NCBI GenBank assembly: GCA_902617525.1
Contig: CACMWW010000003.1
Location: forward strand, 1 to 64,000
Direction: 5' to 3'
Origin: an uncultured Pelagibacteraceae bacterium
Lineage (GTDB): Bacteria > Pseudomonadota > Alphaproteobacteria > Pelagibacterales > AG-422-B15
Length of the DNA: 64,000 nt
Part shown: positions 1 to 64,000 of the stretch, piece by piece
Position numbering within the stretch: the stretch's first letter is position 1
Layout: the number at the start of each line of letters is the position of its first letter
Position numbers and translations under genes: made by a program
Notes under the pieces: generated by a model
What the model was told of the DNA's origin: nothing
The model's input: the letters and a program-made list of their open reading frames with translations, nothing else
Databases searched by the model: none

Positions 1-123
1 AACAATAATTCGATTTTTATATCTTTTTATAAATTGATCTGTGCTGTTGAAATATTTTTTTCCTGATGGCCAATATTTCTGTAAAAGCCTAGAGCTTTCA
101 CTCACATTATTTTTTATAGACAT
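1..123 (-). CDS. N-terminal fragment of an unidentified CDS running off the left edge
   Basis: ATG at 123 (minus), open to the window edge: MSIKNNVSESSRLLQKYWPSGKKYFNSTDQFIKRYKNRIIV; starts 1 nt after the yidC stop, so likely co-transcribed. Confidence 0.45.
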   Translation of the reverse strand, partial: MSIKNNVSESSRLLQKYWPSGKKYFNSTDQFIKRYKNRIIV

Positions 124-124
124 T

Positions 125-1846
125 TTAATTTGTTTTGACCGTGGTTCTTTTATTGATTATCCACTGCTGAATAATTGAGAGCACGTTATTTGTTGTCCAG
201 TAAATTACAAGACCAGCAGCAAATTGTGCTAAGAGAATTGTTATAAAGAGCGGAAAGAACATGAATATTCTTGCTTGTATTGGATCGGGAGGAGCTGGGT
301 TGAGTTTTTGTTGTATATACATGGTTAAGCCCATCAACACTGGCCAAATCCCTATAATCATAAATGATGGCGGGTCCCATGGTATGAGACCAAAAAGATT
401 AAATATGGTCGTTGGATCCTTTGCAGCAAGGTCTTGAATCCATCCATAAAAAGGGGCGTGTCTCATTTCAATTGAAACAAATAACATTTTATAAATTGCA
501 AAGAAAAATGGAATTTGAATAAGTATTGGCAAACATCCTGAAATTGGGTTTACTTTTTCCTTTTTGTACAAAGCCATTAGTGCTTGTTGTTGCTGCGCTC
601 TATCATCTTTGTGAAGCTGTTTAATTCTTGTCATTTCAGGTTGAAGCATTTTCATTTTGGCCATGGAGATGAATGACCAGTTAGCAAGAGGAAAGAAAAC
701 AATTCTTGTAATAACTGTTAATATAATGATAGCTAAACCAAAGTTTCCTGATAACTCAGAGAAGAAGTAAATTACATTGAATAAAGGTTTTGTGAGAAAA
801 TAGAACCAGCCCCAGTCAATCGCTAAATCAAAATTATAGATTCCATAATCTTCTTGATATCGATCGATGAGTTTTGCTTCTTTAGCACCAATGAATATTT
901 GACTCTCAACAATGTGATCGCTGCCAGCTGCAACTTTTGTTGCATTTAGAGATCTATAGTAAGCGATGTATCCGTTATCATAAGTATAAATAGCTTTGAA
1001 TGATTTATTCTGATCTGGAATGAGCGCAGCTAACCAGTATTTATCTGTAATGCCCACCCAACCATTATCACTTTCAAAGTTAAGTGTTTCTTCATCATCT
1101 TTTAGGTCGTCGTAATCTATTAATTCAAGTTTTTCTTGTAAGACACCAAGCAAGCCTTCATGCAGAATAAACATGCCAGATAAAGAAGGCGCCTGCTTTC
1201 TTGTTACCTTACTTGCGTTATTTATAATAATTTCTTCATTTGAATTATTTTTAACTTCTTGTGTAATATCAAATAAATAGTCTTCATCTAATCCAATTGT
1301 AGTTACAAATGTCTGGCCAGTTGTATTGCTCCATTCAAATTCAACTTCATTGTTCGATGTAAGAGTAGCATTGTTATTAGATACTTTCCAAATAGACTCA
1401 GCATTTGGTGTTTCAAAATTAGCGTCTTGATTTTTTATCCATCCAAATGTTACTTCATAGCCGTCATAAGTATCAATTGGTTGTAAAACTCTAATTTTTT
1501 CTGAAAACTCCTCTTGAGTTTCATTATATTTTTTGAGAACAATGTCATCAATTCTTAGACCTTTAAGATTAATTGACCCAACAATGCTGTTCGTTTCAAT
1601 GTTTACTCTCTTATCCGCACTCAGCGCCTCGTCTAAACCAATGTTATCATTTTTGGTAATACCTAGAGATCTCTCAATTTCATCAACGGCTTCCATATCA
1701 AGTTCATTTGAGTTAACCTCTGACACGTCACCACTTTCTATTTCTCCATTAAGCATTTCTTGCTCAGGTGCTTCAAAGAAAAAGCTCCAGATAAACAGAA
1801 CACCTACTGAGAGTATTATCGCAAGTATTAGATTTCTACTTTCCAT
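125..1846 (-). CDS. yidC: Membrane protein insertase YidC
   Basis: 573 aa; N-terminal TM, large periplasmic domain, C-terminal 60KD_IMP region (NPISGCLPILIQIPFFFAIYKML); context rpmH-rnpA-yidD-yidC. Confidence 0.97.
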   Translation of the reverse strand: MESRNLILAIILSVGVLFIWSFFFEAPEQEMLNGEIESGDVSEVNSNELDMEAVDEIERSLGITKNDNIGLDEALSADKRVNIETNSIVGSINLKGLRIDDIVLKKYNETQEEFSEKIRVLQPIDTYDGYEVTFGWIKNQDANFETPNAESIWKVSNNNATLTSNNEVEFEWSNTTGQTFVTTIGLDEDYLFDITQEVKNNSNEEIIINNASKVTRKQAPSLSGMFILHEGLLGVLQEKLELIDYDDLKDDEETLNFESDNGWVGITDKYWLAALIPDQNKSFKAIYTYDNGYIAYYRSLNATKVAAGSDHIVESQIFIGAKEAKLIDRYQEDYGIYNFDLAIDWGWFYFLTKPLFNVIYFFSELSGNFGLAIIILTVITRIVFFPLANWSFISMAKMKMLQPEMTRIKQLHKDDRAQQQQALMALYKKEKVNPISGCLPILIQIPFFFAIYKMLFVSIEMRHAPFYGWIQDLAAKDPTTIFNLFGLIPWDPPSFMIIGIWPVLMGLTMYIQQKLNPAPPDPIQARIFMFFPLFITILLAQFAAGLVIYWTTNNVLSIIQQWIINKRTTVKTN

Positions 1847-1849
1847 AGA

Positions 1850-2083
1850 TTACTTCTTCTCTTTTGGAACAGGATCATAACCTTCCGAACCACCTAAAAG
1901 CTTTATTGGATGACATTTTGTTATTCTCTTCATACCTAAATATGTTCCCTTAATTAAACCGTACTCTTCAATTGCCTCTTTTGCATACTCAGAGCATGTT
2001 GGCATAAAACGACATGATGAGGGAAAATATGGAGAGATTAATCTTTGATATAGTACTATAAGAAATATAAATATTGATTTCAT
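1850..2083 (-). CDS. yidD: Membrane protein insertion efficiency factor YidD
   Basis: 77 aa with LYQRLISPYFPSSCRFMPTCSEYAKEAI motif; context. Confidence 0.95.
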   Translation of the reverse strand: MKSIFIFLIVLYQRLISPYFPSSCRFMPTCSEYAKEAIEEYGLIKGTYLGMKRITKCHPIKLLGGSEGYDPVPKEKK

Positions 2084-2086
2084 TTG

Positions 2087-2419
2087 TTAACTATGAATTT
2101 TTTTAATTGCTGTATTCATTTCAAATTCTAGATTTTTAAAATCTTCAATAAGCGAATTCTTCTTACCAATAATTACGTAATTCCAATTTTTAATACCATA
2201 TTCCCCAATAATATTTTTTGCAATTACTCTTAATCGCCTCTTTATTTTATTTCTTACGACAGCGTTTCCATTTTGTTTTGAAACTGTGTATCCAACTTTT
2301 ACCTTATTGCACGATTTATCCTCGTAAGCCTGTAATAAAAAGGACTTACTTCTAAAGAAGAGTCCACTTTTAGCTCTTTGAAAATCCTTTGAGGATTTTA
2401 ATGTCTCTAATTTGTTCAT
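2087..2419 (-). CDS. rnpA: Ribonuclease P protein component
   Basis: ORF track start at 2521 overlaps rpmH; likely start is M35 (ATG at 2419: MNKLETLKSSKDF...). RNase P signature VRNKIKRRLR. Confidence 0.93.
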   Translation of the reverse strand: MNKLETLKSSKDFQRAKSGLFFRSKSFLLQAYEDKSCNKVKVGYTVSKQNGNAVVRNKIKRRLRVIAKNIIGEYGIKNWNYVIIGKKNSLIEDFKNLEFEMNTAIKKIHS

Positions 2420-2432
2420 TGAATATCTTGTT

Positions 2433-2567
2433 CTAAGCTGAGAGAACTTTTCTGCCCTTAGCACGGCGCCTAGCCAAAATAATCCTTCCATCTTTAGTCG
2501 CAGAACGTGCTCTGAATCCATGACGTCTTTTTCTGACTAAGTTGCTTGGTTGAAATGTTCTTTTCAT
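2433..2567 (-). CDS. rpmH: 50S ribosomal protein L34
   Basis: Read directly: [44 protein letters not shown], 44 aa; ATG at 2567, TAG at 2433-2435; below the ORF-track cut-off. Confidence 0.98.
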
Positions 2568-2643
2568 AACTTTATTTTGTTAGGTGATTGGCTTATAAAT
2601 TGCATTCTATTGATAGTCAATTAATATTCATTAAATAAGAAAT

Positions 2644-3339
2644 ATGTTTAAAAATAAGTCATTAAGGTTACTGGGGATTGGTCTCGCTATCATTCTAATT
2701 TTATATTTTCTGGGGAAATATAACCCTATATCCATGGAATTCCTAATAAACCAACATGGATATATTCAGGATTATATTCTTTCCTATCCATCACTCTCAG
2801 TTGTTATATGCATCCTAATAATTGCAGTGATGATTTCTTTAATGGGTCCAATAACACCAGTGTGTATTTTAGCAGGATTTTACTTTGGTCTATATATAGG
2901 ATTACTCATAGCTATAATTGGTGAAATCACAGGAGCAGTAATTGTATTTTTGTACGGACGATACTTATTTAAAGCTTATATTTTAAAACAATTCGGTGAA
3001 AGATTTAAAAAGTTCAAAGATGGTTTTAATCGTAATTCGATAAGCTATTTGCTCTTTATAAGAGTAATAGGAGGAGTTCCATTTGGAATACAAAATTTAC
3101 TTCCAGCTGTCTTGGATATGAAGTTTAGAGACTATTTTATAGCAACGATCTTTGGTGTTATTCCCTGGGCATACATTTTAGTGAGTATTGGAAATGGAAT
3201 TCAAAATATTATGGAAACGCAAAATTTCTCTTCAAGCGATATTTTAAAAATAGAGTATTTACTTCCTGTTTTATTGATAAGTATAATTGTAATAGTTCCT
3301 GTAATTTACAAATTTATAAAAAAAAGATTTTTGGTTTGA
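2644..3339 (+). CDS. TVP38/TMEM64 (DedA/VTT) family membrane protein
   Basis: 231 aa, multi-TM, VTT-like GPITPVCILAGFYFGLYIGLLIAIIGEITGAVIVFLYGRY. Confidence 0.8.
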   Translation: MFKNKSLRLLGIGLAIILILYFLGKYNPISMEFLINQHGYIQDYILSYPSLSVVICILIIAVMISLMGPITPVCILAGFYFGLYIGLLIAIIGEITGAVIVFLYGRYLFKAYILKQFGERFKKFKDGFNRNSISYLLFIRVIGGVPFGIQNLLPAVLDMKFRDYFIATIFGVIPWAYILVSIGNGIQNIMETQNFSSSDILKIEYLLPVLLISIIVIVPVIYKFIKKRFLV

Positions 3340-3371
3340 TTATACGAAAATAAACTATAATCAACCTATAT

Positions 3372-3448
3372 GCGCCGGTGGCTCAGCTGGATAGAGCACC
3401 AGACTACGAATCTGGGGGTCGGGAGTTCGAATCTCTCCCGGCGCGCCA
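3372..3448 (+). tRNA. tRNA-Arg (anticodon ACG)
   Basis: 77-nt cloverleaf: acceptor GCGCCGG/CCGGCGC, anticodon loop CTACGAA in CCAGA/TCTGG stem, T-loop GTTCGAATC, encoded CCA. Confidence 0.97.
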
Positions 3449-3457
3449 TTAAAATTT

Positions 3458-4333
3458 ATGTTTAACAAATTATCAAATACACAAAAGGGAACACTACTTG
3501 CATTTATTGGAGTAATGATTGTAACTCCAGACTCACTAATTATAAGACTCGTATCAATTGATACATGGAACCTTTTGTTTTATAGATCTCTGTTTCCTGG
3601 AACTGCATTATTAATTGGCTATTTTGTTTTCTTCAGTGCTAGAGCTGTATCAGATTTTATGAGTATTGGAAAACCCGGGCTATTAAATGCAGTTTTAATA
3701 ATGGGATCTAACATTACATTTATTTTAGCCTTAGCGAATACAGATGTCGCAAATGCTTTAATAATGATTAGTCTTGTCCCGATAATTGCGTCAATATTTT
3801 CATTTATTTTTCTTAACGAGAAACCTCAATTGATCACTTGGATATGCTCTCTTGGTTGTTTGATTGCTGTAATTTATATTTTCTATGAGTCATACGAGCT
3901 TAATCGATATCTAGGTGATTTTTATGGACTCCTGTGTGCTGCTTTTGTTGGAGCAAGCTTAACTGTAATGAGAAGTTCGCCAAATATCAATTTTGTGCCC
4001 TCATATATATTAGGAAAACTTTTAACAGCTTGCGTAGCAGTATTCTTTGTTAGTAGTTTCATAATTAATTCAACTGATTTGATACTTTTGTCATTAATGA
4101 TCGTCACTGTAGGTGTATCTTTTGTATTTATAAGTATTGCACCGCAATTCATTAGTTCCCCTGAGGTGGGAATTTTCTTTTTACTCGAGACCGCCTTAGG
4201 ACCTTTATGGGTATGGTTTTTTATTAGTGAAGCACCAACGGAAAAAACCTTGATTGGTGGTATTTTTATAATAATTATAATATTTATTCACTCGTACTAT
4301 ATGATTAGAAAAGAACGCTCAGAACGGATATGA
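3458..4333 (+). CDS. DMT superfamily (EamA-like) transporter
   Basis: 291 aa, about 10 TM, EamA-type repeats. Confidence 0.8.
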   Translation: MFNKLSNTQKGTLLAFIGVMIVTPDSLIIRLVSIDTWNLLFYRSLFPGTALLIGYFVFFSARAVSDFMSIGKPGLLNAVLIMGSNITFILALANTDVANALIMISLVPIIASIFSFIFLNEKPQLITWICSLGCLIAVIYIFYESYELNRYLGDFYGLLCAAFVGASLTVMRSSPNINFVPSYILGKLLTACVAVFFVSSFIINSTDLILLSLMIVTVGVSFVFISIAPQFISSPEVGIFFLLETALGPLWVWFFISEAPTEKTLIGGIFIIIIIFIHSYYMIRKERSERI

Positions 4334-5394
4334 TAAAAAAATTCTCAATTTTAGCTTTGTTGTTTCTTATCTCTTGTGCCCAACCGCAAACACAGCTTCC
4401 GGACTACAGTACAACAATAACTGAGAAAGAACGAGATATACAAAACCAAATGTTCGCTGATTCATGGCTTGATACGTATTTACCATTTTCAACAATGGGT
4501 ACAGATATATTGTTCAGTGCTTCAGATCTATGTGCTGAAGATGACCGAATATTTGCTCTTGGAATGAATCTTGCAAATGAGTACTCGGCATATGAAACTA
4601 TTCGAAAAGAAATTAATAAAAGTCTTGCACTAGGTTCAAAATTAAAAGTTGTGAGTTTAGGCACTAACTCGCCGGCAAGTAATGCAGGTGTCTTAGTTGG
4701 TGATGAAATTTTAGAAATAGATGGTGAAAGCTTAATTCAGGGGGAAGATGCATTTAAATCTTATATTGAAAAGATTGATAAAGAATACCAAAAATTATAT
4801 GAATTTAAGATTCTTAGAGGAGATGAATTTAAAAACATAAAAATCAGAAGTGAACAAAGATGCCGTTTCAACTTTGTCATTGATCTTGATAACAATACAT
4901 TTAATGCTTTTGCTAATGGTGAGATTATGGTTTTTTCACTGAGAATGGCAAAGTGGCTACTCCAAAATGAACCTGGTGCTGCAATTGTTTTTGCTCATGA
5001 ATTAGGTCATAATGCCAATAAGCACGTTGCAGATAAAATTCAGAATGCGAACACGGGTGCTTTGCTTGGCTTGCTGGTTGGAATATATGTTGGTTTGCCA
5101 CAAGACATGATGGAGATGGGTCAAAGCATTGGTGCTACAGCTTATTCAATTGAATATGAGAACGAGGCCGATTATCTTAGCATGTATATTTTAGCACAAG
5201 CGGGTTATAACTTAGATGATGCTGTAAATTTTTGGAGAAGATTTGCCGTAGAAGTTCCTAATTCAATTTATTCAACTGGAGGAACTCATCCGTCAACTGC
5301 AGAAAGATATGTCAGAATGGAGTCAACAATAAAAGAAATTAATGATAAAATAAATAAAGGTGAAAAACTTATACCATCTTATAAAAAGGAATAA
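4330..5394 (+). CDS. M48-family metalloprotease lipoprotein with PDZ domain
   Basis: Lipobox LISCAQ; PDZ-like GTNSPASNAGVLVGDEILEIDG; zinc motif HELGHNANKH; second ligand region EYENEADYLS. Confidence 0.88.
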   Translation: MIKKFSILALLFLISCAQPQTQLPDYSTTITEKERDIQNQMFADSWLDTYLPFSTMGTDILFSASDLCAEDDRIFALGMNLANEYSAYETIRKEINKSLALGSKLKVVSLGTNSPASNAGVLVGDEILEIDGESLIQGEDAFKSYIEKIDKEYQKLYEFKILRGDEFKNIKIRSEQRCRFNFVIDLDNNTFNAFANGEIMVFSLRMAKWLLQNEPGAAIVFAHELGHNANKHVADKIQNANTGALLGLLVGIYVGLPQDMMEMGQSIGATAYSIEYENEADYLSMYILAQAGYNLDDAVNFWRRFAVEVPNSIYSTGGTHPSTAERYVRMESTIKEINDKINKGEKLIPSYKKE

Positions 5395-5396
5395 AA

Positions 5397-5486
5397 ATGA
5401 ACTTAATTAACGGAGTAATATTTGTAATTGTAATCTTATTGATCTTTTCTTTTGGTCTAAGCCTCTCTCTTGAGTTTTTATTCTAA
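5397..5486 (+). CDS. Putative 29-aa single-TM microprotein
   Basis: ATG 3 nt after the preceding stop: MNLINGVIFVIVILLIFSFGLSLSLEFLF*; hydrophobic throughout; stop overlaps the gcrA stop on the opposite strand. Confidence 0.35.
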   Translation: MNLINGVIFVIVILLIFSFGLSLSLEFLF

Positions 5487-5938
5487 GAAATTCTAAATTT
5501 CTTTTTGATTTTCTTTCGTTCTCTTACTTTGCTTAGTGGTTGATAAGCTTGTTTGTGATGAGCTTGACAGTAAACAAACCCTTCATTCGTATTCCTTCCG
5601 CAGAACTTAAAATCTATTTCCTCTGGTTCTCCAAGTGGCCATCTACATAAGCCATCCTTAATATCTTGAAATGATGTTGGATTCATTGGCTCATCAATAA
5701 CAGGTGAGATGTCAATTACTTTTTGACTTCTTGATACATTTATTCTTTTTTTTCTTATTATGGATATTCCATTGTTCTTGCTTTTCGAGGCCATTCTGCC
5801 CGAAAGACCTAATCTGTGTGCTTTGCCAATTACCGCATTTCTTGTGACTTCACCTAACTCTGCTGCAATTCTGCTTGCTGTTAGACCTTCATCCCAAAGC
5901 TGTTTCAGCTTCTCAATACGTTCATATGTCCAGGGCAT
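5483..5938 (-). CDS. gcrA: GcrA cell cycle regulator
   Basis: N-terminal MPWTYERIEKLKQLWDEGLTASRIAAELGEVTRNAVIGKAHRLGLSGR is the characteristic GcrA HTH. Confidence 0.95.
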   Translation of the reverse strand: MPWTYERIEKLKQLWDEGLTASRIAAELGEVTRNAVIGKAHRLGLSGRMASKSKNNGISIIRKKRINVSRSQKVIDISPVIDEPMNPTSFQDIKDGLCRWPLGEPEEIDFKFCGRNTNEGFVYCQAHHKQAYQPLSKVRERKKIKKKFRIS

Positions 5939-6126
5939 AATTTCTCCTTAATTGATTGCAAATGTTACCACTACATTTTGATAAAATTCAATATAAATAT
6001 ACTAAATGTTGATATTATTGCTCAATCTGTGAGTATAAAAATTTATCTATAAATATCAGTTGAATAGAATAATTACTGAAATCTAAATATTAATGACATT
6101 TTTAGAAATTTAATTAAACAGACGCT

Positions 6127-6894
6127 ATGCAGTACAATCCAATAAGTATAATTACTTTATACAAAAAAGAAGTACAAAGATTTACTAAAATCCCACTCCA
6201 GACAATTGTTGCACCTGCAGCAACTAGTTTGCTTTTTATGGTAATCTTTACTACAGCGATTGGCTCTGTAAGAACTAATTATCCACTTGATAGTTTTAAA
6301 AGTTTTCTTTTCCCAGGCTTGATAATGATGACCATCATTCAAAATGCCTTTATGAATAATTCTTCTTCCATCTTGATGTCCAAAGTACAGGGCAATATTG
6401 TTGATCTCTTGATGCCACCTCTTAATAATATTGAAATAATTTTAGCTTTTACTTTAGCTGGAATTACCAGGGGGTTAGTTGTTGCAGTTGCTTGCGCTCT
6501 CATGATGTACCCTTTTGCTGATGTTAGTATTTATAATATCTATATAATTCTTATTTTTGCTATAATAGCTTCAGCAATCATGTCATTAATTGGAACTATT
6601 TCAGGAATATGGGCTGAAAAATGGGACCATCTTGGAACAGTAGGTAACTTTGTAATTGTTCCGTTATCCTTTCTTTCTGGTACATTCTATTCAATAACTG
6701 TGTTACCAGGACCCATTCAAACGGCAAGTTTAATAAATCCATTTTTTTATATGATTGATGGTTTTCGTTATGGCTTCCTAGGTGTAAGTGACTCTTCATA
6801 CCTTACAGCTATTTTTATATTGTTATTAATTTTTATATTTCTTATCGCGATAAATTATTTGATGTTAAAATCAGGATATAAATTGAGACCATAA
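6127..6894 (+). CDS. ABC-2 type transporter permease
   Basis: 255 aa, 6 TM; FLFPGLIMMTIIQNAF and LSGTFYSITVLPGPIQTASLINPFFYMIDGFRYGFLG typical of ABC-2 permeases. Confidence 0.88.
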   Translation: MQYNPISIITLYKKEVQRFTKIPLQTIVAPAATSLLFMVIFTTAIGSVRTNYPLDSFKSFLFPGLIMMTIIQNAFMNNSSSILMSKVQGNIVDLLMPPLNNIEIILAFTLAGITRGLVVAVACALMMYPFADVSIYNIYIILIFAIIASAIMSLIGTISGIWAEKWDHLGTVGNFVIVPLSFLSGTFYSITVLPGPIQTASLINPFFYMIDGFRYGFLGVSDSSYLTAIFILLLIFIFLIAINYLMLKSGYKLRP

Positions 6895-6895
6895 A

Positions 6896-8062
6896 ATGAC
6901 CAATGTTCTTCCAACATACCCTAGATCAAACTTAGAATTTACCCATGGAGTTGGTAGTTATTTGTATACAAAATCAGGGGAGAAGTTTTTAGATTTTGGT
7001 ACAGGAATAGCGGTTAATTCCCTAGGTTATTCAAATCCATATCTAAACGACAAATTAAAAGAACAAATTGATAAATTATGGCATTTATCAAATGTATATC
7101 AGATACCAGAACAAGAAAAACTCGCGCAAAGATTATGTGATAATTCTTTCGCAGAGTATGTATTCTTTTGTAATTCAGGTACTGAAGCTATTGAGGCAAG
7201 TATAAAAATTGCTAGAAGATATTTTCATAGTTCAGAAAATTTTTCACATAAAACAGAAATCTTAAGTTTTTCAGGTTCATTTCACGGTAGAACAATTGGG
7301 GCGCTTGCGGCGGGAGGTCCGGACAAGCTCAGTTCTTTTAATACCACAGTAAATGATTTTAAATTTCTTGAATTTGGAGATCATGAGCAGCTTCAAAACT
7401 CAATAAGTGAAAAAACTGCTGCAGTAATTATTGAACCAATACAAGGTGAGGGAGGTATAAGAGAAGTTCCTAGGCAATGCCTTGAGGGATTAAGGAAAAT
7501 TTGTGATGAAAATAACTGCCTTCTAATCTTTGATGAAGTGCAATGCGGCATGGGCAGAACAGGAAAATTATTTGCATATGAATGGTCGGCAGTAAATCCA
7601 GATATTATGACAATAGCTAAAGCTATTGGAAATGGTTTTCCATTAGGTGCATGCCTAACATCAAAAAAAGTTGGTGAAAAAATGGATTTTGGTTCCCATG
7701 GTTCAACTTTCGGTGGTAATCCACTTGCTTGTACAGTCGGAAATGCTGTTTTGGATATAATGCTAAAAGACAAATTTTTTAGTGAAATTAATGTTGTTGC
7801 AAAAAAACTCTATGAAGGACTTCAAAACGTGATAACTGATTTTCCAAGCGTTATTGAAAATATCAGAGGAAGAGGATTTATTTTAGGGCTAAAGTGTATA
7901 GTTGAAAACGATAATTTTGTTAATCTGGCAAGAGAAAAATACATTCTAACCGTAAAAGCGTCAGACAATGTAGTAAGACTTTTGCCTCCAATAAATCTTA
8001 CCTTAGCTGAATGCGATGAAGCAATAGATAAAATAAGAGCTACTTGCAGCGAATTAAAATAA
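6896..8062 (+). CDS. argD: Acetylornithine aminotransferase
   Basis: Class III aminotransferase: NSGTEAIEASIK, IIEPIQGEGG, DEVQCGMGRTGKLFA; followed by argF. Confidence 0.93.
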   Translation: MTNVLPTYPRSNLEFTHGVGSYLYTKSGEKFLDFGTGIAVNSLGYSNPYLNDKLKEQIDKLWHLSNVYQIPEQEKLAQRLCDNSFAEYVFFCNSGTEAIEASIKIARRYFHSSENFSHKTEILSFSGSFHGRTIGALAAGGPDKLSSFNTTVNDFKFLEFGDHEQLQNSISEKTAAVIIEPIQGEGGIREVPRQCLEGLRKICDENNCLLIFDEVQCGMGRTGKLFAYEWSAVNPDIMTIAKAIGNGFPLGACLTSKKVGEKMDFGSHGSTFGGNPLACTVGNAVLDIMLKDKFFSEINVVAKKLYEGLQNVITDFPSVIENIRGRGFILGLKCIVENDNFVNLAREKYILTVKASDNVVRLLPPINLTLAECDEAIDKIRATCSELK

Positions 8063-8970
8063 TGAAAAATTTTATAGATATAAAAGAACTCTCAAAGAGT
8101 GAATTAACTAGTTTATTAAATGATGCCTTGCAAAATAAGAGGTCAAAAACAACAATACAGAATCATCTGAATGGTAAAAACCTAGTATTATTTTTTGAAA
8201 AAAAATCTACCAGAACAAGGTTGTCATTTGATATTGCAATAAAACAATTGGGAGGCTCCACAACAATTTTAAATAAGGAAGATATTCACCTGGGTAATGA
8301 CAAAGAAAGCGTAAGTGATACGATTAATACTTTTGGACTATATGCTGACGGACTTATTCTTAGGGTCAACGATCATAAAACTATAATGAGTGCCTCCAAG
8401 CTATCTCATTTGCCTGTGATAAATGCACTATCAAATTTATCACATCCTTGTCAGTGCCTGGCTGGACTGATGACGTTATTAGAGGAGAGGGGTAGTTTAG
8501 AAAAATTGAATATTGTTTGGATGGGGCCTATTACAAATGTAGCAAATTCTTGGATTGAGGCTTTTAAAAAAGAATTAGGCTTCTCACTTAATATTTTTTG
8601 TCCAGAGGCTTGGTTTGAAAAGTATAAAGAAAAAATGCAGGAATACGACATTTCAACTGATCTTGATGATATTGTACATCATCATATAAATGACCAAATT
8701 CTTGCTCACGCTGATGCCGTGATGACGGATACATGGAAATCAATGGGTGAGGATACGAAAAATCAGGATTATGATTTGATTAAAGAATTCAGAGTTACCG
8801 AAAAGGTAATGAGAATGGCTAAATCGGATAGTATTTTTATGCACTGTCTTCCAGCAAATAGAAATGAGGAAGTTGAAGCAAGTGTGATAGATGGAAATAA
8901 TTCAAGGGTTTGGCAAGAAGCGAGTAATAGACTGTTTGTTCAAAAGGAAATTTTAAAAAAAATGTTTTAA
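8062..8970 (+). CDS. argF: Ornithine carbamoyltransferase
   Basis: FFEKKSTRTRLSF carbamoyl-P motif, HPCQ, FMHCLPANRNEEV; ATG at 8062 overlaps the argD stop (ORF track begins 18 nt upstream). Confidence 0.95.
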   Translation: MKNFIDIKELSKSELTSLLNDALQNKRSKTTIQNHLNGKNLVLFFEKKSTRTRLSFDIAIKQLGGSTTILNKEDIHLGNDKESVSDTINTFGLYADGLILRVNDHKTIMSASKLSHLPVINALSNLSHPCQCLAGLMTLLEERGSLEKLNIVWMGPITNVANSWIEAFKKELGFSLNIFCPEAWFEKYKEKMQEYDISTDLDDIVHHHINDQILAHADAVMTDTWKSMGEDTKNQDYDLIKEFRVTEKVMRMAKSDSIFMHCLPANRNEEVEASVIDGNNSRVWQEASNRLFVQKEILKKMF

Positions 8971-10422
8971 TTATTTCTTCCAAAAGGCAGGATGAAAGAT
9001 AACTAATACAGTTAATATCTCTAATCTACCTAATAACATTGAGAATATAAGTATCCACTTAGCAGGATCTGAAACTGCATAAAAAGAATTTTCTGGACCT
9101 ATTGTGGCCCCAAGTCCTGGCCCGACATTGGCAAGAGAAGTCGCGGCTGCTGACAATGAAGTCACAAAGTCAAGCTCAGTCATAGATAAAAGCAAAGTAA
9201 TAGTTATGAAACTGAGTATGAATATAAAAAAGAAACTCATGACTGAAGATGTTACTTCATCCTGGATTTTTCTATGATTATAGTGCGGAACAAATACACC
9301 GTGAGGATGTAAGAGCTTTTGAATTTGCATTTTTAAAGTTTCAAATAATATCTGAAATCTAAAGACCTTGATCCCACAAGTAGTTGATCCAGCACACCCG
9401 CCAACAAACATCCCAAAAAAAAGTAAGTAAATTGGAAATGGTCCCCACAGATTATAATTATCAGAAGTGTAACCCGTACCGGTTATAATTGAGACAACAT
9501 TAAATGCACCATGCCTTAAAGACTGTTCAAAATTTTTAAAATCTAATATCCATAAGTAAGAAATTACTAATAAAGAGCTTACTAAAATTATGATTAAAAA
9601 AGTTTTAATTTGGGTATCTCTAAAAAAACTTTTGATGCCATTACGTGTAACTTCAAGAAATATTAAAATTGGAAGGCTACTTAAGATCATAAATAAGATT
9701 GCAACGTATTCTGTTGATCGATTATCAAAGCTAGCGAAGGAGTCATTCCTTGTTGAAAAACCACCCGTAGCTATTGTTGTCATTGAATGAACTAAGGACT
9801 CGAAAATTCTCATGCCGCTTAACCAGTAAGATATGAAACAAAGAGCTGTCAACGATAAGTATATTATGATTACTGCAAAAGATACCTGCGCAGTTCTTGG
9901 TAAGATCTTTTCAGTTGTATCTGATGATTCTGTTCTGAAGACCTGCATTCCTCCGACTTGCAATACAGGAAGTATACTGATAGCCATGACTATTATGCCA
10001 ACCCCCCCGATCCATTGAAGAAGTCCTCGCCATAGCAGAATGCCCTCAGGCATAGACTTAATATCGCTAAGAATTGTCGATCCTGTTGTTGTAATGCCTG
10101 ACATGGACTCAAAAATTGAGTCTGTAAAACTAATATTAAGATTTGCTAAAAAAAAAGGCAGAGAACCAAAAATACAAATAAAAACCCAAGATAAAGTAGT
10201 AATTAAAAATGCATCTTGAGTTTGGATTTTATTTTCTGCAGCATTTCTAGTTGAAATAAAAAAAGTAATACCAAATCCTAGAGTAATTATTGAGCTTATC
10301 ATGAATGACTGCCATGTTTCATTGCTAAAAGCCAGGTCCAGAAATGCTGGTATTAGTAATATAGAACTTAATGCAATCAACAAATAACCTAATACATTAA
10401 GTATTATTTTAAAATTTATCAT
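8971..10422 (-). CDS. trkH: Trk system potassium uptake protein TrkH
   Basis: 483 aa, multi-TM, SMSGITTTGSTIL, TTIATGGFSTRNDSF, GCAGSTTCGIKVFR selectivity-filter-like motifs. Confidence 0.93.
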   Translation of the reverse strand: MINFKIILNVLGYLLIALSSILLIPAFLDLAFSNETWQSFMISSIITLGFGITFFISTRNAAENKIQTQDAFLITTLSWVFICIFGSLPFFLANLNISFTDSIFESMSGITTTGSTILSDIKSMPEGILLWRGLLQWIGGVGIIVMAISILPVLQVGGMQVFRTESSDTTEKILPRTAQVSFAVIIIYLSLTALCFISYWLSGMRIFESLVHSMTTIATGGFSTRNDSFASFDNRSTEYVAILFMILSSLPILIFLEVTRNGIKSFFRDTQIKTFLIIILVSSLLVISYLWILDFKNFEQSLRHGAFNVVSIITGTGYTSDNYNLWGPFPIYLLFFGMFVGGCAGSTTCGIKVFRFQILFETLKMQIQKLLHPHGVFVPHYNHRKIQDEVTSSVMSFFFIFILSFITITLLLSMTELDFVTSLSAAATSLANVGPGLGATIGPENSFYAVSDPAKWILIFSMLLGRLEILTVLVIFHPAFWKK

Positions 10423-10431
10423 TCTTAAGAT

Positions 10432-11037
10432 TTAATTTTTTTTGAGAATTGATCCTTGGTTGATCATGCTATAGAACTCTCTTCTCGTAGACGCATCAGT
10501 TCTAAACTTACCTAATAATTGACTAGTAACCATTGAAATACCTGGTGTACCAACACCACGTGTAGTCATACATTGATGTTGCGCCTCAACAACCACGGCA
10601 ACACCTTTCGGCTTTAAGACTTCTTGTATGCAATTTGCAATTTGTGCAGTGAGCTTTTCTTGGATCTGCATTCTTTTCATATATATCCTAGTAATTCTTG
10701 CAAGTTTACTAATACCAACCACTCTTTTATTTGGAAGATATGCAACATGTGCTGAACCAATAAATGGTGCAATATGATGTTCACAGTGAGATTCAATTCT
10801 AATATCTCTAAGCATTATTATTTCATCATATCCCTCAAGTTCATCGAAAGTTTTTTTTAATACTTCCTTTGGATCTTCATTATAACCTGCAAACCAGTCC
10901 TCATATGCTTTCACAACTCTTTTTGGCGTTTCAAGCACTCCTGGGCGTTTAACATCTTCACCCACGAATGCCATAAGGGTTTTAACGGCATCTTCTGCTT
11001 GTTGCCTTGTAGGTTTAATTGCTTTTCTTTTTTTCAT
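10432..11037 (-). CDS. folE: GTP cyclohydrolase I
   Basis: [36 protein letters not shown] and [10 protein letters not shown]. Confidence 0.96.
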
Positions 11038-11184
11038 AATGCAGAGTGAGTACTATATGAAAAACTATAAAATTTATAGTTTTATTATTTGATAGATTTA
11101 TTAATCAGTAAAATTAAAAGATTATCATCAAAAAATTGTTTATTTTTCAGCGAATTGTACGATATATATGCTAATGTCAATATC

Positions 11185-12750
11185 ATGTTACTAAATAGCG
11201 AAATTAGTGAAAACTCTAAAGCCTGGCCAATTTTGGAAGCCAGAAAGATCATTAATCAAATCCAAAAAAAAAATAAGAAAAAAATAAGACTTCAAACTGG
11301 TTATGGGCCAAGCGGGCTTCCACACATAGGGACTTTCGGAGAGGTTGCAAGGACCACTATGGTGCTTAATGCTATAAAAGCGTTATCTGACTATGAAGTT
11401 GAATTGATTGCTTTTTCTGATGATATGGATGGATTAAGAAAAGTTCCTGATAATGTTCCTAACCAGGAAATTTTGGAAAAAAATTTAAATAAACCACTCA
11501 CCTCGATCCCAGATCCCTTTGAAACATCCAAGAGTTTTGGAAACCATAACAATGAAATGTTACAAGAATTTCTTGATAAGTTTGGGTTTAAATATTCTTT
11601 TAAGAGTGCAACAGAGCTTTATAAATCAGGTTTTTTTAACGACCAATTAATTAAAGTTTTGAATTCTTATGATCAGATTAAAAAAATAATATTACCTACA
11701 CTAGGAGAGGAAAGAAAAAAAACGTACAGTCCATTTTTGCCGATTTGCTTAGAAACAGGACATGTACTCGAAGTTGAGATTATTTCAATTAATACTGAAA
11801 AAAATACGATTGTTTATCTTAAGAATAATAAGGAAATCGAACAGTCAATTTTAGATGGTAATTGCAAACTACAATGGAAAGTGGACTGGGCAATGAGGTG
11901 GTGTGCTTTAGATATTGATTATGAAATGTATGGTAAAGACTTGATACCAACTTTTCAACTTTCATCAAAAGTATGCCGTGCATTAGGACATCAACCTCCT
12001 GAAAATTATTTCTATGAGTTGTTTCTCGATCAAAATGGAGAAAAAATTTCAAAATCAAAGGGAAATGGTTTAAGCATTGAAGAATGGTTATCTTATGCTC
12101 CTAAGGAAACATTAAGTTACTTTATGTACCAAAATCCAAGACGAGCAAAAAAATTATTTTTGGATGTTATCCCCAAATCAGTTGATGAATTTTTGAATCA
12201 TCTAAATAAATTTAATGACCAAAATGATAATGAAAAAATTGAAAATCCAGTGTGGCACATCATGAATAGTCAAAATTATATTGGTTCGATACCCATTTCT
12301 TTCAATTTAATATTAAATTTAGTTTCAGCAAGTGGCAAAAATGATCCAGAATTCATTCTTAATTTTATAAAAAAATATGATGGTTCAGTTATCAATTCTG
12401 ATCATAATTTCATGTTAGAGTTAATAACTGGAGCAATTTCATTTGAACAGAATGTTAATGCCGATAAAATTCAGTATAAAGTACCTAATGCAGAAGAGAA
12501 AAATATTTTTTTAGATTTAATTAATCGAATTGAACTTTTGCCAAATAATGTAGATGCTGAGACTATACAGACTGAAATATATCAAATAGGTAAAGATCAT
12601 AATTTCGATAATTTAAGAGACTGGTTCAAACTTATTTATCAAGTCCTATTTGGTAAAACTGATGGACCAAGGTTCGGAACTTTTATTGCTATTTATGGCA
12701 TTAAAGAAACTATACAGCTCATCAGAGAAAGAATAAAAGTGAGTAGATGA
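11185..12750 (+). CDS. lysS: Lysyl-tRNA synthetase, class I
   Basis: Class I Rossmann signature TGYGPSGLPHIGTFGE and KISKSKGNGLS; likely start ATG 11185 (MLLNSEISENSKAWP); ORF track starts at 11089. Confidence 0.9.
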   Translation: MLLNSEISENSKAWPILEARKIINQIQKKNKKKIRLQTGYGPSGLPHIGTFGEVARTTMVLNAIKALSDYEVELIAFSDDMDGLRKVPDNVPNQEILEKNLNKPLTSIPDPFETSKSFGNHNNEMLQEFLDKFGFKYSFKSATELYKSGFFNDQLIKVLNSYDQIKKIILPTLGEERKKTYSPFLPICLETGHVLEVEIISINTEKNTIVYLKNNKEIEQSILDGNCKLQWKVDWAMRWCALDIDYEMYGKDLIPTFQLSSKVCRALGHQPPENYFYELFLDQNGEKISKSKGNGLSIEEWLSYAPKETLSYFMYQNPRRAKKLFLDVIPKSVDEFLNHLNKFNDQNDNEKIENPVWHIMNSQNYIGSIPISFNLILNLVSASGKNDPEFILNFIKKYDGSVINSDHNFMLELITGAISFEQNVNADKIQYKVPNAEEKNIFLDLINRIELLPNNVDAETIQTEIYQIGKDHNFDNLRDWFKLIYQVLFGKTDGPRFGTFIAIYGIKETIQLIRERIKVSR

Positions 12751-13790
12751 TTAGTTTGTTAACCGGTCTACTTCAACTTTTACCGCCTGAGACTGCTCAT
12801 AACTTCACAATTCAATTAACAAAATATGGAAGCTCCTTACTAGGTCCAGGTTTTAAGGATCAAAGTTTGCAGACTAATATAAAAGGTCTAAGTTTCAGTA
12901 ATCCACTAGGTATTGCTGCTGGTTTTGATAAAAATGCTGAATTAATAGATCCTTTACTAAAGATTGGGTTTGGATTTGTGGAATGTGGAACCGTCACACC
13001 ATTACCCCAATTTGGAAATCCAAAGCCAAGAGTTTTTAGATTAAAACAGGATAATGCTATAATTAATAGATTAGGTTTTAATAACAATGGAGAAAAGAGA
13101 TTTGTAAAGAATCTTATGTCTGCAAAAAAGACAGGTATTGTTGGATCAAATATTGGACCAAATAAAAACTCTAAAAATTTCATTGATGATTATTTAAAAA
13201 TTTACAGAAAGATTTCAGTCTCTTGTGATTATGTTACCATTAATGTTTCATCTCCAAATACTGAAGCCCTACGTGAATTGCAAAGAAAAGAGTGTCTTGA
13301 AGTACTTTTAAGAGAAGTATCTCAAATTAGGGATGAGGAAAAAAATAAAAAACCAGTGATGCTAAAAATTGATCCAGATAATACAAATGAACACTACAGT
13401 ATGATTCTTAATGTTGTTAATAAATATAATATCGATGGAATAATTGCTACAAATACATCACTTTCACGGCCAGAGATCTTACGAGATCTCAATAAGAAAA
13501 GAGAGGGAGGGTTATCTGGTACTCCGATAAAAGATTTATCAGATAAAGTTTTGAAATTTTTATATCGAGAGACTAATCAAGAAATCATTTTAATTGGCGC
13601 AGGTGGAGTTGGTAGTGCATTGGACGTATATAATAAAATTAAATTAGGTGCATCTTTAGTGCAAATGTATACCTCACTCACTTATGGCGGTCCGCAACTG
13701 ATAAATAAGATATTGATTGATCTTGTTAAACTTATCAAAGATGACGGATTTATTAATATTTCAGAAGCAGTGGGTGTAAATAATAAATGA
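12747..13790 (+). CDS. pyrD: Dihydroorotate dehydrogenase (quinone, class 2)
   Basis: LSFSNPLGIAAGFDKNAE, VTINVSSPNTEALRELQ, IIATNTSLSR. Confidence 0.96.
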   Translation: MISLLTGLLQLLPPETAHNFTIQLTKYGSSLLGPGFKDQSLQTNIKGLSFSNPLGIAAGFDKNAELIDPLLKIGFGFVECGTVTPLPQFGNPKPRVFRLKQDNAIINRLGFNNNGEKRFVKNLMSAKKTGIVGSNIGPNKNSKNFIDDYLKIYRKISVSCDYVTINVSSPNTEALRELQRKECLEVLLREVSQIRDEEKNKKPVMLKIDPDNTNEHYSMILNVVNKYNIDGIIATNTSLSRPEILRDLNKKREGGLSGTPIKDLSDKVLKFLYRETNQEIILIGAGGVGSALDVYNKIKLGASLVQMYTSLTYGGPQLINKILIDLVKLIKDDGFINISEAVGVNNK

Positions 13791-14401
13791 ATAAAAACAT
13801 TGATCTTCCTTTTAAAAAAAGAAAGAGGCAGTTAAATAAACAACAGAATCGCGACTCGATAATTTTAGCTTCAAGAAAAGTTTTTACTGAAAAGGGCCTT
13901 GACAGTTCTAATGTAAGAGAGATTGTATCTGAGGCTGGCTTAGGTTCTGGTACGTTCTATAATTATTTTGATGATAAAGTTGAAGTTTTTTTAGTTATTG
14001 TAAATAGGCTTATTAACGAATTTAGTAACTTTATCATACCTGAAATTAATAAAGCTAAAACATTTGATGAGTTAGTTAGTATTGCTTTTAATAGCTGGTT
14101 TAACTGGATATCTAATGATGCAGAAAATTATATTTTTTTCAAAAATAATAAAAAGTATATATTGGATCTTAAATGGTTGGGTCAAAATTCAAGAGAATAC
14201 CAAAATTTTAATAAAAAACTGCTAGAAGTAACAGTTAATATGTCAAAAATTATTAGATTTCCTCAAAATGATATTTCACTTATGGTAACATCTGTCATTG
14301 CTGTTAGCGTTAATCTTGGCGATCAATTATTGGAACGAAACGATTTAAAACCATCTGAGGTAAGCTTATTCGCAACTAAATTATTTTTAAAAGGATTATA
14401 G
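13787..14401 (+). CDS. TetR family transcriptional regulator
   Basis: RDSIILASRKVFTEKGLDSSNVREIVSEAGLGSGTFYNYFDDKVEVF; overlaps the pyrD stop. Confidence 0.9.
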   Translation: MNKNIDLPFKKRKRQLNKQQNRDSIILASRKVFTEKGLDSSNVREIVSEAGLGSGTFYNYFDDKVEVFLVIVNRLINEFSNFIIPEINKAKTFDELVSIAFNSWFNWISNDAENYIFFKNNKKYILDLKWLGQNSREYQNFNKKLLEVTVNMSKIIRFPQNDISLMVTSVIAVSVNLGDQLLERNDLKPSEVSLFATKLFLKGL

Positions 14402-14407
14402 CTTTAA

Positions 14408-15211
14408 ATGACAAAGAGTATATTTATTACTGGAGCAGCATCAGGAATAGGTAAGGCAACTGCAATATCGTTTGCTGAAAACGGATGGAATGTAGGACTC
14501 TTTGATATCAATCAAGAAGGTCTGAAAGAGGTAGCCGAAATCATTGGTCATAATAAATGTATGTATCAAAAGTTAGATGTAACAAATATTAAAGATTGGA
14601 TTGAAGCAGAAAAAAGTTTCTCACAGTATACAGGCGGTAGGTGTGATATATTTTTTAATAATGCGGGTATAGCAAACTTTGCTGGAGCATTTGAGGATAT
14701 AAAGATTGAGGAAATGAACAAAATAATTGATGTAAACTTTAAAGGTGTTGTTAATGGATGTTTTACAATGCTTGAAATTTTAAAAAATACGAAAAACAGC
14801 ATGCTACTTAACACAAGTTCAGTTGCGGGACTTATCACAGCGCCAGGCATATCAGTTTATGGAGCAACAAAGCATGCCGTAAGCTCTCTTACCGAAAATT
14901 TGCGAATTGAGTTTGAGCGGTATGGCATTAAAGTATCTGAAATTAATCCTTGGTTTACCGAAACACCTATCTTAGACGCTGAAGCTGTTACTACTGGTGC
15001 AAAAAGTCAATTAGACCGTGAATTTGTCAATCAAAAAACAAAAGTTTATCCAGTTGAAAAAGTCGTAAATTCAGTTTGGTCAGCTTATAACTCAAGTAGA
15101 ATTCATCATCCAGTTGGATTTGAAGCAAAGTTTGCGTCTTTTTTTATGAGACACCTTCCATCACTCATAAGAGGTTTGAGCAAAAAGCTTTTTAAGGACT
15201 CTTTTATCTAG
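14408..15211 (+). CDS. SDR family oxidoreductase
   Basis: TGAASGIGKA, NNAGIANF, YGATKHA. Confidence 0.9.
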   Translation: MTKSIFITGAASGIGKATAISFAENGWNVGLFDINQEGLKEVAEIIGHNKCMYQKLDVTNIKDWIEAEKSFSQYTGGRCDIFFNNAGIANFAGAFEDIKIEEMNKIIDVNFKGVVNGCFTMLEILKNTKNSMLLNTSSVAGLITAPGISVYGATKHAVSSLTENLRIEFERYGIKVSEINPWFTETPILDAEAVTTGAKSQLDREFVNQKTKVYPVEKVVNSVWSAYNSSRIHHPVGFEAKFASFFMRHLPSLIRGLSKKLFKDSFI

Positions 15212-16101
15212 ACAGACCTTTTTGCTTTATCAGCATCATTTGAAGCTTTAATCATATTTCTGAGTTGTTCCCACTCTTGATCGGTTACATCTTTTAACAT
15301 TTCATAGAAATTACCCGCATGATTTAACCATTGAGCCCCATCAATAGTAATGATTTCTCCTGTTAAGTAATCAACTCCATCAGCCATTAAGAAAGTTGCT
15401 AAATTTGCGAGCTCACTGAGCTCTCCAGTTCTTTTCATCGGAATCGACTCCATCATATTTGCACCTTTGCCACCTGGCGCTAATCTATCCCATGCACCTT
15501 TGGTCGGAAATGGTCCAGGCGAGATAGCATTTAATCTTATACCTCTATTCCCCCATTCAGCTGCAAGAGATCTAGTCATTGTTGCTAAACCAGACTTAGA
15601 CATTGCTGATGGAACTGTATATGGACCACTGCTATCAATCCATGTAGTTAAAATAGAAATTATACTTCCTTTTAGATTTTCAGCTAACCACCTCTTACCT
15701 ATTGCATTTGTCATGTAAAAAGTTCCATTGAAAACAATGTTAGAGATAGCAGTAAATGCTCTTGGAGATAAATCTTCTGTTCTCGAAATAAAATTTCCTG
15801 CAGCATTATTTAATAGCCCTGTTAGTGGTCCTTCACTCCAAATTTCATCCACCATATCTTCTATTGCTTCAGGAACCTTAATATCACATGAGATTGATCT
15901 TACAGATCCTCCGTGCATATCCATAAGCTCTTTTGCCGTTTCATCTAGTACTGACTTTCTTCTGCCACAGATATAGACATCAGCACCTAGTTCTAAGTAC
16001 CTTGTCGCCATTGCTTTACCAAGTCCCGAGCCTCCACCAGAAACTAAAATTCTTTTATTTTTCAATAAATCTTTTTGAAACATATTCACTCCTTTATCCA
16101 A
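15208..16101 (-). CDS. SDR family oxidoreductase (2,4-dienoyl-CoA reductase-like)
   Basis: VSGGGSGLGKAMATRYLELGADVYICGRR, NNAAGNF, SAMSKSGLATMTRSLAAEWG. Confidence 0.82.
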   Translation of the reverse strand: MDKGVNMFQKDLLKNKRILVSGGGSGLGKAMATRYLELGADVYICGRRKSVLDETAKELMDMHGGSVRSISCDIKVPEAIEDMVDEIWSEGPLTGLLNNAAGNFISRTEDLSPRAFTAISNIVFNGTFYMTNAIGKRWLAENLKGSIISILTTWIDSSGPYTVPSAMSKSGLATMTRSLAAEWGNRGIRLNAISPGPFPTKGAWDRLAPGGKGANMMESIPMKRTGELSELANLATFLMADGVDYLTGEIITIDGAQWLNHAGNFYEMLKDVTDQEWEQLRNMIKASNDADKAKRSV

Positions 16102-16825
16102 ATTGCGCTAAGAATGGAAAATACTTTATAAAAAAGAAAGCCAATTCTTGAATTCTGTTTGTTAGTATCAGAATACCAAATAAAATTAGTAAAACACCAG
16201 TAAAAATTTCAATTAATCTTATGTAATTTCTTATTCTTGATAAAAATTTCATAAAGCCATTTATTGCATATGCCGCTATCAGAAAAGGTATGCCCAAGCC
16301 AGCTGAATACAGCATTAGTAAAGCTATTCCATACGTTACCGTCTCTGAGCTTGCGGCTATCGATAAAACACTTCCTAGAATAGGCCCAATGCAAGGTGTC
16401 CATCCAAATGCAAATGATAAACCAATTACATAAGAGCCAACTATACCTGGTCTATAACTTTCAATTTGGTATCTCATCTCCCTATTTAAAAATGGTATTT
16501 GTACGATTTGCATAAAATGAATACCAAATATGATAATTATTATCCCTCCAGCAATACGTAAAATATCGAGATATTCATAAACTAAGCTACTTAGTAAAGT
16601 TGCAGAAGCACCTAAGATTACAAATACAGTTGAAAACCCAAACACAAAACTTAATGAAAAGCTAAAAACCTTTTTTTTAATGTCATCACCTTGGTCCAAT
16701 TGTAATTTATCCAAACTAGTTCCCGCCATAAAACACAAGTAACCTGGAACAATTGGTAATACACATGGAGATAGAAAACTAAGGAGTCCCGCTAGAATTA
16801 CATATAAATATGATATTTCAGTCAC
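16094..16825 (-). CDS. ccdA: Cytochrome c biogenesis CcdA family protein
   Basis: GLLSFLSPCVLPIVPGYLCFMAG and AFGWTPCIGPILGSVL. Confidence 0.92.
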   Translation of the reverse strand: MTEISYLYVILAGLLSFLSPCVLPIVPGYLCFMAGTSLDKLQLDQGDDIKKKVFSFSLSFVFGFSTVFVILGASATLLSSLVYEYLDILRIAGGIIIIIFGIHFMQIVQIPFLNREMRYQIESYRPGIVGSYVIGLSFAFGWTPCIGPILGSVLSIAASSETVTYGIALLMLYSAGLGIPFLIAAYAINGFMKFLSRIRNYIRLIEIFTGVLLILFGILILTNRIQELAFFFIKYFPFLAQFG

Positions 16826-17616
16826 TATATTCTTCTAAATCTTTTAAATATTTCAGCACCACTCCAGCCAATAATTATTGCAATTATCAAAGAAATCAAT
16901 CCGTAAAAAAATGGATAGTTTTTTGAAAATGAGTAGATTGCTTCCTCAATTCCAACTCTAGTAACCATAAAGTTGTAAGAATATTCCTGAGATACCTGAT
17001 TATCTATAATTAAATGAAGATTAACAGTGTATTCTCCTACAGGAACGGTATTCGGAATATCAATATAAGATCTGAATAGATTTCCATCAATTATTTCAAT
17101 TTCATCTGAAACTTGTTTGTACAAACTATCATTTTGTTTTGTTCTAATTAGAGCATTATAGAATTCCTCTTTTTCCTTTTCATTTATAATGCTTCCCCAA
17201 TCAGTAGTAAGTAAGCTCCAATCAATCATCTCTGATTTTTTCTTCTCAAGTAGTCCAATTTGATTATTTATTAAAAATTCATCTGTAAGTTCAGACGTAC
17301 TCGAAAGATAATAGAAACCCGGCACATCTCTGAAAATTACACTTTTAGAATTCAACCAAAAACCGAAATATGAGTCTTTCTTTCTTAACGCAACATCCTC
17401 AGGAGGGCCAACAACTTCTATAAGTATGTCACTTTTACTATCTCTTGACTGAGATGGATCAGAATAAAATGCCCCAAAAACGAGAAGCTCTTCACCAGAA
17501 AAGTTTGCGTCTATATATATTTCTTCCTGGTCTGAGCCAATTACAAGTGCAAATGAAATTGTTGGTGTCAACATTCCAGTCAAAAAATAAAATAAAATAA
17601 TTAATTGTTTGATCAT
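16825..17616 (-). CDS. TIGR02186 family (alpha_Pro_TM) protein
   Basis: Signal peptide, EIYIDANFSGEELLVFGAFY, C-terminal TM; adjacent to a TauE gene as commonly seen for this family. Confidence 0.75.
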   Translation of the reverse strand: MIKQLIILFYFLTGMLTPTISFALVIGSDQEEIYIDANFSGEELLVFGAFYSDPSQSRDSKSDILIEVVGPPEDVALRKKDSYFGFWLNSKSVIFRDVPGFYYLSSTSELTDEFLINNQIGLLEKKKSEMIDWSLLTTDWGSIINEKEKEEFYNALIRTKQNDSLYKQVSDEIEIIDGNLFRSYIDIPNTVPVGEYTVNLHLIIDNQVSQEYSYNFMVTRVGIEEAIYSFSKNYPFFYGLISLIIAIIIGWSGAEIFKRFRRI

Positions 17617-18539
17617 CAGAAAACTAATCGTATTACAGATAAATTAAAAATTTCGTTAGGCTCTACTAACAAATCAAGCGCAATTTTAGTTGCAACACCA
17701 AGCACTATAATGGCTAGTAAAGCCCTTATTTCTTCACCTCTTAACTTATTGGCCGCCAACACCCCCACTTGAGCACCAATTACAGAAGAAAGTATTAAAA
17801 AGAAAGCTAGGACTGCATCAACAGCAAAAGTAGTAGTAGCATGTAAAATTGTAACAAGTGCAGTTATGAAAATAATTTGGAATAACGATGTACCTATTAC
17901 TTTAGAGGTTGGCATTCCCAAAAAATAAATCATTGCAGGAATTAATATAAAAGCTCCACCAATACCCATCGTTGCTGATAAGATACCGATTACAAAGCCA
18001 ATTATAATTGGAGGAATAACACTTATGTATAATTTAGATTTATAAAATCTAACTTTGAAGGGCAATCTATGCGCCCAGTTATGATAATGGATCTTACGTT
18101 TAACACTTTTTCTTCTTATTCTATCTCTTATTACTTTAGAGCTTTCAATCAGCATTGATAAACCTATACCTGTTAAAAGAGCAAAATATAGAATTGAGAT
18201 CACAGTATCAATTTGACCAATTGCAACAAGTCTACTGAATATCCAAACACCCAAGATTGATCCAAAGAAGGCGCCAATAAGCAATACTCCTCCCATTTTA
18301 AAATCTACTAGACCTTGTCTCCAATGTCCTAATGTTCCAGAAATTGAAGATGCAACAATTTGGTTTGCTGAAGTTGCAACTGCAACATTGGTAGGTATGC
18401 CGATGAATATTAATAATGGGGTCATTAAAAAGCCTCCACCTAAACCAAACATTCCTGATAGAAATCCTACAACTCCACCTAAAGACAATAATAGAAAAAT
18501 GTTAACTGAGAGCTCTGCAATAGGCAGATAAATACTCAT
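17616..18539 (-). CDS. TauE/SafE family sulfite exporter-like protein
   Basis: GGVVGFLSGMFGLGGGFLMTPLLIFIGIP and GILSATMGIGGAFILIPAMIYFLGMP. Confidence 0.9.
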   Translation of the reverse strand: MSIYLPIAELSVNIFLLLSLGGVVGFLSGMFGLGGGFLMTPLLIFIGIPTNVAVATSANQIVASSISGTLGHWRQGLVDFKMGGVLLIGAFFGSILGVWIFSRLVAIGQIDTVISILYFALLTGIGLSMLIESSKVIRDRIRRKSVKRKIHYHNWAHRLPFKVRFYKSKLYISVIPPIIIGFVIGILSATMGIGGAFILIPAMIYFLGMPTSKVIGTSLFQIIFITALVTILHATTTFAVDAVLAFFLILSSVIGAQVGVLAANKLRGEEIRALLAIIVLGVATKIALDLLVEPNEIFNLSVIRLVF

Positions 18540-18651
18540 AATTCTAAACTTTTCAGACTTTCCCCATCGATATGGCCAACAAAATTAGAAATTTGCAATT
18601 TATGAGACAAAGGTTATATATATTTAAACTACAATAAATATTCATAAACCT

Positions 18652-20421
18652 ATGTCGTACAAAAGTCCAATAGAAGATTTCAAATACAATCTTGCTATGC
18701 TTAACTATGATGAGGTCATTGCTGGCATAGAGAAGTTCAAGGAATATGACTCCGAAACACTCATGAGTGTTGTTTCTGAAATTGGGCGCCTTAATGAGCA
18801 GGAAGTACTAGATAGTAACAAAATTGGAGATAGAGAAGGCTTAAAATATGTCACTAATGGAGCAGAGGGTCCTGAAGTGCACACCCCTGAGAGATTTAAG
18901 AAGTTGTATAATGCAGTAAAGGCCTCTGGCTATGTTGGTGCCACTATGCCCACTCAATATGGAGGTGGCGGAGCTCCATTCACGACTGCAATACTTGCAG
19001 GAGAGATTGGCATTGCCGCTAATATGGCATTCTACATGGGTCCAGGATTAAGTCATGGAGCAATGAAGACCATATTAAAAAAAGCTACAGAGGAACTTAA
19101 AGATAAATATCTACCTAACATGACTTCTGGTGAATGGATGGGCACGATGTGCCTTACTGAACCACAATGTGGAACTGATCTTGGTTTAATAAAATCAACT
19201 GCAATTCCTAAAGATGATCATTATGAATTAACAGGCCAAAAAATTTGGATTTCATTCGGTGAACATGACTTAACAGAAAATATTATTCATCTTGTTCTTG
19301 CAAGAACACCAGACGCACCTGAGGGTATTAAAGGAATAAGTTTATTTCTTGTACCAAAGCGATTAGATGATAATTCTCGAAATACAATTTATTGTGGCGG
19401 TTTAGAACATAAACTTGGGATTAATTCATCACCAACCTGTGTCATGAATCTTGAAAATGCAAAAGGTTGGCTTGTTGGAGAAAAAAATAAAGGGATGGAA
19501 GCGATGTTTCTGATGATGAATGATGCACGTTTAAAAGTTGGACTCCAAGGTATAGCAATGTCTGAGATCTCGTACCAAAACGCCTTAGAATTTGCAAAAG
19601 AAAGAAAACAAATGAGGTCTGTTGTCAAGGATAAGCAAGACAAAGATAGTAAAGCTGACAATATAATCGTTCATCCTGATGTAAGAAGAATGTTAATGAA
19701 TGTCAAAGCAACAACTGAAGCAATGCGTGCACTATGCATTTATACAGCAATGAAAATTGATCTTGCAGAAGATCATCCTGATGAAAAAGTAAGACAGGAA
19801 GCTGATGATTTTGCCGCATTAATGACACCGATTATCAAAGCTTACTGCACTGATAGAGGTTTTTTAAATTGTTCAGAATCATTACAGGTCTTAGGTGGTA
19901 GTGGTTTTACAAAAGAATATCCTCTCGAGCAGTACATGCGAGATGTAAGAATTACAATGATATATGAAGGTACAAATGGTATTCAAGCATTAGACTTAGT
20001 TGGAAGAAAATTAACAATGCACCAGGGACGGTTGTTACAAAATTTCCAAAAAGAGGTTCAAAAATTTATAACTGAAAATAAAGATAATAAGGAAATATCA
20101 TCATTTATTAAGCCTCTCGAGAACGCTCTCAATGAAGTTACTGCTTCAACAATGTGGTTGATGCAAAATGGTATGCAGGATCCCGAAAATGCTCTTGCTT
20201 CTGCTACTGATTACCTAAATTTAGTGGCTCTATCTTCAATGACATATATGTGGGCACGCATGGCAAAGTTCTCAGTTGGAAAAAATGAACCTATCCATAA
20301 AAATAAAATAAAAACTGGAACCTATTTTGTTGAAAAGATTATGCCAGAGTTAACAATGTACTCAAAAAAAGTACAGGCCGGCAAGTCATCAATGATGGAT
20401 ATGGAAGTTGCAGAGTTTTAA
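18652..20421 (+). CDS. Acyl-CoA dehydrogenase, DmdC-like (C-terminal Acyl-CoA_dh_C-like extension)
   Basis: 589 aa; MCLTEPQCGTDLG, QVLGGSGFTKEYPLEQYMRDVRITMIYEGTNGIQALDLVGRKL; length fits the DmdC/FadE-like family. Confidence 0.85.
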   Translation: MSYKSPIEDFKYNLAMLNYDEVIAGIEKFKEYDSETLMSVVSEIGRLNEQEVLDSNKIGDREGLKYVTNGAEGPEVHTPERFKKLYNAVKASGYVGATMPTQYGGGGAPFTTAILAGEIGIAANMAFYMGPGLSHGAMKTILKKATEELKDKYLPNMTSGEWMGTMCLTEPQCGTDLGLIKSTAIPKDDHYELTGQKIWISFGEHDLTENIIHLVLARTPDAPEGIKGISLFLVPKRLDDNSRNTIYCGGLEHKLGINSSPTCVMNLENAKGWLVGEKNKGMEAMFLMMNDARLKVGLQGIAMSEISYQNALEFAKERKQMRSVVKDKQDKDSKADNIIVHPDVRRMLMNVKATTEAMRALCIYTAMKIDLAEDHPDEKVRQEADDFAALMTPIIKAYCTDRGFLNCSESLQVLGGSGFTKEYPLEQYMRDVRITMIYEGTNGIQALDLVGRKLTMHQGRLLQNFQKEVQKFITENKDNKEISSFIKPLENALNEVTASTMWLMQNGMQDPENALASATDYLNLVALSSMTYMWARMAKFSVGKNEPIHKNKIKTGTYFVEKIMPELTMYSKKVQAGKSSMMDMEVAEF

Positions 20422-21609
20422 TTAAGATCTATATCCCAGTTGTCTTGCAGCTAAATCGTACATTATTTCTTCTGATCCACCGCCAATTGCATTAACCCTT
20501 ACTTCTCTGTAAATTCTCTCAACTTTTCCAGGTCCGCTATTAGCTCGAAGATATCCTGCTCCACCAAGTATTTGCATTGCTTCTCTTGCGCATAGTTCCA
20601 TTGCTTTACTTGCATGTACTTTTAGCATTGCTAAGTCTGCAATAGGACTTTCACCATTCATTACTCTCCAAGACAGCAATTCGGTCCATGCCCTTGATGT
20701 TTTAACTGCTCTGTTCATATCAACGAGTTTATGTTTTATCACTTGATTATCAATCAATGGCTTACCAAATGTTTTTCGCTCTTTTGCCCAAGCTACTGCT
20801 TCATCAATACAAATTTGAGAATACGCATTCATACCGGCTGCCATACCAAGTCTTTCTTGACTGAAGTTGCTCATTACGCCAATCCAGCCACTGTTTTCTC
20901 CACCAATCAGATTTTCTACAGGTACTTTACAATTATCAAAGTAAAGTACAGCCGTATCGGAGCTTAGCCATCCCATTTTTTTTAGAGGTGTTTGCGTGAA
21001 GCCAGGCGTATCCTTTTCAATAACCAGAACTGATATTCCAGTTGCACCTTCACCACCAGTTCTTACTCCTACTACGTAGGTATCAGCACGCATTCCACTT
21101 GTAATGAACATTTTTGAGCCATTAACAATGAAATGGTCGCCTTTTCTAACTGCTTTAGTTTTCAAACTTGCAACATCTGATCCTCCCGAAGGTTCTGTCA
21201 TTGCAAGAGCTGCTATCTTCTCACCTCTTACAACGGGAGGAATAAATTTTTCTTTTTGCTCTTCTGTACCCAAAGATTGTATCAATGGTATTGCAATATT
21301 GTGTGATAAAAGACTTGCTGAAACACCGCCACATCCATGGGCGAACTCCTCAGCTGTTACGATACCGTGAAAAATATCAATACCTTCTGTTGTACCGCCA
21401 TACTTTTCATCATAGCCCATTCCCATTAGACCTACATCGGCGGCTTTTTTATAGAGTTCTCTTGGAAACTCACCAGCTTCTTCCCATTCTTCAACAAAAG
21501 GAGCTATTTCCTTTGAAACAAATTTTCTTACTTCTTCTCTCCATGCATGATGAGACTCATTATAAAAAAGAGGTTCTTTACCCTCAGAAATTCCAACTTT
21601 TGGTATCAT
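20422..21609 (-). CDS. Acyl-CoA dehydrogenase
   Basis: ALAMTEPSGGSDVASLKT, MQILGGAGYLRANSGPGKVERIYREVRVNAIGGGSEEIM. Confidence 0.93.
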   Translation of the reverse strand: MIPKVGISEGKEPLFYNESHHAWREEVRKFVSKEIAPFVEEWEEAGEFPRELYKKAADVGLMGMGYDEKYGGTTEGIDIFHGIVTAEEFAHGCGGVSASLLSHNIAIPLIQSLGTEEQKEKFIPPVVRGEKIAALAMTEPSGGSDVASLKTKAVRKGDHFIVNGSKMFITSGMRADTYVVGVRTGGEGATGISVLVIEKDTPGFTQTPLKKMGWLSSDTAVLYFDNCKVPVENLIGGENSGWIGVMSNFSQERLGMAAGMNAYSQICIDEAVAWAKERKTFGKPLIDNQVIKHKLVDMNRAVKTSRAWTELLSWRVMNGESPIADLAMLKVHASKAMELCAREAMQILGGAGYLRANSGPGKVERIYREVRVNAIGGGSEEIMYDLAARQLGYRS

Positions 21610-22454
21610 ATTATTTCACTCACTCCATTTTTAATTACCATTTTATCACGTTCTTTTACTTTGCACTGATAATAAACATTATTACCATCTTTCCACATTT
21701 CTGTAACTATTGTTTCTCCAGGATATACAGGTGAAGAAAAACGACAATCAAATCTTTTTAGTTTCTTTACATCTTTATCGCAGACACTTTCAATAATTGA
21801 TCTGCATGCGATACCGTATGTGCACATGCCATGTAGAATTGGCCGTTCAAAACCAGCAGACTTTGCAAAATTTGGATCAGAGTGCAATGGGTTGTAATCA
21901 CCTGAAAGTCTAAAAATTAATGCTTGATCAGGTTTAGTATTTATTTCATGCACATAATCTGGTTTACCCTCAGGTCTTACTAATTCTTTTTTTGGAGACT
22001 CAGGTCCACCAAAACCACCGTCCCCCCTAGCGAATGTTGTACTAACGAGCTTACAGATTTCCGTATTATCTTTTTTAAGATTTACAGTTGTTTCAACGTC
22101 AATAATTGCACCCTTACCAGGACCTTTATCATAACAACCTATAACTTTTGCGTTGGTTATAAAATCTCCTGAGACAGGTAAAGGATTAGTTACTGATAAC
22201 CTCTGTTCACCATGAACAACCATAATGAAATTAATATTTGTCTTCAGCAATAATGGTGAGTGATATTGAAAATTAGTAGCCATTGACGGCAATGCAATTT
22301 GTGAATTTTCATAGACATACTTCAATTCATCTAAATTCATTGGATCATTCCCAAGACCGACGCCTAAACTATAGAGAATTGAGTCTTTATCAGTATAGGA
22401 AACTTCAATGTTTTCTGAAGTCATGGACATTATTTCTTCGTAATTAATAGCCAT
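21606..22454 (-). CDS. MaoC-family 3-hydroxyacyl-CoA dehydratase / enoyl-CoA hydratase 2
   Basis: FRLSGDYNPLHSDPNFAKSAGFERPILHGMCTYG hot-dog hydratase-2 motif. Confidence 0.9.
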   Translation of the reverse strand: MAINYEEIMSMTSENIEVSYTDKDSILYSLGVGLGNDPMNLDELKYVYENSQIALPSMATNFQYHSPLLLKTNINFIMVVHGEQRLSVTNPLPVSGDFITNAKVIGCYDKGPGKGAIIDVETTVNLKKDNTEICKLVSTTFARGDGGFGGPESPKKELVRPEGKPDYVHEINTKPDQALIFRLSGDYNPLHSDPNFAKSAGFERPILHGMCTYGIACRSIIESVCDKDVKKLKRFDCRFSSPVYPGETIVTEMWKDGNNVYYQCKVKERDKMVIKNGVSEII

Positions 22455-22529
22455 TTTTTATGTATTTCTCTAATTTTTAAATGTATATATACTTTATATA
22501 GATCACTTATCTAAAGCGAGGAAAAAAAC

Positions 22530-23381
22530 ATGCCAAAACCCTTTGATGTTGAAATAAATAATTCAATTGCTCATATCAGGTTCAATAGGCCTGAAAAAAG
22601 AAATTCAATGAACGAGGATTTCTGGAGATTATTTCCAAAGGAAGTTGAAGAGCTAGATGATAGTGGTGAGATTAGAGCTTTAATTGTATCTTCCACAGGA
22701 CCACACTTTTCCGCTGGAATAGACCTTAGCATGTTTAAAGATGATGTTGTTGAACACGAAACAAACCAAGAGCTTGGCAGAAGTAGGGGGTATTTTATTC
22801 AACAGTTAAAGTTTCTGCAACGTGCTGCTTCATGTTTGGAAGATGCGAGATTTCCAGTTGTTGCTGCTGTCCAAGGAGGATGTATTGGTGGAGGTATCGA
22901 TTTAATCACTGCCGCTGATATAAGACTTTGTACTAAAGATGCATTTTTTTTAATTGAAGAAATAAATGTAGGTTTGGCAGCGGATATTGGAACTATACAA
23001 AGATTACCAAAAATTATACCTGCTGGTATAGCGCGTGAGTGGACTATGATGGGTGAAAAGATATCTGCTGAAAGAGCAAAAGAAGTAGGCCTTGTGAGCT
23101 CTTTGCATGAGAGTCATGAAGAAATGATTGATAGTGCTTTTGAAATGGCTGAAAAATTAGCATCAAAAACACCACTTGCGATGTGGGTTACAAAAGAAGT
23201 TCTCAATTATTCAAGAGATCACTCTGTTAAAGAAGGACTAGATAATGTAGCGCTTTGGAATGCAGCTACGCTTCATAAAGAAGATGTAATGACTACAATG
23301 ATGTCAAAAATGCAAAAGAAAAAGCCAGAGTATAGAAATTTAAGAGATAAAAATTTCTTGAAACATAAATCAAGCAAATAG
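22530..23381 (+). CDS. Enoyl-CoA hydratase/isomerase family protein
   Basis: FNRPEKRNSMN, HFSAGIDLSMF, AVQGGCIGGGIDLITAADIRLC. Confidence 0.92.
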   Translation: MPKPFDVEINNSIAHIRFNRPEKRNSMNEDFWRLFPKEVEELDDSGEIRALIVSSTGPHFSAGIDLSMFKDDVVEHETNQELGRSRGYFIQQLKFLQRAASCLEDARFPVVAAVQGGCIGGGIDLITAADIRLCTKDAFFLIEEINVGLAADIGTIQRLPKIIPAGIAREWTMMGEKISAERAKEVGLVSSLHESHEEMIDSAFEMAEKLASKTPLAMWVTKEVLNYSRDHSVKEGLDNVALWNAATLHKEDVMTTMMSKMQKKKPEYRNLRDKNFLKHKSSK

Positions 23382-23404
23382 TATTTTTAACAAATTAAAT
23401 TTTA

Positions 23405-24274
23405 ATGAGATTTAAAAAAGGCATTATTCTCGCTGCCGGCAAGGGAACTCGACTTTCGCCTGCAACAAAAGTAACAGTGAAGCCTCTTCTGCCTTTATAT
23501 GATAAACCTTTACTTTATTACGCGTTATCAAACTTAATTAAGGCTGGTGTTCGTGAGGTACTATTTATATCTCAAAAGAAAGATATACCAGAATTTAGAA
23601 AACTATTTGGCTCGGGAAAACAGCTTGGCATGAAATTCAGTTACACATTTCAAAAAAAACAAGTTGGAATTCCTGATGCAGTTAATATTGCCAAAAAATT
23701 TATTAATAAAAAACCATTTGTTTTAGCCTTAGCTGATAATTTATTTGTTGGTAAGAGCTTCACATCAACTTTAAAAAAAGTTCAGTCGCTCAAGGATGGA
23801 GCTGCTGTTTTAGCTGTAAAAACGAAATATCCACACAAATCAGCTGTTATTGAATACGATAGAGAAAAAAATATAAAATCAATTATTGAGAAACCAAAAA
23901 AACCAAAGAGTAATCTTACAATACCAGGTCTTTATTTTTATGATAAAGACTCCATATCAATTGTTAAGAATTTAAAGCCCTCTAAACGAAAAGAATTAGA
24001 AATAGTTGATGTGCATCAATCTTATCTTAGAAAGAATCTCTTAAAAGTTTTTGCATTAAAAAATGATATTCAGTGGTTTGATACTGGTGATGCAGAAGAA
24101 ATGCTTGAAGCCTCAAACTATATTCACAAATATCAAAAAAAGGGAAAAAAGCTATTTGGGTCTATTGAAATGGATTCATATTTAAATGGATGGATTACAA
24201 AGAAACAACTTAGAACTCTTATTGATCAAATGCCCAACTCAAAATATAAAGAGAAATTAAGTTCTCTTGTTTAA
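23405..24274 (+). CDS. Sugar-1-phosphate nucleotidylyltransferase (RfbA-like)
   Basis: KGIILAAGKGTRLSPATKVTVKPLLPLYDKPLLYYALS; VIEYD...SIIEKPKKPKSNL. Confidence 0.9.
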   Translation: MRFKKGIILAAGKGTRLSPATKVTVKPLLPLYDKPLLYYALSNLIKAGVREVLFISQKKDIPEFRKLFGSGKQLGMKFSYTFQKKQVGIPDAVNIAKKFINKKPFVLALADNLFVGKSFTSTLKKVQSLKDGAAVLAVKTKYPHKSAVIEYDREKNIKSIIEKPKKPKSNLTIPGLYFYDKDSISIVKNLKPSKRKELEIVDVHQSYLRKNLLKVFALKNDIQWFDTGDAEEMLEASNYIHKYQKKGKKLFGSIEMDSYLNGWITKKQLRTLIDQMPNSKYKEKLSSLV

Positions 24275-24774
24275 TGTTTGATAAAATTTCATTAATTAAT
24301 TTATTAGACTCAAAGTCTATTAGTTATAAGATTACTGAACATAAACCGCTGTTTACAGTCGAAGACTCTAAAAATCTTCGAGGTTCAATTGAAGGAGCGC
24401 ATTCAAAGAATCTTTTTTTGAAAGATAAAAAAAATAATTTTTTTTTAGTAAGTTTTATTGAGGATATTATTGCTGATTTAAAAAAAGCATCAGTGCCTTT
24501 AAACTCCAAAAAATTGTCTTTTGCAAATGAAGATTATTTAATGAATATTCTAGGTATCAAACCCGGATCAGTATCTCCATTTGGATTATTGAACGATAAA
24601 GAAAAAAAAGTTAAATTTTTCTTTGATCAAGAGTTTATGGAATATGAAATTGTGAATTTCCATCCTTTAATCAACACGTCAACAGTGTCAATAGCTCCGA
24701 ATGACCTGATAAACCTGATTGAACAGCATCATTCAAAAGTCGAATTTATTAATATGAGAGATTTTCAAAAATGA
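24274..24774 (+). CDS. YbaK/ProX family aminoacyl-tRNA editing protein
   Basis: EHKPLFTVEDS, HSKNLFLKDKKNNFFLV, GIKPGSVSPFGLLND. Confidence 0.88.
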   Translation: MFDKISLINLLDSKSISYKITEHKPLFTVEDSKNLRGSIEGAHSKNLFLKDKKNNFFLVSFIEDIIADLKKASVPLNSKKLSFANEDYLMNILGIKPGSVSPFGLLNDKEKKVKFFFDQEFMEYEIVNFHPLINTSTVSIAPNDLINLIEQHHSKVEFINMRDFQK

Positions 24775-25304
24775 CTCTAAGAAAAGCAAAATTTATTAAA
24801 ACCAAGAAAAAAATTAAAGCTAATGTTTTTGATTTACAATTTGATGAAGTTAAATGGGTAAATGGAAACAAAACTATTAGGGATCTTATTGTACACAATG
24901 GCATAACTTGTATTGTTCCAATAATTGATAAGAAATTTATAGTTTTGCTCAAACAATATCGATACGGATCAGATCAAATTATGCTTGAAGTCCCAGCAGG
25001 GACTATTGACCCAGGAGAAAGGCCATTAAGTTGCGCTAAAAGAGAATTAATTGAAGAAACCGGTTATCATGGAAAAAATTGGAAAATGATAGGCAAATAC
25101 TTTTCAACTCCAGCATATAACACTTGCATAGTGCACTGCTATCAAACTCATTGTTATAAAAAGTGTGAGACAAATTTTGACGAGGATGAGGTTCTAGAGA
25201 CAAAAATATATTCAGTCCAAGAAGTAAGAAGACTACTTAAAACAAATAAGATTAATGATATGAAAACTTATATCAGCCTCGACCGATTTATGAATTATTA
25301 TTGA
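24771..25304 (+). CDS. NUDIX hydrolase (ADP-sugar pyrophosphatase-like)
   Basis: NUDIX box GTIDPGERPLSCAKRELIEETGY. Confidence 0.93.
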   Translation: MTLRKAKFIKTKKKIKANVFDLQFDEVKWVNGNKTIRDLIVHNGITCIVPIIDKKFIVLLKQYRYGSDQIMLEVPAGTIDPGERPLSCAKRELIEETGYHGKNWKMIGKYFSTPAYNTCIVHCYQTHCYKKCETNFDEDEVLETKIYSVQEVRRLLKTNKINDMKTYISLDRFMNYY

Positions 25305-25735
25305 TTCAATATTTTCCAAATACCTGAGGCAGATAAAATAATTTTATCTTGTGAGATCAAATTACCCTCAATAAAGACGAGTGATTTCGTAGTTCTTGTA
25401 ACCTTAGCATCACATTCTACAATATCATCCTGAAGACCTGGACTTACAAAGTTACAATTCAGTGAAATGGTACTGCAAGGTTTTTTTCCACATGCAGCAA
25501 ATACCATAGATCCTAAGAAAATATCTGCTAATGACATAGAGTAGCCACCATGTGCAATACCATGAGCATTGAGATGCTTATCCAAAATTTTAGTAATGAA
25601 TTTGTATTGGTTATTCTCTTCTCGCTTAAAATACATTGGTCCAATTAAAACATCAAAGCCAGCATGCCATCCAAGTTTTTTGTATCCTTCTGGTACCCAC
25701 CTTGGTGCTGATACTTCTGTCTTTAACATGACCAT
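25298..25735 (-). CDS. PaaI-family (hot-dog) thioesterase
   Basis: NAHGIAHGGYSMSLADIFLGSMVFAACG. Confidence 0.82.
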   Translation of the reverse strand: MVMLKTEVSAPRWVPEGYKKLGWHAGFDVLIGPMYFKREENNQYKFITKILDKHLNAHGIAHGGYSMSLADIFLGSMVFAACGKKPCSTISLNCNFVSPGLQDDIVECDAKVTRTTKSLVFIEGNLISQDKIILSASGIWKILNQ

Positions 25736-25924
25736 AGAGAATCTCCCTAATTCAAAGAATGCGACTTTCTAGACTTCAATTCGGATATGGTCAAGCAGAA
25801 TAAAGAAAAATATTTGCCAAAATTGAGGGTATTTTTGATGTATTTTTTAAATAAAATTAAACTTTTTTTTTTATATAAAAAGTCTATCTTACGGTTTTCT
25901 AAATATTTATAAGGACAATATAGT

Positions 25925-27106
25925 ATGAGAGAAGCAGCAATAATTTCAACTGCAAGAACTGGATTGGCAAAAGCTATGAGAGGTGGATTTAACAAAACTC
26001 ACGGCATTACAATGGGTGGCCATACTGTTAAACATGCTATTGAAAGAGCAGGAGTTGAAGCTGGTGAAGTAGAAGATGTAATTTTTGGATGCGGACAACC
26101 AGAGGGAGCAACGGGTCATAATATTGGAAGAAATGTTGCAATTGCAGGTGGATGTCCCGTAACTGTGCCAGGTACTACAATAAATCGTTTTTGTTCATCA
26201 GGTTTACAATCAATAGCGGTAGCTGCTCAAAGAATTATTGTTGATGGAATTAAAGTAGCTATAGGTGGGGGAGTAGAGTCAATCTCAATGACACAGCAAA
26301 ACATGAACATGAAACACCTTATTGAGCCTGAACTTCAAAAAATTTGTCCTGCATTATGGATGCCTATGATTAATACTGCAGACGTTGTAGCAGATCGATA
26401 CAAAGTAAGCAGAGAATACCAAGATGAATATTCGCTGCAAAGTCAACAGCGAACAGCTGCAGCTCAAACGGCAGGAAAATTTAAAGACGAGATTGTTCCT
26501 TTAACGACAAAAATGGATGTAATGAATAAAGAAACAAAGGAAGTTACAGAACAAGAAGTAACAGTTGATAAAGATGAGTGTAATCGACCACAAACTACAC
26601 TTGAGAGCCTTGCTGGTTTAATGCCAGTTATGGGACCTGATAAATATATTACTGCGGGTAATGCTAGTCAGCTGTCAGATGGTGCATCTTCATGTTTGTT
26701 AATGGATCTTAAAGAAGCAGAAAAAAGAAATATTGAGCCTATGGGAATTTTTAGAGGACTTTCTGTTGCAGCTTGTGAGCCCGATGAGATGGGTATAGGA
26801 CCAGTATTTGCTGTCCCAAAACTCTTAGAGCAACATGGCTTAAAGGTAGATGATATCGATATATGGGAACTTAACGAAGCATTTGCAGTTCAAGTTTTAT
26901 ATTGTAGAGACAAGCTAGGAATTGATAATGAGAAATTAAATGTAAACGGAGGATCAATTTCTATTGGACACCCATATGGTATGACTGGCTCTAGAATGAC
27001 TGGACATATTTTAATAGAAGGTAAGAGACGAAACGCCAAATATGGTGTTGTAACAATGTGCGTTGGTGGCGGAATGGGAGCAGCAGGTCTTTTTGAGATT
27101 TTATGA
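25925..27106 (+). CDS. Acetyl-CoA C-acyltransferase (thiolase)
   Basis: TTINRFCSSGLQSIA active-site Cys; VNGGSISIGHPYGMTGSRMTGH; MCVGGGMGAAGLFE. Confidence 0.96.
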   Translation: MREAAIISTARTGLAKAMRGGFNKTHGITMGGHTVKHAIERAGVEAGEVEDVIFGCGQPEGATGHNIGRNVAIAGGCPVTVPGTTINRFCSSGLQSIAVAAQRIIVDGIKVAIGGGVESISMTQQNMNMKHLIEPELQKICPALWMPMINTADVVADRYKVSREYQDEYSLQSQQRTAAAQTAGKFKDEIVPLTTKMDVMNKETKEVTEQEVTVDKDECNRPQTTLESLAGLMPVMGPDKYITAGNASQLSDGASSCLLMDLKEAEKRNIEPMGIFRGLSVAACEPDEMGIGPVFAVPKLLEQHGLKVDDIDIWELNEAFAVQVLYCRDKLGIDNEKLNVNGGSISIGHPYGMTGSRMTGHILIEGKRRNAKYGVVTMCVGGGMGAAGLFEIL

Positions 27107-27474
27107 TAGATACAATTAAATACATTGAAAAAATAGCATTGGTAATAATTATATTTGCTACAGTTATAGCTATTGGCTATGAAATATATGCAATGTATGA
27201 AAAAAATCTCGTTGAACTTGCAGACTTACTTTTGTTATTTATTTATCTCGAAGTTATACAAATGATTAGAGAATATTGGACACTAAATAGAATTAGAATA
27301 AGTATACCACTGTTTATTGCTATTACTGCTGTTGCACGTTTAATAATCTTACAGGGCAAAACTATGGATCCAAGTATGTTGCTTTACGAGGGTGGAGCTA
27401 TTTTATTGATTGCCATAGCTGTTCTTATATTAAAAGCAAGAAAGCTTAAAATATTTGCCGATGTTGACGATTAA
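27103..27474 (+). CDS. Phosphate-starvation-inducible PsiE-like membrane protein
   Basis: 123 aa, 4 TM, LLLLFIYLEVIQMIREYW. Confidence 0.72.
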   Translation: MIDTIKYIEKIALVIIIFATVIAIGYEIYAMYEKNLVELADLLLLFIYLEVIQMIREYWTLNRIRISIPLFIAITAVARLIILQGKTMDPSMLLYEGGAILLIAIAVLILKARKLKIFADVDD

Positions 27475-27895
27475 GATTGTCAAAGGATTAGTACTTCCAT
27501 TTCTAGTTGTCCTTTTAATAAGCACATCTGCATTTTCACTTACTGATGAGGATGAACAAGAGATTATTTCTGTTGTAAGTCAGCAGCTGCAGGCATTTCA
27601 AGATGATGACTTTGAAAAAGCTTATTCTTTCGCATCGCCAATTATTAAGAAAATATTTCCAAGTTCAAAAGCGTTTGGTGAAATGGTTGTAGGTCAGTAC
27701 CAGGCTGTTTATCGTCCCAAAAGTGTGAACTTCGGTAAGATATCACTCAGAGATGGAGCACCTTCCCTAGAAGTATATTTAGTTGATCCTGATGGTGAAT
27801 TCGTAACTGCAATTTACTCAATGCAGCAACAAGAAGACGGTGAATGGCTGATTAATGGATGTTTTCTTACTCAAGCAGAAAGTAACGAAATTTAG
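27455..27895 (+). CDS. DUF4864-like secreted protein
   Basis: Signal peptide; VVSQQLQAFQDDDFEKAYSFASPIIKKIFPSSKAFGEMV; overlaps the preceding gene. Confidence 0.65.
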   Translation: MPMLTIKIVKGLVLPFLVVLLISTSAFSLTDEDEQEIISVVSQQLQAFQDDDFEKAYSFASPIIKKIFPSSKAFGEMVVGQYQAVYRPKSVNFGKISLRDGAPSLEVYLVDPDGEFVTAIYSMQQQEDGEWLINGCFLTQAESNEI

Positions 27896-29136
27896 GATTG
27901 AGAGTTTCTTATAACTTGCTCATAAAATTTTAGACTTTCTTTGCTTCTTCTTTCTAAAGTGTCTCTATTAACCTCGATTAAACCAAAACGCGGTTTGTAG
28001 CCATATATCCATTCAAAGTTATCAAGAAATGACCAATAGTAATAACCTCGTATATCTAAACCGTCATCTAAACAGCTTTGAAGTCCTTTTAATGCTGTAG
28101 TGATATATTTTATTCTTTGATTATCATCATCTGTGCCAATACCATTTTCAGTTACAATCATTGGGCAATTTATTTTTGGAGCAACATACCTCAATACATT
28201 TTCTAATGACTCAGGATAATATTCATATCCCATAACAAGCATATTTTCATCATTGACGTTAGGTTTCATAATTCCTTCAGGTCCATAAGTGTGACGTGTA
28301 TACGTTTGAATGCCAATGAAATCATCATCTTTAGTTTGATCCAAGCACACATCAACAGTTTCAGCATGAGCAATATCACGTGATTGTTCACCTCCTTCTG
28401 CCGCTTGGTAATCCATAATTGAAAGTGTAATACCAACAGGCTGATTTTTTGTAAGTAGACCTTTAATAACTGGAAACGCTTTTACATGCGCCGCCATCAT
28501 ACAGTCACGTATTTTATAGGGATGGCCAAATAGAAATGGGCCAAAATTATCTAGAGTTGACCCGCATGATTTAGCTGCATCTTCAACAAATGGCATGATA
28601 GTTTTCATACCTTGTTCAGGGTAGCTAGGAAATGTATGTGCAAAACATGCAGTTAGATTTGCCTCATTTATTGTACAAACCGTATCTATACGGTCACCCA
28701 GCTCTTTTGTTACAAATTCAGCATATTTAACATATAAATCTGCGTTTTCCATTTTTTCCCAACCTCCTTTAGCTGTAAACCAAAGTGGGGAAGTGAAGTG
28801 TTGGAATGTGACGCACGTTTGAAGATTATTTTCATGACAACAATCTAAAACTTTTTTGTAATGATCAATTGCCTCTTTTGAAAATTCTCCCTCGGACTCT
28901 TCGATACGAGCCCATTCAATAGATAGTCTATAGGACTGTATTGCGTGAGATGACATAAGCTTTATATCTTCCTCATATCTATTCAATTGATCACAAGCAA
29001 TTCCTGACGGTTCAGCAAATGTAGTATTTTTTGTATTTTCAAGTAGCCAAAAATCAGAGTTCGTATTATTTCCCTCTACTTGATGAGCAGCAGTCGCTGT
29101 ACCCCATATAAAGTCTTTTGGTAAATTAAGTTTCAT
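27892..29136 (-). CDS. Glycoside hydrolase family 1 (beta-glucosidase/beta-galactosidase-like)
   Basis: FIWGTATAAHQVEG, CTINEAN (acid/base region), IVTENGIGTDDDNQRI (nucleophile). Confidence 0.9.
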   Translation of the reverse strand: MKLNLPKDFIWGTATAAHQVEGNNTNSDFWLLENTKNTTFAEPSGIACDQLNRYEEDIKLMSSHAIQSYRLSIEWARIEESEGEFSKEAIDHYKKVLDCCHENNLQTCVTFQHFTSPLWFTAKGGWEKMENADLYVKYAEFVTKELGDRIDTVCTINEANLTACFAHTFPSYPEQGMKTIMPFVEDAAKSCGSTLDNFGPFLFGHPYKIRDCMMAAHVKAFPVIKGLLTKNQPVGITLSIMDYQAAEGGEQSRDIAHAETVDVCLDQTKDDDFIGIQTYTRHTYGPEGIMKPNVNDENMLVMGYEYYPESLENVLRYVAPKINCPMIVTENGIGTDDDNQRIKYITTALKGLQSCLDDGLDIRGYYYWSFLDNFEWIYGYKPRFGLIEVNRDTLERRSKESLKFYEQVIRNSQS

Positions 29137-29138
29137 AA

Positions 29139-30170
29139 TTATATAAATTTAGCATTTGGATACCCATCAAGAATATACTTTTTAAGTTCTTCAACCAGCT
29201 CTTTTTTTACTAAAGTTACGATTGCCCCACCAAAACCAGCTCCAGTAAGTTTAGATCCTAAAGCGCCAAAGGAATTAGATAGATCAACCAACTTATTCAA
29301 ATCATCAGTTGAAACCCTATAGTGTCGTGATAAAGAAATATGACTTTCTGTCATTAATTTTCCAAATTCTTCAGCTTTATTATCTTTTAAATATTGAGCT
29401 GCTTTTACAACTCTCAAATTTTCCTCAATTACATGTTTACTAACATTAAGCTCTTCATCAGACAGCAATTGAATATCATTTTCATCAATTTTTGTTTTTG
29501 CACAGAGGTTTTGAATTTTCATTTTTTTTGCAGCATTGAGACATAATTCTTTTTTTTTATTAAACTCACTATCTGATAAAATTCTTTGTGTATTGCTATC
29601 AATTATTAGAAATTGATAATCTTGAAAAATTGGTATCAATTCATAATTTTTATTAAAGGTATCAAGAAAAAGAGCCTCATAATGATTTCCTAAGACCGAT
29701 ACAAATTGATCCATAACTCCACCGCCCACACCAACAAAATCATTTTCAACCTCAAATGCTAAATTAATTAAATCTTCATCTGCCAAATTTTTTTGAAAAT
29801 AATCACTTAGTGATTTTAAAGTACTAACGGTGATTGCAGCAGAGGAAGAAAGACCGACCCCCAATGGAAGGCTGCTTTTGATATAAATTGAGATATTGTT
29901 AACCTTAACTGAAAATTTCTTCTCAAAATAAAGACATGATCCAATAACGAAATCTGCCCAATTATTTCTTTTTTCGAGTTTCTTAACAATTAAAGAGTCC
30001 TTATATTTATCTGAAAATATCGAAATAGACTCACTATTTTTATTTTCAACGATCTCACAGATAATTGAGTTCTTAATTTGTAACGGTAAAACATGTCCAC
30101 CATTATAGTCTAAATGCTCCCCAATGAGGTTAACTCTGCCAAAGCCCTCACCAATCGAGACTGTGTTCAT
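29139..30170 (-). CDS. galK: Galactokinase-like GHMP kinase
   Basis: GRVNLIGEHLDYNGGHVLP, LPLGVGLSSSAAITVS, KLTGAGFGGAIVTLV. Confidence 0.85.
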   Translation of the reverse strand: MNTVSIGEGFGRVNLIGEHLDYNGGHVLPLQIKNSIICEIVENKNSESISIFSDKYKDSLIVKKLEKRNNWADFVIGSCLYFEKKFSVKVNNISIYIKSSLPLGVGLSSSAAITVSTLKSLSDYFQKNLADEDLINLAFEVENDFVGVGGGVMDQFVSVLGNHYEALFLDTFNKNYELIPIFQDYQFLIIDSNTQRILSDSEFNKKKELCLNAAKKMKIQNLCAKTKIDENDIQLLSDEELNVSKHVIEENLRVVKAAQYLKDNKAEEFGKLMTESHISLSRHYRVSTDDLNKLVDLSNSFGALGSKLTGAGFGGAIVTLVKKELVEELKKYILDGYPNAKFI

Positions 30171-30173
30171 AAC

Positions 30174-31505
30174 TTAACTTTGTCTTTGTTTTAATTCAGA
30201 AAATATTCTTTCATAAAAGTTACTATCGTACTTATTAAAGTACGTAACTATTATTGCTATAGTTCCGGCAACGGCTGGAAAAATATACCCCATAATAAAT
30301 AGACCATTCAATGTTTCTGGACTTTGATCTATTGCATTTGCCACATAGTCTGTGCTTTCAAGAATTACTCCAGCAAGCCATGCACTAAAACCAACACTTA
30401 ATTTAAAAACAAATACGTGAGCTGCGTTTAAGACTCCTTCAGCACGAAATCCAGATTTCCATTCACCATATTCGATTGTATCAGCTATCATTGACCAGGC
30501 CATGACACCTGCCATACCGAAACCAATGAAGCCAAAGGTTGCAATAAAAGCTAATAACCAAAAGTTTTCATACCCAGTAATATAATAGATTATTAAATCT
30601 GTGATTACGTAAAGAAATGTTCCAATCATGAATAAAGTCTTTTTCTCAAACCTATGTTTTATTAAGTTAACTAAATATGCACCAAACATAATTTGTAAAA
30701 TTACTCCAAGCAAAATTGGACTAAAGTAAGCCTCTAATTGAAGATTATATTTTACAAAATAGACAACTGTTAGTTGCTTGATATTATTTGCAACCCAAGT
30801 TGTTAAAAGTGCCAATATTACGAAATGTAATGGATAATTGTTAAATACCATTTTAGTAACTTTTTTAATACCAATGGTTTCTTCATATGGCTTTGAATAA
30901 ACTTCTTTAGTATTAAAAAAACATAGGAATGCAAAAATAGCTCCAAGGACTGCCAAACAACCCACTACAATTGGAAATCCGAACTGTGGTGAGCTAAAAA
31001 GGCCAACTAGAGGCAATGTTAGAACTGCAACAGCAATTGATCCAGAGCTGGCTCCTAAATATCTAAATGATGCGAGCGATGTTCTTTCATCTCTGTCTTG
31101 AGTCATCGCCGGAATGAGCGATCCAACTGGAATAGCAATGATTGTATATAAAGTGGTGAATGTAATGTATGTAAAAAGTGCCCAATAAAATTTACCCGTT
31201 TGTGACAAATCAGGTGAGGTAAAGCATAAAATAATCATTATTAGCGCAGGTACTGATCCAAACAAAATATAAGGTCTGAATTTCCCCCACCTGGTCGAAG
31301 TATTATCTGCAATATACCCCATAATCGGGTCAGTAAATGCGTCCCAGATTTTCGCTAAAAAGAAAACTAAGCCAGCGTTTGCAGGCGATAATCCAAAAAT
31401 ATCTGTATAAAAAAATAGTAAGTAGAAGACAGTCAGTTGCCACATTATATTAATGGCAAAATCACCACCACCGTAAAACAATTTTGATCTAAAACTTAGT
31501 TTCAT
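30174..31505 (-). CDS. MFS transporter, GPH (glycoside-pentoside-hexuronide:cation symporter) family
   Basis: MelB-like: FGSVPALIMIILCF, PVGSLIPAMTQDRDERTSLASFR, GWAFTDPIMGYIADNTSTRWGKFRPY-type motif. Confidence 0.87.
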   Translation of the reverse strand: MKLSFRSKLFYGGGDFAINIMWQLTVFYLLFFYTDIFGLSPANAGLVFFLAKIWDAFTDPIMGYIADNTSTRWGKFRPYILFGSVPALIMIILCFTSPDLSQTGKFYWALFTYITFTTLYTIIAIPVGSLIPAMTQDRDERTSLASFRYLGASSGSIAVAVLTLPLVGLFSSPQFGFPIVVGCLAVLGAIFAFLCFFNTKEVYSKPYEETIGIKKVTKMVFNNYPLHFVILALLTTWVANNIKQLTVVYFVKYNLQLEAYFSPILLGVILQIMFGAYLVNLIKHRFEKKTLFMIGTFLYVITDLIIYYITGYENFWLLAFIATFGFIGFGMAGVMAWSMIADTIEYGEWKSGFRAEGVLNAAHVFVFKLSVGFSAWLAGVILESTDYVANAIDQSPETLNGLFIMGYIFPAVAGTIAIIVTYFNKYDSNFYERIFSELKQRQS

Positions 31506-32644
31506 AGGGCATCATATATTGTTTCAACTAATTTAAGTGCTCTTTGATCACCGAGCATGGATCCAGTTAATAAATTCATTGTGTATGCGCAGCTAATTCC
31601 ATTTTCAGGATCCCCAAATGCCATAGAACCGCCCCATCCAGTATGACCAAATGCTTTACTGCTTTTACCAAATAACTTTCCACCACCGACACTATAACCT
31701 GCATGTGACCACTGCATAGGTGACTTCATTACATGATCGTCTCCACTTACAGCAACTGTAGTAAGATTTTCAAAGGTATTTGATGAAATAAATTTATTTG
31801 ATAAATGCGATAAGAAAAAATCATAAATTTTTGCAAGTGATCCTGAATTAGAGTGACAGTTCATAGCTGGAATTTCCGCAAGTCGCCATTCAGCTGTATT
31901 TGCTGTTTTTGTTCTGTTTGCAGGATTAAGAAACGCAGTAATTAGATACTCATCTACATTTGTCGGATCACTGAAAGCTTTCCTTAGGCTTTCAGAACTA
32001 ATTAGTTCAGCAATATTGTCATGATATGCTGAAGGTGTACCTATAAAACATTTGGTTTCAAGAGGACTATTCAGTAACTCCTCCAAGTTCTTACCGACTG
32101 ATTTATTGGTCACTCGTTTAATTAATTCACCAACTAAAAAACCGATCGTCTTTGGATGATAACATATTTTTTCATCAGCTTTATGATATGGTTCTTGATT
32201 TGCCAACAGATCAACTACATAGTCCCATTTGTAAAAATCGGTTTCATCTATAGGCTGTCTCCATCCATACATCCCTGCTTGATGGGAGAGTAATGTTTTT
32301 ACTTTTATACTTTCTTTTCCGCCGTTCGCAAACTCAGGCCAGTAATCAGCGACATTTTTCTCTAAATCTAGTTTGTTTTCATCAATCAATTTAGCAACAA
32401 TCATCGCAACAATACCCTTACTGGTTGAGTGGATATTTACTATTGTATTTTGGTCCCACTTGTTTTTTTTATCACGATCCCGATAGCCGCCATAAAGGTT
32501 CACCAAAACTTCTCCATTTTGATAAACGGCAAATGATGCACCCACCTCCTCATCATTTTCTAAGTTTTTCTTGAATAATTCGTAAGTGTTTTCGAACTTT
32601 TTATTAAACTCACCCAATGCTGTTATCTCATTTTCTGTGGTCAT
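31502..32644 (-). CDS. Serine hydrolase, beta-lactamase/EstB family
   Basis: STSKG (SxxK), KTLLSHQAGMYGW, FGHTGWGGSMAFGDPENG. Confidence 0.87.
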   Translation of the reverse strand: MTTENEITALGEFNKKFENTYELFKKNLENDEEVGASFAVYQNGEVLVNLYGGYRDRDKKNKWDQNTIVNIHSTSKGIVAMIVAKLIDENKLDLEKNVADYWPEFANGGKESIKVKTLLSHQAGMYGWRQPIDETDFYKWDYVVDLLANQEPYHKADEKICYHPKTIGFLVGELIKRVTNKSVGKNLEELLNSPLETKCFIGTPSAYHDNIAELISSESLRKAFSDPTNVDEYLITAFLNPANRTKTANTAEWRLAEIPAMNCHSNSGSLAKIYDFFLSHLSNKFISSNTFENLTTVAVSGDDHVMKSPMQWSHAGYSVGGGKLFGKSSKAFGHTGWGGSMAFGDPENGISCAYTMNLLTGSMLGDQRALKLVETIYDAL

Positions 32645-32690
32645 TTATAGTGTCATAAGGCTATTATTTATATATTCTGCAGTAGATTAT

Positions 32691-33599
32691 ATGACAGAGC
32701 AGAATAACAAAACATATTTAATAGGTTTTATACTGGCACTATCCGCTGGTTTGATATGGAGTTTTGGAGCACCTACTGTTAGATACATGGTAGATGCTCA
32801 GGTCTATCAATGGCATTACCTTTTTTATAGAGGTATAGTTGTAGCAACAATTCTGTTGATCTATTTGATTTATAACGAAGGAATATCTTTCTATCATAAT
32901 TTTAATAGAGTTGGATCATCTGGTTTATTGGGCGGTATTGGTCTTGCTGCAGCTTTTATATTTTTTATTTTTGGAATGACTTATACCTCTGCGGCTACCA
33001 CATTATTTATGATCGGTACACAACCATTATTTGCTGGGCTCTTTGCATATATCTTTCTAAAAGAAAAAATTGGCATCACAACTGCAATAGCGTGTTTTGT
33101 ATCTTTGTTTGGTATCTTTCTAATGGCTTATAATGACTGGTATGCAGGAACCTTTTTAGGTTGGGTATTTGGTTTATTCTGTTCTATTGGATTTGCAATA
33201 TTTGCAACAACGCTCAGATGGCAACCAGACACACCTAAATTTACGACAATCATTATTGCTGGTATTGCCTGCTCGCTTTTTTCAATGATTATGATTGTTT
33301 TATTTGCTGACAGTTACTCAATGCCGTTACAAAATATTTTATTAAGTATGCTACATGGAACTTTAGTTGGGATTGGACTTATACTTTTAAGTTTAGGTGC
33401 GCGCTATCTGCCTGCAGCAGAATTTATGCTACTTTCTTTAACAGAAGTTGTGGGAGGAGTAATTTGGTGTTGGATACCTTTATTTGGAGTAAACGAAGTT
33501 CCCTCAAACATAACTTTAATGGGTGGCTTGGTAATTATCATTGCTATAAGTTTTTATGCTTTTGGTACTACAAAAAAAACTACACCGCCAACGCTATAG
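32691..33599 (+). CDS. DMT superfamily (EamA-like) transporter
   Basis: 10-TM EamA architecture; likely start ATG 32691 (MTEQNNKTYLIG), since the ORF-track start overlaps the divergent gene. Confidence 0.82.
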   Translation: MTEQNNKTYLIGFILALSAGLIWSFGAPTVRYMVDAQVYQWHYLFYRGIVVATILLIYLIYNEGISFYHNFNRVGSSGLLGGIGLAAAFIFFIFGMTYTSAATTLFMIGTQPLFAGLFAYIFLKEKIGITTAIACFVSLFGIFLMAYNDWYAGTFLGWVFGLFCSIGFAIFATTLRWQPDTPKFTTIIIAGIACSLFSMIMIVLFADSYSMPLQNILLSMLHGTLVGIGLILLSLGARYLPAAEFMLLSLTEVVGGVIWCWIPLFGVNEVPSNITLMGGLVIIIAISFYAFGTTKKTTPPTL

Positions 33600-33605
33600 A
33601 AAAGT

Positions 33606-34769
33606 ATGAGTGATATTGATAATGTTAGCTGGAATTATCCTACCCCAATATGGTTTGGTTTAGGCCGTTCCCTAGAGATCCCAAATGCCTTAGAAGCTCA
33701 AGGTATGCAAAATCCTTTAGTTGTTACCGATCCAGAATTTACCTCTAATAAAAACTTTATAAAAATTATTGAATTATTAAAAAATAATAAAATCAAACAC
33801 TCAATTTTTTCAAATATAAAAGGAAATCCAACTGGCAAGAACGTAATGGACGGTGTCGAACACTATTTGTCTAACAATAACGATGGTGTAATTGCGATTG
33901 GTGGAGGAAGTTCTCTTGATGCTGGTAAAGCAATTGCCTTTATGACAAAACAAAGGGAAAACCTATGGTTTTTCGAAGATATTGGGGATAATTGGACAAA
34001 GGCAATTACAGATCAACTTCCAAAAGTAATTGCGATACCAACTACGGCTGGCACAGGTTCTGAAACAGGCCGCGCATCACTTATCTTGGACGAAAGTGAT
34101 AATACAAAAAAAATAATATTTCATCCCTCTTTCTTACCAGACCTTGTAATACTTGATCCAAATCTAACTTTGTCTCTTCCACCTCATCTCACAGCTGCAA
34201 CAGGTATGGATGCATTAGCTCATTGTTTAGAGGCATACTGTGCTAGAGGTTTTCATCCTATGGCGGATGGTATTGCACTAGAAGGGATAAAGAACGTGAA
34301 AGATAGTCTTCTAAGTGCTTATAAAAATCCAGATGATATATTTGCAAGATCAAAAATGTTAGTAACATCATCAATGGGATCAACTGCATTTCAAAAAGGA
34401 CTAGGAGCAATACATTCTCTTTCACATCCTATAAATGCAGTTAATGATATTCATCACGGTCTCTCAAATGCGATATTTATGCCATATGTACTTAAGTTTA
34501 ATGAACCGATTATAAGTCAGAGGATACAACTTTTAACAAAATACTTAGAATTAGAAAATTCTTCATTTGATGGTTTTATGTCGTGGATATTGAAGCTTAG
34601 AGATGAACTCGCTATCCCCCATACACTGAAGGAGCTTAATCAAGAATTTGATTTTGAACTACTCAGTGAAATGGCCTTGAAAGATCCATCCACTGGACCA
34701 AACCCACGTGATATAAGTCTTGATGAAATGAAGCAACTTTACATTAACTCATATGAGGGTATTCTATAA
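33606..34769 (+). CDS. Iron-containing alcohol dehydrogenase
   Basis: AIGGGSSLDAGKAIAF, IPTTAGTGSETGR, GAIHSLSHPINAVNDIHHGLSNAIFMP. Confidence 0.93.
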   Translation: MSDIDNVSWNYPTPIWFGLGRSLEIPNALEAQGMQNPLVVTDPEFTSNKNFIKIIELLKNNKIKHSIFSNIKGNPTGKNVMDGVEHYLSNNNDGVIAIGGGSSLDAGKAIAFMTKQRENLWFFEDIGDNWTKAITDQLPKVIAIPTTAGTGSETGRASLILDESDNTKKIIFHPSFLPDLVILDPNLTLSLPPHLTAATGMDALAHCLEAYCARGFHPMADGIALEGIKNVKDSLLSAYKNPDDIFARSKMLVTSSMGSTAFQKGLGAIHSLSHPINAVNDIHHGLSNAIFMPYVLKFNEPIISQRIQLLTKYLELENSSFDGFMSWILKLRDELAIPHTLKELNQEFDFELLSEMALKDPSTGPNPRDISLDEMKQLYINSYEGIL

Positions 34770-34771
34770 GT

Positions 34772-35512
34772 ATGATTAAAACAGAAAAACTAGTTTATGG
34801 TTCTGCAAATTCTAGTGTGCAATTTGAAGGTTCAATAAGTTATGAAGATAGTTTTGATACACCAAGACCAGGAGTTCTCGTATGTCATGCTTATGGAGGC
34901 CATTCTGATTTTGATATTAAGAAATCAGAACAACTTGCTGAGCTTGGGTACTTTGCATTTGCTATGGATTTATATGGACAGGGAAGAAGAGGTTCAAACC
35001 CCCAAGAGTCAATGGAGTTGATGAATGAATTTAATTCTGACCGAGTATTGCTTCAACAAAGAATGATACATGCTTTTCAAACCCTCAAGAATTTTGATAA
35101 AGTTGATGAAAACAAAACCGGAGCAATTGGATTTTGTTTTGGAGGAAAATGTGCACTTGATTTGGCTAGGGCAGGCGAAGATGTAAAAGGGGTTGTTAGT
35201 TTTCATGGATTATATGACGCACCAACGGCAAGTTCAGGAAAGCAATTAAAAGGAACAATAAAAATTGACTCATCGATTTTAATTCTACATGGATACGATG
35301 ATCCCATGGCCACTCCACAAAATATGATTGATTTAGCTGATGAATTAAATTCAAAAAAAGCAAATTGGCAAATTCATGCTTACGGCAATGTTGGACATGC
35401 TTTTACAAATCCTGAAGCTAATGATCGAAACTCAGGATTATTTTACGATGCACATGCCGATCAGCATTCATGGCGAGAGATGTCTAATTTCTTTGAAAAA
35501 ATTTTTTCTTGA
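34772..35512 (+). CDS. Dienelactone hydrolase family protein
   Basis: GAIGFCFGGKCALDLAR nucleophile elbow (Cys), HGYDDPMATPQ, GHAFTNPEA. Confidence 0.88.
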   Translation: MIKTEKLVYGSANSSVQFEGSISYEDSFDTPRPGVLVCHAYGGHSDFDIKKSEQLAELGYFAFAMDLYGQGRRGSNPQESMELMNEFNSDRVLLQQRMIHAFQTLKNFDKVDENKTGAIGFCFGGKCALDLARAGEDVKGVVSFHGLYDAPTASSGKQLKGTIKIDSSILILHGYDDPMATPQNMIDLADELNSKKANWQIHAYGNVGHAFTNPEANDRNSGLFYDAHADQHSWREMSNFFEKIFS

Positions 35513-35517
35513 AATTA

Positions 35518-35874
35518 TTATTCGGACTTCCAATTGATATTTTTCATTGAATTAAGATAATTTTTAAATTCCTTTATCAATTCTGAGCTTGGTTTTACTG
35601 TTTTTCGTCTTTTATCGTTCTCTGTTTTCTCTAAATGTATGAAACCTCTGTCACAAGCCTCATTAATCATCATAGATGACTTAGGCCGAGATGTATGAAA
35701 GAGCTTTGTCTTTAATTCTTCAACACATAGCTTTTCTTTATTTTGATGTGCTGACATTACAAGGAGCATCATATGATAATGAGATGGGGTCTTTCTGAAA
35801 AAGTGCTTACTTGAGTGGTGTGACGTTCCTATTTGTTCTTCCCAAAATCTTAGGAGTGAATTTGTTGCGCTCAT
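35518..35874 (-). CDS. Small MarR/winged-helix-like regulator
   Basis: 118 aa; HMMLLVMSAHQNKEKLCVEELKTKL...INEACDRGFIHLEKTENDKRRKTVKPS resembles a wHTH MarR core. Confidence 0.55.
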   Translation of the reverse strand: MSATNSLLRFWEEQIGTSHHSSKHFFRKTPSHYHMMLLVMSAHQNKEKLCVEELKTKLFHTSRPKSSMMINEACDRGFIHLEKTENDKRRKTVKPSSELIKEFKNYLNSMKNINWKSE

Positions 35875-35935
35875 ATAGAAAAAATTTTACAGCAAATAGA
35901 GCGATCGTCTAATTAAATTTTATAAAAATTACTAT

Positions 35936-37609
35936 TTAATTATCCCAATAAGTGAACTCATCGCCATCTTGAAATGCATACCCATTGTGTTTATCAATTA
36001 ATATAGGAGCAGACATTGTGTTATCATATAGTGGAGGAGGTTGAACCTTTTTATGATCATTTAATAATCTTTTCAGCTCTCCAACTTTCAACGTCATTTC
36101 GCTTGCAAGATTAATTCTCTCATAGGGGTCACTTTCAACATTAAACAACCAGTCTTTACCAGTTCGGTGATCAGTAATGAGCTTCCAATTTTTGTGCAGA
36201 ACAGTTTGAAGGCGACCTTGTAGCCAATATAGTGTTTCATGCGGCATGTCTGAATTGTGATTTTGTAAAAAGGGCAATAAGTTTACTCCGTCAATGATTC
36301 TATCATCTGGTAATTCCGCTCCAGCTGCAGCAGCAAATGTTGGTAAAATATCATTTGCGTGAATAGGAGCATTAAATTCTATTCCTGGTTCAATTTTATT
36401 TGGCCACTTAGCCATAAAAGGTACATGCAAACCACCTTCGAAATGAGTTAGTTTCCATCCACGATAAGGTTTATTGATATCAGATAAATGAATGTAGTTA
36501 GCTCCACCGTTATCGCTGGTTAATACAATCAATGTATTATCTGTTAGATTATTCTTTTCAAGTGTATCTAATATTCTGCCAACACTCCTATCAAGAGCTT
36601 TTAACATTGCAGAATATACTTTTAATTCTTCACTGGATTCACCCTCGATATGGTGAAAATGATCGTAGTCGTCTCTAAGAGCTTGAAGTGGATTATGAGG
36701 TGCAAAGTGAGATAGGTATAAAAAGAAGGGCCTGTTCTTATTTTTTTCAATAACTTTGATTGCTTCATCTGTGTAGTAGTCAGTAATATATCCACGAGGT
36801 TCAAATGGTTCACTCTTATTATTTCTTGCAGCGTATTGAGTACTGGCCCAAACCATTTCGTCAATAATTTCCCCAGTTCTAGCATTTACAACATCTGGAT
36901 GATTCTCTGGAAGATAAAGTCCACCCATTAATTGAAGGCTGTCGTCAAATCCCTGATCAGTTGGACTATAACTTGGAGCAGTTCCAAGATGCCATTTTCC
37001 AATTATTGCACTGTAATATCCTTCATTTTTAAGTACCTCTGGAATAGTTATTTCGCTAGATGGCATGCCTGGGTATCCAATATTACCATCATTATCTAAA
37101 GCAGTGAGTTCAGCTTCATCATCAAAAATTATAGATAACTCCGTATCGTTTAATTCTTCACCCCATTTTGCAATAGTAATGAGTGATTTAAATGCAGGGG
37201 TAAATTCAAATCCAAATCTTGTTGAATAGCGACCAGTCATAATTGAAGCACGTGAAGGAGAGCAGCTTGCACTTGCCGCATAACCATTATTAAATTTTAT
37301 GCCTTCTAAACCAATACGATCTATGTTTGGTGTCATTAAACTGCCATCCCCAGCGCCGCCATTATAAAGCGATACATCATTGAAGCCTAAATCATCAGCC
37401 AGTATTAAAATTATGTTTGGTTTATTAGCTAAGGTAGGATCTCTTTCTGATGGCCCGTCTGGCCAAATGACTTCACGGTTTTCAGCAACTGGTCTTGTGA
37501 ACTCAAATATAGTTGGTAGTGACCAAAGAAATATTTGAAGTTTGTAAGTCCATAGGATTAAAGCGAGAATAAGAACAAAAAAAACTGAAAGAGATATTTT
37601 TTTTATCAT
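35936..37609 (-). CDS. Type I sulfatase (arylsulfatase-like), membrane-anchored
   Basis: NIILILADDLGFNDVSLYNGG; formylglycine motif CSPSRASIMTGRYSTRFG; IIGKWHLG; N-terminal TM. Confidence 0.93.
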   Translation of the reverse strand: MIKKISLSVFFVLILALILWTYKLQIFLWSLPTIFEFTRPVAENREVIWPDGPSERDPTLANKPNIILILADDLGFNDVSLYNGGAGDGSLMTPNIDRIGLEGIKFNNGYAASASCSPSRASIMTGRYSTRFGFEFTPAFKSLITIAKWGEELNDTELSIIFDDEAELTALDNDGNIGYPGMPSSEITIPEVLKNEGYYSAIIGKWHLGTAPSYSPTDQGFDDSLQLMGGLYLPENHPDVVNARTGEIIDEMVWASTQYAARNNKSEPFEPRGYITDYYTDEAIKVIEKNKNRPFFLYLSHFAPHNPLQALRDDYDHFHHIEGESSEELKVYSAMLKALDRSVGRILDTLEKNNLTDNTLIVLTSDNGGANYIHLSDINKPYRGWKLTHFEGGLHVPFMAKWPNKIEPGIEFNAPIHANDILPTFAAAAGAELPDDRIIDGVNLLPFLQNHNSDMPHETLYWLQGRLQTVLHKNWKLITDHRTGKDWLFNVESDPYERINLASEMTLKVGELKRLLNDHKKVQPPPLYDNTMSAPILIDKHNGYAFQDGDEFTYWDN

Positions 37610-38676
37610 TATTCAATATTTGTAATTGTAATATCCTCTGAATTAACTGGTAAAATTGCCATTGTACCATCATCAGCTAATGTCCAGTTGTCAGGCCGAA
37701 CTTCATTAACGCCTCTAACGAATATTATCTTAGCAAGGAAAGTTTGAGGGGCTGGTATTAAATGATAAAATATTAGTTCTTTTACGTTTGCTTCATTGGC
37801 AGCTTGAGCAGCCTCTATCGGAGATGCATGATAATCCTGAATATCATAAAAAATTCTTGATAATTGTGGCTCAATATCCAGCGATATTTCTTCTGCTCTA
37901 CCTATCATGTTATAAGAAAGTGCATCATGAAACAGTAAGTCTGCATTTTTTGATTGTTCAATCAAATTTTTACTATAATCAGTATCTCCGCTGATTACGA
38001 TTGATCTTCCTTTATAATCAAAGCGATATCCCAAAGAAGGATCAACAGGGAAATGATCAACTTCAAATGCAGTTATCTTAAGACTGCCATCATCAAAAAT
38101 TACTGGACTATTTAAATCTATAATTTTTGTATCAAAGCCGGCAATATCAGAGGGAGCTACATCTTCTCCGTGGTGCAGTGTTCTCCATTCAGTATCAAGC
38201 TCATACGCCCTTGTTATTCCCTCTGTTACACGTTGTGTTCCCTGTGGCCCGTATACTGGCAGTTTCCCATCTCTATTTTGAGTGACCCATGAATAAAGGT
38301 GATAATCAGCTAAATCAGAAATATGATCTGAATGCAGGTGTGTAAACAGTACTGCATCTAAATTACCAAGGTCTACCTGCCAATTCATTAGATTTTGCCT
38401 ACTTCCATCTCCAGTATCCACAATAAACATATGGTCTGGAGTCTTAATCATAATGCATGGCTCTGCCCTTCCTTTGCCTGGTAAAGGGCCCCTTGAACCA
38501 CAAACTAGTCCGATAATATAATCTCCTTCAAAAGTAACTAGTTTATCTTGATTGTTCCACTGCCTTTCAAAATCAAAATCAATTAAATAATTTTGAACAA
38601 CGGAAGTTCTAAATCCAAAAAAAGTTACAATTAAAATTAGGATAGCAGCTATCAAGAGATAATAGATTTTTTTCAT
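37609..38676 (-). CDS. MBL-fold metallohydrolase, secreted/anchored
   Basis: FTHLHSDHISDLADY (HxHxDH), VISGDTDYSKN, N-terminal TM. Confidence 0.88.
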   Translation of the reverse strand: MKKIYYLLIAAILILIVTFFGFRTSVVQNYLIDFDFERQWNNQDKLVTFEGDYIIGLVCGSRGPLPGKGRAEPCIMIKTPDHMFIVDTGDGSRQNLMNWQVDLGNLDAVLFTHLHSDHISDLADYHLYSWVTQNRDGKLPVYGPQGTQRVTEGITRAYELDTEWRTLHHGEDVAPSDIAGFDTKIIDLNSPVIFDDGSLKITAFEVDHFPVDPSLGYRFDYKGRSIVISGDTDYSKNLIEQSKNADLLFHDALSYNMIGRAEEISLDIEPQLSRIFYDIQDYHASPIEAAQAANEANVKELIFYHLIPAPQTFLAKIIFVRGVNEVRPDNWTLADDGTMAILPVNSEDITITNIE

Positions 38677-38678
38677 GA

Positions 38679-39056
38679 TTACTTGCCAGCCACTTTTCTT
38701 GATGTAATAAGTAGTAAAGCAACAATAATAATTTCAATTACAATAAACTGTGTTGCAAAAGTTGCATCATGTGCTGCCCACGAAATAATTCTAAATATTG
38801 CTGTAACACTTAAAAGCATTGCAGGAGCATAAAACCAAATCTCTTTTAGAGTATAAGCTGCAAATATCATCATCAAACCAATGCAAAAGAAATAACTTCC
38901 AACATCGCCAATCAGACTGCTTCGACCTAATCCTTCTGGAATTACTAATATACCAAAATTTGCTCCAGCATCGTAAGGGGATATTATCCAAACAAGACCA
39001 AGTACAATGAATATAAATCCGTTTATTGTATTTAGAATAATTAAAAATTTATTCAT
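38679..39056 (-). CDS. Small 4-TM membrane protein
   Basis: 125 aa, four hydrophobic segments; no family assigned. Confidence 0.6.
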   Translation of the reverse strand: MNKFLIILNTINGFIFIVLGLVWIISPYDAGANFGILVIPEGLGRSSLIGDVGSYFFCIGLMMIFAAYTLKEIWFYAPAMLLSVTAIFRIISWAAHDATFATQFIVIEIIIVALLLITSRKVAGK

Positions 39057-39904
39057 GATGACTCCTCTATTATTTCCATAATTCTTTGTGCTGTTTCATG
39101 GCCTGAATTTTGATTTTGGCCAGTTACAAATCGTTTTTCATCATCAACAACTACGTGATAAGCAAACTGGTCAAGAAATTTGGTTTTAGCTTCAAACAAT
39201 GCGCCTGCTTTTTTTAATTCTTCTTCTGGATGTAATGGTGTCATTGTAATATTAAGTTCTTTTACTTGTTTGTCAGTTACACCAGTCATTTTCCTTCCAG
39301 CAATGAGAATGTTGCCGTTTTTATCTTTTGAATTAATTAAGCCCAAAGGACCATGGCAAATTGCTCCTATGATGCTTCCAGAGTAATATGCTTTAGAAAT
39401 TCCTGCAGCTAAAGTATCTGAAAAGCCCAAGTCATATGCAGCTCCCCATCCACCAGCAAGAAATACAATATCATACACAGAGAAATCTATTTCACTAATA
39501 TTGATTGAATTGTTAAGTTTATCAACCGCCTCAGCATCCTTATAAAATCTTTTATCAGATGAAGACCTTACGAAATATGATGTTGTTTGTGGATCCACTG
39601 GAATTTCTCCACCTTTGATACTTGCAATATCAACACTTATGTTAGCGTCTATAAATTCGAAATAGGGAGCAGTTAATTCAGAACTCGCGAGGCCCGAGGG
39701 TTTACCAGATGACTCTCCCGGATAATTTAAAACCCCATGACTTGTTGCAATTATAAGAGCTTTTTTTCCAGCTAAATCAAATGTATTTCCATCATAATCT
39801 GGATGTAAACCCAAGTTTTTAAGAATATATGGCAAAAAAATAATTACCGTAATAACGATAAGAATTAGTGATAACAAAGTTTTTCTAACTGTTGACTGAT
39901 ACAT
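39053..39904 (-). CDS. DJ-1/PfpI-like (type 1 glutamine amidotransferase-like) protein, membrane-anchored
   Basis: IVFLAGGWGAAYDLGFSDTLAAGISKAYYSGSIIGAICHGPLGLINS nucleophile Cys motif; N-terminal TM. Confidence 0.85.
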   Translation of the reverse strand: MYQSTVRKTLLSLILIVITVIIFLPYILKNLGLHPDYDGNTFDLAGKKALIIATSHGVLNYPGESSGKPSGLASSELTAPYFEFIDANISVDIASIKGGEIPVDPQTTSYFVRSSSDKRFYKDAEAVDKLNNSINISEIDFSVYDIVFLAGGWGAAYDLGFSDTLAAGISKAYYSGSIIGAICHGPLGLINSKDKNGNILIAGRKMTGVTDKQVKELNITMTPLHPEEELKKAGALFEAKTKFLDQFAYHVVVDDEKRFVTGQNQNSGHETAQRIMEIIEESS

Positions 39905-39911
39905 AACTACT

Positions 39912-40499
39912 TTACTTGAGTTTCATTAAAAATAGTAACTTTAACTCTTCAATAAGTCTTTCTTCTTTCGTACTATTAAATTTGGTCATACGAAACCATG
40001 CTGCATACGAAATTAGGGTATCGATAAGATTTTGTTTATCTTTATTAATCATTTTAATTTCAGGTATTAAATCTTCGAATCTCTGTCTTAAAATATTATT
40101 AAATTTTATAAACCCAGTTCTTATTGCATTAGAATTATTTAAACTTGTAATAGTTAAATTAAATACATGCTGGTAAGTGTTATATAAATAAAAACGCTCT
40201 TTAATTACATGTTCAATTCTCTGATCTTTGCTGCTTTGTTTTGGATTATTTTTTGCAATATAGCTCTCAAGATCGTTTAGATAACGACGATTTACTTCTT
40301 CAATTAATCCTTCCATATCGTCGATGTGCCTAAAAACAGTTCTTATTCCAACTCCAGATTTTACAGCAATTTCTTGAGCAGTTGGGATTTGACCATTGTT
40401 ATTCTTTCTTAATAAAGAAATAGTGGCTGCAACAATTTTATTTAATGTTGTTTTACTTCTGTTGATGCGTCCATCGTTAACTATCGGTGCAATTACCAT
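39912..40499 (-). CDS. TetR family transcriptional regulator
   Basis: RSKTTLNKIVAATISLLRKNNNGQIPTAQEIAVKSGVGIRTVFRHIDDMEGL HTH. Confidence 0.85.
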   Translation of the reverse strand: MVIAPIVNDGRINRSKTTLNKIVAATISLLRKNNNGQIPTAQEIAVKSGVGIRTVFRHIDDMEGLIEEVNRRYLNDLESYIAKNNPKQSSKDQRIEHVIKERFYLYNTYQHVFNLTITSLNNSNAIRTGFIKFNNILRQRFEDLIPEIKMINKDKQNLIDTLISYAAWFRMTKFNSTKEERLIEELKLLFLMKLK

Positions 40500-40513
40500 A
40501 GATAAAAATTATC

Positions 40514-40536
40514 TATTGACAGTGTTTATGTCAATA
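40514..40536. promoter_or_regulatory. Candidate TetR operator: perfect inverted repeat TATTGACA-N7-TGTCAATA
   Basis: Read directly; lies between the divergent tetR start (40499) and the nitronate monooxygenase start (about 40567). Confidence 0.6.
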
Positions 40537-40566
40537 CTTTAGGCTTTGTTAAAAAATATAGAATTC

Positions 40567-41496
40567 GTGAATAGAATTACAGAAATACTTGGTTCTAAAT
40601 ATCCAATTATACAGGCCCCAATGGGCTGGATTGCAAGAAGTGCATTAGCTTCAGCGGTTTCTAATGCTGGAGGGTTTGGAATTATTGAAACTTCATCAGG
40701 CGAACTTGAGGAGTGTAAGCAGGAAATCAAAAAAATGAGCACACTCACCAATCGACCTTTTGGTGTGAATCTTCCAATTCTTTTTTTACGTGATGAAAGT
40801 ATGATCAATTTAGTCATTGAGGAAAAAGTAAAATTTGTAACTACATCTGCAGGCGATCCAGCAAAATATATTCATATTTTAAAAGATGCAGGCATTAAAG
40901 TGTTTCATGCTGTACCAAGTTTAGCCGGCGCACTAAAAGCAATAAAAGCTGGTGTAGATGGCTTAGTAGTTGAAGGGACTGAGGGAGGCGGATTTAAAAA
41001 TCCTGAAGAAGTTGGACTTTACGTATTATTGCAGTCTATTAGAAAGCATTCTGATATACCAATGGTTGCGGCTGGAGGTATAGTTGATGGCATTGGAATG
41101 GCTGCAGCATTTGCAGCAGGAGCTGAGGGAATACAAATGGGGACTAGGTTTGTATCTTCTAAAGAGAGTCCGGTTCATCAAAATTACAAGCAAGCAATTT
41201 TAGATTCAGACGAACAGGGAACTTACATCTTAAATAAAAAATCTAAACCTTGTGTTCGTGCAATTAAAACTGACTTCACTCACGGTATTTATGAAAAGGG
41301 TGAAATGGATATGTCCGCAATGTTCGGTATTAAGAAACTTTATTTTGAGGGTGACATGAACGCAGCACCAGCATTGGCAGGTCAATCGATGGGATTAATT
41401 GATGAGATCAAAGGTGTTGAAGAAATTATCAATGAAACTATTTTGCAGTTTAATGAAGTGTGTAAAAAAATGGGAAATCACAATTTTGCTAATTAA
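40567..41496 (+). CDS. Nitronate monooxygenase (2-nitropropane dioxygenase family)
   Basis: YPIIQAPMGWIARSALASAVSNAGGFGIIE, VEGTEGGGF, MVAAGGIVDGIGMAAAFAAGAEGIQMGTRF; GTG 40567 (VNRITEILGSK) or TTG 40546 as start. Confidence 0.88.
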   Translation: MNRITEILGSKYPIIQAPMGWIARSALASAVSNAGGFGIIETSSGELEECKQEIKKMSTLTNRPFGVNLPILFLRDESMINLVIEEKVKFVTTSAGDPAKYIHILKDAGIKVFHAVPSLAGALKAIKAGVDGLVVEGTEGGGFKNPEEVGLYVLLQSIRKHSDIPMVAAGGIVDGIGMAAAFAAGAEGIQMGTRFVSSKESPVHQNYKQAILDSDEQGTYILNKKSKPCVRAIKTDFTHGIYEKGEMDMSAMFGIKKLYFEGDMNAAPALAGQSMGLIDEIKGVEEIINETILQFNEVCKKMGNHNFAN

Positions 41497-41970
41497 ATGA
41501 AGTTTATCAGCCTTTTGCCAACGGAAGCAAACAACAATTATCGGGGTTTAAAGTTTGCACTTTGGTTTTTTTATTTATATCTCGCATTAGTAGCGTTCAG
41601 ATCGTTTACCCATATGTTTGCTCAAGATGCTGGTTTAAATTCAATTGCATCAATTATAATTTTTCCAGAGGTTAATAATTTAAATCCTAATAGTGTAATT
41701 TATCTTATAGGTTCTTTATGGGGTGGATCACAGATCGTAGTACTTTTTATATCAATTATAATTCTTATAAAATATAAAAGCCTTTTATCATTAGCCTGGC
41801 TAGTTTTCGTATTCGATAATATATTAAGAATTATAACGATGACGATGCATAATTTAGATCAGGATTATCTCACTTCAACTGCTCCAGGAGGTTTAGTTGG
41901 GACAAGCGTCATGTTATTTGTTACACTTTTAATGTTTTTTATCTCGACCATTGAAAGGAAACAGAAATGA
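41497..41970 (+). CDS. Multi-TM membrane protein of unknown function
   Basis: 157 aa, 4 hydrophobic segments. Confidence 0.65.
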   Translation: MKFISLLPTEANNNYRGLKFALWFFYLYLALVAFRSFTHMFAQDAGLNSIASIIIFPEVNNLNPNSVIYLIGSLWGGSQIVVLFISIIILIKYKSLLSLAWLVFVFDNILRIITMTMHNLDQDYLTSTAPGGLVGTSVMLFVTLLMFFISTIERKQK

Positions 41971-42389
41971 AAGTAGAAAATCGTGTTTTTCCAAATAGAG
42001 AACAAATGAAAGGCTTTTTTGAGAATACGGATGATAATGAGCCAATATTCATGCTCAATCTTCTCAAGTTTAAAGAGAAAGCGGAATATAAAGATGGGAG
42101 AGAAACAAACCTAACTGGAAGAGAGGCTTATACAATTTATGCTGAGTTTATGGATAAACATCTAAAGGAAATTGGAGGAGAATTAGTTTTGCATACAGAT
42201 GTAAAACGTTTAGCGGTTGGTAAAGTTGAGGAATTATGGGACGTTGTTGCTATTGCAAAATGGCCTTCAAGAAAAATAATGGGTGAAAATATGATGCCCA
42301 GTGATCCAGAATATCTTGAAGCTTATCAGCACCGCGAAGCAGGATTAGCAGGCCAATTAAACATTGAAACAAAAGAAATTAATGATTGA
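41967..42389 (+). CDS. DUF1330-like protein
   Basis: [17 protein letters not shown]...[36 protein letters not shown]. Confidence 0.65.
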
Positions 42390-43068
42390 ATTATATACTT
42401 CACCTACACCAAATGGATATAAGATTTCAGTAGCTCTAGAAGAGTTGGAAATACCTTACAATGTTCATGTTGTGAATTTACAAGCTGGTGATCAAAAGAA
42501 ACCCGAATTTTTAGCAATGAATCCTAATGGGCGTATCCCAGTAATAGTCGATACTGAAAATGATAACCTTTCAATCATGGAAAGTGGTGCACAACTAATT
42601 TATTTAGCTGAGAAAGCAGGTAAATTATTGCCTACAGAGTCAATTGCACGTTCAAAAGTTATTCAGTGGTTAATGTTTCAAATGGGAGGAATTGGTCCGA
42701 TGATGGGGCAGGCTAATGTTTTCTTTCGTTATTGGCCTGGAGAAAAAATACAACCAGCAATTGACCGTTATCAAAACGAAGGAAGACGCTTGTTTGAAGT
42801 CATGGAGACACGTTTAAAAGACAATGAGTATCTCGCTGATGATTTTAGTATAGCTGATATAGCAAATTGGTGTTGGGTAAGAACATATAAATGGTCAGGT
42901 GTGAATATCGACGGTCTTGAAGGTGTAAAAAGATGGATGCAGATGATGGAAGATAGACCAGCTTGCAAAAAAGGTGTTGCAGTACCAATTGATATTATGG
43001 AGTTGATGAGAAATATGAAACAGTCAAAAGATCTAACCGATACCGGTTCAAAAATAATTCAAAAGTAG
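42382..43068 (+). CDS. Glutathione S-transferase family protein
   Basis: [73 protein letters not shown]; likely start 42382. Confidence 0.92.
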
Positions 43069-43075
43069 GAGAATA

Positions 43076-44122
43076 ATGATGAGTTTACCAAATCCATTAG
43101 TTGTTCTCGGCGGTGTTGGCTCACCCTATACACGTAAGATGCTTTCATATCTTAGGTATAAACGTATTCCTCATAAAATGATTTGGGGAGACCCTTCAAA
43201 ATATCTTGATCAAGAGGGTATTGAAAAGCCCAAGCCTGGATTACTGCCAACATTTATTTTACCTGATGAAAATGGAAATTTAAAAGCTGTAACAGATTCG
43301 ACTCCGTTAATAAGAAGGATTGATAAAGAGGTTAGTGAGCGAAGCACTATTCCATCTGATCCTGCACTTGCGTTTATAAATTATTTAATTGAAGATTTTG
43401 CTGATGAGTGGGGAACGAAATATATGTTTCATTATAGATGGCATGATCAAAAAGATGCTGAAAATGCAGGAACAATTTTACCTCTTCAAACCGTAGGAAT
43501 GATGCCAAATGAAATGCTAGATAATTTAAAGGGAATGATAAGTAAAAGGCAGATAGATAGGTTATGGGTAGTGGGTTCCAACAACAGCACAGCGCCTATT
43601 ATTGACGCAAGCTTCAGACGCTTATTGGGTATACTTGAGAAACATTTCACATCAACACCCTATTTGATAAGCAATAGACCCTCATCAAGCGATTTTGCAA
43701 TGTATGGTCAATTGTCTCAACTTGTAAACTTTGATCCCACGCCAAGAGAAATTTGTCATCAAGTATCTCTTAGGACAGTCGCGTGGGTTGGGTTAATTGA
43801 AGATCAGTCTGGTATTGAAGTAGATGATGAGCATTGGGGGTCAATTGAAAAATTACCATCAACAGTAAAGGAATTACTTGCAGAAATCGGCAAGGGTTAC
43901 GTGCCTGCACAGCTAGCAAACGCTAAAGCAATAGAAAATGGCGATAAAGAATGGCAAACAGAGATTGATGGATGTCCGTGGAAACAAAAATCATTTCCTT
44001 ACCAGGCAAAGTGTTTAAAGTGGCTTAACGAAGAATATAAAATGCTTGAAGATAATGATCAGAAAAAAGTAAATGATCTTTTTGAAGACACTGGATGTGA
44101 AAGGTTAATATTTGAGATATGA
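43076..44122 (+). CDS. GST-fold protein (N-terminal thioredoxin/GST domain, GST C-like domain)
   Basis: GGVGSPYTRKMLSYLRYKRIPHKMIWG, GLLPTFILPDENG, TDSTPLIRRID. Confidence 0.72.
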   Translation: MMSLPNPLVVLGGVGSPYTRKMLSYLRYKRIPHKMIWGDPSKYLDQEGIEKPKPGLLPTFILPDENGNLKAVTDSTPLIRRIDKEVSERSTIPSDPALAFINYLIEDFADEWGTKYMFHYRWHDQKDAENAGTILPLQTVGMMPNEMLDNLKGMISKRQIDRLWVVGSNNSTAPIIDASFRRLLGILEKHFTSTPYLISNRPSSSDFAMYGQLSQLVNFDPTPREICHQVSLRTVAWVGLIEDQSGIEVDDEHWGSIEKLPSTVKELLAEIGKGYVPAQLANAKAIENGDKEWQTEIDGCPWKQKSFPYQAKCLKWLNEEYKMLEDNDQKKVNDLFEDTGCERLIFEI

Positions 44123-44757
44123 AAATAGATTTATATTTCTCCTTTAGAAGTCCATACTCTTATTTAATATTACCGCGTATCGTTTTGTTAAGAGATAAGT
44201 ATGGTGTAGATATAAATTTTAAACAAGTCTACCCGTTAGCAATAAGAGAGCCAGAATTCTTTAAAGGTAAGAACTTATTTACATATTTTCTTCTAAAACG
44301 ATTTGATTATTTTTTACAGGCAAAAAAACTCGGTATGGTATTTAAGAAACCAAATCCAGATCCAATAAAACAAAATATGCTAACCGGTAAAATTTCTGAT
44401 GACCAGCCACGTATATTTAAGTTATGTCATTACTGCCAGGCAATAGAAAAAGATAGACAACTTGATTTTGCCGTAGAAGTTTCAAGCAAAATTTGGAGTG
44501 GTATGAAAAATTGGAATTCTGACGACTCAATTTCTGAGTCATCATTAAAATTAGGCTTAAATCATAATGATATTGAAAAAAAACGAACTGAGGCTGAGCA
44601 AAGCTTGATTGGTGAAATAAAATTAAACCAAAAGGAACAATTAGAAGCAGGTCATCATGGAGTTCCATTAACAGTTTATAAAGACAAGTTTTTCTTTGGG
44701 CAAGACCGATTTAATGATCTTTTAAGAGCATTAAAAAAAGATGGACTTGAGTTATAG
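44119..44757 (+). CDS. DsbA-like thioredoxin / 2-hydroxychromene-2-carboxylate isomerase family
   Basis: IDLYFSFRSPYSYLILPRIVLL and GHHGVPLTVYKDKFFFGQDRFNDLLRAL. Confidence 0.83.
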   Translation: MKIDLYFSFRSPYSYLILPRIVLLRDKYGVDINFKQVYPLAIREPEFFKGKNLFTYFLLKRFDYFLQAKKLGMVFKKPNPDPIKQNMLTGKISDDQPRIFKLCHYCQAIEKDRQLDFAVEVSSKIWSGMKNWNSDDSISESSLKLGLNHNDIEKKRTEAEQSLIGEIKLNQKEQLEAGHHGVPLTVYKDKFFFGQDRFNDLLRALKKDGLEL

Positions 44758-44782
44758 TATATTTAACAAATTGCCTTAACTT

Positions 44783-45655
44783 TTATTGAGCTGAAATCCC
44801 TCTTATCCTCTCAGATCTTCTTCTTAACAACTCAGTCACAATCAGGATTAATGTTGAAAGCACAATTAAGCATGTAGCAACAGCCATGATCGTCGGGCTG
44901 AGCTGCTCTCTCAAACCAGTCCACATTTGAAGTGGGATAGTTGTAAGATTTCTATCTCCTCCTGCTACGAATAGAATTACGACAATTTCATCAAAAGAAG
45001 TTACGAATGCAAATAAAGCACCAGAGATAATACCAGGTGTTATTAGAGGTAATGTAATTTTAAAAAAAGTATTAGTTGGTGTGCTGCCGAGACTTGATGC
45101 TGCACGTGTAATGCTGTCATCAAATCCACTTAGGGTTGCGGTAACTGTTATTACAACAAATGGTGTACCTAAAATAATGTGAGCAATGACGATGCCAGGA
45201 AAAGTTGCAGCTAATCCTAGTTTTGCTAATGAAAAGAAGATAGCTGATCCAGAAATAATTAGCGGAATAATCATCGGCGAAATTAATACACTCATTATTA
45301 ACTGTTTGTAAGGCATGTAACGACTGCTGAGGCCTAATGCAGCGACAGTTCCAAGTACGGTCGCTCCAATTGTTGAGAAAAAAGCGTAATAAACACTGTT
45401 TCGAGCTGCTATTCCCCAAGGATTTTTTGTTCCATAAATCATATCTTCATACCACCTTAGTGAGAAAGCTTCTGGCTGCAATGCAAGCATACCGTCAGAA
45501 AAGTGGATATATTGCTCAGCATTGAATGATAGTGGTATGATCACAAAAAGAGGCGCAATCAAAAATACGAAAACTGCAGTACAAATTACTAAATAAGAAT
45601 AGTGCCACACTCTGTATCTCATTTCCGTATATTTTGGTAATGCCATATTATCCAA
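44783..45655 (-). CDS. ABC transporter permease (PotC-like)
   Basis: EAA-loop region FDDSITRAASSLGSTPTNTFFKITLPLITPGI; 6 TM. Confidence 0.92.
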   Translation of the reverse strand: MDNMALPKYTEMRYRVWHYSYLVICTAVFVFLIAPLFVIIPLSFNAEQYIHFSDGMLALQPEAFSLRWYEDMIYGTKNPWGIAARNSVYYAFFSTIGATVLGTVAALGLSSRYMPYKQLIMSVLISPMIIPLIISGSAIFFSLAKLGLAATFPGIVIAHIILGTPFVVITVTATLSGFDDSITRAASSLGSTPTNTFFKITLPLITPGIISGALFAFVTSFDEIVVILFVAGGDRNLTTIPLQMWTGLREQLSPTIMAVATCLIVLSTLILIVTELLRRRSERIRGISAQ

Positions 45656-46895
45656 GCCTCATGTTATCTATGCCAACAATCTTATTGTAGAGCCAGTATA
45701 CCACTAGCACTGCTATTAAAAGAACTGTTGCCATTGCCGTTGCAAGAGACCAGTCTAGTGATTGCTGCATGTGATATGCTATTCTATTACTAATTAAAAT
45801 TCCTTTTGCTCCACCGACCAATGCCGGTGTTATGTAATAACCAATCGCTAAAACAAATACTAAAATTGATCCTGCACTAATTCCTGCGTATGTTAGAGGA
45901 AAATATATTTTTCTAAAAGCGTGAAAGGGTGTTGCACCCATTGATGTTGCAGCGCGCATTAAACTTGGTGAAATAGTTTTCATTACACTATAAAGAGGCA
46001 AAACCATGAATGGTAATAGGATTTGTGTCATTGCAATGAATGTGCCTGTCATATTATACATGAGCTCAAGTCTCGACTCATCTGCAACAAATCCAAGCGA
46101 CACTAAGGTGTCATTTAACACTCCTTGTTTTTGTAATAAAACCATCCAACTAGATGTTCTAACAAGCAGTGACGTCCAGAAGGGCAAAAGGACGCAGATC
46201 ATCAGTAGATTTGAATAACGAGTCGGTAAGACTGAAAGTAAGTGTGAAATCGGGTAAGCTAAAATAAAGCAGCAGAAAGTTACTCCAACGGCAACAAATA
46301 TTGTTCGTAGCCACAAGGTTACATTAATTCTAAGTTTTTCAGGAATCCTCTCAATTGAGCCATCAAACCTTTGTTCATAATCAAATGTCGTTAAATATTT
46401 TCGAAAATGATAAGCGTCAGTTCCTCTTTTTAATGCTTGCCAATATTCAATGTCACCCCATTTTTTATGTACATCAATGAATTGGTCGAGAAAGTTAGCA
46501 TTTTCATCAAAGTTTTTAAGCTTACGTGACGTCTTCTTAATCAGACTTGTAAAGCCACCTTTCTCATAGTTTAAACGAGTTGCAATCTTACCGTGGTATT
46601 TATTTTCTACAGCAGTCTTTAATTCGTAATAAAATGTTGATGTTACATCTTCACCAGGCATTTCACTGCCATCCCATGTTTGCATAACCTCGTGTGTTTC
46701 TGTAAGAAATGAGTTCATTTCAGCGTTATCAATACTTCGCCCCAACATCTGAAAAATAGGAATTACGTATGCAAAAACAATGAAGAACAGAAGCGGTGCA
46801 GCCAGTAAAAAAGCAGTAGTTCTGCGTCTTCTCTCAACTTTTTTGAGTTTGACGGATAGAAGTTCTCCATCCGAGGTTCTTATTTCGGCAGTCAT
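45648..46895 (-). CDS. ABC transporter permease (PotB-like) with long insert after TM1
   Basis: PSLMRAATSMGATPFHAFRKIYFPLTYAGISAGSILVFVLAIGYYITPALVGG; likely start ATG 46895 (MTAEIRTSDGEL), the ORF-track start at 46931 is TTG. Confidence 0.92.
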   Translation of the reverse strand: MTAEIRTSDGELLSVKLKKVERRRRTTAFLLAAPLLFFIVFAYVIPIFQMLGRSIDNAEMNSFLTETHEVMQTWDGSEMPGEDVTSTFYYELKTAVENKYHGKIATRLNYEKGGFTSLIKKTSRKLKNFDENANFLDQFIDVHKKWGDIEYWQALKRGTDAYHFRKYLTTFDYEQRFDGSIERIPEKLRINVTLWLRTIFVAVGVTFCCFILAYPISHLLSVLPTRYSNLLMICVLLPFWTSLLVRTSSWMVLLQKQGVLNDTLVSLGFVADESRLELMYNMTGTFIAMTQILLPFMVLPLYSVMKTISPSLMRAATSMGATPFHAFRKIYFPLTYAGISAGSILVFVLAIGYYITPALVGGAKGILISNRIAYHMQQSLDWSLATAMATVLLIAVLVVYWLYNKIVGIDNMRLG

Positions 46896-46921
46896 ATTTA
46901 AAAGGATACTTAATTTGAGGT

Positions 46922-46949
46922 ACTTGGGCAACCCATAGGTTGCCCAAGT
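46922..46949 (-). promoter_or_regulatory. Perfect 12-bp stem, 4-nt loop hairpin between the solute-binding protein gene and the permease gene
   Basis: ACTTGGGCAACC-CATA-GGTTGCCCAAGT; no adjacent T-tract on the minus strand. Confidence 0.7.
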
Positions 46950-46956
46950 TTAAACC

Positions 46957-48078
46957 TTATAGGTTAGCTTTCCAAGCTTCCCAAGCGTCGTTGATTTCAG
47001 TGTTGTTATCAGCGTACCACTCAGGGTTCATAAGAACGTAGTTCTCAGTATTTGCTGGAGCAGTAGGCATGTGAGGCATAATCTCAACAGCACCTGCTTG
47101 CTCAGAATAGAACCACGGCTCATCAGCCATGATCACATCAAGAGATGAGATACGGAAAGGAGCGTAAGCAATGTGCTTAGCACTTCCAGCTAAACCTTCA
47201 GAACTAGTGAAGTACTGAAGAGCTTTCATAGCTTCTTCTTGGTTTGGTCCACCTTTAACAAGTACGAAGTACTCATAGTCAAGGATCTGACCATCCCATA
47301 CCATTTTCATTGGTGAACCTTCGTTCACGATGGCATTGAAGTGACGTCCATTCCAACCAGTAGCCATGATAGCTTCACCAGAAACTAGCTGCTCAGGTGG
47401 TTGTGCACCAGCTGACCAGAAAATGCATCCACCTTTAGGGTTTGTGCATAAGTCTGTAAGCTTATCAAGAGCTCTATCAATTCCATTGTCTTCCATGTAG
47501 TCATACACTTCAGATGCAGGAACACCATCAGCAACTAGAGCAAATTCTAAGTTTGACATAGCTGAAGAGTAGATAGATCTTACTCCTGGATATTTATCTG
47601 GGTTGAAGAAATCTTCCATTGAGTCAGGATAGTTTCCGTCAAAATTTATATTGTCAGTGTTGTAAGCGTAGTTCCATGAATAAAGAATGTTACCCACAGC
47701 ACAATCACTAGGCATTGGAGCAAAGAAATCGTCACTTGCTTTCATACCATTAACACCAGCAGGGAAGTCGTTATCGAAATCGAATTCTACAAACAATCCT
47801 TCGTCACAACCGATAATAGTATCACGTGCATACACATCGATAATGTCCCAAGTAATTGCTCCAGACTCGACTTGAGCTTTAATTTCACTCAAACCTCCAC
47901 TGTAGTCGATCCAGTTTACTTGAACGCCACTCATTTCCTGATATGGGTCCCCGTAACCTAGCTTTTGACTTTCTGTATAAGCGCCTCCCCATGACACCAC
48001 GTTTACTTCCGCGGCTGTAGCCATAGATGGAGCCACCAATAGAGCAGCCAAAGAGATTAGTTTAGTTAATCTAGACAT
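46957..48078 (-). CDS. Extracellular solute-binding protein (PotD-like) of ABC transporter
   Basis: Signal peptide MSRLTKLISLAALLVAPSMATAAEVNVVSWGGAYTESQ; C-terminal SBP; likely start ATG 48078. Confidence 0.92.
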   Translation of the reverse strand: MSRLTKLISLAALLVAPSMATAAEVNVVSWGGAYTESQKLGYGDPYQEMSGVQVNWIDYSGGLSEIKAQVESGAITWDIIDVYARDTIIGCDEGLFVEFDFDNDFPAGVNGMKASDDFFAPMPSDCAVGNILYSWNYAYNTDNINFDGNYPDSMEDFFNPDKYPGVRSIYSSAMSNLEFALVADGVPASEVYDYMEDNGIDRALDKLTDLCTNPKGGCIFWSAGAQPPEQLVSGEAIMATGWNGRHFNAIVNEGSPMKMVWDGQILDYEYFVLVKGGPNQEEAMKALQYFTSSEGLAGSAKHIAYAPFRISSLDVIMADEPWFYSEQAGAVEIMPHMPTAPANTENYVLMNPEWYADNNTEINDAWEAWKANL

Positions 48079-48199
48079 GATTAATCGTCTCCTTTTTTTA
48101 TATAAAGAAATATTACACAAGGCCTTGAGCAAAAACGCAACAAAAAAAAAGATTATTTTTCAACAAATTAATGTTGAATCTACATGTAGTATCAAAGGA

Positions 48200-49288
48200 T
48201 TAGTAATCTAGAGCCCTGCAGTCATGAGATGACCAGCCAAGGTCCAATTTATCGCCGACGTTAAGCTTTAAATCACTGCTCGCGTTTGGAACTTTTAAAA
48301 TAAATTCATCATTACCAAGAAGATTTACACGCACCCTGGTATGATCTCCATGATAGATAATTTCGCGGATCTCACTTGTGAATTTATTCTCAAGTTGTTC
48401 ATTTGGGTCAATACTCACTCGCTCAGGTCTTAGAGAAATTCTGGATTTTTCCCCAGAAGAGCTCACAGCAATAGGATTAGCAACAATAGTTTCACCTGAG
48501 TCAGTTTCAATCTTTGCTGAACCAGATGCAATTTCTTTTACAGTTCCAGTGAAAGTATTATTTTCTCCAATAAAACTTGCAACAAACGAATTTACAGGCG
48601 TTTCATATAATTCATTTGGTCCAGAAAGCTGTTGAACCTTACCGTCGTTAAAAACAGCAATGCGGTTTGACATGGTCAATGCTTCACCCTGATCGTGTGT
48701 GACATAAACAACAGTTACTCCTAATGACTCGTGAATATGCTTTAATTCATACTGCATACTCTCTCGCAAATTTTTATCAAGAGCTCCAAGAGGTTCATCC
48801 ATCAATACAAGTTTTGGATCAAATACAAGCGCGCGGGCAACAGCAACTCTCTGTTGCTGACCACCAGATAATTGTGCAGGCATCCTATTTTCAAAACCTG
48901 TTAGTGAAACCATTTTCAAAGTTTTATTAATTCTTTCTTCAATTTCTGATTTATCCACTTTTCTTACTTTGAGAGGAAAAGCTAAATTTTCATAAACTGA
49001 TAAATGCGGAAACAAAGCATAATTTTGAAAAACCATTCCTATTCCACGTTTGTGAGGTGGGATATTGTTTATCGGACGTCCATCAAAATATATTTCTCCA
49101 TTCGTTGGAGTTTCAAAACCAGCCAGCATCATGAGAGTTGTTGTTTTGCCAGATCCAGATGGCCCAAGCAAGGTAAGAAACTCACCTTCTGCAATATCTA
49201 AGTCAAGACCTTTAACAACAAGCTCTTTTCCATCATAACTTTTATCGACTTGTTCAAATTTAACAAAATCAGACTTTTTTGAATTCAT
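48200..49288 (-). CDS. ABC transporter ATP-binding protein (PotA-like) with TOBE domain
   Basis: Walker A GPSGSGKTT, signature LSGGQQQRVAVARAL, Walker B LVLMDEPLGALD, C-terminal TOBE-like. Confidence 0.95.
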   Translation of the reverse strand: MNSKKSDFVKFEQVDKSYDGKELVVKGLDLDIAEGEFLTLLGPSGSGKTTTLMMLAGFETPTNGEIYFDGRPINNIPPHKRGIGMVFQNYALFPHLSVYENLAFPLKVRKVDKSEIEERINKTLKMVSLTGFENRMPAQLSGGQQQRVAVARALVFDPKLVLMDEPLGALDKNLRESMQYELKHIHESLGVTVVYVTHDQGEALTMSNRIAVFNDGKVQQLSGPNELYETPVNSFVASFIGENNTFTGTVKEIASGSAKIETDSGETIVANPIAVSSSGEKSRISLRPERVSIDPNEQLENKFTSEIREIIYHGDHTRVRVNLLGNDEFILKVPNASSDLKLNVGDKLDLGWSSHDCRALDY

Positions 49289-49398
49289 GTTGGTAAGACT
49301 AAGGTAAAAATAGTTGGGAATCTAGGAATTTTTGAACTAAATTAAAGCTGACCTTATTACAAAAATAGATCAGTATTTAACAAGAAAGACTCTAACTT

Positions 49399-50832
49399 AT
49401 GAAAAAATACCAGCACTATATTAACGGTGAATGGACCGATGCCTCAAGCAAAGACCTTATTCCAGTTATTAATCCTGCGAATGAAGAAGTCATTGGTGAA
49501 GTAACTTGCGCAAAAGATGAAGATATTAATCAAGCGGTAGAGTCTGCTAAAAAATCATACGAGTCTCGAATTCTCGTAGATATGAATCCGATGGAACGAG
49601 CAAAACTAATGCGACGTATTGCTGAAGAGTTAAGAAAAGTTAGTAAAGAAGGTGGTGCATTACTTTGCGCTGAAAATGGTAAACTACTTGCTGCTTCTGA
49701 ATATGAGTTTGTTGATGCGGCAAACTACTTTGATTACTACAGTGGCTTAACAGATAAAATCGAAGGCCAAACTATTCCTGTAAACAGTCAGGTCATGGAT
49801 TATACGGTCTATGAACCTTACGGTGTGTCCGGACATATCGTTCCTTGGAATTTTCCTATTGCAATGATTGCTCGTTCCTTGGCATGTTCGTTTGCAGCAG
49901 GAAATTCCACTGTTATAAAACCTGCTGAGCTAACACCTTTAGCAACCACATCTTTTTTCGCTCAAGCAATCCATAATGCTGAAGTTCCAAAAGGCTTAAT
50001 AAACATAGTCACAGGTTATGGAAGTGAAGCTGGAGCTGCTCTTACTGCCCATCCGGACGTTGCACAAATAACTTTTACTGGATCTGTAAAAACAGGAAAA
50101 GCAATTTTACATGCTGCCGCTGAAAGAGCTGTACCTGCTGTTGTTGAGTTGGGAGGAAAATCTGCTGCTGTTGTTTTACCAGATGCGGATATTGATAAAG
50201 TTGTTAATGCAACCAAGGTTGGAATTTTTAGCCAAGCTGGACAAATTTGTTCTGCAATGTCGAGAATGATAGTCCATAAATCTATCAAGGATGAAGTGCT
50301 CGAGAAGTTATCAAAATTAGCAGCTTCAATAAAAGTAGGCCCTGGCGATGAAGAGGGTGTTGATCTAACACCTGTAATATCAGAGGAACAGCTTCAAAAA
50401 GTAGAAAATTATGCTCGTTCAGGTTTACAAGCTGGCGCTAAAGCAGTCTCAGGTGGCAACAGAGTAGATAGAAAAGGTTTCTTCTTTGAACCCACAATTT
50501 ATTCAGATGTTAAGCCGGATATGACAATTGCACAGGAAGAAATTTTTGGACCATTCTTATCTGTTTTAGATTATGAAGATCATGAAGAAGCAATCCATAT
50601 TGCAAATGACACAGATTATGGTTTAGCAGCAGGTGTATTCACTAAAGATGTTGATATGGCTACAAAAACTGCTTCACGTTTAAATGGTGGTCAAGTTTAT
50701 GTGAACAGTTGGTTCACAGGAAGTATCGCAACTCCATTTGGAGGTTATAAACAATCAGGTTACAGCCGTGAGAAAGGTCAACAAGCAATTAAAAGCTACT
50801 TGCAGCTGAAGAACGTTGGAATACAACTTTAA
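49399..50832 (+). CDS. NAD(P)-dependent aldehyde dehydrogenase
   Basis: VELGGKSAAVVLPDADID, GIFSQAGQICSAMSRM, EEIFGPFLSV. Confidence 0.96.
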   Translation: MKKYQHYINGEWTDASSKDLIPVINPANEEVIGEVTCAKDEDINQAVESAKKSYESRILVDMNPMERAKLMRRIAEELRKVSKEGGALLCAENGKLLAASEYEFVDAANYFDYYSGLTDKIEGQTIPVNSQVMDYTVYEPYGVSGHIVPWNFPIAMIARSLACSFAAGNSTVIKPAELTPLATTSFFAQAIHNAEVPKGLINIVTGYGSEAGAALTAHPDVAQITFTGSVKTGKAILHAAAERAVPAVVELGGKSAAVVLPDADIDKVVNATKVGIFSQAGQICSAMSRMIVHKSIKDEVLEKLSKLAASIKVGPGDEEGVDLTPVISEEQLQKVENYARSGLQAGAKAVSGGNRVDRKGFFFEPTIYSDVKPDMTIAQEEIFGPFLSVLDYEDHEEAIHIANDTDYGLAAGVFTKDVDMATKTASRLNGGQVYVNSWFTGSIATPFGGYKQSGYSREKGQQAIKSYLQLKNVGIQL

Positions 50833-50835
50833 ATA

Positions 50836-51465
50836 TTAATCGTTATCTCGAAGACCGGCCCCAGCCCCAGTTTGTTTTGATTGTTCCGTTTCCTCAACAA
50901 AGGTCTCTGTTGACATTTCATATAGCTCATCCCAAGTTTTGCTGGTAAAACTATCTTCATTTTCTAAAATATTAATTTTTACTGTATTAGCTTTTTTAAT
51001 AATTAAAGATTTGATTTGATGATCAGCAAGTACACATGCGTTTAGATTGCATTCCACATTAATATCATCTATAGCAATTTCAATTCTCTTACCAATTAAA
51101 TATGAAAGTTTATTTACAAAAGGTAAAAGTAACAATGGATAATCCAGGTTTATAAATTTTAATGCTTTTATTCCATCTACAGATTTGTAGTTATCAATTA
51201 ATTTTAATCCTGTATAGATAGGGCAGAGACTTTTATCATTCAATTTATTAGTTTTTTCAATTTGCTTTGGACCTTCTGGTTCAATACCTTTGATGGTTTT
51301 AAAATAATTATTTAAATTTTCTACTCCAGGAATTCCAAACATCTCTATTGAACTTATACATTTACCAACTTCTTCTGCTACTCCCCATGAAAAACCAACC
51401 GCTCTTGCGGCTCTCTTTGATATGGTATTAATTTCACTTGATGATTGCATTAATTGTAAATCCAT
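50836..51465 (-). CDS. DUF3726-like protein
   Basis: N-terminal SEINTISKRAARAVGFSWGVAEEVGKCISSIEMFGIPG and C-terminal TGAGAGLRDND, as recalled for DUF3726 proteins; overlaps the 551-aa gene by 16 nt. Confidence 0.6.
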   Translation of the reverse strand: MDLQLMQSSSEINTISKRAARAVGFSWGVAEEVGKCISSIEMFGIPGVENLNNYFKTIKGIEPEGPKQIEKTNKLNDKSLCPIYTGLKLIDNYKSVDGIKALKFINLDYPLLLLPFVNKLSYLIGKRIEIAIDDINVECNLNACVLADHQIKSLIIKKANTVKINILENEDSFTSKTWDELYEMSTETFVEETEQSKQTGAGAGLRDND

Positions 51466-53105
51466 GTGTCATCTGATTTATTTATTTCGTGCATCAAAGG
51501 TGCTCCCTGATACATGCAAATTCTCAGCCACTTGTCTGATCGAGGATCAAATTTTTGGGCGCCAAAAAAAGATAATTTTAGTCTTAGCATATCAATAGGC
51601 ATCAACTCTGCACCAATGGAGTTGTCTTGAATTTCTGCGTAAGGCAACTCTTCGACAATGTGGCATCTTCTAACAACATGTCTTAGGTCGCTATTTTCTT
51701 CTAAAAATTTCGATAATTCTTCATTTTTATAAAGTGATAATCTAGCATGAAGTTCTTTAATATCTCGAGCAATTGCTAGAGGCTGCTCTAATTCCGATCC
51801 CTGCTCATCAAAGCGACGCGCTAGTCGAGGCTCTTCCTTATTTTTTGAAATATACCAAAAATTTTCATTACTTTTATCAATTGAGAAGTCCATTCTAATT
51901 ATATCTGGATAAGATTTTTCAATTGATGATTTTAATTGATCTGTACTTTTATTTGTAGGTATATGAAAATATTGATCTTCGTCAGAACTCATTTCAGGAA
52001 CTAGTAAATTAACAATGTTATCGTATGGTTCCATCATGAGAGAAACAATATATTCTACGCCCTCATGAGTTAAATTCTTCTCAACCCACTTATACAATTC
52101 ATCCCAAAAATATTCTTCATCAAAAGTTATATTGCAGAGATAATTCTTCTCAAATTTTTTAATATCTTCTTTTAATTGAGTAATTTTTATATTTTGATAT
52201 TTGCTATCTGTATTCCAATTATTTATATTTTTCTTTGAAAGTTCTAAGAATTTTTTAAACATTCCAATATCATCGTTTGATACATTTTTAATTTCTCTAA
52301 TTTGCTTTAAAGCTTCTTCTCTCACATAAATCCATTGATGTAGTAGAGCTGGGTGATTGATAATAAAGGGAGCCATGCCAAGGCCAGTTGAATTACCAAT
52401 ACCAAGCTGTCTGGCTAATTCAAGATCTAGTTTAACAGATTGATTTGGATTCTTTTTATTAGCAATGTGATTGACTTGATCAAAAGTAAACTGACGAACC
52501 AGATAAACAAGCATCATTTCAATTCTAAATGGACCGTTTATTTCAGGGCGATCTTTAATTCTATATCGATCTGCTAATCCAAATTTACCTGATCCATAAA
52601 CTGCAGTGGTTCTATATAAATAACCTACTTCAGAAAGTAGTTTTTTGTCAGGCTGCGTTCCATTTGATAGACTATCAATTACATGGTTAAAAACTCTTAC
52701 GGACCGATTTGCTCTTGATAAAGCAAGTTCCTTAAATGAACATCTTCCCACTTCTTGTTTTGGGACATTTTCACGAAGTCTTTCAATATCATCTTTACTA
52801 GGAAGTCCATCATGAATTACAAATGCCGCATCCCATTTAGTGGCTATCACTCGATCAGATCTTTCTGTGTCATCTAATTTGTTTGCAAAGCATACAAGAG
52901 AGTATGTGCGCTCCTTATTTGAAACAGAATAAACAGCAGTTCCATAACCCTCTTCATTAAGTTCAAAAAGTTCATTTTTAAATTCCCAATCTTTAAATTC
53001 TCTTATGAAACTTCTTAAAAATGATAGCTTAGATTGATGGAAACAACCTAATCGACTGAGCTTCATGATTTGGTTTGGATCTCTGTGCTGAACTTTTATT
53101 CTCAT
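51450..53105 (-). CDS. 551-aa protein of unknown function
   Basis: Long uninterrupted ORF, coupled to flanking genes on the same strand; no family recognised. Confidence 0.85.
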   Translation of the reverse strand: MRIKVQHRDPNQIMKLSRLGCFHQSKLSFLRSFIREFKDWEFKNELFELNEEGYGTAVYSVSNKERTYSLVCFANKLDDTERSDRVIATKWDAAFVIHDGLPSKDDIERLRENVPKQEVGRCSFKELALSRANRSVRVFNHVIDSLSNGTQPDKKLLSEVGYLYRTTAVYGSGKFGLADRYRIKDRPEINGPFRIEMMLVYLVRQFTFDQVNHIANKKNPNQSVKLDLELARQLGIGNSTGLGMAPFIINHPALLHQWIYVREEALKQIREIKNVSNDDIGMFKKFLELSKKNINNWNTDSKYQNIKITQLKEDIKKFEKNYLCNITFDEEYFWDELYKWVEKNLTHEGVEYIVSLMMEPYDNIVNLLVPEMSSDEDQYFHIPTNKSTDQLKSSIEKSYPDIIRMDFSIDKSNENFWYISKNKEEPRLARRFDEQGSELEQPLAIARDIKELHARLSLYKNEELSKFLEENSDLRHVVRRCHIVEELPYAEIQDNSIGAELMPIDMLRLKLSFFGAQKFDPRSDKWLRICMYQGAPLMHEINKSDDTWIYN

Positions 53106-53108
53106 ATG

Positions 53109-54080
53109 TTAACCAATATAATTTTTATAAAAATTAAACCAATTATTGCCTAAGATGCCATTTGTCTCATCTGTATTAAACCCCACACTTTTTAATCCAT
53201 TCTCAATATTGTCAAAGCCAGTAGCATTTTTGAACCATTCCGGCTGTTTTGGAAAAGCTGCATTATCTTTAGAACCTTCGCCGTAATCTTTTGTTTTGGT
53301 CCAAGTTCCGTTTCGCATCCAATCTACAACTGAGTCAGGTTGGTTTAAGCATAAATCAGATCCAATACCAATATGTTCTGCTCCCATAATGTCTGCAGTG
53401 CGGGCAACCATTTCACAAAAACTCTCAAGAGTACAATTTGTGCCGTTCGACAGATGATGGGGATAAAGTGAGAGTCCAATCATTCCATTTGATTGACCCA
53501 GTTCTTTAAGCAGTGTTTCAGATTTATTTCTTTTTGCCTCATGCCAGAAGGAAGGGTTGGCATGTGTTATAGCAATTGGCCTATCAGAAATTTCAATTGC
53601 ATCCAAAGTAGATTTTTCTGCTGAGTGTGACATGTCAACTATGATTCCTACACGATTCATTTCTTTAATAACTTCTTTTCCCATTCTAGTAACGCCGCTG
53701 TCATTTTCTTCATAGCATCCTGTAGCCAGTAAAGACTGATTATTGTAAGTTAATTGCATAAATACTGTCCCCATTTTGTGAACAGCTTCAACCAAATTTA
53801 TATCATCCTCTATAGGCGAACAGTTTTGAAAACCAAAGAAAATAGCAGTCTTATTTTCCTCATTAGCTCTTTCAATATCTTCATATGACTTGCCGTGAAA
53901 TATTAATTCATTGAATTTTTCAAAATAAGTGTTCCATTCATCAATATTTTTTTGAACTTCATCGTAGTCTTCATGATATGCAATTGTGACATGAACGGCG
54001 TCTAATTTTGCCTGTCTGTTAATCTTAAATATGTCTTCATTCCAATTGCAATATTGAAGATTATCGATTCTATAATTCAT
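53109..54080 (-). CDS. Membrane dipeptidase (M19)-like protein, non-canonical metal site
   Basis: IIVDMSHSAEKSTLDAIEISDRPIAITHANP, KRNKSETLLKELGQSNGMIGLSLYP, HIGIGSDLC fit the M19 fold; N-terminal HxD motif absent. Confidence 0.85.
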   Translation of the reverse strand: MNYRIDNLQYCNWNEDIFKINRQAKLDAVHVTIAYHEDYDEVQKNIDEWNTYFEKFNELIFHGKSYEDIERANEENKTAIFFGFQNCSPIEDDINLVEAVHKMGTVFMQLTYNNQSLLATGCYEENDSGVTRMGKEVIKEMNRVGIIVDMSHSAEKSTLDAIEISDRPIAITHANPSFWHEAKRNKSETLLKELGQSNGMIGLSLYPHHLSNGTNCTLESFCEMVARTADIMGAEHIGIGSDLCLNQPDSVVDWMRNGTWTKTKDYGEGSKDNAAFPKQPEWFKNATGFDNIENGLKSVGFNTDETNGILGNNWFNFYKNYIG

Positions 54081-54272
54081 AATGTAGCTTTTGAGTTATA
54101 ACTCTTACTTATCTCTTACCAAGGGTTCAATGCAAATAAATAAATTGTAATTTTTACCTAATTTCCTATATTTTGACGAGAAAACTGCGACAATTTAAGC
54201 ATGGTTCATTCTCTGTAGATCTTTTAATTATCATAGAAAATACTATATTGAATCTGGATACTAACAAAAAAT

Positions 54273-54872
54273 ATGTACACACCGATTAACCAGTATATTG
54301 AAAGACTTGAGAACATTTCATTTGATGTTGATAAATTAAATGAAGCTGTCAGTGAATTAATCAAAATCAGACCTTTTGAAAATTCAGAACAAAAGCCTGG
54401 CATGCTTAAGTCAAATGCTATTTGCCTTAATTATGATGAGAAAGAGCTCGATGAATGGTTTGGTGGTAATATTAGGGGTAAATATTGGACAAAACCAGAC
54501 TCTTCATTTGAAGAAATGGAGAGGGAGCCATACATTGATGAAACAAGGTACACGCTCTTTAACCCAAAATTAAACAATACTTACTTCAAGTATGTATATG
54601 AAAAAATAAATGAGTTTTTTGAAATAGGCAGATGTCGTGTGATTAAAATGCCACCGCGCACCACTTTAAGCTGGCATAGAGATCCTGAAAAAAGACTTCA
54701 TATTGCAATCAAAACCAATTATGGAGCCCGAATGTTCATTGAACATACTGGACATCACATTCCTGCTGATGGAAATATTTATTTAACTGATAACACTAAA
54801 TATCACACAGCTATTAATGGTGGTGAAGAAGATAGAATTCACTTGGTAGCCACTGTTCTAGGTACAAAATAA
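54273..54872 (+). CDS. Fe(II)/2OG-dependent oxygenase-like (aspartyl/asparaginyl beta-hydroxylase-like) protein
   Basis: TTLSWHRDPEKRLHIAIKTNYGARMFIEH...LTDNTKYHTAINGGEEDRIHLVATVLG: HxD...H...R spacing. Confidence 0.65.
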   Translation: MYTPINQYIERLENISFDVDKLNEAVSELIKIRPFENSEQKPGMLKSNAICLNYDEKELDEWFGGNIRGKYWTKPDSSFEEMEREPYIDETRYTLFNPKLNNTYFKYVYEKINEFFEIGRCRVIKMPPRTTLSWHRDPEKRLHIAIKTNYGARMFIEHTGHHIPADGNIYLTDNTKYHTAINGGEEDRIHLVATVLGTK

Positions 54873-54874
54873 AT

Positions 54875-56194
54875 TTAACAATCAATTATATTTTTACGTA
54901 TCCAGTTTGCCTTGTTCTCTTCACCTACTTGACTAAATTCCTTTAACTCACGTTTCTTCAATTTTACATACTTCGAGACAACTTTTGCGCCGATTGACTT
55001 CTTAACAACAGCATCATTATTGAATTTTTTTAGAGCTTGTTCCAGGCTGTTAGGTAGTTTTTTTATCCTTTTTTGTTTGTGACCCTGTGTATACATATTT
55101 ATATCAAGGCGTTTTCCAGGGCTACGTTTGTTTTTCATTCCATCGAGACCCATTGCTATAATTCCTGATTGAAGCAGGTAAGGGTTAACAGCGCCATCTG
55201 CAGCTCTAAATTCAAATCGTCCTTCATCTGGAATTCGTATCATGTGTGTACGGTTATTTCCTGAGTATGTCACAGCAGTTGGAGAATAAGTTGATCCAGA
55301 GTTTGTTGTTTTTGCATTTAATCGTTCATAACTGTTAAGACACGGATTTAACCATGCAGCAAAAGAGTCTACTGATTTCATTATACCACCAATGAATTGA
55401 TAACCCATTTTTGATAGACCTAATTGATCAGAAGAATCCTGAAATAAGTTTTTTTTCTTTTTTTTATCCCATACTGACACATGTGCATGACAACCATTGC
55501 CTGTCAGTTGAGTAAATGGCTTGGGCATAAATGTCGCCCTCAATCCATGCTTTTCAGCAATTGATTTTACCATAAACTTAAAGAATACGTGACGATCTGC
55601 AGTTGTGAGACAATCTGTAAAATCCCAATTCATTTCAAACTGACCATTAGCATCTTCGTGGTCATTTTGATAAGGGTTCCAGCCTAGTTTAATCATGGAG
55701 TCACAAATTTCACTTAACACATCAAAGCGTCTCATTAAAGCGGCCACATCATAGCAAGGCTTTAAAGCATCATCGCGAGTATCAGCGACTTCACTGCCAT
55801 CTTCATTTAAGATAAAAAATTCACATTCAACGCCAGTCTTCATCGTAAGGTCTAACTTATCTAAATTATTAATTTGGTTTTTTAAAATCACGCGAGGACA
55901 TTGGTCCATAAATTTATCATTCATAACCAGGTCACTTGCTAACCAGCCAACATCAGGCTGCCAAGGTAATTGAATGAGGCTATCTGGATCAGGCAAAGCA
56001 AACATATCAGGTTCAGAAAATGAAAGATCCAAGTGCGTTGCAAACCCTCCAAAGCCAGCACCCGTTTTTTGCATTTCTCCAATAGCTCGAGATGGTACGA
56101 GTTTTGCCCTTTGCACTCCAAAAAGATCAACAAATGTGACTAGGAAATATTTGATTTTCTTCTGCTTTGCGATTTTTTCTAAGCTTTTTACCAT
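54875..56194 (-). CDS. Glutamine synthetase family ligase, GlnT / gamma-glutamylmethylamide synthetase-like
   Basis: KYFLVTFVDLFGVQRAKLVPS, NPYQNDHEDANGQFEMNW, LTGNGCHAHVSVWD, GNNRTHMIRIPDEGRFEFRAADGAVNPYLL; likely start ATG 56194 (MVKSLEKIAKQ). Confidence 0.88.
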   Translation of the reverse strand: MVKSLEKIAKQKKIKYFLVTFVDLFGVQRAKLVPSRAIGEMQKTGAGFGGFATHLDLSFSEPDMFALPDPDSLIQLPWQPDVGWLASDLVMNDKFMDQCPRVILKNQINNLDKLDLTMKTGVECEFFILNEDGSEVADTRDDALKPCYDVAALMRRFDVLSEICDSMIKLGWNPYQNDHEDANGQFEMNWDFTDCLTTADRHVFFKFMVKSIAEKHGLRATFMPKPFTQLTGNGCHAHVSVWDKKKKKNLFQDSSDQLGLSKMGYQFIGGIMKSVDSFAAWLNPCLNSYERLNAKTTNSGSTYSPTAVTYSGNNRTHMIRIPDEGRFEFRAADGAVNPYLLQSGIIAMGLDGMKNKRSPGKRLDINMYTQGHKQKRIKKLPNSLEQALKKFNNDAVVKKSIGAKVVSKYVKLKKRELKEFSQVGEENKANWIRKNIIDC

Positions 56195-56284
56195 TGAAAG
56201 AATTATGCGCAGCATTGATGATTATTCAATAGGTAAATGTTTATTGATATTTGAGCAAAAAACCCATATTGGGTATAATTAAAA

Positions 56285-57346
56285 ATGGATCCTAATTTAA
56301 AAAAAATTCGAGACTCTGTCATTGAGTACACTTTAAAGTTGGACAATGACCAACTTGCACTCTTATTGTTAATTCAACTTTCTCGTCATCAAAATCTATT
56401 TATTCATGAGCCGTCAGATTGGGAAGATAGTCCAACAGGTTGGATTACAAAAGATCAAAGACTGCAAGATGAAGTTATTGCTATTTTATCTTTTATAATA
56501 CTTTTTTCATTTACAAACGCATACCACGATGAAAATTTATTCAAGGAGCATAGGAAAGAAATATTAGCAATGCATCCAGAGGATTTTCTTAATAATTCAA
56601 TTTATCAGTCATCATTTAATCGATTCATTGGCAAAAAAATTACTATCAGTTCACTTTCAGATCATTTCAATATTCCAAAAGAAAGTATGAGAAGATATCT
56701 AAATTCAGTTTTAGAAAGTGATTTGATAACCAAGAATTCAAAATATGGATACCTTGTAAATTTTGACGCTTATCAAGCATATATATTTACGAATTCATTA
56801 AGTAATATTTACAAATCAGTAATGCGCTCATTGAATGATTTTATATTAAATCTTGAAGATTATTTTGACATTAAATTTAATTTAAAGCCTCTAACTTCAA
56901 TCAATACAAAAAAATTTTCACAGTCTAAATGGAACAGAGTACGATTGCATTTATATCACTTCTGGGTAAGAATTCTTACATTAGAAGGTAGCGATCAATC
57001 ACTTTTACCAGCTGATCGTATAATACTCTCAGCTGCAGTATATTTTAAAAACAGACACGGTATATTAAAGTATAAATCCATTGAAGATTTATATGAGAGT
57101 GAACATCTTCTTCCAACAAACCTATCTTCAATTTCTGAGGCAGCAAAAATGCCGCGTGAAACTGTAAGACGATCTAGCAAGAAATTAATTGAATTGAAAC
57201 ATCTTGAAAAAAAGGGGAGAAATATTTACCGAGTTAATTACCCAAAACTCAATGGAGAGGTAGATATTTTTTTAAAATTTAAAGAATTAACTTTTACAGA
57301 AATGATGAACTTTTATTTCAATATTTATGAGGATCTAACGAGTTAA
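56285..57346 (+). CDS. Uncharacterised protein with two similar winged-HTH-like segments
   Basis: 353 aa; residues about 119-160 (ISSLSDHFNIPKESMRRYLNSVLESDLI) and 278-319 (LSSISEAAKMPRETVRRSSKKLIELKHL) align with each other. Confidence 0.7.
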   Translation: MDPNLKKIRDSVIEYTLKLDNDQLALLLLIQLSRHQNLFIHEPSDWEDSPTGWITKDQRLQDEVIAILSFIILFSFTNAYHDENLFKEHRKEILAMHPEDFLNNSIYQSSFNRFIGKKITISSLSDHFNIPKESMRRYLNSVLESDLITKNSKYGYLVNFDAYQAYIFTNSLSNIYKSVMRSLNDFILNLEDYFDIKFNLKPLTSINTKKFSQSKWNRVRLHLYHFWVRILTLEGSDQSLLPADRIILSAAVYFKNRHGILKYKSIEDLYESEHLLPTNLSSISEAAKMPRETVRRSSKKLIELKHLEKKGRNIYRVNYPKLNGEVDIFLKFKELTFTEMMNFYFNIYEDLTS

Positions 57347-60165
57347 ATTGAACACATTAGAATGACTTCTTCATTACAAGTAAGCTCAGCGTCAATAATT
57401 GAGCTATTCTCAGAACTTAATTGAGTATCAAGTTCTTCGAGCATTGATTTAGCCTCAACCATAGGAACTGGGCCGATTACTACTGAGAAGTCATTTTTAT
57501 CAAATTTTTCAACATTAATATCATATTTGAGGAAACGAGTATCAAAGCCCATTAAATCATATATGTAATTCATTAAGCTATTCGCCGAATTTCCTCGTTT
57601 ATATGACCCGATCTTAATATAAGCATACTCTGCATTTGATGAACTTTCTGAAAGATCATTGTCAGTTTCAGCTGGTACTTCACTTGCTTGAGCACTGAAA
57701 GAATTAGTTTCAGTATCAATACTTGTATCGACAAGTTCATTTAAATTTTCTAAAGCCTCTTCAGCCTCTTTAGCTAACTTTTCTTCAAGTGCTTCTTGAG
57801 CAGCTTTTTCTTCTAACTCTTTTTGTTTATTTTCTTCAATTAATTGAGCTAATTCTTCTTTTGCTTCAGCAGTTTCAGAAAGCAGTTGCTCATTTTCAGT
57901 GAGAAGTTCCTCATTCTCAGCTAAAAGCTTTTCGTTTTCTTGAATAATTTTTTTTGTTGGCAAAATATTATCTTCTTCAACTGCATTAGCACTTGTTTCA
58001 TTTGTAGTTATAACTTCGTCATCAGTATTGGCACTGGCAGTTTCATCAAAGATTTGATTATTAAACTCTAGTGAGTCCTGTTCTTCATTCAATTGGTCAA
58101 GTGATCCTTCAAGCAACTGATCAACCGAGTCCAGAAGGTCATTTAGTTCTTCAGCTGATACATTACTAAACTCATATTCTGCCTCAATTGGTTCAGATGT
58201 TGTTTCTTCTACTTCCATTTGATCTTCAACTTCAACAGTTTCAACTGAAACTGCTTCCACTTCTTCATCCGGCAATACTTCATCTTCATTACTTAACCTT
58301 GTCATCCGCGCAAGTTCTTCTCTTGCTTTCTGACTTTCATTTGCGAGGAAAGTTTCTTCATCAACAAATCTTAGAACAAAGTTATCCTCAGCTGATACTA
58401 GGGCATTTGCAACTGTCATTTTAAGTTTTATACCTGATACATCCTCTGGTGGGTTACCAACTATTGATAAATCTGATGTGAGGAAAGCAAGCCATCGAGG
58501 TAAGTCAGTGCCATCTTCTTGTGTCACTGAGTATCTCAATTTTCCTGGCCCAGTGATATTAAATGTATCTTTAGATACCTTAAATTTGTTACTAGATTGT
58601 TTTGTATTAATCGGGTCTGTGATTACTAGAAGTTGTGGGTTTTGATCATTCAAAGGAATATTAACTGCTGCCTGATAAGTTACGCCCCACTCAGCTAGAT
58701 TGGCTTTTATGCTATTACCTAAGTCCTCGATTGATAGATTTTGATGATCTGCTGGCAAAATGTCTTTACCAATTGATGCATAAATCTGACCGATACTGTG
58801 CTGCATTTCAGAGAAGGCTAAATCTTTTCTTAGCTCTGCAACTAAAAGACTTGCTTCTTCTCGAATAACTTCAAGCTCACCAAATCTTGAGACTTTCTGG
58901 GCATTTTTGACTTGTTTACTTATTCTTTGTGCCACATCCAAATATCTTTGCGCTGTGTCATATTCCTCAATTGCAAGGTCATAATTGATATTCGATAAAT
59001 GAACCTGAGAGAGTACTGTCATGGCTATTGCAAGATGTCTTTCGGCAATGAGCTCTTGGTTTGCCTTCGAAGCTTTTCTAGTTGCTCCAATTGAGAAGAT
59101 GTCAAATAGATTGCCGCCGATTGATGCTCCATACTCTGTTGTATCTTGATTTAGCAAGTAATCATTATTTGTGTAACCATATGCAGCATTAAATTTTAAG
59201 CTTGGTATAAGTGCTAACATAGCTGCCCTTGTATCTTTACTTGTAATTCTTTTTTGATATCGACTTTCCATAAGTTCAGGTCTTGAAAGAAGTGCTATTT
59301 CCTCCATAGCTTGAATATCCATATTAAGGTTTGTTAAATATGTATCATTCTCAGCAAGTGTGAATTTTTCACTAGGAAGCAGACCCATTAATGTTGCTAA
59401 CTCGTTTTTTGAATTTACGAGAGCACGTTTTTGTGTTTGAAGTGTTCTCTGTACGTCAAGTAACTCTTTTTGATAAAGTAAAGAGTCCATTGGGGCCGAG
59501 ATTAAAAGTTCTTCAATGTATTGAGAATCTGCCAATGCGTCTTCAACTCTCTTAAGGAGTGGGTTAAGTTTTTCAAGAAGATTTTCTGATGCTTGGGCTT
59601 TCCAGTATGACCTGATAATATCTCTAGTAATATTTTGAATAGCCTTTCTCTCAAGTTCCTTCGCAATTAAATATCTATCCGCCTGTTGTCCTGCCCTTAT
59701 GTATGAGAGTCCAAAGTCTAGTGCATTCCAAGTAAATTCAATACCTCTTGTTGCCTGACCTTTATCTCTTGAGATAGTGTATCCTTCGGTTCCATCAATT
59801 GATGGTGCAACACTATCATCCGATGCAACGGTTTTACTAGTAGAAGGTTGAAGTTCCGTAAATTCAGAATAACCAGCACTGAGTGCTATGTCAGGAAGCA
59901 TATCAAATTTTTGCAAGTCTCTTTGACTCTGTGATAGAGCAGACTCCATAACACTTAACCTTAAATCGCGATTGTTTCTGACAGCAATTGCAATTGCAGT
60001 GTGTAAATCAATATTTTTTAAAGATTCGTCAATTTCAAGTTCGGCAATTTCCTCAGCAACTGAAACACTTAATGACTCTGCATCAATTACTCTTGGAGAT
60101 CGTGCACAAGCAACGAGCGCCAAACATATGAAAACTATAAATAATTTTTTTATTGGGTTGACCAT
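57343..60165 (-). CDS. TolC-family outer membrane lipoprotein with cadherin-like, acidic coiled-coil and SPOR-like C-terminal regions
   Basis: 940 aa; lipobox LVAC; TolC/OEP repeats about 45-500; cadherin-like segment about 525-602; coiled coil about 738-812; SPOR-like YAYIKIGSYKRGNSANSLMNYIYDLMGFDTRFL...FSVVIGPVPMVEAKSMLEEL. Confidence 0.85.
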   Translation of the reverse strand: MVNPIKKLFIVFICLALVACARSPRVIDAESLSVSVAEEIAELEIDESLKNIDLHTAIAIAVRNNRDLRLSVMESALSQSQRDLQKFDMLPDIALSAGYSEFTELQPSTSKTVASDDSVAPSIDGTEGYTISRDKGQATRGIEFTWNALDFGLSYIRAGQQADRYLIAKELERKAIQNITRDIIRSYWKAQASENLLEKLNPLLKRVEDALADSQYIEELLISAPMDSLLYQKELLDVQRTLQTQKRALVNSKNELATLMGLLPSEKFTLAENDTYLTNLNMDIQAMEEIALLSRPELMESRYQKRITSKDTRAAMLALIPSLKFNAAYGYTNNDYLLNQDTTEYGASIGGNLFDIFSIGATRKASKANQELIAERHLAIAMTVLSQVHLSNINYDLAIEEYDTAQRYLDVAQRISKQVKNAQKVSRFGELEVIREEASLLVAELRKDLAFSEMQHSIGQIYASIGKDILPADHQNLSIEDLGNSIKANLAEWGVTYQAAVNIPLNDQNPQLLVITDPINTKQSSNKFKVSKDTFNITGPGKLRYSVTQEDGTDLPRWLAFLTSDLSIVGNPPEDVSGIKLKMTVANALVSAEDNFVLRFVDEETFLANESQKAREELARMTRLSNEDEVLPDEEVEAVSVETVEVEDQMEVEETTSEPIEAEYEFSNVSAEELNDLLDSVDQLLEGSLDQLNEEQDSLEFNNQIFDETASANTDDEVITTNETSANAVEEDNILPTKKIIQENEKLLAENEELLTENEQLLSETAEAKEELAQLIEENKQKELEEKAAQEALEEKLAKEAEEALENLNELVDTSIDTETNSFSAQASEVPAETDNDLSESSSNAEYAYIKIGSYKRGNSANSLMNYIYDLMGFDTRFLKYDINVEKFDKNDFSVVIGPVPMVEAKSMLEELDTQLSSENSSIIDAELTCNEEVILMCSI

Positions 60166-60372
60166 TTATTTGTTTTTATAAAAACCAAGATACTGTCTTA
60201 ACGGGTAACCGTATCCGGCGCAAGTAATACCAAACTTTAGTAATTTCAGTGTATATATAACCGCCCATTTTGGGTTTTTTTTGCGATCTTGCTACATTTA
60301 GTAGCATTACTGCTGTATACAGAAAAGGTATATTTATCAATAAATTACTAAATTTTATTTATATAAATTAAC

Positions 60373-63300
60373 ATGACCAAAAAACTAATTCAGGCACTCG
60401 AACCACGTATGATGCTCGATGGAGCTGCGGTTGCAACTGCAATTGATACCATTGATGACTTAGCAAATGCGAACAAAACTGATTTAGACAAAAGATTAAA
60501 AGAAAATAATTTTAAAACCGAACAAGATACAAAACTTCCATTTGTAAATCGTGAAAGCATTAATCAAAACACACGCACAAAACAATTTGTGTTTATTGAT
60601 AGTGCAATCGATGACATCGAAGTCTTAATTGAAAGTTTTGATGACAATACTGAAGTGCACATCATCCAAAGTGATGTGGATGGTTTTAAAGAGATGCAAA
60701 ATATTCTCGCTGATGAAAAAAACATTGATGGTATTCATGTTATTGGTCACGGTAGCATTGGTCAGATTGCATTTGGTGATGCGATTTTAAACAGTGATAC
60801 ATTAAATGAGTACAAACAAACTTTAAAAGACATTGGCGCAAGCCTCAGTGCTGATGGTGATATCTTATTCTACGGTTGTAATATTGCAGCAGATGAAAGT
60901 GGCGAGATTTTAATTAAGCAAATTGCTGAAATTACTGAAGCTGATGTAGCGGCATCAGATGATGTAACGGGTAAAGGTGGTGACTGGGATCTTGAAAAGC
61001 ATTCAGGTATTATTGAGACTAAAAATATTGATGTTGAGAATTATGCTCATTCACTTGCAAATGGAGTAGCTTCAACTGATGCAGATGTAGTTGAAATTCA
61101 CAGTGCTACAAATTATCGAGCAAGATGGTCAGGTGATAATTCTGGCGGTCAACAAGATCCAAGTTCTGATCGATTTATTATCTCTCAAGAGAGAGCTGAT
61201 GTAACAGGTGGAGCAGGGACTTTAAATTTTGACGTATCAGGAGCAAAGAGTTCACATACACCAAGTTCTAGTGAACCAGTTCATGTATATTTACTTTTTT
61301 CAAATGATGACACAGATAGCAATAGCCGTCGATCTGGTTCAAGAACAGGTGTTGTGACTTTTGAGAATGACATTTTAGGTGTCTTTACCAGTCCGTACAA
61401 CACGATTGCTATGACAGGAATTTCAAAATCAGGGGCCTCATATCCAACAGCAAGTTCGGACAAAATCGGAATGAGGGATTTGGAGTATAAAAATGATAAT
61501 GCGCCAGGACAGCAGGGGAATAAAGACTGGTTTAGAATTTATAACTCAAACAGATCGATTGAAATTGGTACAAAAAACGGCCTTAAAGGTGACTTTATTC
61601 GTGTCATTACTAGAGCTCCAATCGAAAACAATGGACCTACTGGTAATAACGACACGGGGGCAGTAAATGAAGATGCGAGCGTTTCAGTAACTGCGGGCAG
61701 TGGTGTTTTATCAAATGATACAGATCCTGACGGTGATACACTATCCGTAAGTGCAATATCAGGCGGCTCCATTGGATCAGCTCTAAATGGTACATACGGT
61801 CAGCTAACTATGAGTGCAGATGGCAGCTACACTTATATCGCAAATAGAGATGATGCAGACCCTCTTGATCCAGGCGATACAGTAACAGATACATTTACAT
61901 ACACAGTATCTGATGGAACTGATACAGATACCGCAACACTCACAATTACTATTACTGGAGTTAATGATCCGATAACAGCTGTGAATGATACAGATGCTGT
62001 GAATGAAGATGCAACAATTAATCGAAGCACTTCGGACTCTCAAGAGTTAGATCATGACGACACCGACCCTGATGCCGATGATGCGTCTGGTAGCTTTACA
62101 ATCACTGCAATTAGAACAGGAAGAGAATCTGCAACCAGTGGAACAACTGCAGGCACAATCGGACAGGCTCTAAATGGTACTTACGGTGTATTAACTGTAG
62201 CTGCAGATGGTAGCTATAGCTATGCCGCAACCAGAAGCGGAGCAGATGCGTTAGCGGCAGGAGTATCAGCAATTGATTATTTTACCTATACAGTAAGAGA
62301 TCATGCAAGCAGTCCAAATGATACAGATACTGCTGAGCTTGCAATAACAGTAACAGGAGTAGGTCCAAGTGCGAGCAATGATACTGGCAGTGTAAATGAA
62401 AATGCAACTCTAACAGCAAATGCTGGTGCAGGTGTAATTGCAAATGACACAGGTGGCGACACAGAAAGTCTCGCAGTTACTAACATCAGTTCAAATGCTA
62501 CTGGAAACAGTGGTAACGCTGCTCAAGGTGTTCTTGGAACATATGGTACGCTCACAGTAGCTGCTGATGGCAGTTATACTTATGTTGCTAACACAGCAGC
62601 AGCAGAAGCACTCGATGCAGGTGACGAAGTCACAGATATTTTTACTTATACAGTCAAAGATGATGATGATGTTAATTCAGATACAGCAACTCTAACGATT
62701 ACAGTTACAGGTGTAGACGATGACCCAGTTGGTAACAATGATGCAGGCGCAATCAATGAGGATAAAACCCTTACTGTTAGCGCGGGAAGCGGAGTATTAT
62801 CAAATGATACTGATGCAGATGCTAGTTCAAGTCTATCAGTTTCTGCAATTTCGGGCGGTACAGTTGGTGCATCATTAAATGGAACCTATGGTGTTCTGAC
62901 TTTGAGTTCAGATGGTAGTTATACTTATGTTGCAAATGGTAGAAGTGAGGATGGTCTCGCTGCTGACGCCACGGCAACCGATACATTCACGTATACCGTA
63001 AGTGATGGAGCAGGAACAACCGATACAGCAGATTTAGTCATCACAGTAACCGGAGTTGGTCCGCAAGCCGTTAATGATACCGGTGCAGTCAATGAAGATG
63101 CCACTTTAACAGTAAATGAAGCATCTGGTGTAATCAGTAATGATGATGACAATGCAAGTTACGACGTAGAGAGTTTAGCCATAACTGGCATTTCTCACGG
63201 CGTTACTGGAAATAGTGGTAATGCTGCACAAGCTGTTACTGGAACATACGGTGTTTTAACTATGGCGGCTGATGGTAGCTATACATATGTTGCTAACCAA

Positions 63301-64000
63301 GCAGCGGCTGATGAACTTGATCCGAGTGAGACGGCAACAGATGTGTTTACATACACCGTTAAAGACGATGCTGATAAAAATGCCAGTACTGCAACATTAA
63401 CCATAACCGTAACGGGGTTAGCTGATGCAATCACTGCTGTTGATGATACAGATGCAGTAAATGCTGGTAGCACAATTTCGAGAAGCACGAGCGATACACA
63501 AGAACTTGATCACGATGACACCGATGATGATGGTGATGATGTTCCAGGTAGCTTAACCATTACAGCAATACGAACTGGTCAAAAATCAGGCAGTGGTGAC
63601 GCTAAAACACTTGGGCAATCGTTTACTACAACTTATGGAACAGTAACAATCAATGCTGACGGTTCATATTCTTACGCTGCCAATCGAAGTGGCGCAATGA
63701 GCTTATCTGATGGTGCGACTGCAGTTGATTACTTCACATATACTGTAAGAGACCAATCTGGCAATACCTCTAATGGACAACTTGCAATTACTGTGACTGG
63801 AATTGACTCAGGATCAAATAACGCTCCTGTTGCCAATAACGATACTGGAGCTGTTGATGAAGATGCAACACTTACAGTAAATGCAGCCAGTGGGGCTGAA
63901 TCAAATGATAGTGATCCAGATGGAGATGATATTTCTGTTGTGGCTATATCTGGAGGATCTGTTGGCTCAGCTGTAACAGGTACTTATGGACAATTAACAA
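60373..64000 (+). CDS. Giant surface/secreted protein: LEPR-type N-terminal motif, DUF4347, tandem VCBS/cadherin-like repeats; truncated at window end
   Basis: Translated manually, no stop to 64000: MTKKLIQALEPRMMLDGAAVATA...; DUF4347 segment IDGIHVIGHGSIGQIAFGDAIL...ILFYGCNIAADESGEILI; at least 7 repeats of NDTGAVNEDA...NGTYGxLTxxADGSYTYxAN...TDTFTYTVxDG...TLTITVTGV. Confidence 0.93.
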   Translation, partial: MTKKLIQALEPRMMLDGAAVATAIDTIDDLANANKTDLDKRLKENNFKTEQDTKLPFVNRESINQNTRTKQFVFIDSAIDDIEVLIESFDDNTEVHIIQSDVDGFKEMQNILADEKNIDGIHVIGHGSIGQIAFGDAILNSDTLNEYKQTLKDIGASLSADGDILFYGCNIAADESGEILIKQIAEITEADVAASDDVTGKGGDWDLEKHSGIIETKNIDVENYAHSLANGVASTDADVVEIHSATNYRARWSGDNSGGQQDPSSDRFIISQERADVTGGAGTLNFDVSGAKSSHTPSSSEPVHVYLLFSNDDTDSNSRRSGSRTGVVTFENDILGVFTSPYNTIAMTGISKSGASYPTASSDKIGMRDLEYKNDNAPGQQGNKDWFRIYNSNRSIEIGTKNGLKGDFIRVITRAPIENNGPTGNNDTGAVNEDASVSVTAGSGVLSNDTDPDGDTLSVSAISGGSIGSALNGTYGQLTMSADGSYTYIANRDDADPLDPGDTVTDTFTYTVSDGTDTDTATLTITITGVNDPITAVNDTDAVNEDATINRSTSDSQELDHDDTDPDADDASGSFTITAIRTGRESATSGTTAGTIGQALNGTYGVLTVAADGSYSYAATRSGADALAAGVSAIDYFTYTVRDHASSPNDTDTAELAITVTGVGPSASNDTGSVNENATLTANAGAGVIANDTGGDTESLAVTNISSNATGNSGNAAQGVLGTYGTLTVAADGSYTYVANTAAAEALDAGDEVTDIFTYTVKDDDDVNSDTATLTITVTGVDDDPVGNNDAGAINEDKTLTVSAGSGVLSNDTDADASSSLSVSAISGGTVGASLNGTYGVLTLSSDGSYTYVANGRSEDGLAADATATDTFTYTVSDGAGTTDTADLVITVTGVGPQAVNDTGAVNEDATLTVNEASGVISNDDDNASYDVESLAITGISHGVTGNSGNAAQAVTGTYGVLTMAADGSYTYVANQAAADELDPSETATDVFTYTVKDDADKNASTATLTITVTGLADAITAVDDTDAVNAGSTISRSTSDTQELDHDDTDDDGDDVPGSLTITAIRTGQKSGSGDAKTLGQSFTTTYGTVTINADGSYSYAANRSGAMSLSDGATAVDYFTYTVRDQSGNTSNGQLAITVTGIDSGSNNAPVANNDTGAVDEDATLTVNAASGAESNDSDPDGDDISVVAISGGSVGSAVTGTYGQLT
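60580..61055 (+). other. DUF4347-like domain of the giant protein
   Basis: QFVFIDSAIDDIEVLIESF...HVIGHGSIGQ...FYGCNIAADESG...ADVAASDDVTGKGGDWDLE. Confidence 0.8.
61633..64000 (+). repeat. Degenerate tandem VCBS/cadherin-like repeats, about 330-400 bp each, at least 7 units, continuing past the window
   Basis: Unit starts near 61633, 61972, 62371, 62728, 63067, 63427, 63820, each NDT(G/D)AVNEDA-like. Confidence 0.9.

Follow-up and report, generated by a model that had tools for sequence, protein, structure and literature searches.

A TolC-like outer-membrane lipoprotein encoded beside a giant surface protein carries a tail of about 440 residues, and the last domain of this tail is a divergent SPOR domain. 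Given its anatomy and homology, the protein may be the wall-tethered exit channel in an export system devoted to the neighbouring LEPR/DUF4347/VCBS giant, a reading that is given about an even chance. The analysed stretch of DNA (the window, 64,000 nucleotides) comes from a SAR11 bacterium (Pelagibacteraceae, AG-422-B15 group). SAR11 cells rank with the most abundant of the ocean, and the group is commonly viewed as stripped-down. The locus matters since these bacteria retain an export system of several genes that serves a giant surface protein and whose channel is apparently built for attachment to the wall. The features of the locus, in window coordinates, are:

56285-57346, plus strand: helix-turn-helix-like ORF, convergent with the channel gene and overlapping its 3' end (weak HTH matches below cut-off)
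57343-60165, minus strand: whole channel gene, a TolC/NodT-type outer-membrane factor lipoprotein with a tail (940 aa, ATG start; ORF list, Pfam, alignment)
60106-60165, minus strand: signal peptide and lipobox, residues 1-20 (LVAC, Cys20; sequence, hydrophobic segment, alignment)
58768-60006, minus strand: two OEP repeats (outer-membrane efflux protein domain; Pfam PF02321, E 1.3e-32)
58375-58632, minus strand: He_PIG Ig-like domain, residues 512-597 (Pfam PF05345, E 1.4e-5)
57955-58350, minus strand: acidic linker, residues 606-737, hypervariable (composition, alignment)
57733-57954, minus strand: predicted long helix or coiled coil, residues 738-811, ~75 aa (AF2, pLDDT about 53-62)
57346-57630, minus strand: divergent SPOR domain, residues 846-940, with the glycan-contact Gln/Arg/Arg replaced by Lys/Ser/Val (hhalign and shuffles, AF2, orthologous tails)
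60166-60372, no strand: intergenic region between the divergent channel gene and giant-protein operon (ORF coordinates)
60373-63999, plus strand: LEPR/DUF4347/VCBS giant protein, N-terminal 1209 of 2328 aa (the gene continues past the window, 60373-67359 in the contig)

A homologue of the 56285-57346 ORF is found at the same place in one related genome (L031).

Channel protein and its tail

The ends of the channel ORF are exactly as first noted, and its strand and length are confirmed. The earlier note took the N-terminal part for an outer-membrane efflux protein with a lipobox, and this was borne out: the OEP match scores 113.5 bits in two stretches, above the curated Pfam cut-off, and Cys20 of the lipobox is almost invariant in the channel alignment. 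NodT/TolC outer-membrane factors (PF02321, TIGR01845) share with the window channel the two OEP repeats, the lipobox and an expected trimeric channel. The window channel differs from them by its ~440-aa C-terminal extension, and its TIGR01845 score is 41 bits against a cut-off of 210.

This extension is built of the He_PIG domain, the acidic spacer, the helix and the SPOR fold. Most of its parts had been proposed before and were recovered. The He_PIG-like segment passes the Pfam cut-off (25.9 bits vs 24), the linker is indeed very acidic (41 D/E vs 4 K/R in 132 residues), and the suspected coiled coil coincides with the helix predicted by AF2 (residues 738-812 hold 24 D/E and 9 K/R). An alignment of relatives sets a hypervariable linker against a conserved channel part, Ig domain and last domain. 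The whole architecture is kept at 63-92% identity in same-genus relatives with the full-length form; it is therefore neither an assembly artefact nor a product of chance. Other relatives have partial copies at contig ends. No description of an OEP + He_PIG + acidic linker + SPOR architecture was found in the literature searched (subscription journals lay outside it).

In outer-membrane factors the C-terminus lies in the periplasmic equatorial domain or ring, and C-terminal elongations at this ring matter for export in known cases (PMC8277102). The tail is thus expected in the periplasm, three per channel. Three protomers would form a TolC-like trimer, lipid-anchored at Cys20, in which each tail would consist of an Ig domain, a flexible negative spacer, a helix and a SPOR-fold foot. 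Through its three feet the channel, or the assembly around it, could be tied to the cell wall or to a wall-bound partner, and such tethering would keep the exit site in place while a very large surface protein pulls on it. The full-length AF2 model is poor (mean pLDDT 49.6), so a structure of the whole channel is not claimed.

The SPOR domain and its glycan-contact positions

The C-terminal domain was assigned by several lines of evidence, as the PF05036 domain search found no match in the window channel even at E<=1. An HMM made from about 30 alphaproteobacterial SPOR domains scored 3.2 bits on the window tail alone, a value that shuffled sequences also reach (200 shuffles, best 4.1). A profile of 28 tails, compared with four SPOR profiles by hhalign, scored 21.5-27.0, and for each of the four, none of 300 column-shuffled tail profiles equalled the true score. 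The alignment is collinear, with YIKIGSY placed on VQVASF and FSVVIGP on YRLRIGY. AF2, given the tails of the clade alone with outside SPOR sequences left out, predicted a beta-alpha-beta-beta-alpha-beta fold with one more strand (mean pLDDT 77.7). The best Foldseek hits of this model in the PDB are generic ferredoxin-like folds (TM about 0.5), with no SPOR among the 50 listed; the predicted structure is compatible with a SPOR fold but not specific to it. In sister marine Alphaproteobacteria, five channels that are encoded at the same locus and orthologous to the window's have SPOR tails over the Pfam cut-off (21.7-25.1 bits vs 21), and a direct comparison of window-clade with sister-clade tails is collinear (P 2.4e-4). 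Taken together, the profile comparison, the AF2 fold and the orthologous Pfam-level tails identify the last domain as a divergent SPOR domain, below Pfam detection. The earlier assignment of a SPOR-like domain thus stands on these three grounds, though not on the domain search in the window protein itself. Searched against PDB sequences, the tail profile matched only CRISPR regulators, at chance level, and these were discarded.

With the SPOR-domain proteins FtsN, DamX and RlpA (PF05036) the window tail shares the predicted fold, the collinear profile match and the C-terminal place after a long linker. It differs from them in being under Pfam detection, in the loss of glycan-contact Gln and Arg, and in its fusion to an export channel instead of a division protein. 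The SPOR domain may have left its usual division role here.

Amidase_3 is the family that produces denuded glycan in E. coli. No Amidase_3 protein was found in 39 order-level relatives and 15 sister genomes (54 in total; the search concerned this amidase family only). In RlpA-SPOR, denuded glycan is read by Gln270 and a patch of three arginines (Arg302, Arg309, Arg311), and most of the SPOR-glycan contacts are main-chain (PMC6895207). In the profile alignment the window tail has Lys, Ser and Val at the positions of Gln270 and of the two arginines that could be placed, Arg309 and Arg311, and the Lys is invariant in 28 of 28 tails of the window's clade. Sister clade tails retain the Gln and one Arg.

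Because of the replaced contact residues and the failure to find Amidase_3 in related genomes, the case for binding of the window tail to septal denuded glycan is weak, and the suggestion that the channel is anchored at the septum was not supported. The foot of this clade would work without the canonical glycan-reading side chains, and the proposed mechanism does not assume that it binds denuded septal glycan.

The same observations suit a repurposed SPOR fold, which would dock a periplasmic protein (an operon adaptor, or a division or wall enzyme) instead of glycan and serve as an assembly or recruitment domain. The replaced Gln and Arg residues, the invariant Lys, the lack of an Amidase_3 source in related genomes and the strong conservation of the terminal domain but not of the linker all speak for it. 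However, the sister clade keeps part of the canonical site, and since contacts are mostly main-chain, side-chain loss need not abolish binding. Repurposing is on balance unlikely, though it is the most serious of the alternatives considered. The preferred reading is that the window tail is probably a periplasmic tether with an uncertain ligand.

Giant protein, probable export operon and orthologous loci

The giant (2328 aa) contains VCBS/cadherin repeats, DUF4347, a LEPR motif and two C-terminal Ig-like domains. Its N-terminus bears a conserved LEPRxMxDGAA-type motif, and no hydrophobic signal was found in the protein. Outside the window the operon continues with an RND-type adaptor (239 aa), an HlyD-type protein (445 aa) and an M50 peptidase-HlyD fusion (702 aa) in which HELGH, the HExxH core of M50, is present. 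In the proposed system the channel would be the outer-membrane exit for the giant, and the two HlyD-type adaptors and the M50-HlyD fusion its inner partners.

The earlier note placed the channel in type I secretion (HlyB/HlyD/TolC). LapEBC is a type I secretion system for giant adhesins. The SAR11 cluster shares with such systems a TolC-like channel, HlyD-type adaptors and a very large repeat-rich cargo lacking a Sec signal, but it differs in having an M50 peptidase-HlyD fusion in place of an ABC exporter and a conserved LEPR leader on the cargo. No ABC transporter is found among the genes of the giant-protein operon, and the genome's highest-scoring HlyB-like match lies about 55 kb from the locus and far below cut-off (343 bits vs 725). 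For this system, type I secretion is accordingly an analogy and not an established class.

The N-terminal half of the M50-HlyD fusion matches the daptide intramembrane leader peptidase family (MpaP, NF041824) at 2.5e-32, with 112.5 bits against a curated cut-off of 300. The SAR11 protein differs from that family in being below this cut-off, in its fused HlyD domain and in the size of its presumptive cargo (2328 aa). Leader removal by the daptide peptidase depends on an RRE (PMC10036551). By sequence likeness, it is a reasonable lead that the daptide-peptidase-like half could be what recognises and cleaves the giant's LEPR leader.

Seventy related loci from genome contigs were surveyed, and the channel is present in 68. 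A LEPR/DUF4347 giant gene, the neighbour for which a survey had been suggested, lies beside the channel gene in 63 of the 68, and the two are on opposite strands in 60 of the 63 loci holding both. All five genes (channel, giant, two adaptors and M50-HlyD) are held by 28 loci.

SAR11-type channels form three clades in the tree. Channels of the window's clade have He_PIG, the acidic linker, the helix and the divergent SPOR domain. Those of the sister clade have He_PIG, a shorter linker and a canonical SPOR domain, with a five-member He_PIG-only branch alongside which has no coil. Pelagibacter channels have He_PIG and a Lys/Glu-rich coil, and lack SPOR. Support for uniting the two SPOR clades is weak (80/22), so a single SPOR gain followed by loss in Pelagibacter is indistinguishable from other histories.

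This diversity bears on the idea that the tail acts chiefly as a spacer, mechanical or trimer-stabilising, in which the helix and charge matter and the terminal domain matters little. Tail type differs between clades while a helical or charged element recurs, in Pelagibacter as the Lys/Glu-rich coil. Against this, few parts of the protein are as well conserved within the clade as the terminal domain, and the He_PIG-only branch dispenses with the coil. A pure spacer is accordingly judged improbable, and a terminal foot that tethers the channel is preferred.

He_PIG is the tail element common to most SAR11-type channels. An HMM made from the channel He_PIG domains matches the adjacent giant at residues 2074-2116 and 2211-2241 (overall 1.2e-7) and the C-terminal part of Pelagibacter giants (about 4e-15). 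By this sequence match the channel Ig domain is homologous to the last two domains of the adjacent giant. He_PIG could then be the important part of the tail, retaining the giant at the channel, with the SPOR foot an accessory; its presence in most tails and its likeness to the cargo fit such capture. However, Ig-type domains are common and freely exchanged, no He_PIG match was found by Pfam in 51 more distant channels of the same exporter type, and a periplasmic domain could meet an exported cargo only in transit. Cargo capture is the least probable of the alternatives. Within the tethered-channel reading, a transient contact of the Ig domain with the passing cargo is possible but speculative.

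In 12 of 13 sister-clade genomes exactly one Pfam SPOR match is found, in the channel's own 813-842-aa frame; the thirteenth has none. Two He_PIG-only genomes have a single SPOR match in another protein (378-381-aa frame), and the one in L364 resembles a D-alanyl-D-alanine carboxypeptidase by sequence. A SPOR search of 39 genomes of the order at E<=1e-6 found none, but the sister-clade SPOR matches lie near 1e-5, weaker than this threshold. The threshold is too strict for weak SPOR domains, and SAR11 are therefore not claimed to be SPOR-free.

Wall-binding tails across Pseudomonadota

Relatives of M50-HlyD were detected at E<=1e-30 in 90 of 399 sampled Pseudomonadota genomes. A homologous cassette (TolC-adaptor-HlyD-M50/HlyD) occurs in distant Alphaproteobacteria and in other Pseudomonadota. 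From the loci of these and of class-level matches, 51 channel proteins near an M50 or HlyD relative were collected. Pfam detected SPOR in 6, SH3_3 in 5, OmpA in 2, AMIN in 2 and the NTF2-like Cds6_C in 4. When the tails were read and distinct proteins counted, 15 of the 51 had a SPOR, SH3, OmpA or AMIN tail. The controls were best-scoring OEP matches: none of 27 random Pseudomonadota channels had a wall-binding tail (Fisher 0.0008), and 3 of 29 other channels of the same genomes did, with SPOR or AMIN (Fisher 0.057; the sample includes related genomes).

Together with the Pfam-level SPOR domains of the orthologues, these tails make a periplasmic wall role plausible, which is the part of the proposed cell-wall anchoring that was kept once the septum was set aside. 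Exclusivity of wall-binding tails to the M50 exporter was considered and rejected, given the same-genome controls and the long-tailed channels, picked by length, which often have SPOR, even tandem SPOR, away from an M50 gene. In many channels of this exporter type the tail is short and lacks a wall-binding domain; with the Pelagibacter coil, this means that a SPOR foot is not required for the export system. The comparison supports wall tethering as the recurring purpose of such tails, without making it exclusive to this exporter.

The Pseudomonadota comparison turns a one-off fusion into a pattern, in which giant-protein channels have several unrelated kinds of wall-binding feet. A wider proposal is tentative and somewhat more apt to fail than to hold. 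A non-ABC export system for giant LEPR-leader proteins may be widespread in Pseudomonadota and SAR11, its exit channel having gained, repeatedly and independently, feet that bind peptidoglycan and can stand in for one another (SPOR, OmpA-like, SH3, AMIN); the foot would be the only SPOR domain of a sister-clade genome, used for export and not for division. This raises a testable general question: must an exporter of very large surface proteins be mechanically anchored?

The TolC-SPOR and TolC-AMIN channels of other Pseudomonadota (L164, L253, L269, L272, L318-L320, L210) differ from the window channel in lacking the He_PIG-acidic-helix spacer, and some are not beside an M50 exporter, but they share with it a channel joined to a wall-binding C-terminal domain.

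SPOR domains and amidases in SAR11 and sister genomes

In 12 of 13 genomes (G692-G704; loci L105-L109, L111, L113, L114, L116, L117, L119, L140, and L152) the tail of the export channel is the only Pfam SPOR match in the genome. Amidase_3 (PF01520) had no matches in 39 SAR11-order genomes and 15 sister genomes, an absence that is unusual among Gram-negative bacteria having SPOR domains. The He_PIG-only clade has its one SPOR domain on a protein that looks, from its sequence, like a D-alanyl-D-alanine carboxypeptidase:

L364, 2585-3688: SPOR-bearing protein of the He_PIG-only clade

Channels at L318, L319, and L320 (1024-1073 aa) have two SPOR-like domains each and no adjoining M50 exporter. 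The tails at L222, L256, L257, and L276 contain a Cds6_C NTF2-like domain, and the one at L276 has a SPOR-like end as well. Pelagibacter channels (L124-L139, L144, L151) have long C-terminal Lys/Glu-rich repeats of variable length in place of SPOR.

Giant protein and M50-HlyD operon

On the window's own contig (C3, locus L005), the neighboring giant gene and exporter include:

L005, 5373-16533 (C3, 60373-71533): LEPR giant and M50 peptidase-HlyD fusion
L005, 13087-14424: HlyD-type protein P0003

The 2328-aa giant has a conserved LEPRxMxDGAA-type leader, and the nearby fusion resembles a daptide leader peptidase (2.5e-32). Possibly, the giant is exported via leader processing with no ABC pump. 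In P0003, about 170 N-terminal residues precede a single TM-like segment; they matched no Pfam family and appear GAF-like by eye.

Channel proteins of about 880 aa also adjoin DUF4347/LEPR giant genes at L321, L323, and L325, where no M50-HlyD relative was found within the locus stretch examined.

ORF overlapping the channel gene

Window 56285-57346, forward strand: helix-turn-helix-like ORF that overlaps the channel gene's 3' end

This ORF, possibly a regulator, has a homologue in the same position in a related genome (L031).
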